From contig JAISTS010000033.1 in the NCBI GenBank assembly GCA_031272455.1, forward strand, positions 1 through 57,287: 57,287 nucleotides of DNA, written 5' to 3'. The stretch's first letter is position 1. Every line of letters begins with the position of its first letter. Below, piece after piece: positions 1 through 57,287 of this stretch. Origin of the DNA: Tannerella sp. (GTDB lineage Bacteria; Bacteroidota; Bacteroidia; Bacteroidales; Tannerellaceae). The notes under the pieces were generated by a model that saw nothing but the letters and a program-made list of their open reading frames with translations, ran no database searches and had not been told where the DNA came from. The position numbers and the translations under genes are program-made.

Positions 1-34
1 TTGTAAACCAATAAATCAAAATCCGCGTCCCACA

Positions 35-67
35 AAACCTAACAGGTCTCCAAGACCTGTTAGGTTT
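35..67. repeat. Perfect 15-bp palindromic hairpin, terminator-like
   Basis: AAACCTAACAGGTCT is followed by a 3-base spacer and its exact reverse complement, giving a 15-bp stem. The stem ends in TTT on either strand but has no longer T-run. It lies 54 bases before the first gene and would fold in transcripts from either side. The look is that of a dispersed intergenic palindrome or a terminator for a gene left of the window; which one cannot be told here. Confidence 0.6.
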
Positions 68-121
68 AGAGCAAAATAAGAATTAAATAGAATAATATTA
101 TAAATTATAAATAGAAACAGA

Positions 122-1627
122 ATGAAGAAAAAGATTTTACAAAACTTACTCCTCGCCATAGCGATAGCCATGTCAGGTATCGGCGCGACGCAGACGGCGT
201 CGGCGCAAACAACTATTAACATGTCCACAGTCAGCGGCGCCGGCACAGGCTATACTTATGGCCCCGACCCCAACGCTTCCGGCATCAATGTGGTTACACT
301 TACCACGCCGGGAGGCAGCTATGAAATTAGCGGTACGACAACCACGAAGACCATCGCCGTGCAGTCGGGCATAACCGCCAACATCACGCTCAACAGCGTT
401 TCCATAAACGTAAGCGGTACTTCCAACGCATGTGCATTCAATATGTCAGACGCGACGGTCAGCCTGACCTTGGCCGGCACAAACACGCTGAAAAGCGGAT
501 GGCTCAGAGCCGGGATTTATGTACCGGACAACGGCGCAGACCTGACCATTGGCGGAAGCGGAATCCTGAATGCCACAGGCCACACTTCCAGTGCAGGCAT
601 CGGCGGCGGCTATCATGTCAGCTGTGGCGCGGTAACCATTAACGGCGGCACGGTTACTGCCACTGGCGGCACAGATGCTGCCGGCATCGGTGGCGGCTAT
701 AACGGTACGGCAGGTTCTCTCGAAATAAACGGCGGCAGCGTGAATCGCACTGGCGGCGATTCTTCTCTTGAATCTATCGCCCTGAACAGTGCGAGCGCGC
801 CCGTTTACCTTTCCACCCTGACGGTTGGCACTCCCGCCTTTGCGAATGACACGATAACGGCGGGCACAATCAGCGACGGAACGTTCGTGAATACGATATA
901 CCCGAACGTGCCCGATGCGTCGTCCGGCGAATATGGCATCCACGACGTCGTAACCGACGCCGCCGGCAAAGTATATTTCTGGCTGCCCGTGGAGACGCTA
1001 AGCGGAACAAATACGAGAAGCATTACGCTCACGGCTGACAACGGCTTAACTTACGGCAACGTCGGCGTTCCCGGACTTGCTGGCAATAACTCGGCAATAC
1101 TTAAACTTCCGGTTACTAATTCGGGCGGTTCGGCTACGGTTACATACACCGGAAGCGCCATTGACCTGTCGGCAATAAGCAGTCTTTTCACGCTCGACGC
1201 CAACGCCGGAACGCCGACTTACAGCATTGAAACCGGCGGCACCGGAACAGGCTCCCTGTCAGGCACGACGCTGACCGTAACGAACGTCGGAACATTCACC
1301 ATCGGCCTGACTACCGCGGAAACGACGTCGTATCAGGCTGGCGCCCTTGTTACGGCGACCCTGACTGTTGTCATCGCCCCCACGATAAGTGGCTCCGTTA
1401 CCTCGCTGCCTCCGGCCTCCATAGCCGACGGCCCGTACAGCATCAATGTCGCTGCCGCGCTCGGCATCACCGGCGCTCCCGCGCCAACTGTTACCGTTAC
1501 CGGCTTGCCCGACGGACTGACACTCTCCGGCGGCGTCATCACATCAGCGGCACACCCACGACGCCCGGCTCGTATCAGGTTACCGTTACGGTATCCAATG
1601 CCGGCGGGACTGTTACCGCAACCGTAA
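122..1627 (+). CDS. Secreted repeat/Ig-like surface protein, N-terminal part (frameshifted)
   Basis: This frame encodes about 501 residues. A signal peptide (KKK, then a hydrophobic stretch, ASA before Q29) is followed by a Gly/Thr/Ser-rich solenoid-like region (about residues 55-210) with repeated turns such as 'AGIGGGY' and 'INGGTV', resembling the right-handed beta-helix of Cthe_2159-like carbohydrate-binding proteins. From about 330 on there are Ig-like or cadherin-like beta modules. Near base 1541 the coding sense passes to another frame, and the last ~30 residues here (Pro/Arg-rich) are an out-of-frame tail. With one base restored, the gene would run 122-2508 and encode about 795 residues. 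It is probably a T9SS-exported surface or matrix protein; the ligand is unknown. The solenoid assignment is by appearance only. Confidence 0.7.
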   Translation: MKKKILQNLLLAIAIAMSGIGATQTASAQTTINMSTVSGAGTGYTYGPDPNASGINVVTLTTPGGSYEISGTTTTKTIAVQSGITANITLNSVSINVSGTSNACAFNMSDATVSLTLAGTNTLKSGWLRAGIYVPDNGADLTIGGSGILNATGHTSSAGIGGGYHVSCGAVTINGGTVTATGGTDAAGIGGGYNGTAGSLEINGGSVNRTGGDSSLESIALNSASAPVYLSTLTVGTPAFANDTITAGTISDGTFVNTIYPNVPDASSGEYGIHDVVTDAAGKVYFWLPVETLSGTNTRSITLTADNGLTYGNVGVPGLAGNNSAILKLPVTNSGGSATVTYTGSAIDLSAISSLFTLDANAGTPTYSIETGGTGTGSLSGTTLTVTNVGTFTIGLTTAETTSYQAGALVTATLTVVIAPTISGSVTSLPPASIADGPYSINVAAALGITGAPAPTVTVTGLPDGLTLSGGVITSAAHPRRPARIRLPLRYPMPAGLLPQP

Positions 1628-2508
1628 CCCTCCTTGTCGGCGCGGCCGATTATCATGCCGTCGCAACGCCTTCTGCGGTTGATTTCGACTACCGGTATCG
1701 CGGCTACGACGACGCCCCGTCCGCTGCCTTCACCCTTCTGAACGACGGCATTTATGCTTTCACTCTTGGCGATTTCACCACCACCGGCAATTTGCGCTGG
1801 GCTGACGGCACGGCGTTCACAATAGGCGGCGCCCCCGCCGGCGGCACAACCCTCGCGCCCTTCGACCCTGCGACACCCCTTTCGGTATCTGTCAAAGACT
1901 ATCTCGCGCCCGGCAAGTACCCGGACACGCTCTTTCTCTACTACGGCGGCAACGACTCGCTACCCGTCCTGACAGCAAGCTTCACGGTTTACGACTACGC
2001 GCCGCCCGTCATCAACCGTCAGGTGGAACTCATCGTCGAAGACGGCTTCCAGACCGACCCGCGCCCCGGAGTACACTGGATTAAAAGCACCTCCGACTTC
2101 TACATCACGATAACGCCCCCGTCTGACATGCCCGATTTGGTGCCGGTGGTAACCGATTCACGCAACATTCAGGACGCCGTATCGCTTACCCGTAACCCAA
2201 CAACCGGCATCTGGCTCGCCCGCGTCTATCGCGTGCAGTCAAACATCCAGGTCCGGATAAAAGCGTACAACCCGACCGGCAACGATGCTGTAACATCCGA
2301 TAATTCTCTGCGCGTGTGGGCTTCCGCCGGCAAATTGCACATCGTTTGTAGAGACGCGGCATGCCACGTCTCTACCGTCCGGATTTATACCACAACCGGC
2401 ATCCTGTACAAGACCGTAAACGTATCGGCAGGTGAGACGGCGGTCGATCTGCCCGCAGGGGTTTATGTTGTCAGGGTTGGCGATAAGGTGATTAAGGTAT
2501 TTATCTGA
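1543..2508 (+). pseudogene. C-terminal part of the frameshifted secreted protein, with T9SS-type tail
   Basis: The frame open from 1543 continues the upstream protein. It begins ISGTPTTPGSY, the signature end of a putative-Ig (He_PIG-like) module, directly after the upstream frame's GLPDGLTLSGGVIT. One missing base at about 1541-1543 (ATCAC-ATCAGC, expected ATCACnATCAGC) explains the switch. The fragment has no start codon of its own near the junction; the first internal ATG is at 1792. The last ~75 residues form a T9SS type-A-like sorting domain (IYTTTGILYKT ... LPAGVYVVRVGDKVIKVFI). If the frameshift is real, the product would lose its export and anchoring signal. If it is a sequencing error, this is one intact gene. 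The 3' end overlaps the convergent hicB by 8 bases. Confidence 0.75.
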
Positions 2509-2896
2509 AATGTACCCGGTTAAGTTCACCTGCAAACTGGCGAATAGCGCTGTCTATTTTGCGTACAGTCTTTTCCGTGGGTTTACTGCGACCTGATGCG
2601 TAATGAAAAAGTTGTTTTTGATTGACACCGGTAAGACGTTCAAGCGCCGATTTTGAGAATATGTGCGAATAATATTCCAGAAACGACGGCATATCAAATC
2701 GGTATTCGTATTCGATTTCGCCCGTCAATATTTCGGGGACATTCTCGTTATATTTGACAAAAAGCTTTAATCCATCCGTCAGGTCTTTTTTTGCGTCATC
2801 AACTGTATCGCCCTGACCGTAAATGCCGGGGATATCGTCAATCCATGCGCCATAATTTTCAGCGCCCTTGGCTATAGTTACTCTTAATGTTGCCAT
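2501..2896 (-). CDS. hicB: HicB-family antitoxin
   Basis: The product is 131 residues. The N-terminal half (about 1-55) has the HicB RNase H-like fold pattern, with the 'GAWIDDIPGIYGQGDTVDDA' stretch typical of the family. Residues about 80-115 look like a helix-turn-helix DNA-binding domain, expected for autoregulation of the operon. HicB normally neutralises the mRNA interferase HicA. The gene sits 21 bases downstream of the hicA remnant on the same strand, the usual hicA-hicB order. The antitoxin frame is intact while the toxin is interrupted by a stop codon, so this HicB probably has no active local partner; it could still repress the locus or act on a HicA elsewhere. Confidence 0.88.
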   Translation of the reverse strand: MATLRVTIAKGAENYGAWIDDIPGIYGQGDTVDDAKKDLTDGLKLFVKYNENVPEILTGEIEYEYRFDMPSFLEYYSHIFSKSALERLTGVNQKQLFHYASGRSKPTEKTVRKIDSAIRQFAGELNRVHFR

Positions 2897-2917
2897 ATAT
2901 TTGTTGTTAATAAGTTG

Positions 2918-3106
2918 TTAAATTCCCATATCGTGTGCGATTTTACGGTGAAGCGGTTCCGGTATCTCTTTGGCTCCATGATAAGGAACCGGATAACGTC
3001 GCCCCGTTTCGTCTTCTTATATGTAGTGGCTTCCTTCTGCCCCTGCATATCGCCAGCGTTTCTGCTTGCTTTGCAAAATGCGCCTGTGAAATTCGCTTGA
3101 TTTCAT
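2918..3106 (-). pseudogene. hicA: hicA toxin with in-frame stop at codon 30
   Basis: Read from the ATG at 3106, the frame gives MKSSEFHRRI ... AEGSHYI, then TAA at 3017-3019, then without any frame change EDETGRRYPVPYHGAKEIPE ... HDMGI and a natural stop at 2918. The whole matches a HicA mRNA interferase of about 62 residues, including the catalytic-histidine context GSHY and the conserved PVPYHG block. Codon 30 is where HicA proteins usually have Tyr, so TAT or TAC changed to TAA is the simplest explanation. The Bacteroidetes promoter upstream (3130-3162) is well preserved. A 29-residue truncated peptide without the second half of the dsRBD-like fold should be inactive. Confidence 0.82.
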
Positions 3107-3129
3107 ATCGTATTTCCGAATTATCGCCG

Positions 3130-3162
3130 CAAAGGTAACGAAATAGTTATGATTCGCCAAAA
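3130..3162 (-). promoter_or_regulatory. Promoter of the hicAB locus
   Basis: On the minus strand there is TTTTG (3158-3162), 20 bases, then TACCTTTG (3130-3137), a very good match to the Bacteroidetes -33/-7 consensus. Transcription would start near 3124, leaving a leader of about 18 bases before the hicA ATG at 3106. Confidence 0.7.
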
Positions 3163-3249
3163 TTATCGCGTTATTTTTTTTATGCGTACCTAAATAAATT
3201 GTCAATTCTGATATCCTGCTTTGTCTTTCGCGGCTTTCGGATTATCCAC

Positions 3250-6200
3250 TTACCGGATGACAACCTTATAACTTCGTCCATCGAGCAGGACGATATAAAC
3301 GCCGGGCGTCAGCGTAACGACGGTCTCGCCCTCTCCGACTTTTTGGCGTTTGTAGAGTTGTCCGGCGGTGTTGAAGATATGCGCTTCGGATGAGTGGGTC
3401 GTCTCGATATGCAGCTCACGTCCAATGGTATATACACGCTCAGACTTTATATCGTCGTTTGCGGACGTGCGTATGATATTGCTTATGTCAATCGTTATCG
3501 GTTCGGTAATCGACAGGATAATGATGGATATACTCCCGTCCGAATTAACCTGCCTTACCAGCCCTTCTTTATCGCGCAGAGGGATGTTGGTAGCCACACG
3601 CATGCTTGACAGGCTGTAACCTGCGCTGGGATGAACGGTGAATATAAAGTCGTGCGAACTCAATACGTAATACACTCCTGCGGCGGGCGAGGTTTCTACG
3701 CCTTCGACTTTGGGGATTGTTACTGCACGTGTGAGGATAACGTTTATTTCCTCCGTCCCCGCTTCATACGCGCCGATGTCGATGATGTCGTTGCCTATGC
3801 GCTCGTGGAAAGCGAGGTCGAAAGGCAGCGCTTCGAGGCTGCGCGGTCCGATGTCTTGCAAAGTGTGAGGCAGCAGGATATTCCACAGTGTGAGCCAGTT
3901 GTAAACGTAAGCTGTCCGTCCTCGGTCGATGGCTGCCGACGACATACGCAGGTTGTAATCGCCCTGCTGCATAGCGCCTTCCGTATCGAAGCCTTTCTTC
4001 ACAAAGACGGGATTGGCATCGTAGTTGTGAGTGCCGTCAATGCCGAATGTTGTGTTCCACTTCTCGCTGCCGCCCGACTGTTCGATGATGCTGTACGAGA
4101 AGTGCGGCGACGACGAAGCGTTGGCGATGTTGGGATAGGCTGTGGCGCGGTTGTCCCAGATTATAGTGTTGCGGATAACGGGATTGGATGCGCTGTTGGC
4201 TATGCCGCCGCCCGACGAGGATGCGAGGTTACCGCTGACGGTCAGGTTTGTCAGTTGCGGATTGGCGTTGAGGTTATACATCGCTGCGCCCTCACGAGCC
4301 GTGTTTCCGCTTATCTCCACATTATATATAACAGGCGAGCTGCTGTCGTTTAATATCCCGCCGCCGCGGTTTTGCGCCGCATTGCCGCGTATGATACTGT
4401 TGGCAATGACGGTCGATGAGTTGATGTTGCATATTCCCGCCCCGTCGGTTGCCTTACCGCCTTCGATGATGAAGCCGTCCCAGCGTCCGCCGTCGATATT
4501 CGTATTGGCGATAACCGTCAGCCCTGAGCCGCGCAGCACAGTCGGATACGCCGCAAAGTCGCGTTCGTACAGATAGTCTTCCCATCCGCCGAAGCCGCCA
4601 TAAACCGCTATGCTGTCGAAGAGCATCCGGTATGATGTGCCCGCAGGCGGACTGTAAACGCCCTCAGCCACCCAGACGAAATCGCCCGGCAGGGCATGCG
4701 CCAGCGCATCTTCGACACGCAGATAGGCGTCTGTCCACGAGCTGCCGTTCTGTGCGCCCGATGTGGCATCCTTATCGACGAACAAGCCCCGCACCGCCGC
4801 GACAATGGCTATCGTTGCATCAGCCGTCCGCGTGCAGGTCATTCCGTTGACCGTTACCGTTATGCTGACCTCCGCATTAAAGCCGCCTGCCGAGGGATAG
4901 ACGACCGTAACGGTGTCGCCCGTAGCCGTACTTGGGACGCCGCCCGCCAGTGTCCATGTATAAACAGCGCCGGCAGCGGGTTTATTGACCACCGTGAATG
5001 TCTGCGGATAGCCGGGCTTGGGCGGGGTAGTGGATATGTTGACTACCGCCGGAACGTGCTCGAAGCCATATATCACGACGATGGAATCGACCGTTGTCAG
5101 CGTGCCGTAGTTCGTCTCAAGCACATATTTGCCCGAAGTAGCGGCTGTCAGGTCGGGCGTGGTATGTATCGAGCCGTCGGGTAGTGTCCACTTGTAGTTC
5201 AGCCCGTCGTGCCCGCTGTGTATCGTTATCGGCGGCGTCGGATCGCACTGGAAGAGCGTGTCGTCGGCGTATATATCTTCAAAATCGAAGTTCCAGTGTG
5301 CCGTGTAAGAAAGTGCGCCGGTTGTGCCTGTCGGTATGGTTACGGTCAGCTGTTTGGTCGAGCCGTTGGAGCCTGTCCAGCCGGTAAATGTCTTGCCCGC
5401 GCGGGTCGGGTTGTTCAGCGTAAAGGTCTGCGTCGTATTGTAGGACGAAGGATTCACCGCCGTCCCGCCGTTGAGCGTGTATGTTATCGGATAATAGATT
5501 GTATCCCAGTGCACCGTGCAGGTGATATTGCCATAAACGCCCGACGGGATGGTGTTGCCGTCGGCTATTGTTACCGATGCCGAATCGCTGACAAACGACC
5601 AGTGATTGAACGTAAAGCCGGTGCGCGAAGGCGGGTTGAGTGTTATTGCCGGGTCGCCCATATTATATCCTGTCGGATTGGGCGTCGGGTTGGGTGTGCC
5701 GCCGTTGTAATGATAGTAAATCGCGTAAGCGTTTGTGCTCCATTGCGGCGTGGCGGTCAGGTTGCCGTAAGTGCCTGTCGGTATCTGCACCACGCTGATC
5801 ATTGGCGTAATCGAGGCGCTGTCGCTGGTGATATTCCATCCAGTAAAGGTATAGCCATTGCGCGTCGGCGGATTGAGCGTGATGGTCGGCGTGTCCACCG
5901 AATAAGTCGCGGGATTAGCCGGAGAAGGCGCTGTTGTCCAGTTGTTTATATAGGTGATAGTGTAAATATTCTTTGTCCATACAGCCGTAGCGGTCAGGTT
6001 GCCGTAGGTGCCCAGTACGACGTTGTCGTTAGTCGGCGCCACGCCTGCCGAGTCGCTTGTGATATACCAGTGCTGGAAAGTATAGCCTTTCTTCACCGGA
6101 TGACGCATAACGAACGATGTGTCGGCGCGATAAGTTGTCGGGTTGGGCGGCGTCGGGTTGGGTGCGTTTAGGGCGTCAACGTAGGTGATGGAGTAGTTGT

Positions 6201-8982
6201 TGATCGACCACTGGGGCGTGGCGGTCAGGTTGCCGTAAGTGCCTGTCGGAATGTGCACCACGTTGAGCATCGGCGCGACGGATAGCGAATCGCTGGTAAT
6301 ATTCCATCCCGTAAAGGTATAGCCGTTGCGCGTCGGCGGGTTGAGCGTGATGGTTGGCGTCGTGATGGTATAGCTTGTCGGGTTTGATGGCGAAGGAGCC
6401 GTCGTCCATGTCGGCGTGTAGGTTATGCTGTAAGTATTTGGAGTCCACACGGCATAAAGCGTAACCGTTGCTCCATTTGTTGAAGCGAGGTTCATAACGC
6501 TTTGTCCATCAGCATAAACAACTGTTGTGCCGACGGAGTTGGTATCCCATCCTGCAAAGCTATATCCTGTTCGTACAAACGAATTGCTCGTCAGATTTTG
6601 CGCTACATTATAAGTAAAAAGCTGGTTGCTCATCGAGCCGCCCGTATTGCCGTTGCCATAGAATACAACCGTATGTGTAGTTGGCGTACGCTTTACGGTG
6701 AGGGTTACGGTTTCGGGATATGTGCTGCTGTGAGCTGTGTAATAGTCGTCTGCGAGAATGGCGTATGAAGGCGCTGTTGTCGCTGCATGTATATCGCCAT
6801 TATTATAGGCAACCTCGTTATATGCCGTAATCTTCCATTCGCTTCCCGTGGTCAGTGTGTAACCTGTACGGGCGGCGGGGACAGGCAGGGTGATCAGGCT
6901 GGAAGAATTAGCAACCGGGACAGTAACGATGGGAGTTCCGTCGTCATAATCCAGATAAACGTGATACTTGTATTTATCCCAGAACGCTGTAATGGTTATC
7001 GAACTAACAGCATCATTGGCGGCTAAATCGCCAAAACTGACATTTCCGCTGATAGGATTGGAATTGATCCCGTTAGCCGTTACCTGCCAGTGCGAGAAGT
7101 AGTAGTCTGTCGCGTCAATATACAGCCAGCGCGGCGGAATGGTCAGCACATCATTCCATTTAACATTCGCAACAGACGGGATCGTGTAGGTTTTAGTTCC
7201 CGTTGTGAGGGAGAAATCGCTTACTGCGTCCGACCACCAGTAGCCCTGATATGTGCCGCCGTCGGTTACCGTGCCAGTATTAAAATATACCGTGTATGTT
7301 TTCGGTGTCCACACAGCTGTAAGCGTAAGCCCTGATGTCAGCGTCCATGGCGTAAAGCTCTGTCCGTCAGTGTATTCAACTGTGCTGTTTGCGCCGTCGC
7401 TGCTCCATCCCGTGAAAGTGTATCCCTGTCTTACAAACGTGTTCGATGTTAACTGCAAATTGCTGCCATAGATTGCAGTTTGATTGCTCATATAACCGCT
7501 TCCGCCGTTGCCGTTGTAGCTTATTGTATAGGTATGCGCCTGCCAAACGGCATATACGCTGATGTCTGTATTCCATGAATATATCGTTGACGAGCTGAAA
7601 TCGACCGTGTTGCCTGCGCCCGATGTTGTGCTCCATCCCATGAACGTGTATCCGGTGCGTGTCGGAGCGCCGTCGCCTGTGGTGGTGGGAATATCCCCAA
7701 CCGCCAAATTGTATGTAACGAATTTCGATGCAACTGTACCTGCCGTCCCGCCGTTAGGGTCGAATGTGAGTATAAACTGTCTTGCCCTCCACTGGGCTGT
7801 ATATGTCTGGTCTCCGGTAACCGTAGCTTGAATGGATGGCAACCAGCCGTAGAACTCGAAGCTCGGATTAATGCTTGTCGGCGGGTAGCTGCCGGAAAAT
7901 GCCGGAGTAGGATCGCCATAGTACAGATTGTTCGTGGTTTCCGACGATTCGTTCCATCCGCCATAATCGCCCGGATTATATTTCACTGTATATACGGAAG
8001 TAACCAGAGTGATGATTACTTTGCCGTTTGTTGTGCTTCGTGTGCCGTTTGGTGTGGTATATGGCACCGAGGGAATGTTCTGTGCTGCGACATAGTCTGC
8101 TCCGCCCGCACCGCCGCCGCCTGCCTCAAAGCCTCCGGCGCCGATGTCCTTAGTCATTCCGTGGTTGCCACCGCCGCCGGAATTGCCGCCACCGCCGACA
8201 GTCCCGTCATAACCGCCGCCGCCGCCGCCACCGCCGCCGCCGCCATTACTGCCCATCCAATATGTTGTGCCATCCTGTACTCCGTTAGCGCCATTACCGC
8301 CGGTGTTTCCAATCGACGAATCTGTTCTCTGTCCCGCACCCGTAGTTCCTTGCGCCTGATTACTGCTGGTGGCATCGTTATTATTTGCTCCGCCGTTAGC
8401 GCCGATTTGATTTGAAGCGGCGCCTCCCGCGCCACCTCCACCGCCGCCGCCGCCGCCCGCTGCAAGCTTTATATTGGATAATGCCGTTCCGCCAATTAAA
8501 ACTCCGGAAGCGCTTCCACCACCGCCACCGCCCCCTGCTCTGTCATACATGCCGGCATATGCACCGCCGCTACCGCCGTTACCGCCGCTGCCAAAATATG
8601 CGCCTGAACCGGCTGTGCCGCCATTTCGACTACTACCGACGTTGCTTCCCGCTGCACCGACCTGAATATATACAACCGTTCCTGCTGCAATATAATAGAT
8701 ACCGGATATTTTGGTGGTTATGCCGCCTGTTCCTCCGGCAATGTTGCCACCGCTGCTGCCTCCATTGCCGCCGTTGCCGCCCCAGGCTTCGACATAGTAA
8801 TAGCCTGACTGGGTAGTCGTAAATGAATATATACCGGGATTATCGTTAGAGAAAACTGTCGTTTGCGCATAAGCCGCGACCGTACAAAAAACCGTTGCCG
8901 CAACCGCTCTCAGTAGCCGCAGAACCCGCATTACGCCTTGCTGTACGTATGTCGAGGAAGTAGTTGTCGTAGCATTAAACAT
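3250..8982 (-). CDS. Giant secreted multidomain protein: Gly-rich head, List-Bact repeats, beta-helix, T9SS tail
   Basis: The product is 1910 residues. A second Met (residue 18, base 8931) begins a better signal peptide (MRVLRLLRAVAATVF ... AYA before Q40) and may be the true start. Order: a Gly-rich collagen-like or adhesin-like region (about 50-325) coded by GCC/CCG tracts; about a dozen Listeria-Bacteroides (InlB B-type) repeats (about 335-1235) with the recurring pattern GYTFTGW; a PKD/Ig-like stretch (about 1236-1395); a polymorphic outer-membrane-type beta-helix (about 1398-1650; GGGILNDSSSPVI, SGGGIANSASNPVI); and a T9SS sorting-like domain in the last ~65 residues (FNTAGQLYK ... GVYIVLLDGRSYKVVIR). 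It is predicted to be exported and surface-attached, probably an adhesin. No catalytic motif is visible. The frame is intact over 5.7 kb. Confidence 0.9.
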   Translation of the reverse strand: MFNATTTTSSTYVQQGVMRVLRLLRAVAATVFCTVAAYAQTTVFSNDNPGIYSFTTTQSGYYYVEAWGGNGGNGGSSGGNIAGGTGGITTKISGIYYIAAGTVVYIQVGAAGSNVGSSRNGGTAGSGAYFGSGGNGGSGGAYAGMYDRAGGGGGGGSASGVLIGGTALSNIKLAAGGGGGGGGGAGGAASNQIGANGGANNNDATSSNQAQGTTGAGQRTDSSIGNTGGNGANGVQDGTTYWMGSNGGGGGGGGGGGYDGTVGGGGNSGGGGNHGMTKDIGAGGFEAGGGGAGGADYVAAQNIPSVPYTTPNGTRSTTNGKVIITLVTSVYTVKYNPGDYGGWNESSETTNNLYYGDPTPAFSGSYPPTSINPSFEFYGWLPSIQATVTGDQTYTAQWRARQFILTFDPNGGTAGTVASKFVTYNLAVGDIPTTTGDGAPTRTGYTFMGWSTTSGAGNTVDFSSSTIYSWNTDISVYAVWQAHTYTISYNGNGGSGYMSNQTAIYGSNLQLTSNTFVRQGYTFTGWSSDGANSTVEYTDGQSFTPWTLTSGLTLTAVWTPKTYTVYFNTGTVTDGGTYQGYWWSDAVSDFSLTTGTKTYTIPSVANVKWNDVLTIPPRWLYIDATDYYFSHWQVTANGINSNPISGNVSFGDLAANDAVSSITITAFWDKYKYHVYLDYDDGTPIVTVPVANSSSLITLPVPAARTGYTLTTGSEWKITAYNEVAYNNGDIHAATTAPSYAILADDYYTAHSSTYPETVTLTVKRTPTTHTVVFYGNGNTGGSMSNQLFTYNVAQNLTSNSFVRTGYSFAGWDTNSVGTTVVYADGQSVMNLASTNGATVTLYAVWTPNTYSITYTPTWTTAPSPSNPTSYTITTPTITLNPPTRNGYTFTGWNITSDSLSVAPMLNVVHIPTGTYGNLTATPQWSINNYSITYVDALNAPNPTPPNPTTYRADTSFVMRHPVKKGYTFQHWYITSDSAGVAPTNDNVVLGTYGNLTATAVWTKNIYTITYINNWTTAPSPANPATYSVDTPTITLNPPTRNGYTFTGWNITSDSASITPMISVVQIPTGTYGNLTATPQWSTNAYAIYYHYNGGTPNPTPNPTGYNMGDPAITLNPPSRTGFTFNHWSFVSDSASVTIADGNTIPSGVYGNITCTVHWDTIYYPITYTLNGGTAVNPSSYNTTQTFTLNNPTRAGKTFTGWTGSNGSTKQLTVTIPTGTTGALSYTAHWNFDFEDIYADDTLFQCDPTPPITIHSGHDGLNYKWTLPDGSIHTTPDLTAATSGKYVLETNYGTLTTVDSIVVIYGFEHVPAVVNISTTPPKPGYPQTFTVVNKPAAGAVYTWTLAGGVPSTATGDTVTVVYPSAGGFNAEVSITVTVNGMTCTRTADATIAIVAAVRGLFVDKDATSGAQNGSSWTDAYLRVEDALAHALPGDFVWVAEGVYSPPAGTSYRMLFDSIAVYGGFGGWEDYLYERDFAAYPTVLRGSGLTVIANTNIDGGRWDGFIIEGGKATDGAGICNINSSTVIANSIIRGNAAQNRGGGILNDSSSPVIYNVEISGNTAREGAAMYNLNANPQLTNLTVSGNLASSSGGGIANSASNPVIRNTIIWDNRATAYPNIANASSSPHFSYSIIEQSGGSEKWNTTFGIDGTHNYDANPVFVKKGFDTEGAMQQGDYNLRMSSAAIDRGRTAYVYNWLTLWNILLPHTLQDIGPRSLEALPFDLAFHERIGNDIIDIGAYEAGTEEINVILTRAVTIPKVEGVETSPAAGVYYVLSSHDFIFTVHPSAGYSLSSMRVATNIPLRDKEGLVRQVNSDGSISIIILSITEPITIDISNIIRTSANDDIKSERVYTIGRELHIETTHSSEAHIFNTAGQLYKRQKVGEGETVVTLTPGVYIVLLDGRSYKVVIR
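5500..6440 (-). repeat. Four in-gene repeat units of about 230-240 bp (List-Bact type)
   Basis: Units begin near 6439, 6201, 5971 and 5732 on the minus strand, each about 77-80 codons. The first and third are nearly the same at protein level (both contain DTPTITL- or TTPTITL-NPPTRNGYTFTGWN, then TPTGTYGNLTATPQW-like text) and share long identical stretches of DNA. Such close repeats can recombine to change repeat number. Confidence 0.75.
8213..8244. repeat. GCC trinucleotide tract coding poly-glycine
   Basis: This is an almost pure (GCC)n tract with one interrupting ACC. It encodes a glycine run in the head of the giant protein. A second, shorter tract lies at 8440-8458. Both are multiples of three, so slippage would alter length without breaking the frame. 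Confidence 0.7.
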
Positions 8983-9038
8983 CTGTTTTACAGCGCGTTA
9001 GGTTAAAATGACCAAAAAAATGATCCTCTAAATCGCTG

Positions 9039-9072
9039 CAAATGTACGCATTATTACGTTATGTTGTACAAA
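9039..9072 (-). promoter_or_regulatory. Promoter of the giant secreted protein gene
   Basis: Minus strand: TTTG (9069-9072), 22 bases, TACATTTG (9039-9046). The predicted start of transcription near 9033 leaves about 50 bases before the first ATG (8982). The spacer is slightly longer than the usual 19-21. Confidence 0.5.
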
Positions 9073-9140
9073 TTTTATTAAAAAAATCACAAATTTGAAC
9101 AATTCTTGAAAAAAAATGCGCATTTTACCGAATTAAGCCG

Positions 9141-9148
9141 TATCTTTG
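9141..9148 (+). promoter_or_regulatory. -7 element TATCTTTG for the metal-efflux operon
   Basis: TATCTTTG matches the Bacteroidetes -7 box; no convincing -33 box is seen. A transcript from about 9154 supports the ATG at 9181, not the ATG at 9106 upstream of the box, as the start of the next gene. Confidence 0.5.
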
Positions 9149-9180
9149 CAAGCGAAAATAATATTTTTGTTGAGCAGTTT

Positions 9181-9651
9181 ATGCCAAAGCGCGTTATATC
9201 AATAATATCTGTCGTATTAGCCGTTACCGTGCTGGTCGGTATGCACAGCGTTCCCCATCATCATCATGGGGAAGTGGTTTGCTTTTTGCCTGTTTGTGAT
9301 GACGACGGGCATAGCGATTGTGGCGAAAACTGCACACATCAGCACCACCACCATCATCATCATCACCCCGGAATGCCCGGAGAGGGTGGATGCCTCATCG
9401 AAGCAAGCTATTTATTTTCATTTGAACATAACGAACTGAAATTTAAGGATGCCGGTCAGTATGACTTAAATCCTTATGCACAACTCGTTTCGCAGTCGTT
9501 TTTGGCAGCGACGATTACGTGTTTGTGCGAAAACATAATTGTCTGTGTTGACAAAGAGTTTCGAGACTGGTATGCCTGTCTTTATCAGTCGGTTAACCTG
9601 AGCCGTGTGAACGGTTTACGCGCCCCGCCGCCCTTGTGGTTTGAGGTATGA
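9181..9651 (+). CDS. His-rich small exported protein (DUF6769-like)
   Basis: The product is 156 residues from ATG 9181; the frame is open back to 9106, but the -7 box at 9141 and the hydrophobic segment right after MPKRVIS favour the later start. A membrane or signal segment (VISIISVVLAVTVLVGM) is followed by HHHHG, a Cys/Asp/His cluster (CDDDGHSDCGENCTHQ) and a run of eight His. These are potential transition-metal ligands. It heads the CusBAC-like operon and its stop overlaps the open frame of the adaptor gene. I recognise it as the kind of small His-rich protein often found ahead of such operons in Bacteroidales; a periplasmic metal-binding or metal-handing role is inference. Confidence 0.72.
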   Translation: MPKRVISIISVVLAVTVLVGMHSVPHHHHGEVVCFLPVCDDDGHSDCGENCTHQHHHHHHHHPGMPGEGGCLIEASYLFSFEHNELKFKDAGQYDLNPYAQLVSQSFLAATITCLCENIIVCVDKEFRDWYACLYQSVNLSRVNGLRAPPPLWFEV

Positions 9652-9719
9652 AAATAAGGCGAAATCCTTTCAAAACTAAAAAATCCAACATATTAATTAT
9701 TATTTTAAAAGCATCAGAT

Positions 9720-10991
9720 ATGAAAAAATATATGATTTGCTTTTTCGTTGCTATTGCTTTGATTAGCAATGGTTGTCGCGGTAAACATAATCATAATGAA
9801 GATGACGGACATAACCACGCAACGGAAGAAGCACACGAACATTTTGAAGGCGACGGGCACGATCATTCGGCTCATCATCACGACGAAGGCGACGGGCACG
9901 ACCATTCGGCTCACCATCACGACGAAGGCGAGGTACACGCGCACGAAGCCGACGGCGAACATACCGACGAGATACATTTTTCGGCAGAACAGGCTGAAGC
10001 AGTCGGGCTTGAAGTGATTGAAATTGAGCCTGCGCCGTTCAGTCGCGTTGTAAAAACAAGCGGCAGGATACAGGCAACTCAGGGCGACGAGGCAACGCTG
10101 GCAGCTACAAGCGATGGCATAGTATCATTCGTAAATCCCTCTATATCAGATGGTATTGCTGTACGTGCAGGCGAGGCTGTTGTTACCGTTTCGGCTCGAA
10201 ACCTGCAAAATGGCGACCGCAGTGCTATTGCTGTAATCAATTATGAAACAGAGCAAAAAGCCTATCAACGCGCTGAAGAACTGTCGAAAGCGGGCATCAT
10301 TTCCGCCAAAGATTTTGAGGAGGTGCGCCGACGCTACGAGACGGCTAAAACGGCTTATGAGGCGCAGGCGGCGAATATCACGGCGCGGGGCGTAACGGTT
10401 ACCTCGCCCATCAGCGGCTTTATCAAGAACAGATTAGTCAATCAGGGTGAATATGTTACCGTTGGACAGCCGATTGCGACAATCACCCAGAACCGCCGGT
10501 TGCAACTCCGCGCCGAAGCGCCGGAGAAATATTACCGCACGCTGAAAGACGTCAGGACAGCCAATTTCAGGACGGCTTACGACGAAACGCTGTACAAAAC
10601 CTCGGATATGCGCGGTCGGCTGCTGTCGCTTGGCAAGTCGTCGGGCAACGAGTCGTTTTACGTGCCGATAACGTTTGAGTTCGACAACACGGGCGATATC
10701 CTCCCCGGCTCGTTCGCCGAAGTTTATCTGCTGACGGCGCCCATAGAGGCGGCGATTGCCGTTCCTGTCGCTGCGATAACCGAAGAACAGGGATTGTATT
10801 TCGTTTATATTCAGCTCGATGAGGAAGGATATCGAAAGCAGGAAGTAAGGCTCGGACCGGACGACGGCGAGCGGGTGCAAATCCTTTCCGGTCTGAAAAG
10901 CGGCGACAGAGTGGTTGTCAAGGGCGTCTATCAGGTCAAACTGGCTGCCATATCAAGCATCATCCCCGAAGGGCATACGCACAGCCATTAA
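9720..10991 (+). CDS. RND efflux periplasmic adaptor, CusB/CzcB-like, His-rich
   Basis: The product is 423 residues from the ATG at 9720; an upstream in-frame ATG at 9648 overlaps the previous stop (ATGA) but would place 24 polar residues before the signal peptide. The lipobox-like ISNGC (Cys19) suggests a lipoprotein. Residues about 20-85 are rich in His/Asp/Glu with a tandem 13-residue duplication (EGDGHDHSAHHHD), likely metal-binding. The rest is a membrane-fusion protein: a barrel-sandwich domain (about 110-270) flanking an alpha-hairpin (AEELSKAGIISAKDFEEV) and a beta-barrel/MP domain to the end, closing GHTHSH. It would bridge the CusA-like pump and the TolC-like channel encoded next. 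Confidence 0.9.
   Translation: MKKYMICFFVAIALISNGCRGKHNHNEDDGHNHATEEAHEHFEGDGHDHSAHHHDEGDGHDHSAHHHDEGEVHAHEADGEHTDEIHFSAEQAEAVGLEVIEIEPAPFSRVVKTSGRIQATQGDEATLAATSDGIVSFVNPSISDGIAVRAGEAVVTVSARNLQNGDRSAIAVINYETEQKAYQRAEELSKAGIISAKDFEEVRRRYETAKTAYEAQAANITARGVTVTSPISGFIKNRLVNQGEYVTVGQPIATITQNRRLQLRAEAPEKYYRTLKDVRTANFRTAYDETLYKTSDMRGRLLSLGKSSGNESFYVPITFEFDNTGDILPGSFAEVYLLTAPIEAAIAVPVAAITEEQGLYFVYIQLDEEGYRKQEVRLGPDDGERVQILSGLKSGDRVVVKGVYQVKLAAISSIIPEGHTHSH
9846..9923 (+). repeat. Tandem 39-bp duplication in the adaptor's His-rich region
   Basis: Two adjacent 39-bp units (9846-9884, 9885-9923) differ at only three third-codon positions and encode identical 13-residue peptides, EGDGHDHSAHHHD. The synonymous differences suggest the duplication is not brand new or that the peptide is under selection. 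Confidence 0.85.
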
Positions 10992-11033
10992 CTGCGCGGG
11001 AACAGTTTTATTCATTAAAAAAAACAGGAAATT

Positions 11034-14000
11034 ATGCTGAACAAAATAATACAGTTCTCGCTCAATAACCGTTTGCTGATACTTGTAGCGGCGGTTTTGC
11101 TGATGATGGCGGGTATTTATACGGCTACCGATATGGAGGTTGACGTCTTTCCCGACCTCAACGCGCCTACGGTTGTCGTGATGACCGAAGCTAAGGGGAT
11201 GGCTGCCGAAGAGGTGGAGCAGCTCGTTACTTTTCCGGTCGAGACGGCTGTCAATGGCGCCACACGTGTCCGTCGCGTCCGTTCGTCGTCAACGACGGGA
11301 TTTTCCGTTGTCTGGGTCGAATTTGACTGGGGGATGGATATTTACCGAGCGCGGCAAATCGTTTCGGAAAAGTTGGCTATTGTCGGCGACGCCCTGCCCC
11401 CGCAAGTCGGCAGTCCCACTCTGGGACCTCAGTCGTCCATCCTTGGCGAGATGATGATCATCGACTTGACGGCTGAACATACTACGTTGCAGGAGTTGCG
11501 GACGCTGGCAGATTGGACTATCCGACCGCGTCTGCTTTCGATGGGCGGCGTGGCGCAGGTGTCGGTGCTGGGTGGCGAAATACGCGAATATCAGATACTT
11601 CTCGACCCGCAAAAAATGAAACACTACGGCGTCAGTCTCGACGAGGCGCTTGCCATAACGCGCGATATGAACCGCAATGCCTCCGGCGGAGTGCTATATG
11701 AATACGGTAATGAATATATTATACGTGGCGTCGTGGCGACAAATAAATTGGATGCGCTCGGCACAACGGTAGTCAAGCTGGCGGGTGGCGCGCCGGTGCT
11801 GCTCAGCGATATAGCCGATGTCCGTATCGGCGATAAGGCTCCCAAGCTCGGCGTAGCGTCGTATCATGGCGAACCGGCTGTTTTGCTGACCGTTACGAAG
11901 CAGCTGAACACCAGCACACTCGATTTGACGGCAAAGATAGACCGTTCGCTCGACGAACTGAAACAGTCGCTGCCCGCCGACGTGAAAATTTCGACAGATG
12001 TTTTCCGGCAGTCGCGGTTTATAGAAAGTTCCATCGGCAACATTAAAGAGGCGCTGTTTGAAGGTGGCATCTTCGTCGTTATCGTGCTGTTTATCTTTCT
12101 GATGAATGTGCGCACGACGGTCATTTCGCTTGTTACCATTCCGCTGTCGCTTGTCGTTTCTATCTTGGCCTTGAAGATGATGGGATTGACAATCAATACG
12201 ATGAGTCTGGGCGGTATGGCTATTGCCATCGGTTCGCTCGTTGACGATGCCATTGTTGACGTCGAAAATGTCTTTAAACGGCTGCGCGAGAACAGGGCGA
12301 AGCCCGAAAGCGAACGCCAGAGCGCAATGCAAATCGTGTTTGAAGCCTCGAAAGAAGTGCGTATGCCGATACTCAATTCGACGCTTATCATCGTTGCAAG
12401 TTTTGTGCCGCTGTTTTTCCTGTCGGGAATGGAAGGGCGTATGCTGGCGCCGCTCGGAATAGCATTTATCACTGCGCTGTTTGCATCGACGGTTGTGGCG
12501 CTGACGCTGACGCCGGTGATGTGCAGTTATATGCTTGTCAATCCGCCTAAGAAAGAAAAATCCGACCGCGAGCCGGTCTGGGTGCAGGGACTCAAATCGC
12601 TGTACAGCCGTGCGTTGGCGTGGACGCTGAAATACCGCAAACCGGCGCTGTGGGCTGCTGTGGCGCTGTTTGCGCTTACTATCTTAACCGCCGTCTCGCT
12701 TGGGCGCAGCTTCCTGCCGCCGTTCAACGAAGGCTCGCTGACAATCAATGTGAGCACTTTGCCCGGCATCTCACTCGAAGAATCTGACCGTATGGGGCGT
12801 ATGGCTGAAAATATCCTGCTCTCGGTGCCCGAAATACAGACGGTAGGGCGCAAGACAGGACGCGCCGAGCTTGACGAACACGCCCTCGGTGTGAATGTTT
12901 CCGAAATAGAAGCTCCGTTCAAACTCGGCAAACGCTCGAAAGACGCTTTCCTTGCCGATGTGCGCAGCAAACTGAAAATCCTGCCCGGCGCCAATATCGA
13001 AATCGGACAGCCCATCTCGCACCGGATAGATGCGATGTTGTCGGGGACGCAAGCCAATATCGCAATCAAACTGTTCGGCGCCGACTTGAACACAATGTTT
13101 GCGCTTGGTAATCAGGTGAAAGCGGCTATCAGTGATGTCGAAGGCATAGCCGACCTCAACGTCGAGCAGCAGGTTGAACGTCCGGAGTTGAAAATTACGC
13201 CGCGCCGCGAGATGCTGGCGAAATATGGCGTTACGCTGCCCGAATTTGCCGAAATTGTCAATGTGCTGCTTGCCGGCGAGACTGTTTCGCAGGTGTATGA
13301 AGGCAATCGTGTGTTTGACCTGACGCTGAAAGTGAATGGCGACAGTCGGGCGACGATGGAACGCATCAAAGACCTCGTTGTCGATGCCGGAAACACAAAA
13401 ATCCCGTTTTCCAATATAGCCGAAATCACCTCGTCAACAGGTCCCAACACGATTAACCGCGAAAATGTAGGGCGCAAAATCGTCATTTCGGCAAATGTGG
13501 CGGGGCGCGACCTGCGTGGTGTCGTCAACGATATACGCGAAAGGGTAAGCGAAAAAGTTTCGTTGCCCGAAGGCTATTTCATCGAATATGGCGGGCAATT
13601 CGAGAGCGAGGAAACCGCCTCGCGAACTCTGCTCGTTGCCTCCGCTTTTGCTATCCTTGTGATTTTTATGCTGCTGTTCAACCAGTTCAGGAGCGTGTCG
13701 CAGTCGGTCGTTATCCTGCTGAACCTGCCACTTGCGCTTATCGGCGGCGTGTTCATACTCTTTTTCACGGGCGGCGAAATCAGTATTCCCGCCATCATCG
13801 GATTTATCTCGCTGTTCGGCATAGCTACGCGAAACGGTATGTTGCTCATTTCGAGATATAATGACTTGCGCAAAGAAAATATCCCGTTAAATGAATGTGT
13901 GATGAAAGGCTCGCTTGACCGCCTCAATCCTATCCTGATGACGGCGTTCACGTCGGCGCTGGCGCTTATCCCGCTGGCGCTTGGGGGCGAACTGCCCGGC

Positions 14001-14138
14001 AACGAGATACAAAGCCCGATGGCGCAGGTCATCCTCGGCGGATTGCTGACCTCGACATTGCTCAACGGCTTTATCATCCCCGTGATGTATTACATCACTC
14101 ATCGTAAAACGGATATTGAAACATATAAAATTAACTGA
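11034..14138 (+). CDS. Heavy-metal RND efflux pump, CusA/CzcA family
   Basis: At 1034 residues the length fits the family. It is an inner-membrane proton-driven trimeric pump. The N-terminus (LNKIIQFSLNNRLLILVAA) is TM1, followed by the family signature DVFPDLNAPTVVV. TM4 carries VDDAIVDVEN, the acidic proton-relay cluster of the heavy-metal group. Two large periplasmic loops and a duplicated second half end at about residue 1034. It follows the adaptor gene by 42 bases and precedes the channel gene by 2. The substrate is a divalent or monovalent metal by family and by the His-rich partners; which metal cannot be read from sequence. Confidence 0.93.
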   Translation: MLNKIIQFSLNNRLLILVAAVLLMMAGIYTATDMEVDVFPDLNAPTVVVMTEAKGMAAEEVEQLVTFPVETAVNGATRVRRVRSSSTTGFSVVWVEFDWGMDIYRARQIVSEKLAIVGDALPPQVGSPTLGPQSSILGEMMIIDLTAEHTTLQELRTLADWTIRPRLLSMGGVAQVSVLGGEIREYQILLDPQKMKHYGVSLDEALAITRDMNRNASGGVLYEYGNEYIIRGVVATNKLDALGTTVVKLAGGAPVLLSDIADVRIGDKAPKLGVASYHGEPAVLLTVTKQLNTSTLDLTAKIDRSLDELKQSLPADVKISTDVFRQSRFIESSIGNIKEALFEGGIFVVIVLFIFLMNVRTTVISLVTIPLSLVVSILALKMMGLTINTMSLGGMAIAIGSLVDDAIVDVENVFKRLRENRAKPESERQSAMQIVFEASKEVRMPILNSTLIIVASFVPLFFLSGMEGRMLAPLGIAFITALFASTVVALTLTPVMCSYMLVNPPKKEKSDREPVWVQGLKSLYSRALAWTLKYRKPALWAAVALFALTILTAVSLGRSFLPPFNEGSLTINVSTLPGISLEESDRMGRMAENILLSVPEIQTVGRKTGRAELDEHALGVNVSEIEAPFKLGKRSKDAFLADVRSKLKILPGANIEIGQPISHRIDAMLSGTQANIAIKLFGADLNTMFALGNQVKAAISDVEGIADLNVEQQVERPELKITPRREMLAKYGVTLPEFAEIVNVLLAGETVSQVYEGNRVFDLTLKVNGDSRATMERIKDLVVDAGNTKIPFSNIAEITSSTGPNTINRENVGRKIVISANVAGRDLRGVVNDIRERVSEKVSLPEGYFIEYGGQFESEETASRTLLVASAFAILVIFMLLFNQFRSVSQSVVILLNLPLALIGGVFILFFTGGEISIPAIIGFISLFGIATRNGMLLISRYNDLRKENIPLNECVMKGSLDRLNPILMTAFTSALALIPLALGGELPGNEIQSPMAQVILGGLLTSTLLNGFIIPVMYYITHRKTDIETYKIN

Positions 14139-14140
14139 TT

Positions 14141-15319
14141 ATGAAGAAAATATATATATTATTTGCGGCATTGACCCTTGCCCTGCCGCTTATGGCGCAG
14201 GACGAAATAAGCAGGGCGCTGGCGGCTGTCGAAGCTAATAATACGACGCTGAAAGCCCTTCGCGAAGGCGTCGAGGCGCAGAAACTGGAAAACCGGACGG
14301 GGATTTATCTTGAAAATCCCGAAGTCGGCTTCAACTACCTTTGGGGCGCACCTAACGTTATTGGCAACCGTACCGATGTCAGCGTGGTGCAAAAGCTTGA
14401 TTTTCCGACGCTTTCGGGATTGAAAAGCCGTGTCGCCGACGGTCAGAACGAACTCGCCGAACTGCGTTATCTTGCCGACCGTATGGCAATCCTGCTCGAA
14501 GCGAAACAGTATTGCATTGATTTGATTTACAGCAATAAAATGTATAACGAGATGCAACTGCGCTGCGCAAATGCCCGAACAATAGCCGCGTCGTACGCCA
14601 AAATGCTCGAAAGCGGCGAGGTTAGCCGTATCGAATATAACAAGGCGCAGCTCAACCTCTCGACTGCGGAGGGCGAATTGCAACGCGCAGGTATTGAGCG
14701 CGATGCCGTCAGAGCCGAGTTGCGACGACTGAACGGCGGACAGGATATCAGGCTCGAAGGCGACAGCTACGGCGACGATACCCTTCCGCAGGCTTTTGAG
14801 GACTGGTATGCCATAGCCGAAACGCGCAACCCTCTGCTCGCTTACGTCAGGCAGGAAATCGAAGTCAGCCGACAGCGCATAAGCCTCAATAAGGCGCAGG
14901 GGCTGCCTGTCCTGTCGGGAGGTTATATGAGCGAAAAGGTTGTAGGTGAGCATTTTCGCGGTATCACACTTGGCGTATCCATACCGCTGTGGGCGAACAG
15001 GAACAATGTGCGTCGCGCTCAGGCTGCCGCACGAGCCGCCGAGATGCGCCACGAAGATGCTAAACAGCAGTTTTACAATCGCTTGCAGATACTATATGCT
15101 CGCGCTGCAGGCTTGGAAACGACGTCTGCCAAGTATCGTGTGGCGCTTGCCGAACTCGACAATACGGCGATGCTCAAACAGGCGCTCGACGCAGGCGAAA
15201 TGTCGCTGCTCGAGTATCTTCTTGAAACGGCGATGCGCTACGATGCTATCGACAAAGCCCTTGCCGCCGAACGCGATTATCGCCGCGCTGTAGCTGAGCT
15301 TGAGATGTATTCGGACTGA
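14141..15319 (+). CDS. TolC-family outer-membrane channel, CusC-like
   Basis: The product is 392 residues, somewhat shorter than typical TolC proteins (about 420-480). The signal peptide MKKIYILFAALTLALPLMAQ is followed by long amphipathic helices. Two outer-membrane efflux repeats are recognisable (EVSRIEYNKAQLNLSTAEGE and DAGEMSLLEYLLETAMRYD). It starts 2 bases after the pump gene, so it is translationally coupled to it and is most likely the outer-membrane exit of the same metal efflux system. The operon ends here, facing the convergent regulator gene 10 bases away. Confidence 0.88.
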   Translation: MKKIYILFAALTLALPLMAQDEISRALAAVEANNTTLKALREGVEAQKLENRTGIYLENPEVGFNYLWGAPNVIGNRTDVSVVQKLDFPTLSGLKSRVADGQNELAELRYLADRMAILLEAKQYCIDLIYSNKMYNEMQLRCANARTIAASYAKMLESGEVSRIEYNKAQLNLSTAEGELQRAGIERDAVRAELRRLNGGQDIRLEGDSYGDDTLPQAFEDWYAIAETRNPLLAYVRQEIEVSRQRISLNKAQGLPVLSGGYMSEKVVGEHFRGITLGVSIPLWANRNNVRRAQAAARAAEMRHEDAKQQFYNRLQILYARAAGLETTSAKYRVALAELDNTAMLKQALDAGEMSLLEYLLETAMRYDAIDKALAAERDYRRAVAELEMYSD

Positions 15320-15329
15320 AAGTGCGTTT

Positions 15330-16235
15330 TTACGACTCTTTCCTGAACGCCACGGGTGAGATCCCGACGTGCTTTTTGAAGAATTTCCCGAACGACGACT
15401 GGTCGGGGAAGCAGAGTCGGTCGGCTACTTCCTGAACGGTGATTCGCGGCGTGCGGAGCAGATTTTTTGCTTCGACTATCAGCGTGTCCTGAATCCATCG
15501 GCTGGCGGAATGATTGCTTTGCTGTCGCAGGATTAGGGACAGATATTGCGGTGTGATACAGAGCTTTTCGGCATAAAACGACACTGCGTGTTCCGTCTTG
15601 CAGTGTTCGTTGAGCAGCGTCAGGAAACCGGCGAAAATCTCCTCCTGCCTTGACAGCGGCGCCTCGTGGTGATAGTCTTTCCGCGTAAGCGACAGATTGC
15701 CCATTTCGAGTAAAAACTCTTTGATGGAAACCGATATCATTTCTCTGTGAAACAGATGTTTAAACATCAGCATCTTGCGCTTGACGTTTTGCAGGTTGGC
15801 ATAGAGGAAGGCAAAATCGTCAGGCTCGTAAACGATGAACGGATGGCGTTTGAAATTCATATACGACACTATCGCCGACGGGTCTTTAGGCATATCAAAC
15901 GAGGCGTCGATAAACGATTTGGCTATCAGCAACATCCATACTTGCGTATTTGGTTCGCTGCTGATCATCTGCGTAATATGTGTCGGCAGTATCCATACGA
16001 TGCCGTTTGCGGGGATATGATGCGTGTGATAATCAATGGAAATATCTAATCCACCGCGCATTATGCCCAGTAGCGTGAAGGCTTCGCGGCGCGACGGCGA
16101 CATCGACGAGAGCGCGTCGTCGGTATAAACCTGACGGCGGTCGAACTCCACCAGCAATACTTCGTCGCGAAAATTCTCCAAAGCGACGATTGACTGCTTA
16201 AATCGATTAATGTACGGAATCCATTCGGGCGTCAT
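15330..16235 (-). CDS. AraC-family transcriptional regulator
   Basis: The product is 301 residues. The N-terminal ~190 residues form a cupin-like sensing domain; the C-terminal ~100 form the two helix-turn-helix AraC domain (AEKLCITPQYLSLILRQ and VQEVADRLCFPDQSSFGKFF, the usual second-helix signature). It lies between two RND efflux operons, convergent with the metal operon and divergent from the second one, so control of the second operon is the simplest guess. No effector can be named. Confidence 0.88.
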   Translation of the reverse strand: MTPEWIPYINRFKQSIVALENFRDEVLLVEFDRRQVYTDDALSSMSPSRREAFTLLGIMRGGLDISIDYHTHHIPANGIVWILPTHITQMISSEPNTQVWMLLIAKSFIDASFDMPKDPSAIVSYMNFKRHPFIVYEPDDFAFLYANLQNVKRKMLMFKHLFHREMISVSIKEFLLEMGNLSLTRKDYHHEAPLSRQEEIFAGFLTLLNEHCKTEHAVSFYAEKLCITPQYLSLILRQQSNHSASRWIQDTLIVEAKNLLRTPRITVQEVADRLCFPDQSSFGKFFKKHVGISPVAFRKES

Positions 16236-16260
16236 AATACTGATTTTTCTGTTTCGGCTG

Positions 16261-16268
16261 CAAATATA
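16261..16268 (-). promoter_or_regulatory. -7 element TATATTTG of the AraC-family gene
   Basis: On the minus strand TATATTTG fits the -7 consensus; transcription would start near 16255, about 20 bases before the ATG at 16235. No clear -33 box. Confidence 0.45.
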
Positions 16269-16408
16269 GTCAGATTATACGTGATTTTGTGTTTTATAGC
16301 ATATTTTTTTACGTCTTTACCAATAATATTGGCTGTTTTGAAGCGAAAATATTCCATTTTGACCAATTTTGTAGTAATATAAGCCTTTTCAGTTCATTTT
16401 GCTGTATG

Positions 16409-16523
16409 TACTTTTGCGGCGTCAAATTTGTTAATAACAGGACAATGCACTGTGATTTTCGAGACGGTTCAGAACAGTTAAAGTCGCTTCATCGACTTTT
16501 TTTGCCGTTTCATCGGGCAAAAA
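16409..16523 (+). promoter_or_regulatory. Putative leader with -7 box, 29-codon ORF and two mutually exclusive hairpins
   Basis: The 369-base divergent gap between the regulator and the second RND operon holds TACTTTTG (16409-16416, with TTTTC 19 bases upstream). Hairpin 1 is AAAGTCG-cttcat-CGACTTT followed by more T (16480-16503), terminator-like. Hairpin 2 is TTTTTGCC (16499-16506) with GGCAAAAA (16516-16523), which reuses the T-run of hairpin 1, so the two cannot form together. A 29-codon ORF (16445-16534, beginning MHCDFRDGSE) runs through both. The arrangement resembles a transcription attenuator, but it is unproven; a second promoter sits downstream. Confidence 0.35.
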
Positions 16524-16545
16524 GTACGGTTTAGTCGCTTTTCTG

Positions 16546-16576
16546 TTGCACGACAGTAATGAAGGGATTAACTTTG
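16546..16576 (+). promoter_or_regulatory. Promoter of the second RND operon
   Basis: TTG (16546-16548), 20 bases, TAACTTTG (16569-16576). The predicted transcript starts near 16582 and reaches the first ATG at 16605. Confidence 0.55.
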
Positions 16577-16604
16577 CACTCTCGAAATCGACAATAGAAT
16601 TAAA

Positions 16605-17975
16605 ATGTATAATATAAACGAAATGAAACAGTTAAGTAAAAAATGGCGAATGTTGGTCGGCGTCGTGCTGCTATCGGCGATGTCGGCTGCGACGGCATTT
16701 GCGCAGGACACGCTGACGCTGAGTCTGGAACAGGCGATTGAAATTGCGCTGAGCGAAAGTCCGACCATCAGAATCGCCGACAGGGAAATCGAACGGGTCG
16801 ATTATTCCAAGAAATCGGCATGGTACGGATTGCTGCCTACATTGGACGGGACGGGACAGTATGCCAAGTATATGGTGCCGGGTCAGATGAGTATGATGGG
16901 GCAGGTAATGAACTCGCCGACAGACTATAACGCCTCGCTCGGATTGCAGTTGGCGTTGCCGCTCGTAGCGCCGTCGCTGTGGAAATCCATCCAGCTCTCG
17001 GAACTGGAAATGCAGATGGCTGTCGAAAAGTCGCGGGCGTCGAAAATCACGCTGCGCAACGATGTAACGAAAGCATATTACAGCATTTTGCTGGCTCAGG
17101 ACTCGTACAACGTGCTCGAAGAGGGCTACAAGATTGCGAAAGACAATTATGACGAAGCCAAAAAACGCTTTGAAGTCGGATTGAGCGCCGAATACGACTA
17201 CATCTCGGCGGAAGTGCAGATGACTAACCTGATGCCCAATCTGTTACAGGTCAAGAACGGCATCTCGCAGGCGAAGATGTACCTGAAAGTGCTGATCGGG
17301 ATGGACGTATCGGTGCCGCTGTCGGTCGTGGGCAATCTTGCCGATTTTGAAAACGAAGTAGCGCTGCGAAGCGCGGAACCGGAAATGGGATTGGTAAACA
17401 ATACCGATTTGAAACAGCTTGATATTCAGCGCAGTCAGTTGGATAAATCCTTTGAAATACAGCGCTCGCTGCGAATGCCTACACTGGCGTTTTTCAGTCA
17501 ATACGGCTATTCGGGAATGGGTAACAATGCGACTACCATGAATTTAGGAGGAATGCCCATCGAGGTAGAAAAAAGTTCGGCATGGTACAGTCAGGGAATG
17601 TTGATCGGATTGACGTTGAACATCCCAATTTTCCATATCACCGACATTATCAAGGAGAAACAGATAAAAATACAGTCGAACCAGTTGCAGATACAGCGCG
17701 AATATTTGGAAAACTCGCTGAATTTTCAGATTCGCACGTCGATTGACAATATGAACAAGACGGTCGAACAGGTCAATGCTGCCAAGATCGCTATTGCGGG
17801 CGCGCAGAAGGCATACACCATCTCGACCAAGCGCTACGAAGTGGGCGTAGGCACGATGCTCGAATTGCAGAACGCCGCGCTCGCCGTTACGCAGTCGCAA
17901 CTGTCGTACCGACAGGCGATATCCGATTTTCTCACGGCAAAAGCCGATTTAGACAAAGTGTTAGGTAACGAATAA
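16605..17975 (+). CDS. TolC-family outer-membrane efflux protein
   Basis: The product is 456 residues, full length for the family. A later ATG (16623, MKQLSKKWRMLVG) also suits a signal peptide (ATAFA before Q). Two OEP repeats follow (about 40-240 and 250-450), each with a beta-strand pair and long coiled helices (GLSAEYDYISAEVQ and GVGTMLELQNAALAVTQSQ, the canonical membrane-proximal turns). It is first in the operon TolC-adaptor-pump-PII-like, the usual Bacteroidetes order for HAE-type RND systems. The neighbouring AraC-family gene probably controls it. Confidence 0.9.
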   Translation: MYNINEMKQLSKKWRMLVGVVLLSAMSAATAFAQDTLTLSLEQAIEIALSESPTIRIADREIERVDYSKKSAWYGLLPTLDGTGQYAKYMVPGQMSMMGQVMNSPTDYNASLGLQLALPLVAPSLWKSIQLSELEMQMAVEKSRASKITLRNDVTKAYYSILLAQDSYNVLEEGYKIAKDNYDEAKKRFEVGLSAEYDYISAEVQMTNLMPNLLQVKNGISQAKMYLKVLIGMDVSVPLSVVGNLADFENEVALRSAEPEMGLVNNTDLKQLDIQRSQLDKSFEIQRSLRMPTLAFFSQYGYSGMGNNATTMNLGGMPIEVEKSSAWYSQGMLIGLTLNIPIFHITDIIKEKQIKIQSNQLQIQREYLENSLNFQIRTSIDNMNKTVEQVNAAKIAIAGAQKAYTISTKRYEVGVGTMLELQNAALAVTQSQLSYRQAISDFLTAKADLDKVLGNE

Positions 17976-17990
17976 AAAACGAATCAAGTT

Positions 17991-19034
17991 ATGAATAATA
18001 ATAAAAATAAGTATAAGATGAAGATGAAATTGCAAATTGCGGCGCTGACGGCTGTGTCGATCCTCACCGCCTGCACAGGAAATAAAGACGACGCCAGAAT
18101 GAAGATGGCGGATGAGACGCCGACAGTAAAAGTCGCTCTCGTTACCGAACGCCCCGTTGACCAGATACGGGAATACACGGCGACGGTCGAGGCGGAGGTA
18201 ACGAACCAAATCGCTCCGATGTCGCCCGTCAGGATAGACCGTATCTATGTCGAAGTGGGCGACCGTGTTGCCAAAGGTCAGAAGCTCGTTCAGATGGACG
18301 CCGCCAATCTGACGCAGATCAAACTGCAATTAGACAATCAGGCTGCTGAATTTCTGCGTATTGATGAGCTGTACAAAGTCGGCGGCGTGTCAAAATCCGC
18401 TTGGGAGTCGGCAAAAATGGCGCTCGACGTTCGCGAAACATCGTACAAGAATATGCTCGAAAACACTGCCCTGTTAAGCCCTGTCAATGGCGTGGTTACC
18501 GCCCGCAATTATGACAATGGCGATATGTACAGCGGTGCGCAGCCGGTGCTGACGGTCGAACAAATCACGCCCGTCAAACTGCTGATCAACGTGTCGGAGA
18601 CCTATTTCACGCAGGTCAAGAAAGGGCAAAAAGTAACCATCAAATCCGATGTTTACGGCGATGAGGAGTTTGAAGGGACGATCAACCTGATCTATCCGAC
18701 GATCAACTCCGCCACGCGCACGTTCCCCGTCGAGGTGCGTGTGCCCAATGGCGATATGCGTATCCGTCCGGGTATGTTTGCGCGTGTAACGCTGAATTTC
18801 GGGACGCTCAACCACGTCGTCGTGCCCGACCTCGCCATCGTGAAGCAGACAGGCTCAGGCGAACGCTATGTGTTTGTTTATAACGGCGGTAAGGTCTCGC
18901 GCCGCGTAGTCGAACTCGGTCGCCGAATGGGGGAAGAATACGAACTCGTATCGGGAATAGATAACAACTCGCAGGTAGTAGTAGCCGGTCAGTCGAAACT
19001 GCTTGACGGAACGGAAGTCAGGGTCGAGGAGTAA
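17991..19034 (+). CDS. RND efflux periplasmic adaptor lipoprotein (MFP family)
   Basis: The product is 347 residues. An in-frame Met at residue 10 (18018) also gives a good lipoprotein signal, with LTAC as lipobox; the first 9 residues are Asn/Lys-rich. A lipoyl-like half domain (VRIDRIYVEVGDRVAKGQ) and a short alpha-hairpin are followed by the second lipoyl half (ALLSPVNGVVTARNYDNGDM), then beta-barrel and MP domains. It connects the pump to the TolC channel in the periplasm. It lies 15 bases after the TolC gene and 26 before the pump gene. Confidence 0.9.
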   Translation: MNNNKNKYKMKMKLQIAALTAVSILTACTGNKDDARMKMADETPTVKVALVTERPVDQIREYTATVEAEVTNQIAPMSPVRIDRIYVEVGDRVAKGQKLVQMDAANLTQIKLQLDNQAAEFLRIDELYKVGGVSKSAWESAKMALDVRETSYKNMLENTALLSPVNGVVTARNYDNGDMYSGAQPVLTVEQITPVKLLINVSETYFTQVKKGQKVTIKSDVYGDEEFEGTINLIYPTINSATRTFPVEVRVPNGDMRIRPGMFARVTLNFGTLNHVVVPDLAIVKQTGSGERYVFVYNGGKVSRRVVELGRRMGEEYELVSGIDNNSQVVVAGQSKLLDGTEVRVEE

Positions 19035-19060
19035 AAATTAACAATTAAACACAGAAAGAA

Positions 19061-22000
19061 ATGAGTTTATACGAAGGCTCGGTTAAAAAGCCGATTATGA
19101 CCACGCTATGCTTCGTTGCAGTTGTGGTGTTCGGTCTCTTTTCGCTCAGCAGGTTGCCTATCGACCTGCTCCCCGATATCGAGACAAATACGATAATGGT
19201 ATTTACTTCGTATCCGGGCGTGAGCGCTTCGGAAATCGAAAATAACGTGTCGCGACCGCTTGAAAACACGCTCAACTCGGTTGCCAATTTGAAGCATATC
19301 ACTTCAAAATCGTCTGAAAATACATCGCTTATCACGCTCGAATTTGAATATGGATACGACATCGACGTGCTGACGAACGATGTGCGCGACAAGCTGGATA
19401 TGGTGAAATCGTCCCTGCCCGACGACGCTAACGACCCGATAATCTTCAAGTTCAGCACTGATATGATTCCTATCCTTATGCTGTCGGTACAGGCAACCGA
19501 AAGTCAGGCGGCGCTCTACAAGATTCTCGACGAGACGGTAGCCAATCCGATTGCACGTATCGCGGGCGTAGGTACGGTTTCCATTTCGGGAGCGCCTCAG
19601 CGCGAAATCTACGTCTATTGCGACCCCAACAAGCTCGAAGCGTATAACCTCACGATCGAGGGTATCAGCGCTGTCATCGGAGCTGAAAATATGAACATTC
19701 CGGGCGGTAATTTCGACATCGGCAATCAGACTTATTCGCTGCGTGTCGAGGGCGAGTTTACGGATGCGCATCAGATGGATAACATCGTTGTCGCCACTTA
19801 CAACGGCGCGAATGTCTATCTCCGCGATGTTGCCGAGATTAAGGATACCGTACAGGAACGCGCTCAGGATGTGTATAATAACGGCGTTAAGGGCGCGATG
19901 ATAATCATTCAGAAACAATCGGGCGCCAATACGGTGGAAATAGCAAATAAGGTGCGTGCACTGCTGCCCGACCTGCAAAAAAAGCTGCCGCCCGATGTGA
20001 AACTCGGCGTCATTGTCGATTCGTCTGATAACATTAATAATACGATAGGCAGTTTGACCGAAACGGTGCTCTTTGCATTGCTTTTTGTTGTGATTGTCGT
20101 GTTCTTTTTCCTCGGACGCTGGCGGGCGACGGTCATTGTGGCAATTACTATCCCGCTCTCACTCGTCGCATCGTTTATCTATCTGGGAATGACGGGTTCG
20201 TCGCTTAATATCATCTCGCTGTCGGCGCTTTCGATAGCGATAGGTATGGTGGTGGACGACTCCATTGTAGTGCTCGAAAATATCACTACGCATATCGAAC
20301 GAGGCTCGGAGCCTAAACAAGCGGCGGTGCACGGCACCAACGAGGTCGCCCTCTCGGTTATCGCCTCGACGCTGACGATTGTCGCCGTGTTCTTCCCGCT
20401 GACGATGGTTTCGGGTATGTCGGGCGTGCTGTTCAAACAGCTTGGCTGGATGATATGTATCATCATCGGTATCTCGCTGGCGGTGTCGCTGACGCTGACG
20501 CCTATGCTAAGTTCGCAGCTGCTTCGTCTTCAAAAGAAACAGACCAAAGCCTTCCGCTTTTTCTATCGTCCGATAGAGAAATTCCTCGACAAGATTGATG
20601 TGGTATATTCGCGGATGCTGAACTGGTCGATGCGCCACAGGACAGTGGTAATATTAAGCGGACTGGCGTTTTTTGCCCTCAGTATGCTGTGCGTTTCGGG
20701 TATCAGTACCGAGTTTATCCCCACACAGGATAGCGGTCGTATCGGCGTAACGCTCGAACTGCCTATCGGTACGCGCAAAGAAATTGCGAAAGAACTTGCC
20801 ACCGAGCTTGCCGACAAATGGCTGTCGGATGAAAAATATCATGTCGTAACCTGTAACTTCCGCGTCGGACAGGCTGACGGAGACAATACTTTCGCCTCGA
20901 TGCAGGACAACGGTCCGCATATTATCTCGTTCAATATCAGCCTGACAGATCCCGAAGACAGAAATGTTACTCAGGATGAAATCTGCGATATTATGCGAGC
21001 CGACATACAGGCATATCCCGACTTTAAAAAATTTCAGGTGATGTCGGGCGGCGGAATGTCTATGATGGGTGGCAGCAGCAGCGCCGACTTCGAGATTTAC
21101 GGCTACGATATGACGGAAACCGACCGTCTGGCGGCAGAGCTTGAAAGTCAGCTGCGCGGCGTGAAAGGCGTTGCCGAAGTGATGGTCAGCCGCGGTGATT
21201 ACCAGCCCGAATACAGGGTGGAGTTCGACCGCGAGAAACTTTTGATGTTCGGCGTAAACCTTGCAACGGCAGGCACATATCTTCGTAACCGCTTTAACGG
21301 CGCTACTGCATCGCGCTATCGCGAAGACGGTGAAGAATACGACATCGTAGTGCGCTATGCCCCGCAGTTTCGCGAAAGCATCGAGTCAATAGAAAATATC
21401 CTGATATACAACTCGCGCGGACAGGCTATGAGAGTCAAAGACCTTGGCGAAGTCGTTGAGCGCGAATCGCCTCCGAGCATCGACCGCAAAGACCGCGAGC
21501 GTATCGTTACCGTCTCGGCTATGCCGGGTCCGAGAGTGCCGCTCGGCGATGTAGTGATTGCAGGTCAGGCTATTATAGCTAAAATGGACGTCCCGTCGGA
21601 CATCGCTATTCAGATAGCCGGTTCTTACGAAGAGCAGCAGGACTCGTTCCGCGACCTCACGACGCTCGCTATCCTTATCGTGCTGCTGGTGTTCATCGTG
21701 ATGGCGGCGCAGTTTGAGTCGCTCACCAATCCGTTCATCATAATGTTCTCGCTGCCCTTCGCTTTCAGCGGCGTCATCCTGATGCTGTTTATCACCAATA
21801 CTACGCTGAACATAATGAGTATGCTCGGCTCTATAATGCTGATCGGTATCGTCGTTAAGAACGGTATCGTGCTGATAGACTTCACCGGTCTGTGTCGCGA
21901 ACGAGGGCAGGGCGTGATAAGCGCCGTCGTAACGGCAGGCAAAAGCCGTCTGCGTCCCGTGCTGATGACTACGCTGACAACCATTCTCGGTATGATACCT

Positions 22001-22228
22001 ATGGCTGTGCTATCGGGACAAGGCTCGGAGATGTGGCGCCCGATGGGTATTGCCGTCATCGGCGGTCTGACCGTCTCGACCGTGCTGACCCTGATTTTCG
22101 TCCCGACGCTCTACTGCACATTTGCAGGCGTGGGTATCAAACGTGCACGCAAATCGCTGCGTAAGAAACGCGAATTGCAGGAATACTTCGATTCGCATAA
22201 ACAGTATATCATCAAGAACAAGAAATAA
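19061..22228 (+). CDS. RND multidrug-type efflux pump (HAE1/AcrB-like)
   Basis: The product is 1055 residues, typical for the family. TM1 begins SVKKPIMTTLCFVAVVV; the porter-domain signature RLPIDLLPDIE follows; TM4 has GMVVDDSIVVLEN with the paired Asp of the proton relay. Residues about 650-665 hold a Met/Gly/Ser-rich loop (SGGGMSMMGGSSSADF) in the periplasmic part. The C-terminal half repeats the fold. Substrates may be drugs, lipids or other amphiphiles; nothing in the sequence decides. The PII-like gene starts 3 bases after its stop. Confidence 0.92.
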   Translation: MSLYEGSVKKPIMTTLCFVAVVVFGLFSLSRLPIDLLPDIETNTIMVFTSYPGVSASEIENNVSRPLENTLNSVANLKHITSKSSENTSLITLEFEYGYDIDVLTNDVRDKLDMVKSSLPDDANDPIIFKFSTDMIPILMLSVQATESQAALYKILDETVANPIARIAGVGTVSISGAPQREIYVYCDPNKLEAYNLTIEGISAVIGAENMNIPGGNFDIGNQTYSLRVEGEFTDAHQMDNIVVATYNGANVYLRDVAEIKDTVQERAQDVYNNGVKGAMIIIQKQSGANTVEIANKVRALLPDLQKKLPPDVKLGVIVDSSDNINNTIGSLTETVLFALLFVVIVVFFFLGRWRATVIVAITIPLSLVASFIYLGMTGSSLNIISLSALSIAIGMVVDDSIVVLENITTHIERGSEPKQAAVHGTNEVALSVIASTLTIVAVFFPLTMVSGMSGVLFKQLGWMICIIIGISLAVSLTLTPMLSSQLLRLQKKQTKAFRFFYRPIEKFLDKIDVVYSRMLNWSMRHRTVVILSGLAFFALSMLCVSGISTEFIPTQDSGRIGVTLELPIGTRKEIAKELATELADKWLSDEKYHVVTCNFRVGQADGDNTFASMQDNGPHIISFNISLTDPEDRNVTQDEICDIMRADIQAYPDFKKFQVMSGGGMSMMGGSSSADFEIYGYDMTETDRLAAELESQLRGVKGVAEVMVSRGDYQPEYRVEFDREKLLMFGVNLATAGTYLRNRFNGATASRYREDGEEYDIVVRYAPQFRESIESIENILIYNSRGQAMRVKDLGEVVERESPPSIDRKDRERIVTVSAMPGPRVPLGDVVIAGQAIIAKMDVPSDIAIQIAGSYEEQQDSFRDLTTLAILIVLLVFIVMAAQFESLTNPFIIMFSLPFAFSGVILMLFITNTTLNIMSMLGSIMLIGIVVKNGIVLIDFTGLCRERGQGVISAVVTAGKSRLRPVLMTTLTTILGMIPMAVLSGQGSEMWRPMGIAVIGGLTVSTVLTLIFVPTLYCTFAGVGIKRARKSLRKKRELQEYFDSHKQYIIKNKK

Positions 22229-22231
22229 TTT

Positions 22232-22525
22232 ATGAAAGCTATATTTATACCATACAATCAGGCGTTCAAAGAGCGCCTGATTGAAATGCTCGAAAGGTCG
22301 AACATACGCGGATTTACTATGTGGGAACAGGTGCAGGGACGCGGCAGCCATAAGGGCGAACCTCATTACGGCAGTCACGCCTGGCCTACGATGAACTCAG
22401 CTATCCTGACCATCGTCCCCGACGAAGCCGTTGACAGCCTGCTCAAAAAAATCCACGCCATCGACCTCGAAGCCGAGCTGCAAGGACTGCACGCCTTCGT
22501 TTGGAATGTGGAGAAGGGGGTTTAA
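22232..22525 (+). CDS. PII-like small protein with His-rich T-loop, in RND operon
   Basis: The product is 97 residues, the length of a PII/GlnB-fold subunit. The beta-alpha-beta order is visible: KAIFIPYNQAFKERLIEML, a loop at about 35-53, SAILTIVPDEAVDSLLKKI, then LHAFVWNVEK. The loop matching the PII T-loop carries no uridylylation-type Tyr but reads QVQGRGSHKGEPHYGSHAWP, with His40, His45, His49 and flanking Trp. It begins 3 bases after the pump stop, so it is co-translated with the pump. Related PII-like proteins are known beside transporters and are thought to gate them. A metal, nucleotide or pump-binding role here is inference. Its stop overlaps the stop of the convergent receptor gene. 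Confidence 0.78.
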   Translation: MKAIFIPYNQAFKERLIEMLERSNIRGFTMWEQVQGRGSHKGEPHYGSHAWPTMNSAILTIVPDEAVDSLLKKIHAIDLEAELQGLHAFVWNVEKGV

Positions 22526-24951
22526 AAATCGACAGACACACGCAGGTTGATTTGTCGTCCGGTAAGATAATTGGGAACGGCGTGTTGCTGATTGTAAATA
22601 TCTGTAATCCAGTAGTATGAGCCGGTGTTGTCGATGTCAAAGAGATTAAAGAGATCGATTCCGAGCCATACATTTTTGAAATTGCGGAAGACGCCACGAT
22701 CCATCAGTGCGCTTTCGCCGCTGGCAAGTTGGTAGGTTACGCCGATATCGACGCGGCGATAGGGTGGAGTACGGTGATAGCCGGCTTCGTAACCTTTGCG
22801 GGGCACCGTAACGGGAATGCCGCCCGCAAGTACGCCCTTGAGATTGAGCATAATACGCTTGTTGTTAGGATAATAATCCTGAAAAAACAGCGACAGATTG
22901 TAAAGTTGACTGTTGGGCATCGGCGCCTTGGTAACGCCACGGATAGTCTGCTCCGACTGCATCAGCGACAGGCTAAGCCACGAATCGGTGCCGGGTACAA
23001 ACTCGCCGAACAACTTCATATCCACCCCCGCTATATAGCCCGTAGCGCAGTTTTCGCCGTAATAGCGGATTTTCACATTATCGACAGTATAAGGATTGAT
23101 GTTGTCTAATCTTTTGTAATACAGCTCGGTAGTGAATTTAAAATTGCGTCCGGCAGCCAGAAATGCATAGTCGCCGCCACCGATAAAATGGATTGAGCGT
23201 TGCGATTTTAGGCGGTCGTTCAGCAGGATAATGCTGTTGCCGTTCTCGTCGGTCGTTTCGATACGCAACTCTTTGTAGAAAGGCGGCTGATAATAGAAAC
23301 CTGTGGCGAAACGGAACGTAAAATCTTGATTTGCAGTAGGAATAAAACCTATCGACAAACGCGGACTGAAAATGGCTTCGCGATTGTAATCCCAGTAACT
23401 GCCCCTTATGCCACCTATCAGAGTGAACATACCCTGAGCTGTACGAAATTTGAAAACATCCTGAATATAAGCCGAATAGCGAGTGCTTTCCAATTTGTTG
23501 TCGGAAAACAGATTTGCTATCACGTTAACGTCCGTTCCGGTTTGCGGCAGCGAATATCCGGCAGAGTCGCGCCGTTCCCATTCGCTGATTTTATCTGTTA
23601 TGAGTTCGCGTTGAACATTCAGTCCCCACTTAATCGTATGAACAGCAGCGAGTTGTGAAATGCCGTACAAGCCTGCAGTTGCGACGGTTGCCGACAGGCG
23701 GTTGCGTGCGTGTTCGTGAAAATATGCCAGTGACAATGCCTCTACCGGATTTTCGATCTCGTCCGAAGCTACCCTGTTCAGGGCGTAAGTGCTTGTGATG
23801 TCGTAACTTTCTTCCTCGCGGGTATTGAATGCCGACAGCTGCAATCCGATTTCGGTTTTCTCATTAACGTTGTGTTTCAGTGTCGCCGCGCCAAAAAGCG
23901 TTTCAAATTTATCGCGTTCCCTGCCATCGAAGTAAACGGTGAAAGTCTGCGGTTTGTTGGCTGTCCCGAATTTTGTGTCGCGTTCGTGAGGCGTGAAACG
24001 GTAGTTGTTCGACGACACATTGCCAAGGAAATTCAGCTCCCAGCGCGACGTAAACCGATAGGTCATATATGTCTGGAAATCAATAAAAACGGGATTGTAT
24101 TCCGCTTTTGTGTCCATAGTGCCGAGCAGCGAGCGGTTTGTTTTGTAGCGCAGTCCCGTAACCTGCGAAAATTTGCCTGCCGAACTGCCGACGTAAGCGT
24201 TTGCGCCAAGGAAACTTGCTGTTACAGAGCCTTCAAGCGCAGCAGGTTTTTTGTAGGTGATGTCGAGCACCGAACTCATCTTATCGCCATAACGCGCCTC
24301 AAATCCGCCTGCCGAAAAACGCACTTCTTCGGTCATATTAGGATTGATAAAACTCAAGCCTTCCTGTTCGCCCGAACGTATCAGCAAGGGTCGGAACACT
24401 TCTATGCCGTTGACATACACGATGTTCTCGTCGTAGCTGCCGCCTCGCACAGAATATTGCGAGCTTAGTTCGTTGCTCGACGACACACCGGCTTGCGTAA
24501 TGACAAGGCTCTCGATGCTGCCGCCCGACGGGTCGGGCAAAATCCTCATACGTTGAGCATCAAGCGTTTCCAGCGTACTTGTGTTGCGACGCGCCGCCGT
24601 AACCTCCACCTGTCCAAGCTCAAGCGACATATAATTCATCTGCACGTTGACGCGCATATCCGACGCGACGGTCGGGATAATCCGCTCGGCTTTGTTGTAG
24701 CCCAGACACGAAAAAAGCAGGGTAACCGAGTCGCCCTCGGCAACCGAAAGCGAATAATATCCTTTCTCGTTGGTTATCGCCCCCGTCATCGTGTTTTTTA
24801 CCTGAACAGCAACAAGTTCGACAGGATTACCGTCGGCGTCTCTGACATTTCCGGAAATCTGCACACGCTTGCCCTGAGCCAATGCAACGACATCGACAAA
24901 CAACAGCAATAGCGCCGTAACTGCGCTAACTTTCATCACGTTTCTAATCAT
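22522..24951 (-). CDS. TonB-dependent outer-membrane receptor with carboxypeptidase-regulatory-like domain
   Basis: The product is 809 residues. A signal peptide (about 1-25, ALA before Q) is followed by a CarboxypepD_reg-like beta-sandwich (about 30-115; ISGNVRDADGNPVELVAVQV), a plug domain (about 130-240; YSVRGGSYDENIVYVNGIEV) and a 22-strand-type barrel ending in the outer-membrane signature RVSVDF. There is no SusD partner beside it, so it is more likely a siderophore, metal or small-ligand receptor than a SusC-type glycan importer. It is monocistronic and convergent with the PII-like gene; the two stop codons overlap within TTTAAA. Confidence 0.88.
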   Translation of the reverse strand: MIRNVMKVSAVTALLLLFVDVVALAQGKRVQISGNVRDADGNPVELVAVQVKNTMTGAITNEKGYYSLSVAEGDSVTLLFSCLGYNKAERIIPTVASDMRVNVQMNYMSLELGQVEVTAARRNTSTLETLDAQRMRILPDPSGGSIESLVITQAGVSSSNELSSQYSVRGGSYDENIVYVNGIEVFRPLLIRSGEQEGLSFINPNMTEEVRFSAGGFEARYGDKMSSVLDITYKKPAALEGSVTASFLGANAYVGSSAGKFSQVTGLRYKTNRSLLGTMDTKAEYNPVFIDFQTYMTYRFTSRWELNFLGNVSSNNYRFTPHERDTKFGTANKPQTFTVYFDGRERDKFETLFGAATLKHNVNEKTEIGLQLSAFNTREEESYDITSTYALNRVASDEIENPVEALSLAYFHEHARNRLSATVATAGLYGISQLAAVHTIKWGLNVQRELITDKISEWERRDSAGYSLPQTGTDVNVIANLFSDNKLESTRYSAYIQDVFKFRTAQGMFTLIGGIRGSYWDYNREAIFSPRLSIGFIPTANQDFTFRFATGFYYQPPFYKELRIETTDENGNSIILLNDRLKSQRSIHFIGGGDYAFLAAGRNFKFTTELYYKRLDNINPYTVDNVKIRYYGENCATGYIAGVDMKLFGEFVPGTDSWLSLSLMQSEQTIRGVTKAPMPNSQLYNLSLFFQDYYPNNKRIMLNLKGVLAGGIPVTVPRKGYEAGYHRTPPYRRVDIGVTYQLASGESALMDRGVFRNFKNVWLGIDLFNLFDIDNTGSYYWITDIYNQQHAVPNYLTGRQINLRVSVDF

Positions 24952-25007
24952 TTACAACATAATTAACGTAAAAAATGCGCAAAGCGTATATTTCTGCCTG
25001 TGCGAAA

Positions 25008-25037
25008 TTTGCATTTCGTTTTTTATTCGTACCTTTG
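25008..25037 (+). promoter_or_regulatory. Promoter of the DUF2520/KdsC-like pair
   Basis: TTTG (25008-25011), 18 bases, TACCTTTG (25030-25037). Transcription from about 25043 rules out the ATG at 25000 as start of the next gene. Confidence 0.6.
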
Positions 25038-25074
25038 TCTTGATATGAATCGTAAAGAAGAGACAGTAAGCGAT

Positions 25075-25875
25075 ATGACGCGAGGGCAAACCGACGGACT
25101 TAAAACCGTTGTACTCGGCGCCGGCAATGTCGCGACGCATTTATCGGAGGCTTTTGTACGCGCCGGACACGCTGTCGTTCAGGTGTTTAGTCGCACTGCT
25201 GAACATGCGAGTGAGCTTGCCGTACGGTTGCAAACGTCGTGGACAACTTCAACTGACGCTATTCGTCAGGATGCTGATCTATACGTTTTTGCTGTCAGCG
25301 ACGATGCTTTGGAAAGCTTGATAAAGGCTGTTCGCCCTAACGGCGGACTTTGGCTGCATACGGCAGGGAGCGTGCCGATGGATGTGTTCGGGACGATGGC
25401 GCGATGTGGCGTTCTGTATCCGCTCCAGACATTTTCGCGCAGCAGAAATGTGGATTTCAGCCGTATCCCGCTTTTCGTTGAAGCCCGACAACGCGACGAT
25501 GAGGAATTGCTGCTCAATCTTGCCCGCAGTCTGTCGTCCGAAGTGCGCGTAATCAATTCGGCACAACGTAAATATCTCCACTTGGCTGCTGTTTTTGCCT
25601 GCAATTTCGCGAACAATATGTATGCGCAGGCGGCTGAAATCCTCAAAAAAGCGGACATCCCTTGGCAAACGCTACTGCCGCTGATAGATGAAACGGCGGC
25701 TAAAGTGCATAATCTCACGCCATTACAGGCACAAACCGGACCGGCTGTGCGCAACGACCGTCGCGTCATCGAAATGCAAAAAGCGCTGATAGAAGACGCC
25801 GAACTCAAAAATATTTACGAACTGATTAGTAACCAGATATTTAAATACTCAAAATATGAGCAGTATAAATTATGA
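25075..25875 (+). CDS. Rossmann-fold/DUF2520 domain protein
   Basis: The product is 266 residues from ATG 25075; ATG 25045 would be nearly leaderless given the promoter. An N-terminal NAD(P)-binding Rossmann fold (TVVLGAGNVATHLSEAF, about residues 10-25) is joined to a helical DUF2520 domain (AQRKYLHLAAVFACNFANNMY), an arrangement like F420-dependent NADP oxidoreductases and ketol-type dehydrogenases. The substrate is unknown. It overlaps the next gene by 20 bases, as is common in Bacteroidales where this gene precedes a KdsC-like phosphatase. Confidence 0.82.
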   Translation: MTRGQTDGLKTVVLGAGNVATHLSEAFVRAGHAVVQVFSRTAEHASELAVRLQTSWTTSTDAIRQDADLYVFAVSDDALESLIKAVRPNGGLWLHTAGSVPMDVFGTMARCGVLYPLQTFSRSRNVDFSRIPLFVEARQRDDEELLLNLARSLSSEVRVINSAQRKYLHLAAVFACNFANNMYAQAAEILKKADIPWQTLLPLIDETAAKVHNLTPLQAQTGPAVRNDRRVIEMQKALIEDAELKNIYELISNQIFKYSKYEQYKL

Positions 25876-26377
25876 TTTACGCACGATAAAAGGTTTTCTC
25901 TTCGACGTTGACGGAGTGTTATCCTGCGATTGTATCCCGCTTGCAACCAACGGCGACCCTATGCGTATGGTTAATATAAAAGATGGCTATGCGTTGCAAC
26001 TTGCTGTAAAACAGGGATATCACGTTGGCATCATTACCGGAGGCTATACCGACAGCGTACATATTCGTTTCGAGCGCCTCGGAATACGGCATATTTATAT
26101 GCGAAGTTCGGTTAAACTTGCTGATTATGAGGATTTTTTAAGCAAAACCGGTCTCCGCGACGATGAGGTGATGTACGCAGGCGACGATATTCCCGACTAC
26201 GAAGTGATGTCGCGCGTCGGTCTGCCGGTCGCTCCGGCATCAGCCGCACCCGAAATCAAGCAGATAGCCAAGTATATATCACCTCTCAGCGGAGGCGAAG
26301 GGCTTGCCCGCGAAATCATCGAACAGACGATGAAAGCGCAGGACAAATGGATGAAGGGCGACGCTTTCGGGTGGTAA
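25856..26377 (+). CDS. KdsC-like HAD phosphatase
   Basis: The product is 173 residues, capless HAD superfamily. Motif I is FDVDGVLS (catalytic Asp pair), motif II lies around IITGG, and GDDIPDYEVM is the Mg-binding motif with the Asp pair. The length and the GDDIPD block fit 3-deoxy-D-manno-octulosonate-8-phosphate phosphatase (KdsC), which serves lipid A/Kdo synthesis, but similar short HADs have other sugar-phosphate substrates. Translation is coupled to the upstream DUF2520 gene by overlap. It is convergent with the symporter gene, 11 bases between stops. Confidence 0.8.
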   Translation: MSSINYDLRTIKGFLFDVDGVLSCDCIPLATNGDPMRMVNIKDGYALQLAVKQGYHVGIITGGYTDSVHIRFERLGIRHIYMRSSVKLADYEDFLSKTGLRDDEVMYAGDDIPDYEVMSRVGLPVAPASAAPEIKQIAKYISPLSGGEGLAREIIEQTMKAQDKWMKGDAFGW

Positions 26378-26388
26378 CGTTAACGGCT

Positions 26389-27576
26389 TTATTTGCCGCT
26401 CCGTTTCTCGCGTTTTTCCATATAACCGGTCAGCATCAGCGTCAGAGCGCCGTCGCCCGTAACGTTGCAGGCAGTACCAAAGCTGTCTTGCAGAGCGAAG
26501 ATGGTCAGCATCAGCGCCGTCCCTGTGGCGTCGAAACCGAGAACGCTGACGATAAGCCCAAGCGACGCCATCACCGTACCGCCCGGAACGCCCGGCGCAC
26601 CGATAGCAAAAATGCCGAGCAGCAGACAGAAAAGCGCCAATGTCGTAGGCGAGGGCAGCGTCCCGTAGAGCGTCTGCGACACCGTCATCACAAAAAATGT
26701 CTCCGTCAGCACCGAGCCGCAGAGGTGGATATTGGCAAAAAGCGGTATCCCGAAATCCAGCATATCGCGTCGCAGCGCATCCGATTTGCGGGCGCAACCC
26801 AGAGCGACGGGCAGCGTGGCGGCAGACGACATCGTGCCGACAGCCGTCAGATAAGCCGGACCGTAGTGCCGCAGGACGCGCAAGGGATTTTTACTCGAAT
26901 ACGCGCCTGCAAGCAGGTATAGCAGCGCCAGCCATAAGAAATGTCCGGCTATTACGATGAGTATGACCACAAGAAATACCGGAAGCTGCTTCGTTATCGA
27001 GCCTTCGTAGGTCAGCGAGCAGAATGTGCAGGCAATGAAAAACGGCAGGATGGGTATAATCACCTTTGTAACAATGGAAATGACCATTTTCTGAAACTCA
27101 TCCAAAGCGCCGATAAACTTATCAGCCTTGTTCCAGACTGCTGCAAGTCCTATCAAAACCGAGAAGACAAGCGCACTCATCACAGGCATAATTTGCGGTA
27201 TTTGCAGGTCGAAAATGACAGCAGGCAGCTCCCTGTTTCCGCTTACATTGCTGACAATATTCAGGTTAGGTATGATAGCATAACCCGATGCAACAGCAAA
27301 AAACGCCGCTCCTATACTCGATATGTACGCGAGGATAAGCGCTATCCACAGCAGACGCGAGGCATTGCTGCCGAGTTTAGTGATCGATGGCGCAATAAAG
27401 CCAATGATTATCAGTGGAATAGCAAACATTACCACCGCGCCGAGCAGTTTTTGCAAAGTAACGACTACCTGCATCACGGCGTCATTGGCAACGAAACCGA
27501 TGGCGATACCGATGCCCAGCGCTACGACTAATCTGACGGGCAAACTTCCCAGTATTTTTTTTATTGCAAGTTGCAC
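26389..27576 (-). CDS. Dicarboxylate/amino acid:cation symporter (DAACS family)
   Basis: The product is 395 residues with about eight hydrophobic helices and two re-entrant hairpins. GTMSSAATLP is hairpin 1 (Ser-rich substrate tip) and GAPGVPGGTVMA hairpin 2; TACNVTGDGALTLML is TM8 with the substrate/sodium-binding Asn-Asp region. It imports C4-dicarboxylates, glutamate/aspartate, serine or similar with Na+ or H+. The start is 6 bases after the stop of the DUF1080 gene, so the two are probably co-transcribed. Confidence 0.88.
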   Translation of the reverse strand: MQLAIKKILGSLPVRLVVALGIGIAIGFVANDAVMQVVVTLQKLLGAVVMFAIPLIIIGFIAPSITKLGSNASRLLWIALILAYISSIGAAFFAVASGYAIIPNLNIVSNVSGNRELPAVIFDLQIPQIMPVMSALVFSVLIGLAAVWNKADKFIGALDEFQKMVISIVTKVIIPILPFFIACTFCSLTYEGSITKQLPVFLVVILIVIAGHFLWLALLYLLAGAYSSKNPLRVLRHYGPAYLTAVGTMSSAATLPVALGCARKSDALRRDMLDFGIPLFANIHLCGSVLTETFFVMTVSQTLYGTLPSPTTLALFCLLLGIFAIGAPGVPGGTVMASLGLIVSVLGFDATGTALMLTIFALQDSFGTACNVTGDGALTLMLTGYMEKREKRSGK

Positions 27577-27582
27577 GATTTT

Positions 27583-28305
27583 TTACAGCGTACGGATTTT
27601 TATATTCCTGAACCAGCAGTTATATCCGTGGTCCTGCAGTCCTATATAGCCTTCTTTGGCGGGTCCTTCCTTGAAGCCGGGCCAGTCTTTGAACTTGCTT
27701 TTCGATACCATATCGTACCATTCGGGCGTCCAGAGGGTGTATTCAACGACTTTGACGCCGTTCTGGATATGTTCCGCCTTGCCGTCTTTGACGCGGATTA
27801 CGATTTTGTTCCATTCGCCGGCGGGATTGGCATTCTGCGGTAGCGCAGGTTTGAGGTCGTAGAGCGAGCCGGCAAGGTGGTTCGTCAACTTGTTGTCGTC
27901 TGCACCCCAGTTGTCAAGCACCTGCACTTCCGGTGCGGCATAATAGATCGGTTTTCCCGGGTATTCGACGATGTAGTAGAAGATACCCGAATTACCTTCA
28001 TTCTCGATTTTCCATTCGAGAGACAGCTCAAAGTTGCCATACTTCTTCGTCCCGAACAGGATGTCGCCGTTCTGTCCGCGTCCTTTTTGCTCGCCGCGGA
28101 CAACTTTCATTGCGCCGTCGTCGATAATCCAGTTAGCCGCCATTTCGGTAGCGTTACATTTGCGCCAGCCGTCGAAGCTTGTCCCGTCGAACAGGAGAGT
28201 CCAGCCTTCGCTCTTTTCCTGTGCTGTCAGCGTGTTGTTTTGCGCTGAAACTGTGATTGATACACAAGCAAGCATAAGCATTGCCATAAATAAATTTTTC
28301 TTCAT
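27583..28305 (-). CDS. Exported DUF1080 (3-keto-disaccharide hydrolase-like) protein
   Basis: The product is 240 residues. The signal peptide MKKNLFMAMLMLACVSITVSA is followed by one concanavalin-like jelly roll typical of DUF1080 (LFDGTSFDGWRKC near the start; YYIVEYPG and YYAAPEVQVLDN in the middle; GYIGLQDHGYNCWFRNIKIR at the end). DUF1080 proteins include hydrolases of 3-keto-glycosides. No oxidoreductase partner is adjacent, but a Gfo/Idh/MocA-like lipoprotein lies 19 kb away at 47213-48580. It is probably co-transcribed with the downstream symporter. Confidence 0.87.
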   Translation of the reverse strand: MKKNLFMAMLMLACVSITVSAQNNTLTAQEKSEGWTLLFDGTSFDGWRKCNATEMAANWIIDDGAMKVVRGEQKGRGQNGDILFGTKKYGNFELSLEWKIENEGNSGIFYYIVEYPGKPIYYAAPEVQVLDNWGADDNKLTNHLAGSLYDLKPALPQNANPAGEWNKIVIRVKDGKAEHIQNGVKVVEYTLWTPEWYDMVSKSKFKDWPGFKEGPAKEGYIGLQDHGYNCWFRNIKIRTL

Positions 28306-28335
28306 GATGTCAATTATTTTGAATTAAAAACGCGG

Positions 28336-28372
28336 TAAAGATACGATTTTTTATTTTTATGCCGTATATTTG
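28336..28372. promoter_or_regulatory. Divergent -7 boxes for DUF1080 gene (-) and rpe (+)
   Basis: Minus strand TATCTTTA (28336-28343) lies 31 bases ahead of the DUF1080 gene; plus strand TATATTTG (28365-28372) lies 20 bases ahead of rpe. Neither has a clear -33 box. Confidence 0.45.
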
Positions 28373-28392
28373 CAGTAAAATTTTCAAAAACA

Positions 28393-29043
28393 ATGAAGCA
28401 TAAAATAGCGCCATCGTTATTATCAGCCGATTTTATGAATCTGCAGCGCGACGTGGAGATGATAAACGCGAGCGAAGCCGACTGGCTGCATCTCGACGTG
28501 ATGGACGGCGTGTTCGTTCCGAACATCTCGTTTGGTTTTTCTGTACTTGATGCGCTCAAAGGCGTAGTAACCAAGCCCATGGATGTGCATCTGATGATTG
28601 TCGAGCCGCAGAAATTCATTCGCGAAGTGGCGGCGGCAGGCGCCTATATGATGAATGTGCATTACGAAGCCTGCGTGCATCTTAACCGTACTGTGGCGGC
28701 GATCAAAGATGCCGGTATGAAGGCTGCTGTTACGCTCAATCCGCATACGCCCGTCTCGTTGCTCGAAGATATTATCGGCGAGCTGGATATGGTGCTGCTG
28801 ATGTCGGTCAATCCGGGCTACGGGGCGCAAAAGTTTATAGAACACTCTGTCGAAAAGACGCGCCGCCTGAAACAGATGATTACTGAAAAAGGCTTGCCGA
28901 CGCTGATAGAGATCGATGGCGGGGTGAATTTGGACACGGCGAAACGCCTGCTCGACGCCGGCGCCGACGTGTTGGTGGCGGGCAGTTTTGTGTTCGGAGC
29001 AGCCGACCCGATAGCGACCATTAGAGCATTGAAGAGTTTATAA
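28393..29043 (+). CDS. rpe: Ribulose-phosphate 3-epimerase
   Basis: The product is 216 residues, the standard length. TIM barrel with the family motifs: IAPSLLSADFMNL at the N-terminus, LHLDVMDGVFVPN (metal-binding His/Asp), VHLMIV, LMSVNPGYGAQKF and IEIDGGVNLDTA (catalytic Asp), closing VAGSFVFGA. It interconverts ribulose-5-phosphate and xylulose-5-phosphate in the cytosolic pentose phosphate pathway. The ComEC-like gene follows after 21 bases. Confidence 0.96.
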   Translation: MKHKIAPSLLSADFMNLQRDVEMINASEADWLHLDVMDGVFVPNISFGFSVLDALKGVVTKPMDVHLMIVEPQKFIREVAAAGAYMMNVHYEACVHLNRTVAAIKDAGMKAAVTLNPHTPVSLLEDIIGELDMVLLMSVNPGYGAQKFIEHSVEKTRRLKQMITEKGLPTLIEIDGGVNLDTAKRLLDAGADVLVAGSFVFGAADPIATIRALKSL

Positions 29044-29064
29044 GGTAATATATTTCAATATGTT

Positions 29065-30315
29065 ATGATCGAGGAATTACAAAAGCGACCTTTTGTAAGA
29101 CCGCTGTTATTGTGGATTGCAGGCATCATTTTGCAGGTCTGCTTCCCGCTCAGTGAGCTATCGGTTTGGTTGTTGCTGCCCGTAGCGATAGTCGTGGTCA
29201 TATCATTTTGTTTTTCGGGAAAACAGTCTGCTCCGGTTTACAGTTTTCGCTGGCTCTGGGGCGTGTTGATTTCGTGTGTCATCATTTTTATGTCTATCCG
29301 TACGACTGATTATATGGAAACGCACGACCCGCCCAAAGCCGAACGTCTGATGCAAAAAGCTCGCGAAACGCAGACTTACCTTGCCCATAAACTTGATAAT
29401 CTGCAACTTTCGGACAACGAAAAATCCATCCTTGCAACGATTACGATAAGCTACCGTCAGACATTGCCACGTGAGACGCGCCGCCAGTTTTCGACTGTCG
29501 GCGTCGCGCATATCTTGGCAGTCAGCGGTTTTCACGTCGGGATAGTTTACGGGGCATTGCTGCTGGCGCTGTCTTTTCTTCCGCGACGGCGGGGGTTCGG
29601 CTATCTGAAAACTGCACTTATATTTCTGGGAATATGGACTTTTGCCTTTATTGCCGGGCTGGGCGTTTCGACCGTGCGGGCGACGATAATGATTTCGATT
29701 TATCTTGTCGGCAAAGCTTTCGGGCGGCGTCCCGAACGCTATAACACGCTGGCTGCAGCGGCGTTTATCCTGCTCGTTTACAATCCTTATAACCTTTTCG
29801 ACATCGGGTTTCAACTGTCGTTTACCGCCGTGTTCTTCATTTTTTTGATTCAGCGACCCCTGTCAAATCTCATTCCCGTGCGCAATCCTTTGCTGAAAAC
29901 GCCTTGGGATATCCTGACGGTTACGACAGCGGCTCAAACCGGAGTAATGTTTCTTTGCTGCTATTATTTTGGGACGTTTACTACCGTATTTCTGATTGCC
30001 AATCTCGTTTTGTCGCTGATAGCCACGGCATTGATACCGTTGGGTTTGCTATGGATGCTACTGCCTGCGGGATTGCCGTACGTTGCACCTCTGCAATGGC
30101 TTGTCGAGACGCTGATGCACGGTTTTATGTGGTTTATCTCACGTTTATTCATAATACCTTGGGCGTCGTTGCCCATACGTTTCGACTGGGTAACAACAAT
30201 TTGTGCCTACATATCCCTGCTGACGCTTATCAGGTTTTTCTATAATCGTCGCGCGCGTACATTAATTATATCTTTATCCGTTCTGCTGGCGACGATTATT
30301 TGGGGAATGTTTTGA
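29065..30315 (+). CDS. Minimal ComEC/Rec2-like membrane channel
   Basis: The product is 416 residues. The N-terminus has two or three membrane segments, then directly (from about residue 130) the ComEC competence core: FSTVGVAHILAVSGFHVGIV, GLGVSTVRATIM, YNPYNLFDIGFQLSFTAVFF. Full-length ComEC proteins (about 700 residues) carry an OB-fold DUF4131 domain after TM2-3 and a C-terminal metallo-beta-lactamase domain; both are absent here. The frame is intact at both ends and the core motifs are well kept, so it is not obvious decay. ComEC forms the inner-membrane channel for transforming DNA. The 3' end overlaps the convergent trpB by 20 bases. Confidence 0.85.
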   Translation: MIEELQKRPFVRPLLLWIAGIILQVCFPLSELSVWLLLPVAIVVVISFCFSGKQSAPVYSFRWLWGVLISCVIIFMSIRTTDYMETHDPPKAERLMQKARETQTYLAHKLDNLQLSDNEKSILATITISYRQTLPRETRRQFSTVGVAHILAVSGFHVGIVYGALLLALSFLPRRRGFGYLKTALIFLGIWTFAFIAGLGVSTVRATIMISIYLVGKAFGRRPERYNTLAAAAFILLVYNPYNLFDIGFQLSFTAVFFIFLIQRPLSNLIPVRNPLLKTPWDILTVTTAAQTGVMFLCCYYFGTFTTVFLIANLVLSLIATALIPLGLLWMLLPAGLPYVAPLQWLVETLMHGFMWFISRLFIIPWASLPIRFDWVTTICAYISLLTLIRFFYNRRARTLIISLSVLLATIIWGMF

Positions 30316-31480
30316 TATACGTATCCATATCCTTGTCGCCGCGCCCCGAAACCGTCAGTACGACGACGTCGGATGGCGAAAAGTGCATTTTTTTCAGCGC
30401 TCCGAGTGCGTGTGCGCTTTCGAGGGCGGGGATGATGCCTTCAAGTCGCGTCAGCTCAAAAGCGGCTTCGAGCGCCTCGTCGTCGTTGACGGCAAGCACT
30501 TCGGCGCGTTTCACTTCGGCAAGATAGGCGTGTATCGGTCCGATGCCCGGATAATCCAGACCTGCGGAGATGGAATACGGCTCTTCTATCTGTCCGTCTG
30601 CGTCCTGCATCAGCAGTGTGCGGGCGCCGTGGATAATGCCTTCGCGCCCCAGCCGAATGGTCGCCGCGCTCATTCCCGAATCGACGCCTTTGCCGCCCGC
30701 TTCGGCAAGTGTTATCTTAACGCGCTCATCTTCAAGATAATGATATATCGTCCCTGCCGCATTGCTGCCTCCGCCAACGCAGGCTACCAGTTGGTCGGGA
30801 TAGTCGCAACCTTCTTTTTCCGCAAGTTGCCATTTAATCTCCTCACTGATAACGGATTGCAGCCGCGCCACCATATCGGGATAGGGATGCGGTCCGACAG
30901 TCGAGCCGATGATATAAAACGTGTCCGAAGGATGGCAGCACCAGTCGCGGATAGCCTCGTTGGTAGCATCTTTGAGCGTCATATTGCCCGATGTTACGGG
31001 CACGACTTCTGCGCCGAGCATCTGCATACGCTGCACGTTGGGCTGCTGGCGTTCGACGTCGGTCTTGCCCATATAAACGACGCAGGGCATATCCATCAGG
31101 GCGCAGACTGTTGCCGTCGCCACGCCGTGCTGACCGGCGCCCGTCTCGGCGATAATGCGTTTTTTGCCCATCCGCCGCGCCAGCAAAATCTGACCTATGG
31201 TGTTGTTAATCTTGTGTGCGCCGGTGTGGTTGAGGTCTTCGCGTTTGAGATACAGTCGGCAGCCGTACTTGTCGCTCATCCGGCGGGCGAAGTAGAGCGG
31301 CGACGGACGACCGGCATAGTCGTTCAGCAAACGATGGTATTCGCGCTTGAACGATTCGTCTTCGAGAACGGTCAAATAGGTGTCCTGCAATTCTTTAACA
31401 CAACGGTACAGTATTTCGGGGATATACGCGCCACCGAAATGACCGTAATATCCTTTTTCGTTAATTTGATATTTATTCAT
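30296..31480 (-). CDS. trpB: Tryptophan synthase beta chain
   Basis: The product is 394 residues, as for typical TrpB (group 1). PLP-binding lysine in NHTGAHKINN; AETGAGQHGVATAT; phosphate loop VGGGSNAAG; EPYSISAGLDYPG; ending VSGRGDKDMDTY. It joins indole with serine to give tryptophan, normally with TrpA channelling indole. No trpA or other trp gene is in the window; the gene lies 9 bases downstream of a glycoside hydrolase lipoprotein gene on the same strand. It may work alone on free indole or with a distant TrpA. Confidence 0.96.
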   Translation of the reverse strand: MNKYQINEKGYYGHFGGAYIPEILYRCVKELQDTYLTVLEDESFKREYHRLLNDYAGRPSPLYFARRMSDKYGCRLYLKREDLNHTGAHKINNTIGQILLARRMGKKRIIAETGAGQHGVATATVCALMDMPCVVYMGKTDVERQQPNVQRMQMLGAEVVPVTSGNMTLKDATNEAIRDWCCHPSDTFYIIGSTVGPHPYPDMVARLQSVISEEIKWQLAEKEGCDYPDQLVACVGGGSNAAGTIYHYLEDERVKITLAEAGGKGVDSGMSAATIRLGREGIIHGARTLLMQDADGQIEEPYSISAGLDYPGIGPIHAYLAEVKRAEVLAVNDDEALEAAFELTRLEGIIPALESAHALGALKKMHFSPSDVVVLTVSGRGDKDMDTYIKTFPK

Positions 31481-31489
31481 TAATCTATG

Positions 31490-32737
31490 TTATTTAATTT
31501 CAAACCCTAATGCGTTGATATAGTCGGTGTTATGTATGCAGTTTTCAAACCTGCTGTTTTCCGCCATATCGAGCAATGCTTGACGCATGGTTTTTTGGTC
31601 GGGGCGCGTTTCGCGCATTTCCCTGTAAGTGCCGCGAGGTGATTCCACATAAGCGACAACGGCGTCCCAATTATCAGGGTCTTTGACAGTTATGAACGAC
31701 GAGCCGCCCATTTTCTTATAGGGCCAGAACGTCCATCCTATATTATTTTCTTCCATTGCCTGACGGAACGCCGACATCCATTCGTTCGTGTTATGCCCGA
31801 TTTCGCCCATATACATCGGTCGGTTCGACTTGTCGCGAAACTCGATATACGAGCGGATAGCCTCAGCCGTTGCCTCGCCCCCGTAGCGGTGGCAGGTATA
31901 TATCACCTGTTCGTCGAACGATGCGTCCGTGCTGAGCGGCTTAAAATTGCTGTTCCACTGCGGCGCTCCGAACAGCACGATATGGTTGGGGTCAACCTTG
32001 CGTATCTCAGCCAGAGTGCGTCTGTACAGCGGTTCGAGCAGCAGATTCAGGCTGTCGGTATTGAAATACGGCGCAATCGGCTCGTTCATCAGTTCGTAGC
32101 CGAGAATGACAGGCTCATTACTGTAATAATCAGCGATTTTCACCCAGATGTCAATAAATTTTTGCTGCGACGTTTCGCTCTCGAAGAGCCATGGATAGCC
32201 ATAGCTGTCGTCGATATTGTCGCCCGTCTGCCCGCCCGGAGCATCGTGCATATCGAGTATCAAGAACAAACCGGCGTCGCGGCACCAGCCGACAAGCGAA
32301 TCAATACGCGCGAAACCGTCCTGAGCCGCATAAAGACCCATATAATCCTCATCTGTAAACAGTTTGTAATGGAACGGCAGGCGGATGGTGTTGCATCCGA
32401 TCTTGCTCAGGAAGTCGATATCAGACTTCGTAACGTAGTTGTCCTTGTACTTTTTCCAGAACTCGGCGACAAAATCCGGACCGACCATCTCGCTGAAAGC
32501 CTGATTGATACGTCCCGCAGAATTTGTCCGCTGGAAATGAAACATATAGCCTTCGGGATTGAGCCAGTTGCCGAGGTTGGTACCCCGGATAAGGAGTTTA
32601 TGCCCGTCGGGAGTTATCAGGTCGTGCCCGCTGACACGGACAAACGAATCGCTTGCTGCCGCTTCGCGCTCATCGGCTTTGCGACAACCTGCGATAAAAG
32701 AAGAAGCTAATAATAAGACAATTAGTATTTTTTTCAT
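31490..32737 (-). CDS. Glycoside hydrolase family 5-like lipoprotein (endoglucanase/exoglucanase type)
   Basis: The product is 415 residues. The lipoprotein signal has LLLASSFIAGC (Cys18). Catalytic TIM barrel: LLIRGTNLGNWLNPEGY, IRLPFHY, DMHDAPGG, ELMNEP (acid/base Glu at the end of strand 4), YMGEIGH (nucleophile Glu). The GTNLGNWL opening resembles yeast-type exo-beta-glucanase members of GH5. It should act on a beta-glucan or other beta-glycoside at the cell envelope; linkage is not decidable. No Sus-type transporter lies beside it. trpB follows in the same transcription direction. Confidence 0.88.
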   Translation of the reverse strand: MKKILIVLLLASSFIAGCRKADEREAAASDSFVRVSGHDLITPDGHKLLIRGTNLGNWLNPEGYMFHFQRTNSAGRINQAFSEMVGPDFVAEFWKKYKDNYVTKSDIDFLSKIGCNTIRLPFHYKLFTDEDYMGLYAAQDGFARIDSLVGWCRDAGLFLILDMHDAPGGQTGDNIDDSYGYPWLFESETSQQKFIDIWVKIADYYSNEPVILGYELMNEPIAPYFNTDSLNLLLEPLYRRTLAEIRKVDPNHIVLFGAPQWNSNFKPLSTDASFDEQVIYTCHRYGGEATAEAIRSYIEFRDKSNRPMYMGEIGHNTNEWMSAFRQAMEENNIGWTFWPYKKMGGSSFITVKDPDNWDAVVAYVESPRGTYREMRETRPDQKTMRQALLDMAENSRFENCIHNTDYINALGFEIK

Positions 32738-32760
32738 AGCAAAAACCTTTTAAAACACGG

Positions 32761-32799
32761 CAAATATAGTATAAATCAGGGAATAATTGACTACTTTTG
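32761..32799. promoter_or_regulatory. Divergent -7 boxes for GH5 (-) and WalJ-like gene (+)
   Basis: Minus strand TATATTTG (32761-32768) lies 23 bases before the GH5 ATG; plus strand TACTTTTG (32792-32799) lies 16 bases before the ATG at 32816. No strong -33 boxes. Confidence 0.45.
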
Positions 32800-32815
32800 C
32801 AGCCAAAAAATATAA

Positions 32816-33619
32816 ATGAAGCTATCTTTTCTGAGTTTGGCGAGCGGGAGCAGCGGAAATTGCTATTATCTGGGAACGCCTGAGTACGGCATCCTGATTG
32901 ACGCAGGGATAAGCGTCAGGCAGATAAAAAAAGTCCTGAAAGATAAAGGCATCGAATTTGAGAGTATTATAGCTGTAATAGTTACGCACGACCATAACGA
33001 CCACATAAAAACGGTAGGTTGCCTTGGCGAAAAACATAATTTGCCGATTTATTCGACCGACAAAGTGCACGAAGGCATCACCAAAAGTCCACATGTGAAA
33101 AAGCCTCTCTATCAGGCTAAAAGAGTTATCGAGAAGGGTAAGCCGTTCACAATCCGCGATTTAAGTATCGAAGCATTTGAAGTGCCTCACGACAGTTGCG
33201 ACAACGTAGGCTATCTGATCGGCTTTGGCGACAAGCATTTTGCCATTGCCACCGATGTAGGACACGTAACAGATGTCGTGCGTGATAATCTGCTGAAAGC
33301 CAATTATTTTGTTCTCGAAACGAATTACGACGAAGAGATGCTCCAACAGGGCAGCTATCCCGATTTCTTGAAAGAGCGCGTCGCCGGACCCAACGGACAT
33401 CTAAGTAATCACGCCGCCGCCGAATTTCTCGCAACGCATTATGTGCCAAGCTGGGAAGCCGTTTGGCTGTGCCATTTGAGCCGCGAAAACAACCATCCCG
33501 ATCTGGCGCAGAAAACTGTGGAAATACGACTTGCACAGGATGGGATTGTCGCAGGTAAAGATGTGAATGTCAATGTGCTGAAGCGAATGACGCCTTCCGA
33601 TATTTTTATTCTCGGCTAA
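32816..33619 (+). CDS. Metallo-beta-lactamase-fold hydrolase, WalJ/YycJ-like
   Basis: The product is 267 residues. N-terminal FLSLASGSSGNCYYLGT and ILIDAGIS, then the metal motif VTHDHNDHIKTV (HxHxDH), a distal His in FEVPHDSCDNVGY and an Asp in IATDVGHVTD. This pattern is that of YycJ/WalJ, a probable nuclease in the cytosol linked with DNA repair or cell-wall two-component systems in Firmicutes. No WalRK partner is near. Monocistronic by the look of it, with a weak hairpin after the stop and a new promoter before hisH. Confidence 0.88.
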   Translation: MKLSFLSLASGSSGNCYYLGTPEYGILIDAGISVRQIKKVLKDKGIEFESIIAVIVTHDHNDHIKTVGCLGEKHNLPIYSTDKVHEGITKSPHVKKPLYQAKRVIEKGKPFTIRDLSIEAFEVPHDSCDNVGYLIGFGDKHFAIATDVGHVTDVVRDNLLKANYFVLETNYDEEMLQQGSYPDFLKERVAGPNGHLSNHAAAEFLATHYVPSWEAVWLCHLSRENNHPDLAQKTVEIRLAQDGIVAGKDVNVNVLKRMTPSDIFILG

Positions 33620-33625
33620 AGTGTG

Positions 33626-33650
33626 CAGCGGAATATTTCGCTGATTTTTA
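33626..33650 (+). terminator. Weak hairpin plus T-rich tail after the WalJ-like gene
   Basis: CAGCG (33626-33630) pairs with CGCTG (33639-33643), extended by wobble and AT pairs, and is followed by ATTTTTA. Its place, 7 bases after a stop and before a new promoter, suits an intrinsic terminator, but the stem is short. Confidence 0.35.
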
Positions 33651-33682
33651 CTCATAAACGCTGGAGAAAAAGGAAAAAATCG

Positions 33683-33690
33683 TACCTTTG
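33683..33690 (+). promoter_or_regulatory. -7 element TACCTTTG of the his-lys gene cluster
   Basis: A perfect -7 match 24 bases ahead of the ATG at 33715. The in-frame ATG at 33688 lies inside the box, so 33715 is the hisH start. Confidence 0.6.
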
Positions 33691-33714
33691 CCGTCCGAAA
33701 CAAATACAGACGCG

Positions 33715-34305
33715 ATGGAGGTGGCAATCATCAAATACAACGCAGGCAATATCCGCTCGGTGGATTATGGTCTTAAACGGCTGAATATCACGCCTGTAAT
33801 TACTGATGACCCCGAACTGATACTTAAGGCGGATAAAGTGATTTTCCCCGGTCAGGGCGAGGCAAGCACCACTATGCGCTATCTGCGCGAGCGTCGTTTG
33901 GACGAGCTTATAAAAGGTCTGAAACAGCCTGTTTTGGGCATTTGTATAGGTATGCAGTTGCTTTGTCGCCATTCGGAAGAGGGCGATGTGGACTGTCTTG
34001 GAGTGTTCGACGCCGAAGTGAAGCGTTTCGTTCCGCTGCGGCACGAAGAAAAGATACCGCACATGGGCTGGAACACTTTGACTGATGTGCGCAGTCCGTT
34101 ATTTGACTCCTCGCTCGAAGGTCGATATGTCTATTTTGTTCACAGTTACTATGTTCCCGTAACGGGCGCGACTGTTGCGACGACGGATTTTATTCATCCG
34201 TTCAGCGCGGCGATGCAGAAAGACAATTTTTTCGCCGTACAGTTTCATCCCGAAAAAAGCGGTGAAGTAGGCGAGCGTATATTGTTGAATTTCTTGAAAT
34301 TATAA
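33715..34305 (+). CDS. hisH: Imidazole glycerol phosphate synthase, glutamine amidotransferase subunit
   Basis: The product is 196 residues, standard HisH length. IIKYNAGNIRSVDYGLKRL at the N-terminus; nucleophile Cys in LGICIGMQLL; PHMGWNTL; catalytic His-Pro-Glu in FHPEKSGEVG. It supplies ammonia from glutamine to HisF for the fifth step of histidine synthesis. First gene of hisH-hisA-hisF-hisIE, with 6 bases to hisA. The early genes (hisG, D, C, B) are not in the window. Confidence 0.96.
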   Translation: MEVAIIKYNAGNIRSVDYGLKRLNITPVITDDPELILKADKVIFPGQGEASTTMRYLRERRLDELIKGLKQPVLGICIGMQLLCRHSEEGDVDCLGVFDAEVKRFVPLRHEEKIPHMGWNTLTDVRSPLFDSSLEGRYVYFVHSYYVPVTGATVATTDFIHPFSAAMQKDNFFAVQFHPEKSGEVGERILLNFLKL

Positions 34306-34311
34306 CTTGCG

Positions 34312-35046
34312 ATGATAGAGATTATTCCGGCAATAGATCTGATAGACGGCAAGTGCGTGAGGTTGACGCAAGGCGATTACGACACGAAAAAGATTTACAG
34401 CGAAGACCCGCTCGAAGTCGCCCGTTCGTTCGAAGACAATGGCATTCGTCGCTTGCATGTCGTTGATTTAGACGGTGCAAGAGAGGGCAGGATAGTCAAT
34501 TATCGCGTTCTGGAACGTTTGGCTGTGCGCACTTCGCTCGTGATTGATTTCGGGGGCGGACTTAAGAACGACAGCGATATTAAAACAGCGTTTGAGTGTG
34601 GCGCTCAGATGGTTACGGGTGGCAGCATAGCTGTTCGCGAGCCGGAAAAGTTTGCCGACTGGCTCAAGCGTTACGGAAACGAAAAAATCATACTCGGTGC
34701 TGATGCCAAAAACGGGAAAATCGCCGTCGGAGGATGGCAGGAAACGACCGATGAGGCTTTGTTGCCTTTCATCGAAACGTATTTCCAAAAAGGCATCCGC
34801 AAAGTTATCTGTACCGAAATCAGCCGCGATGGGATGTTGCAAGGCGCTGATATAGAGTTGTATAAAGAAATACTGTCCGCTTTGCCGGAGATTTATTTGA
34901 TTGCCAGTGGGGGAGTGAGTTCTTTGGCTGATATTGAGCGACTTGAGGCGGCAGGCGTGCCGGCGGTGATTTTTGGGAAAGCTATATACGAAGGGCGCAT
35001 ACGGTTGAAAGACCTGCGACCATTTATTGATGTTTCAAATAATTGA
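34312..35046 (+). CDS. hisA: ProFAR isomerase
   Basis: The product is 244 residues. (beta-alpha)8 barrel with duplicated half-barrels: IIPAIDLIDGKCVRLTQGDY at the start (catalytic Asp), VIDFGGGLKN and GGSIAVREPE as first phosphate site, TEISRDGMLQGAD (second catalytic Asp) and ASGGVSS as second phosphate site. It isomerises the aminoaldose ProFAR to PRFAR, the substrate of HisHF. It sits between hisH and hisF, 6 and 7 bases from them. Confidence 0.95.
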   Translation: MIEIIPAIDLIDGKCVRLTQGDYDTKKIYSEDPLEVARSFEDNGIRRLHVVDLDGAREGRIVNYRVLERLAVRTSLVIDFGGGLKNDSDIKTAFECGAQMVTGGSIAVREPEKFADWLKRYGNEKIILGADAKNGKIAVGGWQETTDEALLPFIETYFQKGIRKVICTEISRDGMLQGADIELYKEILSALPEIYLIASGGVSSLADIERLEAAGVPAVIFGKAIYEGRIRLKDLRPFIDVSNN

Positions 35047-35053
35047 AAATTAG

Positions 35054-35824
35054 ATGCTTGCGAAACGAATAATTCCCTGTTTGGACATCAAGGACGGCAC
35101 GACGGTCAAAGGCGTCAATTTTGTCAATTTTCGCGATGCGGGCGACCCTGTGGAGCTTGGCGCCGAATATAGCAGTAAAGGCGCTGATGAGCTTGTGTAT
35201 CTGGATATTACGGCGTCGCATGAAGGACGCAAGACCTTTACCGAACTTGTCAAACGCATTGCGGCGCATATAAATATCCCGTTTACAGTTGGTGGTGGCA
35301 TACACGAACTCTCTGATGTAGAGACACTTCTGAACGCCGGAGCCGACAAAGTGTCCGTCAATTCGGCGGCTTTGCGCAAACCGGAACTTATCGACGATAT
35401 TGCGCAACACTTTGGAAGTCAGGTCTGTGTCGTGGCTATCGACGCCAACCTTGAGGCTGACAGGTGGAATTGCTATCTCAACGGAGGTCGAATCCCGACA
35501 GGTAAAGACCTGTTTCAGTGGGCAGAAGAGGCTGAAAATCGAGGCGCCGGCGAGATACTGTTTACGAGTATGACTCACGACGGCGTAAAAACCGGTTATG
35601 CCAACGACGCTCTTGCTGAATTAGCGGAAAGGCTTCATATTCCGATAATTGCATCAGGAGGAGCAGGCGCTGTTGAGCATTTTTATGAAGCCTTTGCCGT
35701 CGGAAAAGCCGATGCTGCGTTGGCGGCAAGCGTGTTTCATTTTGGCGAAATTGACATTAGCGAACTGAAACGGGAATTGCAGGCGAAAGGTATTAATGTA
35801 CGTAATTTGAACGAAAAAATATGA
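35054..35824 (+). CDS. hisF: Imidazole glycerol phosphate synthase, cyclase subunit
   Basis: The product is 256 residues. Sister barrel of His[21 protein letters not shown] with catalytic Asp11-type residue, [34 protein letters not shown] (second catalytic Asp), [13 protein letters not shown]. It closes the imidazole ring, giving imidazole glycerol phosphate and AICAR, using ammonia from HisH. The stop overlaps the hisIE start by 4 bases (ATGA). Confidence 0.96.
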
Positions 35825-36414
35825 ACTTAAACTTCGATAAATCAGGCGGTTTGATTCCCGCCATCATTCAGGATGCGCAAACGGGCAGCGTATTGATGCT
35901 GGGCTTTATGAACCAAGAAGCATACAATAAAACGCTGGAAATAAAAAAAGTAACCTTTTTTAGCCGCACACGTCAGTGCCTGTGGACAAAGGGCGAAACG
36001 AGCGGAAATTATCTGCATGTCGTTGATATTCTGGTCGATTGCGACAATGACACTCTGCTGATAAAAGCCCGTCCCGACGGACCGGTTTGTCATACGGGCG
36101 AGGATACCTGTTTTGGAGAAAAAAATGGCGAAGGTGTATGTTTTCTCGCTTATCTTCAGGATTTTATCGAACGTCGATATCACGAGATGCCCGAAGGCTC
36201 ATACACGACCTCGCTCTTTCGCGATGGCGTGAACCGAATGGCGCAAAAAGTGGGCGAGGAGGCTGTAGAAACGGTTATTGAGGCGACAAACGGCACCGAC
36301 GAGCGCTTTATTTACGAAGCCTCAGACCTGATTTACCACCTCATCGTGCTGTTGACCAGCAAGGGTTATAGCCTGAAAGATATAGCTAATGAACTGAAAA
36401 ACAGACATAAATAA
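35821..36414 (+). CDS. hisI: Bifunctional phosphoribosyl-AMP cyclohydrolase / phosphoribosyl-ATP pyrophosphatase
   Basis: The product is 197 residues, the fused HisIE form usual in Bacteroidetes. The N-terminal cyclohydrolase (about 1-110) has [10 protein letters not shown] and the zinc/magnesium site DCDNDTLL ... [12 protein letters not shown]. The C-terminal pyrophosphohydrolase (about 110-197) has the all-alpha MazG-like pattern ([27 protein letters not shown]) with the Glu-rich metal site. It catalyses steps two and three of histidine synthesis. Overlaps hisF by 4 bases; the ABC ATPase gene follows after 3. Confidence 0.95.
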
Positions 36415-36417
36415 AAT

Positions 36418-37128
36418 ATGGAAGACGAAATTTTGATACAGCTTGAGGACGCGGAAATCAGTATTGACGAGAATGTCGTGCTGCATAATGCCTCTCTGAC
36501 GCTTCATAACGGCGAATTTGTCTATGTAATCGGGCGCGTAGGCTCCGGCAAAAGCAGCCTGCTCAAGTCGTTTTATGCCGAGATACCGATGCGTAAGGGG
36601 ACGGCTAAAGTCTTGGGATATAATCTTTTGAATATCAAAAAGAAAGAAATTCCCTATCTCCGTCGTAAGATGGGAATCGTTTTTCAGGATTTCCAGTTGT
36701 TGATAGACCGCACGGTGAACAAAAACCTCGAATTTGTGCTGCGGGCAACGGGCTGGAAGAAAAAAGACGAAATCAATCGCCGTATTGAGGAAGTGCTCGA
36801 AAATGTAGGGATGCCTAACAAGGGCTACAAGATGCCCCACGAGCTGTCTGGCGGCGAACAGCAACGTGTCGCCATAGCGCGGGCGCTGCTCAACAACCCG
36901 AAACTTATCCTCGCCGACGAGCCGACAGGCAATCTCGACCCGGAAACGAGCGAGCAAATCGTCAGCCTGCTGCACGAAATATGCAAAGACGGTAAAACGG
37001 TCGTGATGTCAACCCACAACTACGGCATAGTAGAAAAGTTTCCGGCGCGTGTCGTCAAATGCGACCAGGGTGTGCTGAAGGCGTTCAAAGGACGCGACGA
37101 TACGCTGATAAGGAATTTGCGCCAATAA
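36418..37128 (+). CDS. FtsE-like ABC transporter ATPase
   Basis: The product is 236 residues. Walker [11 protein letters not shown]-loop VFQDFQLL, signature LSGGEQQR, Walker [13 protein letters not shown], His switch MSTHNY. The [13 protein letters not shown] text and size fit FtsE of the FtsEX divisome complex, which drives peptidoglycan hydrolase activation. No FtsX permease is next to it; in Bacteroidetes ftsE is often apart from ftsX and follows the his genes as here. LolD/MacB-type ATPases are the alternative. It starts 3 bases after hisIE. Confidence 0.85.
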
Positions 37129-37164
37129 AAATGATTTGTATTCAACTAATAATCAGTAATATAT

Positions 37165-38484
37165 ATGAAAATTCTTAAATTTGGAGGAACATCGGTAGGC
37201 TCAGCTCAACGCATCAAAGACGTGGCAAGACTCATTTGCGACGGGCAGCAGAAAATCGTTGTATTGTCAGCTATGTCGGGCACTACCAATACGCTCGTCG
37301 AGATTTCCGATTATCTCTACAAGAAAAATCCCGATGGGGCAACCGAAGTAACTAATCGCCTCGAACACAAATACATCGGCATCGTAAAAGAGCTGTATGC
37401 TTCGGCAGATTATCGCCAGCAAGCCAAACAGATTATCAGACAGCGGTTTGACTATATCCGCACGTTTATGAAAGACCTGTTCACACTGTTCGAGGAGAAA
37501 GAAATCCTTGCGCAGGGCGAATTGCTGTCAACCAATATGATGCATCTTTATCTGCTTGAACAGGGCGTGAATACGGCATTGCTGCCTGCGCTCGAATTTA
37601 TGCGTACAGACAAGAATGCTGAGCCTGACACGGCTTATATCAAAACGCATCTCGACAAGCTGTTGCAGACGAATAAGGATGCGGAAATATATATCACTCA
37701 GGGATTTATCTGCCGCAACGCTTATGGCGAAGTCGATAATCTGCTGCGTGGCGGGAGCGACTATACAGCCTCGCTCATCGGCGCCGCCGTCAAAGCCGAA
37801 GAGATACAGATCTGGACGGATATCGACGGGATGCACAACAACGACCCGCGTTTTGTCGAGAAAACTTCGCCCGTGCGCCGCCTGCATTTCGACGAGGCAG
37901 CCGAGCTGGCATATTTCGGGGCGAAAATCCTGCATCCGACCTGCATCCTGCCCGCCAAACTTGCCAATATCCCTGTGCGACTGCTGAATACGATGCAGCC
38001 CGAAGCCGCCGGTACCACCATCTCGAACGAGACCGAGCGCGGTAAAATCAAAGCCGTCGCCGCCAAAGACAATATCACATCCATCAAAATCAAGAGCGGA
38101 CGTATGCTGCTCGCTACCGGATTTATGCGTAAAGTATTTGAGATTTTTGAGAACAACAAAACGCCTATCGACATGGTAACTACCTCAGAAGTAGGCGTTT
38201 CGGTAACGATTGATAACTGCAAGTATCTCGAAGAAATCATCAACGAACTGAAAAAATACGGCACCGTAACGGTCGATAAGGATTTGGTCATCGTCTGCGT
38301 GGTCGGCGATCTCGAATGGGACAACGTCGGGTTTGAGGCAAAAATAATTTATGCGCTCAAAGACATCCCTGTGCGTATGATTTCGTATGGCGGAAGCAAC
38401 TACAACGTCTCGCTGCTCATCAAAGCCGCCGACAAGAAACGCGCCTTGCAAGCCTTGAGTGAAAAGCTGTTTCTGGAAAATTAA
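37165..38484 (+). CDS. Aspartokinase (monofunctional, lysine-sensitive type)
   Basis: The product is 439 residues. The amino acid kinase domain (about 1-285) starts with KILKFGGTSVGSAQRI and has LLRGGSDYTASLIGAA and WTDIDGMHNNDPR. Two C-terminal ACT domains follow (about 300-435; DMVTTSEVGVSVTID, VRMISYGGSNYNVSLL), the site of feedback inhibition. It phosphorylates aspartate, the first step to lysine, threonine, methionine and diaminopimelate. No homoserine dehydrogenase fusion is present. Its neighbour lysA suggests a lysine/cell-wall role. Confidence 0.94.
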   Translation: MKILKFGGTSVGSAQRIKDVARLICDGQQKIVVLSAMSGTTNTLVEISDYLYKKNPDGATEVTNRLEHKYIGIVKELYASADYRQQAKQIIRQRFDYIRTFMKDLFTLFEEKEILAQGELLSTNMMHLYLLEQGVNTALLPALEFMRTDKNAEPDTAYIKTHLDKLLQTNKDAEIYITQGFICRNAYGEVDNLLRGGSDYTASLIGAAVKAEEIQIWTDIDGMHNNDPRFVEKTSPVRRLHFDEAAELAYFGAKILHPTCILPAKLANIPVRLLNTMQPEAAGTTISNETERGKIKAVAAKDNITSIKIKSGRMLLATGFMRKVFEIFENNKTPIDMVTTSEVGVSVTIDNCKYLEEIINELKKYGTVTVDKDLVIVCVVGDLEWDNVGFEAKIIYALKDIPVRMISYGGSNYNVSLLIKAADKKRALQALSEKLFLEN

Positions 38485-38531
38485 AGCCTTAAAATGAAAA
38501 AAATAAGAAATAAAAAATAAAAATTAGCAAA

Positions 38532-39674
38532 ATGATATTTCCGATAGAAAAATTCAGGCAGATAGAGACGCCGTTTTATTATTATGACATTGATTTACTG
38601 CGCCGTACGCTTAAGGAACTGCGTACCGAAACCGATCGCTACGGCTATCACGAGCATTTTGCCGTCAAAGCCAACGCCAATCCGCGCATACTTGCGGAGA
38701 TAGCGAACTGTGGTTTTGGCGCCGATTGCGTGAGCGGAGGCGAGATACGAGCCGCGCTCGACGCAGGTTTTCCTGCAGAAAAAATCGTATTCGCAGGCGT
38801 CGGTAAAGCCGATTGGGAAATCAACCTCGGTCTCGATAACAACATCGCCTGTTTCAATGTTGAATCACTGCCAGAAATGCTTGTAATCAACGAGTTGGCA
38901 GCGATAAAAGGCAAAAAGGCGACCATTGCGCTGCGCATCAATCCCGACATTGACGCCCATACGCACGAAAAAATTACGACCGGAAAAAGCGAAAACAAAT
39001 TCGGCATCAACATCAGCCTCCTGCCCGAAGTATGCGCCGCGTTGAAAGGATTGCCCAACCTGCGCTTCTCAGGCATCCATTTTCATATCGGCTCTCAGAT
39101 TACCGACCTCTACGTTTTCGGCAATCTTTGCAATAAGGCTAATGTGTTGATGGATAGCATCGAAGCTCTCGGACTCGAAATCAAAACGCTGAATTTTGGC
39201 GGCGGTCTTGGCATTGATTACGTCAATCCTGACGAACATCCGGTGCCCGATTTCAAAAATTTCTTTGCTATGTTTCGCGAACTTGTCAAGCAACGCGCCG
39301 GACAGCAAGTGCATTTTGAGCTTGGACGCGCTGTCGTCGCACAATGCGGCTCGCTGATTTCCAAAGTGTTATATATGAAACAGGGCGAAATAAAGAAATT
39401 TGCCGTCCTTGATGCGGGCTTCACCGAACTGATACGTCCGGCGATGTACGACGCTTATCATAGGATAGAAAACCTGACAAGCGATAGAGCGACAGACGTT
39501 TATGAGGTCGTAGGACCGATATGCGAATCATCCGACGTTTTCGGACGCGAAGTGCAGCTCAACGAAGTCAGCCGCGGCGATCTCGTAGCCTTGCGCTCAG
39601 CCGGTGCTTACGGCGAAGTGATGGCGTCGCAATACAACTGCCGCACCCTGCCAAAAGCCTGTTTTTCGGAATAA
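38532..39674 (+). CDS. lysA: Diaminopimelate decarboxylase
   Basis: The product is 380 residues. Alanine-racemase-like barrel plus beta domain of fold III PLP enzymes: PFYYYDIDLL, PLP lysine in FAVKANANPRIL, GIHFHIGSQI, LNFGGGLGIDY, and catalytic CESSDVFG. It ends at residues 'NCRTLPKACFSE', slightly short at the C-terminus compared with the ~410 of many LysA, where a few residues after the last beta-strand vary. It makes lysine from meso-diaminopimelate. It follows aspartokinase by 47 bases with an A-rich gap. Confidence 0.94.
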   Translation: MIFPIEKFRQIETPFYYYDIDLLRRTLKELRTETDRYGYHEHFAVKANANPRILAEIANCGFGADCVSGGEIRAALDAGFPAEKIVFAGVGKADWEINLGLDNNIACFNVESLPEMLVINELAAIKGKKATIALRINPDIDAHTHEKITTGKSENKFGINISLLPEVCAALKGLPNLRFSGIHFHIGSQITDLYVFGNLCNKANVLMDSIEALGLEIKTLNFGGGLGIDYVNPDEHPVPDFKNFFAMFRELVKQRAGQQVHFELGRAVVAQCGSLISKVLYMKQGEIKKFAVLDAGFTELIRPAMYDAYHRIENLTSDRATDVYEVVGPICESSDVFGREVQLNEVSRGDLVALRSAGAYGEVMASQYNCRTLPKACFSE

Positions 39675-39731
39675 ATTTTAGCCGGAATAAAAATAAATGA
39701 GAAATAATGCGTTGATTAGCAGCGAAATGGC

Positions 39732-39817
39732 GGAAAGAGGGGGATTCGAACCCCCGGTACAGAAACCCGTACGACAGTTTAGCAAACTGTTGGTTTAAGC
39801 CACTCACCCATCTTTCC
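39732..39817 (-). tRNA. tRNA-Ser (anticodon GCT)
   Basis: On the minus strand this 86-base gene starts GGAAAGA and ends TCTTTCC, a 7-bp acceptor stem. The anticodon arm is ACAGT-TTGCTAA-ACTGT with anticodon GCT (39781-39783 on the plus strand as agc), the T arm is GGGGG-TTCGAAT-CCCCC, and there is a long variable arm as in class II tRNAs. No CCA is encoded. A good promoter lies upstream (39843-39873). Confidence 0.97.
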
Positions 39818-39842
39818 GAAATGGAATCGCTTAAAAGCGGCG

Positions 39843-39873
39843 CAAAGGTAATCTAAATTTTTTATTCTGCAAA
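39843..39873 (-). promoter_or_regulatory. Promoter of tRNA-Ser
   Basis: Minus strand TTTG (39870-39873), 19 bases, TACCTTTG (39843-39850), an almost ideal Bacteroidetes promoter, with the tRNA 5' end 25 bases downstream. Confidence 0.7.
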
Positions 39874-39876
39874 TTT

Positions 39877-39904
39877 TTTGTTCAATGAATTTTTCGTAAG
39901 TTTG
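39877..39904 (+). promoter_or_regulatory. Candidate promoter of aspS
   Basis: TTTG (39877-39880), 16 bases, TAAGTTTG (39897-39904). The spacer is short, but a start near 39910 supports the ATG at 39932. It is back to back with the tRNA promoter. Confidence 0.4.
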
Positions 39905-39931
39905 TACGATTTTATACCTGACATTAATTTT

Positions 39932-41692
39932 ATGTACAGAACAAATACATGTGGAGAATTGCGTTTGTCCAATGAGGGACAGACAGTTACGCTTGCCGGA
40001 TGGGTACAGAAGGCACGCAAAATGGGCGGAATGACTTTTGTCGATATCCGCGACAGATATGGCGTTACGCAGCTCGTTTTTAACGAAGAAATTGACGCGG
40101 CGCTGTGCGAACAGGCTAATAAGCTCGGTCGCGAGTTTGTCATCCGCGCTACCGGAACGGTAAAAGAACGTTCGAGTAAGAATAAAAACATCCCGACTGG
40201 CGATATTGAAATCATTGTCAGCCGTTTAGAGGTGCTTAATGCAGCGCTCACGCCGCCGTTTACCATCGAAGACGAGACCGACGGCGGCGACGACCTGAGG
40301 ATGAAATATCGCTATCTTGACCTTCGCCGAGCCGTCGTACGTGCCAATCTCGAACTGCGCCATAAGATGGCATTTGAGACGCGCCGCTACCTGAGTGATC
40401 AGGGTTTTCTCGAAGTCGAGACGCCCGTACTTGTCAATTCGACGCCCGAAGGCGCCCGCGATTTCGTTGTCCCCTCGCGTATGAATCAGGGTCAGTTTTA
40501 TGCCCTGCCGCAGTCGCCCCAGACGCTCAAACAGCTGCTGATGGTATCGGGCTTCGACCGCTACTTCCAGATAGTCAAGTGTTTTCGCGACGAAGACCTG
40601 CGTGCCGACCGCCAGCCCGAATTTACGCAAATCGACTGTGAGATGAGTTTTGTCGAGCAGGAAGATGTGCTGCAAACTTTCGAGGGAATGACTAAATATC
40701 TGTTTAAAAGCATATTAGATATAGATATTAAAGACTCTTTCCCCCGTTTGAGCTGGCACGACGCGATGAAATATTATGGCTCCGACAAGCCCGATATGCG
40801 TTTTGATATGCGCTTTGTCGAACTGATGGACGTGCTGAAAGGCTACGGTTTTTCCGTTTTCGACGAGGCTGCTTATATTGGCGGCATTTGTGCCAAAGGA
40901 GCGGCGACCTGCACACGCAAGCAACTCGACGAATTGACTGATTTTGTGAAACGTCCTCAGATTGGGGCTAAAGGTCTGGTTTATGCGCGAATAGAAGACG
41001 ATGGCAATGTCAAATCGAGCGTGGATAAATTTTACTCGCAGGACGTTCTGCAAAAGTTAAAAACTGCGTTCGGTGCTAACACCGGCGATTTGCTGCTCAT
41101 ACTGTCGGGCGATAATCCCAATAAAACACGTAAACAGCTGAGCGAATTGCGTTTAGAGATGGGTAACAGGCTTGGATTGCGCGATAAAAATAAATTTGCC
41201 TGCCTCTGGGTAGTCGATTTTCCCTTGCTTGAATGGGATGAAGAAACACAGCGCTATTACGCTATGCACCACCCGTTTACCTCACCTAAACCCGAAGATA
41301 TCCCGTTGCTCGACAGCGCTCCGGGCGATGTACGCGCCAATGCCTACGATATGGTAATCAACGGCGTTGAGATTGGCGGCGGATCCATACGTATCCACGA
41401 TAGCGCCCTGCAAAACAAGATGTTCCGACTGTTGGGTTTTACCGACGAACAGGCGCAGGCTCGTTTCGGCTTCCTGATGAACGCATTCCGCTATGGAGCG
41501 CCGCCTCACGGTGGAATTGCTTATGGATTAGACCGTTTCGTGTCGCTGTTTGCCGGACTTGACTCCATACGCGACTGTATCGCTTTTCCGAAAAATAATT
41601 CCGGACGCGACGTGATGCTTGATGCGCCATCAGTGCTTGATGATGAGCAGCTTAAGGAGTTGGGAATTGCAGTAGTGAATAGCGAGTTGTAA
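39932..41692 (+). CDS. aspS: Aspartyl-tRNA synthetase
   Basis: The product is 586 residues from ATG 39932 ([19 protein letters not shown]); the frame is open back to 39878 but those 18 residues are not family-like. An OB-fold anticodon domain (about 1-110; [20 protein letters not shown]), class II motifs (motif 2 [18 protein letters not shown]; motif 3 [11 protein letters not shown]) and a bacterial GAD insertion (about 290-420) are visible. It charges tRNA-Asp in the cytosol. First gene of an apparent aspS-nif3-zinc ribbon-tilS run. Confidence 0.97.
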
Positions 41693-41694
41693 CA

Positions 41695-41751
41695 GGTGCA
41701 CGGTACACGAGAAATTCAGTCGTGCACCAAAAATACCCTGCACCGTGCACC
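41695..41751. repeat. GTGCACC inverted/direct repeat cluster after aspS
   Basis: GGTGCACGGT (41695-41704) has its exact reverse complement ACCGTGCACC at 41742-41751, and an 8-base partial copy CGTGCACC at 41721-41728 can also pair with the left arm. An A9 run follows on the plus strand. It begins 2 bases after the aspS stop and ends 13 bases before the next ATG. Confidence 0.6.
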
Positions 41752-41764
41752 AAAAAAAAATAAT

Positions 41765-42859
41765 ATGATTCAAATAAGTGATATTCTGAAAGAAATTGAG
41801 CGGATAGCGCCGTTGTCGTTGCAGGAAGGCTTCGACAATGCCGGCTTACAGGTCGGCGATGTCAATCGTACTGCTACGGGCGCCGTTTTATGTCTCGACG
41901 TTACGGAAGGCGTTATAGACGAGGCTATTAGTGCAGGCTGTAATCTTATTATTTCGCATCATCCGCTGATATTCAAGCCATTGAAATCGCTGAGTGGCAA
42001 TACTTACATAGAACGATGTGTAATGAAAGCCTGTCGCAACGAAATCGTTATTTACTCGGCGCATACCAATCTCGACAACGCAACCGAAGGTGTGAATTAC
42101 AAACTTGCTTCACTGCTCAACCTGCAAAACATCAGTATCCTCAGTCCTCAAAAAGGTAAATTACTAAAACTTAGCACATTCGTTCCTGTGTCGTCGGCTG
42201 AAACGGTCAGGATAGCGCTGTTCGATGCCGGAGCAGGCAATATCGGCAATTACGATATGTGCAGTTTCAACACGCAGGGAACGGGCACGTTTCGTCCGTC
42301 CGAAAAAACCAATCCTTATTGCGGCGTAGCGGGCGAACTGCATCACGAAGACGAGGTGCGTATCGAAACCATTCTGCCGTCGTTTCTGAAAGCGGCGGTT
42401 ACGCGCGCGCTGCTCTCCGCACATCCTTACGAAGAGCCTGCGTTCGACTTTTATCCGCTCGACAACGTTTGGAACCAAGTCGGTTCGGGAATAGCAGGTG
42501 AGCTTGAGCAAGCCGAAGATGAGCTGTCTTTCTTGCAGAAAATCAAAAACATACTCAATGTCGCGAGTGTCCGACATTCGGCATTGACAGGTCGCACTGT
42601 TCGCAAAATAGCTATATGCGGTGGCAGCGGTGCGTTCCTCATTCCCGAAACCATCGCCTGCGGAGCCGATATTTTTATTACCGGCGAAGCTAAATACAAT
42701 GATTTTCTGGATGTTGAAGACAAAATCCTCTTGGCTGTTGTAGGGCATTACGAAAGCGAAATATGCACAAAAGAACTTTTTTATGACATATTATCAAAAA
42801 AATTTCCTACCTTTGCAGTCCAAATTTCAAATACAGATAACCCGGTAAAATATTTATGA
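41765..42859 (+). CDS. Nif3-like dinuclear metal-centre protein (GTP cyclohydrolase I type 2-like)
   Basis: The product is 364 residues from ATG 41765 (MIQISDILKEIERIAPLSLQEGFDNAGLQ); an earlier in-frame ATG at 41696 would read through the repeat and is unlikely. The Nif3 halves carry metal ligands in IISHHPLIFK (His pair) and VGHYESE near the end, separated by a ~130-residue PII/CutA-like insert as in Bacteroidetes members. Biochemical role is unsettled for the family. The zinc-ribbon gene follows in the same direction and a promoter for it lies in this gene's end. Confidence 0.88.
   Translation: MIQISDILKEIERIAPLSLQEGFDNAGLQVGDVNRTATGAVLCLDVTEGVIDEAISAGCNLIISHHPLIFKPLKSLSGNTYIERCVMKACRNEIVIYSAHTNLDNATEGVNYKLASLLNLQNISILSPQKGKLLKLSTFVPVSSAETVRIALFDAGAGNIGNYDMCSFNTQGTGTFRPSEKTNPYCGVAGELHHEDEVRIETILPSFLKAAVTRALLSAHPYEEPAFDFYPLDNVWNQVGSGIAGELEQAEDELSFLQKIKNILNVASVRHSALTGRTVRKIAICGGSGAFLIPETIACGADIFITGEAKYNDFLDVEDKILLAVVGHYESEICTKELFYDILSKKFPTFAVQISNTDNPVKYL
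42808..42815 (+). promoter_or_regulatory. -7 element TACCTTTG inside the end of the Nif3-like gene
   Basis: A perfect -7 match within codons of the upstream gene, 47 bases before the ATG at 42863. It may give the zinc-ribbon and tilS genes their own transcript. Confidence 0.4.
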
Positions 42860-42862
42860 CAA

Positions 42863-43630
42863 ATGGCTAAAAAGAAAGAAGTTGTTGAAAAAGAATACAC
42901 AGTCGAAGAACGGCTGAAATCGCTTTATCAGTTGCAAGTCATTATGACTGACATTGATAAGATCAAAACACTGCGCGGTGAACTGCCGCTCGAAGTGTCG
43001 GACCTCGAAGACGAAATAGCCGGTCTGGAGACTCGTGTTCAGAATTATAAAGCTGATATTGAGGCAAATAGAGAAAATGTTGCCGTTCAGGAAGCGAAAA
43101 TTCAGGAAGCGGACAGTCTGGTTCAAAGATACACGACGCAATTAGACAATGTGCGCAACAACCGCGAGTTTGATAATCTGTCGAAAGAGATTGAATTTCA
43201 GGGTCTTGAGCGTCAGCTTGCCGAAAAAAAGAAAACAGAATTTGAGCTTGTAGTCAAAACCCGCAATGAAGAAATCAAGCAGTGTAAAGAAATCCTTGAC
43301 GGGCGCAAGGGCGATTTGGAGCAGAAGAAGAACGAGCTGGAAGAAATCAAATCGGAGACGAGGCTCGAAGAGGAAAAACTGCGCGACAAAGCCAAAAAAC
43401 TTGAGGATGCCATCGAGCCGCGCTTGCTGGCTGCTTTCAAACGTATTCGCAAGGGCGCACGCAACGGTCTGGCTGTCGTCGATATACAGCGCGATGCTTG
43501 CGGCGGCTGCTTTAACAAAATTCCGCCTCAAAAGCAGATGGACATCAAACTGCGCAAGAAAATCATCGTCTGCGAATACTGTGGGCGCATTATGATTGAC
43601 CCCGATATGACGACAACATCCAAGAAATAA
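42863..43630 (+). CDS. Coiled-coil C4 zinc-ribbon protein (CdsZ-like)
   Basis: The product is 255 residues. A long antiparallel coiled coil (about 20-195; heptads rich in Glu/Lys/Leu) ends in a zinc ribbon with four Cys (ACGGCFNKIPP ... VCEYCGRIMIDPD). This is the zf-RING_7 architecture found near Nif3 genes in many bacteria and in Chlamydia type III regulators. A function in translation or nucleic-acid handling is guessed from the family shape only. It lies 3 bases after the Nif3-like stop, and a separate promoter may also drive it. Confidence 0.87.
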   Translation: MAKKKEVVEKEYTVEERLKSLYQLQVIMTDIDKIKTLRGELPLEVSDLEDEIAGLETRVQNYKADIEANRENVAVQEAKIQEADSLVQRYTTQLDNVRNNREFDNLSKEIEFQGLERQLAEKKKTEFELVVKTRNEEIKQCKEILDGRKGDLEQKKNELEEIKSETRLEEEKLRDKAKKLEDAIEPRLLAAFKRIRKGARNGLAVVDIQRDACGGCFNKIPPQKQMDIKLRKKIIVCEYCGRIMIDPDMTTTSKK

Positions 43631-43637
43631 GACAGTT

Positions 43638-44957
43638 TTGCTCCGTAGATTGCAGGATTTTATCGAACGGCGGCACCTGCTCAAGCCTGAAGGCGAGGTG
43701 GTCGTCGGCGTCAGTGGCGGAGCGGATTCTGTTGCCTTGCTTAACTTGCTGATACTTAGTGGATACAAATGTGTTGCGGCACATTGTAATTTCCATTTGC
43801 GCGGCGAAGAGTCGGACGGCGACGAAGAATTTGTTCGCCGTACAGCCGAAAAACTGCAAATCCCGTTTTACAAAACTGATTTTGACACAGTCGCTTACGC
43901 TAAAAGCAGGCGGATGTCTGTCGAGATGGCTGCCCGTGAACTCCGGTACGAATGGTTTGAAAACCTGCGTCAAGAGCGTAAGGCTCAGGCTATTGCAGTA
44001 GCGCACCACCGCGACGACAGCATCGAGACAGTGCTCTTGAATCTTATCCGTGGCACCGGAATACGGGGACTGACAGGCATAAATCCGGTTAACGGATTTG
44101 TTGTCAGACCGTTAATTCCGTTCAGCAAAAACGAAATAATCCAATGGCTTGACGATAATCATCTGACTTACAGGACAGATAGCAGCAATCTGTCGGACAA
44201 CTACGACCGTAATTTCATTCGCATCCACTTGTTGCCCTTGATGACGCAGCTTAATCCATCTGTTAATGAGGCTGTTATCCGCACGGCAGAAAATCTTGCC
44301 GGTGCAGAGCTGCTTTTTAATCAGGCAATTAATATAGAACGCGCGCGCGTGATGACTTCGGCTGAAACTGTTAATATTGAGCGACTTAAGCAGTCATCAG
44401 CTCCGCAAACAGTTCTCTATGAGCTGCTGCGCCCTTATGGATTCAACCGTACTACGGCAGAGGCTATTGCTAACGCTCTCGACGGCGCAACGGGAAAAAT
44501 ATTCTATGCCGCAGAAACCGGTTACAGGATAGTTAAAGATCGTGAAAATCTGATTATTATGCCTCCCGAACAAACTGATGAAACATTTTTTTCGCTCAAC
44601 GATAGCGACCAACTTGCAGAACCGATAAGGCTCAGTACCGAAAAGCGGCAAATCACCGCCAATTTCAGCATCGGCAAAGAAAAAACTACGGCATATTTGG
44701 ATTACAGCAAGTTGACTTTCCCGCTGACATTGCGCAGATGGCGACGCGGCGACCGCTTTGTACCGTTCGGAATGAAAGGCGGCAAAAAACTGAGCGATTA
44801 CTTTAATGATCATAAATACAGCAAATTGCGCAAGGAACAAACTTGGTTGCTCTGCAATGGCGACGATATCATCTGGATTGTCGGCGAGCGTATTGATGAA
44901 CGTTATAAAATCGAAAAAAAATCTAAAATCGCTTTTATTGTAAAATTTTTAGCTTAA
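43638..44957 (+). CDS. tilS: tRNA(Ile)-lysidine synthetase
   Basis: The product is 439 residues. PP-loop SGGADSVALLNL at about 28-38, then HCNFHLRGEESDGDEEFV and AVAHHRDDSIETVLLNLIRG; C-terminal domain with FVPFGMKGGKKLSDYFNDHK near the end. It modifies C34 of tRNA-Ile(CAU) so that AUA is read correctly, an essential step. The start appears to be TTG at 43638 ([15 protein letters not shown] in family position); no ATG is available before the PP-loop. It lies 7 bases after the zinc-ribbon stop. Confidence 0.93.
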   Translation: MLRRLQDFIERRHLLKPEGEVVVGVSGGADSVALLNLLILSGYKCVAAHCNFHLRGEESDGDEEFVRRTAEKLQIPFYKTDFDTVAYAKSRRMSVEMAARELRYEWFENLRQERKAQAIAVAHHRDDSIETVLLNLIRGTGIRGLTGINPVNGFVVRPLIPFSKNEIIQWLDDNHLTYRTDSSNLSDNYDRNFIRIHLLPLMTQLNPSVNEAVIRTAENLAGAELLFNQAINIERARVMTSAETVNIERLKQSSAPQTVLYELLRPYGFNRTTAEAIANALDGATGKIFYAAETGYRIVKDRENLIIMPPEQTDETFFSLNDSDQLAEPIRLSTEKRQITANFSIGKEKTTAYLDYSKLTFPLTLRRWRRGDRFVPFGMKGGKKLSDYFNDHKYSKLRKEQTWLLCNGDDIIWIVGERIDERYKIEKKSKIAFIVKFLA

Positions 44958-44963
44958 TAAATG

Positions 44964-44994
44964 CTTGCCGAATGAAAAAGAGTTTGTAACTTTG
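44964..44994 (+). promoter_or_regulatory. Promoter of rho, with long leader
   Basis: TTG (44965-44967) within CTTG, 19 bases, TAACTTTG (44987-44994). Transcription from about 45000 leaves a leader of about 170 bases before the rho ATG at 45170, long for this window. Rho is known to control its own leader in other bacteria; nothing specific is proven here. Confidence 0.6.
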
Positions 44995-45169
44995 CACCGT
45001 CTTAATTCACACAGACAGGCAATCAACGCCGCCGATGTGAACAAACAATCCGTTTTACTTGATTAGAAATCAATTAATTAATAACTAAGCGAATACGCAG
45101 AATATTTATTCTTGCCAACATTTACGGTATGATACTACTGCGGCGTATTTGCAGATTTTAAAAAATTAT

Positions 45170-47197
45170 ATGCAGAAATACAACATTATTGAACTTAATG
45201 AAAAACAACTCCCTGAATTAGAGGTTATTGCGGGAGAGTTAGGAATCAAACGCGGCAAGTCTGACGACAAACAGGATTTGATATACAAAATCCTTGACGA
45301 GCAGGCTGTGTCGTATGCCGGACTTCAGGTCGAAAGAGACAAGGAAAAAGAAGCCCGCAAGTTGGAAAACAAAAAACGCGGACGGAAGCAGAAAACCACG
45401 CCAACGGCTCAAGCCACTCCGACACCAAGCGCGGAACAGCCTGTCGCACAGCCATCTGCGCCGAAAGCGAAACCTGCGCCTGCGCCCGCCGTCGCTCCTG
45501 AAGTCAAGCCTGTAGAAGCCGCTCCGGTTGCGCCTGTCGCCGAAGAGCCGCCGGTCAAACGACGTGGGCGTCCGCGCAAAAAGATGGAAGCCGGAACCGA
45601 ACTTGTAGCTTCGGTAACGTCGGAAACGGCAAAGGGAAAAGCAGCTCAGGCAGAACATCACGACAATGTGAAACAGCCCGAACAGAAACAGGCAGAACAG
45701 GCGCTGCAGGAAATCATCAAACCGGCAGCTCAACCGAAATTATTTGATAATGAGCCTCCTGTGTCTGATGAACTCCGTTTGCTGGACGATATCGAACCCT
45801 TGCAGGAAGAGGAATCAGCAGTTGAAACACCTCAGACGAAAGCACAGCAGGAACAAGCCGCAAAAGATGAGTCTAAACGCTTGATATTTAGACATTCAAA
45901 TTCGACCAATTCTGTTCTTGCCGATGTCTTGCCGCTTCAACCGTCGCAACCCAAACAGGCTGAAAAACAACCTGCCGCGCCTCAACAGCAGCCGAAAAGC
46001 AATCAGCATCAGCAGCCGAAAAGCAGTGCAGCGCAGCCTCAACAGCCGCCACAGCCGACTTACGACTTTGAAGGTATCCTGAACGGCTCCGGCGTCCTCG
46101 AAATCATACAGGACGGCTACGGTTTTCTCCGTTCGTCGGACTACAACTACCTCTCGTCGCCTGATGATATCTACGTCTCGCAGTCGCAAATCAAACTGTT
46201 CGGGCTTAAGACGGGCGATGTCGTTGAAGGACCGATACGTCCTCCGAAAGAAGGCGAGAAATATTTCCCGCTCGTCAAGGTGGATCGCATCAACGGACGT
46301 AACCCCGAAGATGTGCGCGACCGCGTGCCGTTCGACCATCTGACGCCGCTGTTTCCCAACGAGAAATTTATGCTTACCAAACGCACTTCAAATAAAATCT
46401 TCGATAAGATTGCGGTGCGCGTAGTTGACCTGTTCTCGCCAATAGGCAAAGGGCAGCGCGGACTTATAGTCGCTCAGCCTAAAACGGGTAAGACGATGTT
46501 ACTCAAGGATATAGCCAATGCTATTGCCATCAATCATCCCGAAGTTTATATGATTGTGCTGCTGATAGACGAGCGTCCCGAAGAAGTAACGGATATGGCG
46601 CGAAGCGTTGATGCTGAGGTTATTGCATCGACTTTCGACGAACCGGCAGACCGCCACGTCAAGATAGCCGACATCGTGCTGAACAAAGCCAAACGAATGG
46701 TTGAATGTGGACACGACGTCGTTATCCTTCTTGACTCGATAACACGTCTCGCACGTGCCTATAACACTGTTCAGCCCGCTTCGGGCAAGGTGCTGTCGGG
46801 TGGCGTTGATGCCAATGCGCTCCAGAAACCGAAACGTTTCTTCGGTGCGGCGCGTAATATCGAAAACGGCGGCAGTTTGACGATCCTTGCTACGGCGCTG
46901 ACGGAAACCGGCTCGAAGATGGATGACGTTATCTTTGAGGAATTTAAGGGTACCGGTAATATGGAATTGCAGCTCGACCGCAAGCTGTCGAACAAGCGCA
47001 TTTATCCGGCTGTCGATATCGTTGCTTCAAGTACACGTCGCGACGATTTGCTTCAGAATGAGACAATTATCAATCGTATGTGGATACTTCGCAAGTATCT
47101 CTCGGATATGAATTCGCTCGAAGCAATGGAGTTTGTCAAGAAACAGATGGAAGTTACGACCGACAACTTCGAGTTTCTTACATCTATGAACGGTTAA
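45170..47197 (+). CDS. rho: Transcription termination factor Rho with long N-terminal insert
   Basis: The product is 675 residues, against about 420 for E. coli Rho. An N-terminal SAP-like Rho_N helix region (about 1-45; [21 protein letters not shown]) is followed by a low-complexity Pro/Gln/Ala/Lys insert (about 55-295) with two basic patches, KKRGRKQK and RRGRPRKK, the latter AT-hook-like. Then comes the cold-shock RNA-binding domain ([20 protein letters not shown]) and the RecA-type motor with Walker [24 protein letters not shown] and [11 protein letters not shown]. It is a hexameric RNA helicase that ends transcription. An upstream in-frame TTG (45149) is a less likely start. Confidence 0.96.
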
Positions 47198-47220
47198 TCC
47201 CAAAGAACAGGATTAATCTT
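47194..47220 (+). terminator. Hairpin over the convergent stops of rho and the oxidoreductase gene
   Basis: TTAATCC (47194-47200) and GGATTAA (47210-47216) pair around a 9-base loop; TCTTT follows on the plus strand. The stem includes both stop codons. The T-run is short, so termination efficiency is uncertain. Confidence 0.35.
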
Positions 47221-48580
47221 TCGCAGCAGCCATTTCGAGAGCAGTTGAAGTTACATAATACTTTGCTATCATATTGGGCGTTTCCCATTCGGGTAAACGC
47301 CCTTTTTTCAGGTAGTTGAGGAAATTTTCCGTTACCTGTCCGAAATGCGCCTCGTGTCCGTTGCGGAACGAATCCGGTATGTAAATACGCCACAAGCGGT
47401 CGGAAATGCGTTTTATGCCGATGCCGCTGTACTTTTCCGACAGAAGGGCGACCGCCTTGCCGAGCGACTGTTCAAAAGCCTCAGCATCAACGCTATCATC
47501 CACTTTTACAGATAATTCGGGGATATAATTTTGTGCTTTCCCCTGTTCTATAATGAGTTGCGACTTCGTGCCGCGCATAACGGAATAGTGCGTATCGCCT
47601 CCGCCTTCGGGATATGTGTAGTTCCAAAAGACTGATACACCGGCATATACGCCCTTAATCCTGTAAATTATATAGCCGTTGGCGTTGACAAAAAGAGTAT
47701 CGTTGCGGACAGATGGCATCAAAAATTCGGGGAACTCGTCAAGCCCCGTAACCTGCCGAAATTCCTGATGCGAAACGGGCGTAGCGCTGTGTCCGGCGTC
47801 AACAATCTCTATATCATTCTTATAATCAATGATTTGATTGGGGAAACATTCCCATTGAACGAGGTCAACAAGATGAGTTGTAACATCGACAATCCCTTCG
47901 CCCTGCTGTTTGGTGTCGAAAAACCACGCAGGACGGATGAGCGGCACTCCTGATACGGTTTTGAAAAAATGATGTACGCTTTCCTTTATGACGGCAGGCT
48001 CTTCAGGCGTTCCCTGCGTCTGTTCTCCGTAAATATCAGGGATTTGCGACAGTTCGCGCTGAAGTATGGTCGCAATCTCAAAACGTTCTGTCATAATGTC
48101 ATACAGCAGGACGCCGTTCGATTCAGCTATCTCGAAACACGATTTCAACAGCTCGAAGCCTTTAGTGTCAATAGCCATCGGCTTGTCTGCCAGCACATTG
48201 ATACCTGCTGAAACAGCCGCATAAATGTAGTCGGTTTTTTTGCCGTTGTTGCCCGACGTTACCATCACATTGCCACGCTTATCGGCAAGCATCTTTGCAA
48301 GGAAATCATCGCCGGTGTAAACTACTTCGTTCCAGTGAGTTGGCGACTCCTGACGGTTGTTGTAGGCTTCGATTCTTTTCAGATGTTCGCGCAAATCGTC
48401 GCCTTCGTGAGCATAAACGTAAACCGTGTTACTCACCTGAGGATAAGCGCTTTTCTGCACGAGTGCCGCGTGAAAATGACCCGGGTCAAGCGTAATCAGG
48501 CGCACTTCATCCGTGTTGTTTGTTGTGTTACAGGAACTTAACATACATACTGTCGTTAAAATCATTAATCCGTATTTCAT
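47213..48580 (-). CDS. Gfo/Idh/MocA-like oxidoreductase, lipoprotein form
   Basis: The product is 455 residues. A lipoprotein signal (MKYGLMILTTVCMLSSC, Cys17) is followed by a modified Rossmann region (VRLITLDPGHFHAALVQ; VMVTSGNNGKKTDYI; INVLADKPMAI with the catalytic-type Lys-Pro) and a Bacteroidetes-type C-terminal alpha/beta domain (about 180-450; TTHLVDLVQWE, HYSVMRGTKSQLIIEQG). The family mostly oxidises sugars or glycosides with NAD(P). An exported lipid-anchored form is typical of Bacteroidetes glycan metabolism and may pair with DUF1080-type hydrolases such as the one at 27583-28305. The substrate is unknown. Confidence 0.85.
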   Translation of the reverse strand: MKYGLMILTTVCMLSSCNTTNNTDEVRLITLDPGHFHAALVQKSAYPQVSNTVYVYAHEGDDLREHLKRIEAYNNRQESPTHWNEVVYTGDDFLAKMLADKRGNVMVTSGNNGKKTDYIYAAVSAGINVLADKPMAIDTKGFELLKSCFEIAESNGVLLYDIMTERFEIATILQRELSQIPDIYGEQTQGTPEEPAVIKESVHHFFKTVSGVPLIRPAWFFDTKQQGEGIVDVTTHLVDLVQWECFPNQIIDYKNDIEIVDAGHSATPVSHQEFRQVTGLDEFPEFLMPSVRNDTLFVNANGYIIYRIKGVYAGVSVFWNYTYPEGGGDTHYSVMRGTKSQLIIEQGKAQNYIPELSVKVDDSVDAEAFEQSLGKAVALLSEKYSGIGIKRISDRLWRIYIPDSFRNGHEAHFGQVTENFLNYLKKGRLPEWETPNMIAKYYVTSTALEMAAAKD

Positions 48581-48620
48581 TTCTTTATCTTTATAAGTTT
48601 GTAAATGTGCTTAATATCCA

Positions 48621-51488
48621 TTATTTTGCAAGTTTTTTTCTGCCGCAGACTGTCAGAAATTGGCAATAGCTGCATGATGTTTCATCAGCCGCCTGCACGA
48701 AGGGAACAGCCGGGTCGAAAATCTCATCCAAACACTTACGGAACTGATTTTTAAACTCATCGGCGATATTCGCAAAGTCTGTTACAGGGGTATTGTCAAT
48801 GTAAATAGCCGGATCAAAGTCGTCGCTGAAAATATCACGCAAATAATAGATAAGCGGTTGAATATTAAGATTATTAGCGTCGCTGTACATCATAGAATAT
48901 GCGAAAATCTGGAAGACGTTGCCCGGGCGGTTTTTTTCCGTGCGGTCGAACAGCATTTCCGGCGATTTTATTTTTGACGAATGGCTACCGGTCTTAAAAT
49001 CAATTATTCGCGTGGTGCCCGACACCTCGTCAATCCTGTCAATATACCCTTTGAAGTTCACTTTTTTGCCGTCCGTCAGCTCAAAAGTGCGTTTTATCTC
49101 CTGTTCAGAGGCGACATAGCGGAAAGGCGTCAACGCGATATCGCGTTTCAGCAGTTGTTTTGCATATTTGCGGATGAGTTCGGCAGTCAGATAGTGCTGA
49201 CCTGTAAGCTGTTGCATTTTACCTGTGTGAAAAAATGCTTCGTCGAACGCACGATTGATGACAGCGGTGAGATTGCTGTCCTGAGCAGCGAGCTTGAGAA
49301 TATCGGCAGTTACTTGTGTTCCACACATTCGACTGTATATCAGCTCCATAACCTTGTGGAAGATGTTGCCAAATTCGCGTTCCTGAATAGTTTCCGCGAC
49401 CTCGTCTTCTTCCCTGATGCCTTCGACAAAAGTAAAATAAAAGCTTAAAGGACAGTTGAGATATTTATTTATTGCGCTGGCTGACAATGCTTTGCCATTC
49501 TCACGCCAATACTCAGCCATCTTTGCCATTATTTTGTCGGATTTTTCGACGTTCCAGTCTGCCGGTTTCGACGATGCAATATCGCAAACGACTAATTTAT
49601 CGCTTATTGGCGCTTTGTAGTGGTATCGCAACTGGTGAACATAGCGGCTTACTTCGCCCGACCGAATACCTGTATTTCGCGTGTCGTATAGCATTGTAAC
49701 CTGTTGCGCTCTCGAAATCATGCGATAGAAATGATACGCGCGTATGCTGTCGCGGTATTCGTAGGTCGGCAGGTCGAAGCCCTTGCGTAAGTTGTATGGA
49801 ATGAACGAGTTATCCGATTTGGCGGGCGGGAAAATGTTTTCGTTTGCCGACAGGATTATCACGTTGTCGAAATCCAGCACCCGCGTTTCGAGTACTCCCA
49901 TAATTTGCAGTCCCGACAGTGGCTCGCCGTAAAATGGGATTGTGATGGCTTCGGTGATGCGCTTCAGCAGGCGATGATAGGTGTCAACCGTCATTTCGAT
50001 GCCCTCTTCGCGTATCATATCTTTCATTCGGTTAAGCGTCGTAATGTAGTGATATATAAACTCTTGCTCAATTTCGCTGATGCTTTCGTGCGATGTTTCG
50101 CCTGTCTCGTTTTTGAGTTCCGAAATCCTGTTTTCCAGCATCTGCAGAATTTCAATCAGATAGTCGGAGATGCCGTTAATATTGTTTACCGTCGAAAAAA
50201 TCAGCTTCGTCAGGTCGTCGCCCACTAAATCTTTAGCGTTGATATACACTTTGTTATGCTTGTTGATGTCTTTTATTACCGATGATGTATCTTTGCAAAT
50301 CATCTTGATATACTGATGGTTAAGCAGAGTGAGCGTTTCGCGGTGATAAAATGAACATTGCCCGTCGGCGATGCGTATATTTTTGTGTAACTGCAAAATG
50401 GTATCAACGAAAGAGGCGACCGGAGAGCCGTATAGAGGATAACCGAGCGTAACGTTGATGCGTCCGATTTCGTTTGGAATGGAATGAAGCGTCGGGATCA
50501 GCAATTTCTCGTCGGGAAGCACTATTGCAGTACGCAAAGCCTCCTCGTCGTCCATTATCAGTCTGCCGTTTAACATATTGTGTAGCAGCGAATAAAGTTG
50601 TTTTGTCTGCCCGATGCGCGAGGGCACTCCGATGACTTCGGTGCGTGGCAAGGTGAAATTTTCGACGGGCAACTTCAATTGCGACGGGAAGCGCGACTGG
50701 TTGTCTTTCGCGAACGCTGCCGCCTTGTTGTAGCCGTCGTTTATCAGCGGCGAAGAGTAATCCCAGTAGAAGTCAGCAACGCCTTGGTTTTTAAGCATTA
50801 ACAGTAGCTTTTTCTCGACTGTCGAGAGTGCGTTCAGTCCGACAAAAACTATCCTGCTGTATGGAAAATCTATTTGTCCGCTGCGCTCCGCACGTTCGAT
50901 TATTTCTCTGAAAATCATACCTTCATAGCCAATGCCTTCTGCCGCAAGCGTTTCGCGAAACTCAACGTAGATCGGATAGAGTAACTTCCAGATTTTCAGG
51001 AATTGCTGACGCTGGCTGCTGTCTTTTTCAGGATTGAAGCCCGACCAGAACGAGCGTATCGCAGCCACCTGTTCGTCGCTGAGATAGCTGAAATCCTTCT
51101 CCATCTCGTGCAGCTCGGTGATGTTTGTAAATAATTGCCGTGCATCGACAAGATGCTTGTCAACTTCATCAAAATCAGCGATTAACGTGTCGCCCCAAAA
51201 GACAAAATCGTCAAACGTCTCGTCAGGATTGCTGTGTTTTCGATAGATAGCGAACAGCTTGAACAGCATTTTGATACGGTCGGCAGGCTGCTTGTCGCTC
51301 AACTGCATAAAAAGTTCGTTAATCGTCAGAACCACAGGCGCAAAGACAGGCTTCTTGGCAGCGTGCGAAAGGTGTTTTCGGAAAAACAACCCCGCCCGTC
51401 TATTGGGGAAAACGAACGCGATATGCTGTACATCCGTTCCGTATTGCCCGTAAAACAGCTCTGCCACTTGTTGCAGGAAAGGTTTCAT
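48621..51488 (-). CDS. AddB-like PD-(D/E)XK nuclease/helicase-like protein
   Basis: The product is 955 residues. The N-terminal helicase-like region (FVFPNRRAGLFFRKHL) has a degenerate Walker site as in AddB; the C-terminal third is a RecB-type nuclease, with FKGYIDRIDEVSGTTRIIDFKTGS as the metal-binding Asp/Lys core, and Cys residues (CPLSFYF and CSYCQFLTVC) fitting the iron-sulphur staple of AddB nucleases. It would process double-strand breaks with an AddA helicase, often adjacent; no AddA gene is in the window. Promoter TAACTTTG at 51502-51509. Confidence 0.85.
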   Translation of the reverse strand: MKPFLQQVAELFYGQYGTDVQHIAFVFPNRRAGLFFRKHLSHAAKKPVFAPVVLTINELFMQLSDKQPADRIKMLFKLFAIYRKHSNPDETFDDFVFWGDTLIADFDEVDKHLVDARQLFTNITELHEMEKDFSYLSDEQVAAIRSFWSGFNPEKDSSQRQQFLKIWKLLYPIYVEFRETLAAEGIGYEGMIFREIIERAERSGQIDFPYSRIVFVGLNALSTVEKKLLLMLKNQGVADFYWDYSSPLINDGYNKAAAFAKDNQSRFPSQLKLPVENFTLPRTEVIGVPSRIGQTKQLYSLLHNMLNGRLIMDDEEALRTAIVLPDEKLLIPTLHSIPNEIGRINVTLGYPLYGSPVASFVDTILQLHKNIRIADGQCSFYHRETLTLLNHQYIKMICKDTSSVIKDINKHNKVYINAKDLVGDDLTKLIFSTVNNINGISDYLIEILQMLENRISELKNETGETSHESISEIEQEFIYHYITTLNRMKDMIREEGIEMTVDTYHRLLKRITEAITIPFYGEPLSGLQIMGVLETRVLDFDNVIILSANENIFPPAKSDNSFIPYNLRKGFDLPTYEYRDSIRAYHFYRMISRAQQVTMLYDTRNTGIRSGEVSRYVHQLRYHYKAPISDKLVVCDIASSKPADWNVEKSDKIMAKMAEYWRENGKALSASAINKYLNCPLSFYFTFVEGIREEDEVAETIQEREFGNIFHKVMELIYSRMCGTQVTADILKLAAQDSNLTAVINRAFDEAFFHTGKMQQLTGQHYLTAELIRKYAKQLLKRDIALTPFRYVASEQEIKRTFELTDGKKVNFKGYIDRIDEVSGTTRIIDFKTGSHSSKIKSPEMLFDRTEKNRPGNVFQIFAYSMMYSDANNLNIQPLIYYLRDIFSDDFDPAIYIDNTPVTDFANIADEFKNQFRKCLDEIFDPAVPFVQAADETSCSYCQFLTVCGRKKLAK

Positions 51489-51501
51489 ATTTTTTTTGCT
51501 G

Positions 51502-51509
51502 CAAAGTTA
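51502..51509 (-). promoter_or_regulatory. -7 element TAACTTTG of the AddB-like gene
   Basis: Minus-strand match 13 bases before the ATG at 51488; no clear -33 box. A weaker plus-strand TAACTTGC (51532-51539) may serve the divergent gene at 51561. Confidence 0.4.
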
Positions 51510-51560
51510 GTCTTAAATTGACAATTATTCGTAACTTGCGCCCCAAAAATTGAAAATACG

Positions 51561-51875
51561 ATGAGTAAAGAAGCTATTTATGACGAAGATGACGCGGTGA
51601 AGTTCATCAGGAACTATCTGCCGCAGGATTTGAAAGCGAAGTTCAGCGACGACGACATTCTTTATGTTACCGACCTCGTTTGCGATTACTACGAAACCAG
51701 TGGCGCTCTCGGAGGCAACGAAGACGATGTGGTTGATATAGATGAAGATGCTATGATTCAGTTCGTTGAAGCTAACGCCCGTAAGGACGGAGTGATTGAG
51801 TTTGACGACGGCGAACTGGCGCATATCGTTCGCGGCGAACTTGATTATTGCGAGTCGATCCATTTATTTGAGTAA
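51561..51875 (+). CDS. Small acidic protein of unknown function
   Basis: The product is 104 residues with strong negative charge (Asp/Glu about a quarter; DEDDAVKFI, SDDDILYVTD, NEDDVVDIDED, DDGELAHIV). No signal peptide or membrane segment; probably cytosolic and helical. I do not recognise a family, though the even spacing of acidic patches suggests a conserved fold. It is divergent from the AddB-like gene and upstream of a chain of very small membrane proteins, but the latter have their own promoter. A real gene by reading-frame quality and context. Confidence 0.75.
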   Translation: MSKEAIYDEDDAVKFIRNYLPQDLKAKFSDDDILYVTDLVCDYYETSGALGGNEDDVVDIDEDAMIQFVEANARKDGVIEFDDGELAHIVRGELDYCESIHLFE

Positions 51876-51898
51876 TTAGAAAAAAAACATTATCTTTG
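51867..51898 (+). promoter_or_regulatory. Promoter of the small membrane protein / OmpA operon
   Basis: TTTG (51867-51870), 20 bases, TATCTTTG (51891-51898), a near-perfect match that begins within the upstream gene's stop region. The ATG at 51907 would be almost leaderless; 51916 is next in frame. Confidence 0.65.
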
Positions 51899-51915
51899 CA
51901 GAAAAAATGGACGAT

Positions 51916-52104
51916 ATGGATATTAACGAGAAAGCAGGCGATTTGCTGATAGATATTGCTAAGTTGATTATCGGCAGTGTGATTTTGGCAAGTATTATTG
52001 CTGAGAATGTCAATACTATTATCTTGTTTATCGGAGGTTCTGTTTGCTCTTTTGCGTTGATCTTTTTAGGGTTTTATTTGTACAAGAAACGAAAAATGAA
52101 ATAA
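51916..52104 (+). CDS. Small two-helix membrane protein (DUF6722-like)
   Basis: The product is 62 residues from ATG 51916, or 65 from ATG 51907, the latter only 8 bases after the -7 box. Two hydrophobic segments (about LIIGSVILASIIAENV and TIILFIGGSVCSFALIFLGF) end in a positive tail YKKRKMK, so both ends should face the cytosol with a short hairpin in between. It resembles small proteins catalogued as DUF6722 in Bacteroidales. It starts a tight run with a 34-residue ORF and the OmpA lipoprotein gene. Role unknown. Confidence 0.7.
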   Translation: MDINEKAGDLLIDIAKLIIGSVILASIIAENVNTIILFIGGSVCSFALIFLGFYLYKKRKMK

Positions 52105-52106
52105 TT

Positions 52107-52211
52107 ATGGGGTTGAGTATTTTTATATTGGTAATTACGGTTGGCGTCATCATTATAACTAATATCGTTATACGTGGTAACGAAAGGGATATCGCATCGA
52201 GCGCAAAATAA
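52107..52211 (+). CDS. 34-residue single-pass membrane microprotein
   Basis: ATG at 52107 opens 34 codons to TAA at 52209-52211, whose last base is the first base of the next ATG (TAATG). The peptide is MGLSIFILVITVGVIIITNI followed by a polar tail (VIRGNERDIASSAK), one membrane helix. It begins 2 bases after the preceding stop and overlaps the next start, so it is well placed for coupled translation. Being so short, it could be chance; the overlap pattern and membrane profile argue for a real gene. Confidence 0.55.
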   Translation: MGLSIFILVITVGVIIITNIVIRGNERDIASSAK

Positions 52212-52804
52212 TGGCTAAGTGGATTAAACTATTGTTATCGTGTGTATTGACTTGCATGTTGCTCGCTTCGTGCAAGACGTCGGCTGAAAGTGGAAGCGAT
52301 GCGAGTACGGTTATCGTAGGCGGCAAAGTTGGTGCTGCTATTGCCGTAAAGATGAAGCAGTTGCGTGCAACGATTCCGGCAAGCGCGACGACCGTCGAGA
52401 CTATCAATCGCGGCGAAGGCTTGAAGGCGACTATCCTCTCTTCGCAGCTTTTCGCGCCTAATTCCAACCGGCTGACCGACAGCGCTATGAGCACCTTAAC
52501 AGATTTAGCTGCTGCTCTGAATGGCTATCCCGACACAAATATCAGGATTGTAGCGCATACGGACAAGACGGGCGAGGACGAACTGAACCGCAAACTCTCG
52601 GAACGGCGTGCGATGAGCGTAGGTAAAGCACTTACCGATAGCGGATTGGATGCCGCGCGTCTGAAATGCGAAGGGCGCGGGTTCAACGAACCGAAAGCCG
52701 ACAACAGCACCCGCGAAGGTCGCGCGCTCAACCGTCGCGTCGAGATTTTTATCACTCCGTCAGCCAAAATGATTGACGAAGCACGCCGTAAACCTGCACA
52801 ATAA
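52211..52804 (+). CDS. OmpA-family lipoprotein
   Basis: The product is 197 residues. Lipoprotein signal LLASC (Cys21), a Gly/Ala-rich stretch (VGGKVGAAIAVKM) that might hold a short helix, then an OmpA C-terminal peptidoglycan-binding domain (about 80-190; NIRIVAHTDKTGEDELNRKL, SERRAMSVGKAL, NRRVEIF) with the Asp and Arg that hold diaminopimelate. It would tie the outer membrane to the wall. The start overlaps the stop of the 34-residue ORF. The C-terminal Lys/Pro tail is unremarkable. Confidence 0.9.
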   Translation: MAKWIKLLLSCVLTCMLLASCKTSAESGSDASTVIVGGKVGAAIAVKMKQLRATIPASATTVETINRGEGLKATILSSQLFAPNSNRLTDSAMSTLTDLAAALNGYPDTNIRIVAHTDKTGEDELNRKLSERRAMSVGKALTDSGLDAARLKCEGRGFNEPKADNSTREGRALNRRVEIFITPSAKMIDEARRKPAQ

Positions 52805-52832
52805 GCTGAATAACAAGTCCGTTATTGAGATA

Positions 52833-53420
52833 ATGATTAGCGACGAAACGAAACTGATAAACGATGACCTGAGCCGCGCCTGCGCGACGCTGCGCAACGG
52901 CGGGCTGATACTTTATCCGACCGACACGATTTGGGGTATCGGCTGCGACGCCACGAACGCCGATGCCGTAAGTCGCGTTTACAGGCTGAAACAGCGTACC
53001 GACAACAAAGCGATGCTCGTGCTGATCGACAGCGCTGCGAAACTGAACGCTTACGTCGCCGATATCCCCGATATAGCCTGGGATCTGATTGAGGTGGCGG
53101 ATAAACCCTTGACCGTCATCTATCCTAAAGCCCGAAATCTTGCTGCCGGACTGCTTGCCGAAGATGGCAGCGTCGGCATACGCATCACCGGCGAAAGCTT
53201 CTCGCACAATCTATGCGAGCGTTTTCGCAAGCCCATCGTTTCGACTTCAGCCAATGTCAGCGGCTCACCGTCGCCATCGTCGTTTTCGGAAATCAGCGAA
53301 ACGATACGGCGTGGCGTCGATTACATAGTAAACTATCGCCGCGACGAGACAGTCAAATCGCGCCCGTCGGGAGTGATAAAAATCGGCGAAGGAGGTTTAA
53401 TTCAGGTAATTCGCGAATGA
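52833..53420 (+). CDS. L-threonylcarbamoyladenylate synthase (Sua5/YrdC/TsaC)
   Basis: The product is 195 residues from ATG 52833; ATG 52773 in frame lies inside the OmpA gene. YrdC core: ILYPTDTIWGIGCDATNADAV, VYRLKQRTDNKAMLVL, SVGIRITGESF, STSANVSGSPSP. It makes threonylcarbamoyl-AMP for t6A at position 37 of ANN-decoding tRNAs. The sugar transferase gene begins 1 base after its stop. Confidence 0.93.
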   Translation: MISDETKLINDDLSRACATLRNGGLILYPTDTIWGIGCDATNADAVSRVYRLKQRTDNKAMLVLIDSAAKLNAYVADIPDIAWDLIEVADKPLTVIYPKARNLAAGLLAEDGSVGIRITGESFSHNLCERFRKPIVSTSANVSGSPSPSSFSEISETIRRGVDYIVNYRRDETVKSRPSGVIKIGEGGLIQVIRE

Positions 53421-53421
53421 A

Positions 53422-54822
53422 ATGGACAAGAAAAAGCAAATAATAACCTACGTCGCGACCGATTTCGTTGTCGCTGCCGTGATATGGCTGCTGCTCAACG
53501 TGCTGCGCTATTCCGAAGTGGCGCAGTACGAAGGCTTTCCGTCGGTCGGATCCTACCTGCAATCGTGGCAGGTAGTCAAGGGGCAGATACTGATCCCGTT
53601 CTTCTGGATCGTCCTGTACTATTTTTCGGGCTATTACAACAGTCCGTTCGGCAAGTCGCGCATCGACGAGCTGTTCAGCACCTTCGTTACCGTCGCCATC
53701 GGCGTAACGTTTATCTTCTTTGTTGTCATACTCAACGATTTGCCCAAGTCGTTCGATATCTATTACACTATATATTTTGCATATTTTGCGATGCAGTTTT
53801 TCGCCACTTACGTGAGTCGCAGCATTATTACCGGTTATGCCGCCGCGAAGATTGCCCGTCGCGAATGGGCGCTCAATGTGCTGGTTATCGGCGTTGGCAG
53901 TCAGGCTGTGCGTGTGGCTGCCGAGCTGCCGAAGGTGGGATACAGGATTTTGGGCTTTGTGAGTGATGAGGCTGACGTGCAACCTGCTATCGCCGCCGCC
54001 GACATCCTCGGTACGGTTGGCGACCTGCCGCGACTTATCGGCTCGCTGACGGTCGATGAGATTGTGCTTGCGCCCGAAGCGGTGCATAATACCGACAGTA
54101 TCAAGCTGTTATATTCACTCTACAAATACAAACGACCGATCAAGATCTGGGCTGAGCGCGACAATCCGTTCTATGCCGTTGACGTCCGTACTATCCACGG
54201 CATACCGCTGATTGAGGCGACGGCAAACAATTTTTCCGAAGCGGGAAAGAATATCAAATGGGCTATCGACAAGATCGTGGCGGTGCTGTTTCTGACGCTC
54301 TTTTCGCCGCTCTATGCCTATATCGCTATCGGAGTGAAGATGAGTTCAAAAGGTCCGGTTTTCTTCCGTCAGGAACGCATCGGATATATGGGGCGTCCGT
54401 TCACGATTTACAAATTCCGCACGATGTATGCCGACGCCGAGAAAAACGGTCCGCTGCTGACCGAAAAAGACGACCCGCGCGTAACGAAGTTCGGACGATT
54501 CCTGCGCAAATACCGCCTCGACGAGATACCGCAGTTCTGGAATATCCTCGCAGGCGATATGAGCCTCGTCGGTCCGCGACCCGAACAGCGTTACTACATC
54601 GACCGGATAGTGCTCAAAGCGCCATATTATTACCTGCTTCACAACGTCCGCCCGGGTATCACTTCGTGGGGGATGGTGAAGTATGGCTATGCCGACACGG
54701 TTGACAAGATGATCGAGCGCCTCAACTACGATATGATGTATTACAAAAATATGTCGCTCACGCTCGATATTACAATAATGATTTATACCGTCAAGATTGT
54801 GCTGACGGGCAAAGGTGTTTAG
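53422..54822 (+). CDS. Polyprenyl-phosphate sugar-1-phosphate transferase
   Basis: The product is 466 residues, WbaP/WcaJ-like. Four N-terminal membrane helices (about 1-120), a CoA-binding-3 Rossmann region (about 140-270; [19 protein letters not shown]), one more membrane helix ([20 protein letters not shown]), then the catalytic bacterial sugar transferase domain: [20 protein letters not shown] and [24 protein letters not shown]. It loads the first sugar of a capsule, exopolysaccharide or O-chain onto undecaprenyl phosphate. No polysaccharide cluster follows; a ClC channel gene does. Confidence 0.92.
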
Positions 54823-56619
54823 ATGATGGAAGAAGAGACGAAAAAAAACTGGTTTGTGAGGTTTCTGCTATGGCGGGAGAAGCATATCCGCGAGCGTACA
54901 TTTGTGCTGATAGTGAGTTTTCTTGTCGGCATCTGCGCCGCCATCGCCGCCATCCTGCTCAAATATCTTATCCACGCCATACAGGGATTGCTGATGGTCA
55001 ACTCGGCGGAAGGCGTCAACTACCTGCTGCTCGTTTATCCCGTTGCGGGAATACTGCTTGCCGGACTGTTTGTCCGTTATATCGTGCGCGACGACATCAG
55101 CCACGGCGTAACGAAAATCCTCTACGCCATCTCGCAGCGCAAGAGCCGTATCAAGGTGCACAACGTCTGGTCGTCGCTCGCCGCAAGCTCCGTAACGATC
55201 GGGTTCGGCGGCTCGGTCGGGGCAGAAGCGCCAATCGTGCTGACGGGCGCCGCCATAGGCTCGAACCTCGGACGTCTGTTTCGCCTCGAACAGAAAACGC
55301 TGATGCTGCTCGTCGGCTGCGGAGCGGCAGGCGCTGTGGCGGGCATCTTCAAGGCGCCTATCGCAGGGCTGGTCTTTGTCATCGAAGTGCTGATGCTCGA
55401 CCTGACGCTCACCTCCGTGCTGCCGCTGCTTATCTCGTCGGTTACGGCGGCGACGATGTCGTATATCTTTATGGGCACCGAAGCGATGTTCAAATTCTCG
55501 CAGACCGAGCCTTTCGTCATCGAACGCATTCCCTACGTGCTGCTGCTCGGTATCTTTTGCGGACTGGTCTCGCTCTATTTCACCCGCTCGATGAACAGCA
55601 TCGAAGACGTTTTCCGCAAATTCACCAACCCGTGGAAGAAATTCCTGCTCGGCGCCATAATGCTGAGTATCCTGATATTTATCTTCCCGCCGCTCTATGG
55701 CGAAGGTTACAACACGATAGAGGCGCTGCTCGACGGACGTTACGATTTTATGCTCACTAACAGCATCTTCGGAGTCTTTGAAGGCAACTACTGGGGCATC
55801 ATTATCTTCCTCACGCTGATACTGCTCACCAAAGTCTTTGCGTCGAGCGCAACCAACGGCGGCGGCGGATGCGGCGGTATATTTGCGCCCAGCCTCTACC
55901 TCGGCTGTATCGCCGGCTTCGTCTTCTCGCACGTATCCAACTATTTCGATATATCAATGTATCTGCCCGAAAAAAACTTCGCATTGCTCGGAATGGCTGG
56001 CGTGATGTCGGGCGTGATGCACGCGCCGCTGACCGGCGTCTTCCTTATTGCCGAGCTGACCGGCGGCTACGACCTCTTCCTCCCGCTGATGATAGTCTCG
56101 ATCAGTTCATATACACTGATAATAATGTTCGAGCCGCACAGTATCTATTCGATGCGCCTTGCGAAAAAAGGCGAACTGCTCACACATCACAAAGATAAAG
56201 CCGTGCTGACGCTGCTCAAAATCGACAAGGTGATAGAGACCGACTTCATCGTACTGCATCCCTCGATGACGCTTGGCGATGTGGTGCGCGACGCCATCGC
56301 CCGCTCGCCTCGCAATATGTTTCCCGTCGTCAACTCCGCCGGACAGCTTATCGGCATCGTGCTGCTCGACAATATCCGCAACATAATGTTCCGCCCCGAA
56401 CTCTACGAACGGTTCAGCGTATCGCGAATAATGGTCTCGCCGCCCGAAAAAATACGCAGCGATATGCCGATGGAAAAAATAATGCAAATCTTCGACGACA
56501 CAAAAGCGTGGAACCTGCCCGTTGTCGATACCGACGGACGATATATCGGCTTCGTATCCAAATCCAAAATCTTTAACTCCTATCGCGACGTGCTGGTCGA
56601 GACTTTCTCGGAAGACTGA
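54823..56619 (+). CDS. ClC-family chloride channel/antiporter with CBS domains
   Basis: The product is 598 residues. ClC core (about 20-440) with the selectivity-filter segments GFGGSVGAEAPIV (gating Glu retained), GGGGCGGIFAPSLYLG and a Tyr-bearing last helix region (SSYTLIIMFEP). A C-terminal pair of CBS domains (about 460-590; VIETDFIVLHPSMTLGDVV, FVSKSKIFNSYRDV) may sense nucleotides. It moves Cl- or F- (with H+ in antiporters). The start immediately follows the sugar transferase stop. Downstream of the stop there is 158 bases of non-coding DNA. Confidence 0.93.
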   Translation: MMEEETKKNWFVRFLLWREKHIRERTFVLIVSFLVGICAAIAAILLKYLIHAIQGLLMVNSAEGVNYLLLVYPVAGILLAGLFVRYIVRDDISHGVTKILYAISQRKSRIKVHNVWSSLAASSVTIGFGGSVGAEAPIVLTGAAIGSNLGRLFRLEQKTLMLLVGCGAAGAVAGIFKAPIAGLVFVIEVLMLDLTLTSVLPLLISSVTAATMSYIFMGTEAMFKFSQTEPFVIERIPYVLLLGIFCGLVSLYFTRSMNSIEDVFRKFTNPWKKFLLGAIMLSILIFIFPPLYGEGYNTIEALLDGRYDFMLTNSIFGVFEGNYWGIIIFLTLILLTKVFASSATNGGGGCGGIFAPSLYLGCIAGFVFSHVSNYFDISMYLPEKNFALLGMAGVMSGVMHAPLTGVFLIAELTGGYDLFLPLMIVSISSYTLIIMFEPHSIYSMRLAKKGELLTHHKDKAVLTLLKIDKVIETDFIVLHPSMTLGDVVRDAIARSPRNMFPVVNSAGQLIGIVLLDNIRNIMFRPELYERFSVSRIMVSPPEKIRSDMPMEKIMQIFDDTKAWNLPVVDTDGRYIGFVSKSKIFNSYRDVLVETFSED

Positions 56620-56676
56620 CTGACGGTGTCTGAGCCACGATTTTCGCAAGATTTATGAGATTACCCTGATCGGGAA

Positions 56677-56711
56677 ATTTGCGTAAATCTGCGTCATTTG
56701 CGAAATTTGCG
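56677..56711 (+). repeat. Four direct repeats of ATTTGCG ahead of the toxin-antitoxin pair
   Basis: ATTTGCG at 56677, ATCTGCG at 56687, ATTTGCG at 56696 and 56705, spaced 10, 9 and 9 bases, about one turn of DNA each. They end 33 bases before the -7 box of the toxin-antitoxin pair, so they could be an operator for autoregulation, or a fragment of a dispersed intergenic repeat. Further upstream, 56620-56676 shows nothing else that I can name. Confidence 0.5.
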
Positions 56712-56744
56712 TTCAAAAAAATGGCGCAGATAAAAAACTATGCT

Positions 56745-56752
56745 TATCTTTG
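56745..56752 (+). promoter_or_regulatory. -7 element TATCTTTG of the toxin-antitoxin pair
   Basis: A perfect -7 match 25 bases before the ATG at 56778; no clear -33 box, which fits a regulated promoter. Confidence 0.5.
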
Positions 56753-56777
56753 CCGGAAATAATTAAAAACATTAGTT

Positions 56778-56942
56778 ATGGAAGTAGCAGTAGAGAAAAA
56801 ACAAATTGATTGGCAGACTCCTAACGAGAATCAGCCGACTACAATAAACGATTTCAAGGAAATGGTCAGAAATAGTGAAAGTGCTCCGCATATTTCTTTC
56901 GACGAATTTTGCAAAGTAACCGATGAATGGCTAAGCAAGTAA
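56778..56942 (+). CDS. Putative antitoxin, 54 residues
   Basis: ATG at 56778 opens 54 codons (MEVAVEKKQIDW ... FDEFCKVTDEWLSK). The last ~16 bases overlap the toxin frame, the classic order and coupling of a type II antitoxin before its toxin. The composition is polar with two possible helices (NDFKEMVRNSE, FDEFCKVTDEWL) and no obvious DNA-binding fold (no ribbon-helix-helix, HTH or AbrB motif I can name). Assignment as antitoxin rests on position and size. Confidence 0.6.
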   Translation: MEVAVEKKQIDWQTPNENQPTTINDFKEMVRNSESAPHISFDEFCKVTDEWLSK

Positions 56943-57277
56943 AAATGCCCAGGCAGGTCAAACAAAGAACGATAACGATTTCTACGGAATTTGTTATGAG
57001 TTTGGCTCGTGTAAAAACCTACGGCGAAGAAATGTTCGGAAAAACCGTGAGCGACAAGTTTATACGGGATATTCGCCTTAAAATCGCATTATTGGGCAAA
57101 CAGCCTGACGCAAATCCGAAAAACAGATTTATCGACAGTACCGAACGAAAAACATACCGCAATATAATTCATAAGAGTTATTGCGTCTTATATTCTGTAA
57201 CGTCCTCAACCATTGATGTTATCGACATTTACCATTCATCGCGAAGCCCTGAATTTATTCAAACTCTTGAAAAATAA
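56927..57277 (+). CDS. RelE/ParE-family toxin
   Basis: The product is 116 residues; a later Met at 56945 (MPRQVKQRT) is a possible start and would still leave about 110. The fold pattern fits ParE/RelE: N-terminal helix pair (VMSLARVKTYGEEMFGKTV, KFIRDIRLKIALLGK), then strands YRNIIHKSYCVLYSV and IDVIDIYHSSRSPEFI, the end motif of the family. The Tyr/His/Arg near the end could be the catalytic residues of an mRNA interferase. Stop at 57275-57277, 10 bases before the window's end. Confidence 0.78.
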   Translation: MAKQVKMPRQVKQRTITISTEFVMSLARVKTYGEEMFGKTVSDKFIRDIRLKIALLGKQPDANPKNRFIDSTERKTYRNIIHKSYCVLYSVTSSTIDVIDIYHSSRSPEFIQTLEK

Positions 57278-57287
57278 TCTTTGTGCC

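Follow-up and report, generated by a model that had tools for sequence, protein, structure and literature searches.

The 97-amino-acid PII-like protein studied here belongs to a real, conserved and already named family that goes with a single drug-type RND pump in Bacteroidales. We consider it, with a probability of about 0.5, to be a trimmed-down PII-type sensor dedicated to this single pump, with putative control from the cytosol. Read from sequence, the pairing of gene and pump across Bacteroidales suggests that the protein responds to a signal within the cell and adjusts pump activity. If it does control an RND pump, internal metabolic state would switch efflux, and the cytosolic face of the pump would be a regulatory surface.

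The PII-like gene closes a four-gene RND operon

The window, that is, the whole stretch of DNA analysed (57,287 nucleotides from Tannerella sp.), carries the operon on its forward strand. The operon begins with a TolC-type outer-membrane channel (16605..17975; Pfam OEP, 1.7e-48), followed by an RND periplasmic adaptor, or membrane fusion protein (17991..19034; Pfam HlyD_D23, and NCBIfam RND_mfp at 217.7 bits against a cut-off of 94.9). Next are a 1055-amino-acid RND permease, the partner of the PII-like protein (19061..22228; Pfam ACR_tran, 8e-260), and the PG0541-family PII-like protein itself (22232..22525), identified from its open reading frame, Pfam, NCBIfam and a structure model. Given the order TolC, adaptor, RND, PII-like, the PII-like gene is the fourth of the operon, and the gene order across 16605-22525 bears out an earlier note on this DNA that had said so. 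The same note had placed a PII-sized protein three bases past the pump stop. The coordinates agree: the permease stop codon occupies 22226-22228 and the ATG start of the PII-like open reading frame lies at 22232, leaving a spacer of three bases, TTT. The PII-like gene is also the last of the operon, because the next gene, a TonB-receptor-like gene at 22522-24951, lies on the opposite strand and its end overlaps that of the PII-like gene by 4 bases.

Records of Parabacteroides distasonis and Bacteroides finegoldii have a homologous gene order, in which the corresponding gene is named PG0541 family transporter-associated. In these two loci, a gene for a TetR/AcrR-type regulator lies ahead of the TolC gene, while in the window an AraC-type gene on the minus strand (15330-16235) occupies that place.

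The protein has a PII fold and lacks the canonical PII loops

The window protein scores 36.1 bits against Pfam P-II (PF00543; cut-off 25), which places it within the PII superfamily model. It scores 119 bits against NCBIfam NF045581, PG0541 family transporter-associated (cut-off 45), covering positions 1-91 of the 91 in the profile. That family is defined by a gene beside a transporter, and here the RND permease lies three bases upstream. Alignment A2 comprises the window protein and 80 relatives, and each of these 81 members has a P-II match at an E value of 1 or less. Together with the two profile scores, this indicates that the PII assignment is not due to chance. DUF190 was also considered and set aside; the Pfam match of the window protein is weak (12.2 bits, below the cut-off), and 34 of the 81 members match at E values up to 1.

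The structure model of a single chain (pLDDT 89.3) has strands at residues 2-9, 29-34, 55-62 and 89-92, and helices at 10-22 and 64-80. The predicted fold is a ferredoxin-like beta-alpha-beta-beta-alpha-beta core, with the T-loop between strands 2 and 3. All 50 of the PDB matches listed in a structure search are PII or PII-like proteins. The closest fold among them is CPII, whose structure was solved with AMP/ADP and which has 22-28% identity to the window protein in structural alignments. The PII fold claimed in the earlier note is therefore upheld by the P-II score, the predicted fold and the PDB matches, and no other fold is predicted.

The nucleotide-binding loops of canonical PII proteins are missing. 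In alignment with PII, the ATP-binding B-loop (TGxxGDGxxF) is absent from the window protein, which has EAELQGLHAF in its place, where alignment is confined to basic residue 87 and F89. The canonical C-loop, RxRTGE, is absent as well, since the chain stops short of the aligned site. Without a GDG B-loop, and with a chain that ends before RxRTGE, ordinary sensing of ATP and 2-oxoglutarate is unlikely. Position 87, which aligns with the lysine or arginine of the PII B-loop, is basic in 149 of 151 distinct proteins (R in 120, H in 26, K in 3). Because this residue and the G-[RKQ]-G base of the T-loop are kept, a reduced nucleotide site is possible. Any particular ligand is a guess, as the canonical nucleotide loops are missing.

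The gene follows one RND pump

Across the relatives sampled, the PII-like gene sits behind an RND gene. Of 167 loci, window included, 160 match the family profile (loci L053-L059 do not and lie outside this count), and in 156 of the 160 the gene immediately preceding on that strand encodes an RND protein. The same holds for 147 of 151 distinct proteins, a non-random sample because the loci were the best-scoring ones of each search (the best 30 at most, and the best 80 of 556 in one search). The RND gene lies within 100 bp in 132 of these 147, and 10 of the 147 overlap the permease gene by 4 bp; the gene distances for L016, and probably for L031, are off, as tblastn read past a stop.

Four of the 151 are exceptions. 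L052 falls below the NCBIfam cut-off and has no RND gene nearby; it is no family member by score, yet it was kept among the 151 and scored as a miss. L128 lies at a contig end, and in L157 the pump is one gene away. The fourth, L105, has no pump within 4.1 kb. In its metagenome-assembled genome (G674), the pump orthologue (58% identity) lies on a different contig, with a MORN-repeat gene after it. The genome's single PII-like gene is intact and has other neighbours. Thus, with the caution due to a metagenome-assembled genome, gene and pump are both retained in G674 though they are apart.

Of 246 genomes sampled from the order of the window, 139 have a family match above threshold; across the phylum, only 22 of 392 sampled genomes do. 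Phocaeicola massiliensis and Bacteroides faecis are among the species that carry the gene. We compared 20 genomes with the PII-like gene and 34 without it, all hand-picked. The 34 comprise 23 of the same order (20 order-survey genomes listed without a match, and three more) and 11 of the same class, the latter 11 and the three being drawn from the phylum survey. Wherever the gene is present (20 of 20 genomes), the pump beside it is the top match for the window pump (45-73% identity), with 12-157 bp between the ends of the pump and PII-like matches. Other RND matches listed in these genomes reach at most 31% identity at full length and at most 34% as fragments, bar one: a 40% pump paralogue in genome G060, which lies beside a second PII-like gene. 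Among the 34 genomes without the gene, one (G458) has a pump orthologue, at 56% identity, and the other 33 have no pump match above 34% among the matches listed (E 1e-120). The difference between 20/20 and 1/34 gives a Fisher p of 7e-14 for genomes that are neither random nor independent. The gene-pair conservation that the earlier note had proposed to check thus holds in both directions, from gene to pump and from pump to gene.

The pump orthologue of G458 is followed by an ABC-transporter gene, with no PII-like gene. Since the orthologue occurs there without it, the PII-like protein is not an obligatory pump subunit. We also find that none of 33 RND loci (30 from the 34 genomes, that of G458 among them, plus three in the genome of the window itself) has a downstream gene matching the family profile, the best E value being 0.93. 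In many of these loci the next gene downstream appears, by eye, to encode TolC.

A pump tree (60 linked, 29 unlinked), built by a quick method that gave warnings on two long branches, places 53 linked pumps and the G458 pump in one clade (SH-aLRT 100). The seven remaining linked pumps, from the distant loci L045-L051, fall outside this main clade at a position that the tree leaves unresolved.

Three Bacteroidales records contain plasmid relatives of the PII-like protein at E values up to 0.01. No viral relatives were confirmed.

The linked pump is drug-type by score

The top-scoring model for the PII-linked permease is RND_permease_2, at 812.7 bits, which falls short of the 1250 that this model requires. 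Against TIGR00914 (CusA/CzcA) the permease scores 440.9 bits, below the cut-off of 701. By these scores we class it as probably drug-type and not CusA/CzcA, the drug-type models scoring higher while remaining under their own strict cut-offs. Its TM4 region reads GMVVDDSIVVLEN.

The window also holds a CzcA-type operon (9181-15319), directly upstream of the drug-type operon and composed of genes for a His-rich small protein, an adaptor, a permease and TolC. The permease of this second operon (11034-14138) scores 802.9 bits against TIGR00914, above the cut-off of 701, and there is no PII-like gene in the operon.

The T-loop carries a family signature, and its histidines vary

The T-loop is the best conserved part of the PII-like protein, with a mean majority of 0.77 compared with 0.60 elsewhere. 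Its codons, for about residues 35-54, lie at 22334..22393 on the forward strand and include H40, H45, H49, W51 and P52. Column counts over the 151 distinct proteins give the family consensus G-R-G-S-x-x-G-E-P-H-x-G-[ST]-H-[AT]-W-P. The base G-[RKQ]-G hardly varies, and its two glycines, G36 and G38, are identical throughout (151/151). P52 is found in 150 proteins, and H49 and W51 in 143 each. The string quoted in the earlier note, with H40, H45, H49 and the neighbouring W51, is present in the window protein. It had been described as replacing the T-loop, and this part does not hold: it is a signature common to the whole family and not a local replacement.

The earlier note had further supposed that the protein could sense a metal or small molecule and throttle the pump from the cytosol. 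We regard the metal version, with the three T-loop histidines as ligands, as improbable. Two of the histidines do recur, H45 in 134 of the 151 proteins and H45 together with H49 in 127, and PII-NG proteins occur in CzcABC metal operons, with a metal role proposed for one of them in the passages of PMC7726332 that concern them. Against a metal role, there is no fixed set of T-loop histidines, because H40 is variable (present in 16/151, among the least conserved positions of the signature), H45 is replaced by Arg in 16 proteins and H49 by Arg in seven. All three histidines occur together in 16 of the 151, and on this count the family does not fit a His-based sensor with a fixed ligand set; metal sensing was rejected as the main reading. 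Metal sensing is also disfavoured because the linked pump falls below the CusA/CzcA cut-off, and because the one CzcA-type pump in the window lacks a PII gene.

A distant PII-like group (L045-L051) has a different T-loop, resembling GKGHxT..HLGxRxFPG, and a C-terminal IRLFQxPLE. These genes adjoin an RND pump in 7/7 loci; the pumps belong to a separate RND clade within the phylum. Genome G034 (locus L219, reverse strand) has two tandem PII-like genes after the pump, at bases 3295-3899 of the reversed locus, and the second of them keeps the core and has a degraded T-loop signature. This pair could form mixed trimers.

Indirect tests of contact with the pump give a mixed picture

The cytosolic loops of linked pumps, with borders set by eye, show more conservation than expected relative to one clade of unlinked control pumps (9 of 1018 circular shifts reach this level). 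Compared with a second unlinked control clade there is no excess (202 of 1018 circular shifts as high). In the C-terminal tail of linked pumps, 0 of 36 positions are conserved at 95%. Covariation of the PII-like protein with its pump, measured as mutual information, was computed on 69 pairs, equivalent to an effective 34 sequences. The top 200 pairs show no enrichment: three involve the T-loop and 21 the cytosolic pump regions, and both shares are below those of the columns themselves (7 of 68 for the T-loop and 102 of 718 for the cytosolic pump).

A possible mechanism and its alternatives

Each step of the mechanism beyond the gene pairing is one that we infer. The PII-like protein would form a trimer, as PII proteins do, and the trimer would bind a small ligand from the cytosol, an adenine nucleotide being the likeliest. 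The candidate ligand site is a pared-down form of the inter-subunit site of PII proteins, in which the T-loop base (G36-R37-G38-S39) and basic residue 87 would take part. The T-loops could then fold or release, allowing the trimer to dock on the cytosolic face of the pump. RND pumps are trimers. Docking may in turn lower or permit transport. It is somewhat short of an even chance that all of this holds at once: that the PII-like trimer gates a drug-type RND pump from the cytosol, trimer on trimer, in response to a nucleotide or metabolite, that PII proteins were recruited at least twice, and that efflux is so coupled. If true, PII folds joined RND operons at least twice, in heavy-metal pumps (PII-NG) and in drug-type pumps of Bacteroidales (PG0541). 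Multidrug efflux in Bacteroidales would then also be linked to metabolic state at the post-translational level.

A PII-type sensor could instead act on another cytosolic target, such as an enzyme or a transcription factor, and report the state of the pump or the cell, the operon tying the genes in expression only. Some targets of PII proteins are soluble, as UmpH is for GlnK (PMC11617674), and the G458 pump without an adjoining gene and the G674 gene elsewhere in its genome are compatible with such a role. We think it unlikely, given that presence of the gene follows one pump orthogroup in the genomes sampled, and that no second, equally tied gene is seen within the operon. A little less likely again is an assembly or stability factor, whose PII fold would aid folding or trimerisation of the permease and sense nothing. 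The short gaps and 4-bp overlaps beside the permease gene would fit co-translational action of this kind; yet the most conserved part of the protein is the T-loop, the signalling part of PII proteins, and the other 33 RND loci, including that of the G458 pump, have no PII-like gene downstream.

The gene might also be a neutral hitch-hiker kept through inheritance of the operon, as would be consistent with the co-inheritance of pump and gene in one clade. Such baggage is very hard to reconcile with glycines identical in all 151 proteins and a proline in 150, or with the intact gene that G674 keeps away from the pump, and we give it almost no weight. A dedicated sensor of the pump is the reading that we prefer.

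Relation to known PII systems

PII-NG proteins are the closest precedent in arrangement. Passages of PMC7726332, which credit the definition of PII-NG to Sant'Anna et al. 2009, describe them as encoded with CzcABC pumps in Geobacter. They share with the window protein a PII fold and a place beside an RND pump, and differ in lineage, pump class and host phylum. Among our loci, a PII gene follows RND adaptor genes in Manganitrophus, and in Cupriavidus a PII gene is divergent from a CzcA operon. A Thauera plasmid locus (L180) has the order TolC, adaptor, PII, CzcA, and we take its PII protein to be a PII-NG by its place. The proteins of these three loci (L180, L181 and L183), all taken to be PII-NG by place, keep a GDG or HDG B-loop and a RIRTGE C-loop, whereas the window protein has neither. 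BLASTP of the window protein against the L180 protein found no similarity. We therefore do not count the window protein as a PII-NG, as the full loops are absent and its pump scores 440.9 bits against a CusA/CzcA cut-off of 701.

The earlier note had called this mode of RND regulation not generally recognised, which holds in part. The family already bears the name transporter-associated in NCBIfam, and PII-NG proteins next to CzcABC pumps are published, as the passages of PMC7726332 attest; at the same time, no function of PG0541 was found in the open-licence PMC literature. PG0541 itself is a conserved hypothetical protein in a passage on Bacteroidales-specific proteins, and a hypothetical protein in part of a published expression table. 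The PII-like gene does not appear in the passages seen of PMC10434189, PMC12694919, PMC12382797 and PMC4790292. On direct control of RND pumps, the corresponding passages of a review (PMC10710835) name the small proteins AcrZ, YajC and WatS1, and no PII protein.

The window protein is a member of the NF045581 PG0541 family, from which it shows no difference. SbtB-SbtA and CPII differ from it in that their known partners are tied to bicarbonate and not to efflux, and its identity to CPII is low (22-28%). In GlnK-AmtB, too, a PII gene is paired with one trimeric transporter, but the transporter is of another class, and canonical PII proteins have the ATP and 2-oxoglutarate loops that are absent here. 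The window's own genome has a separate PII gene, followed by an ammonium-transporter gene.
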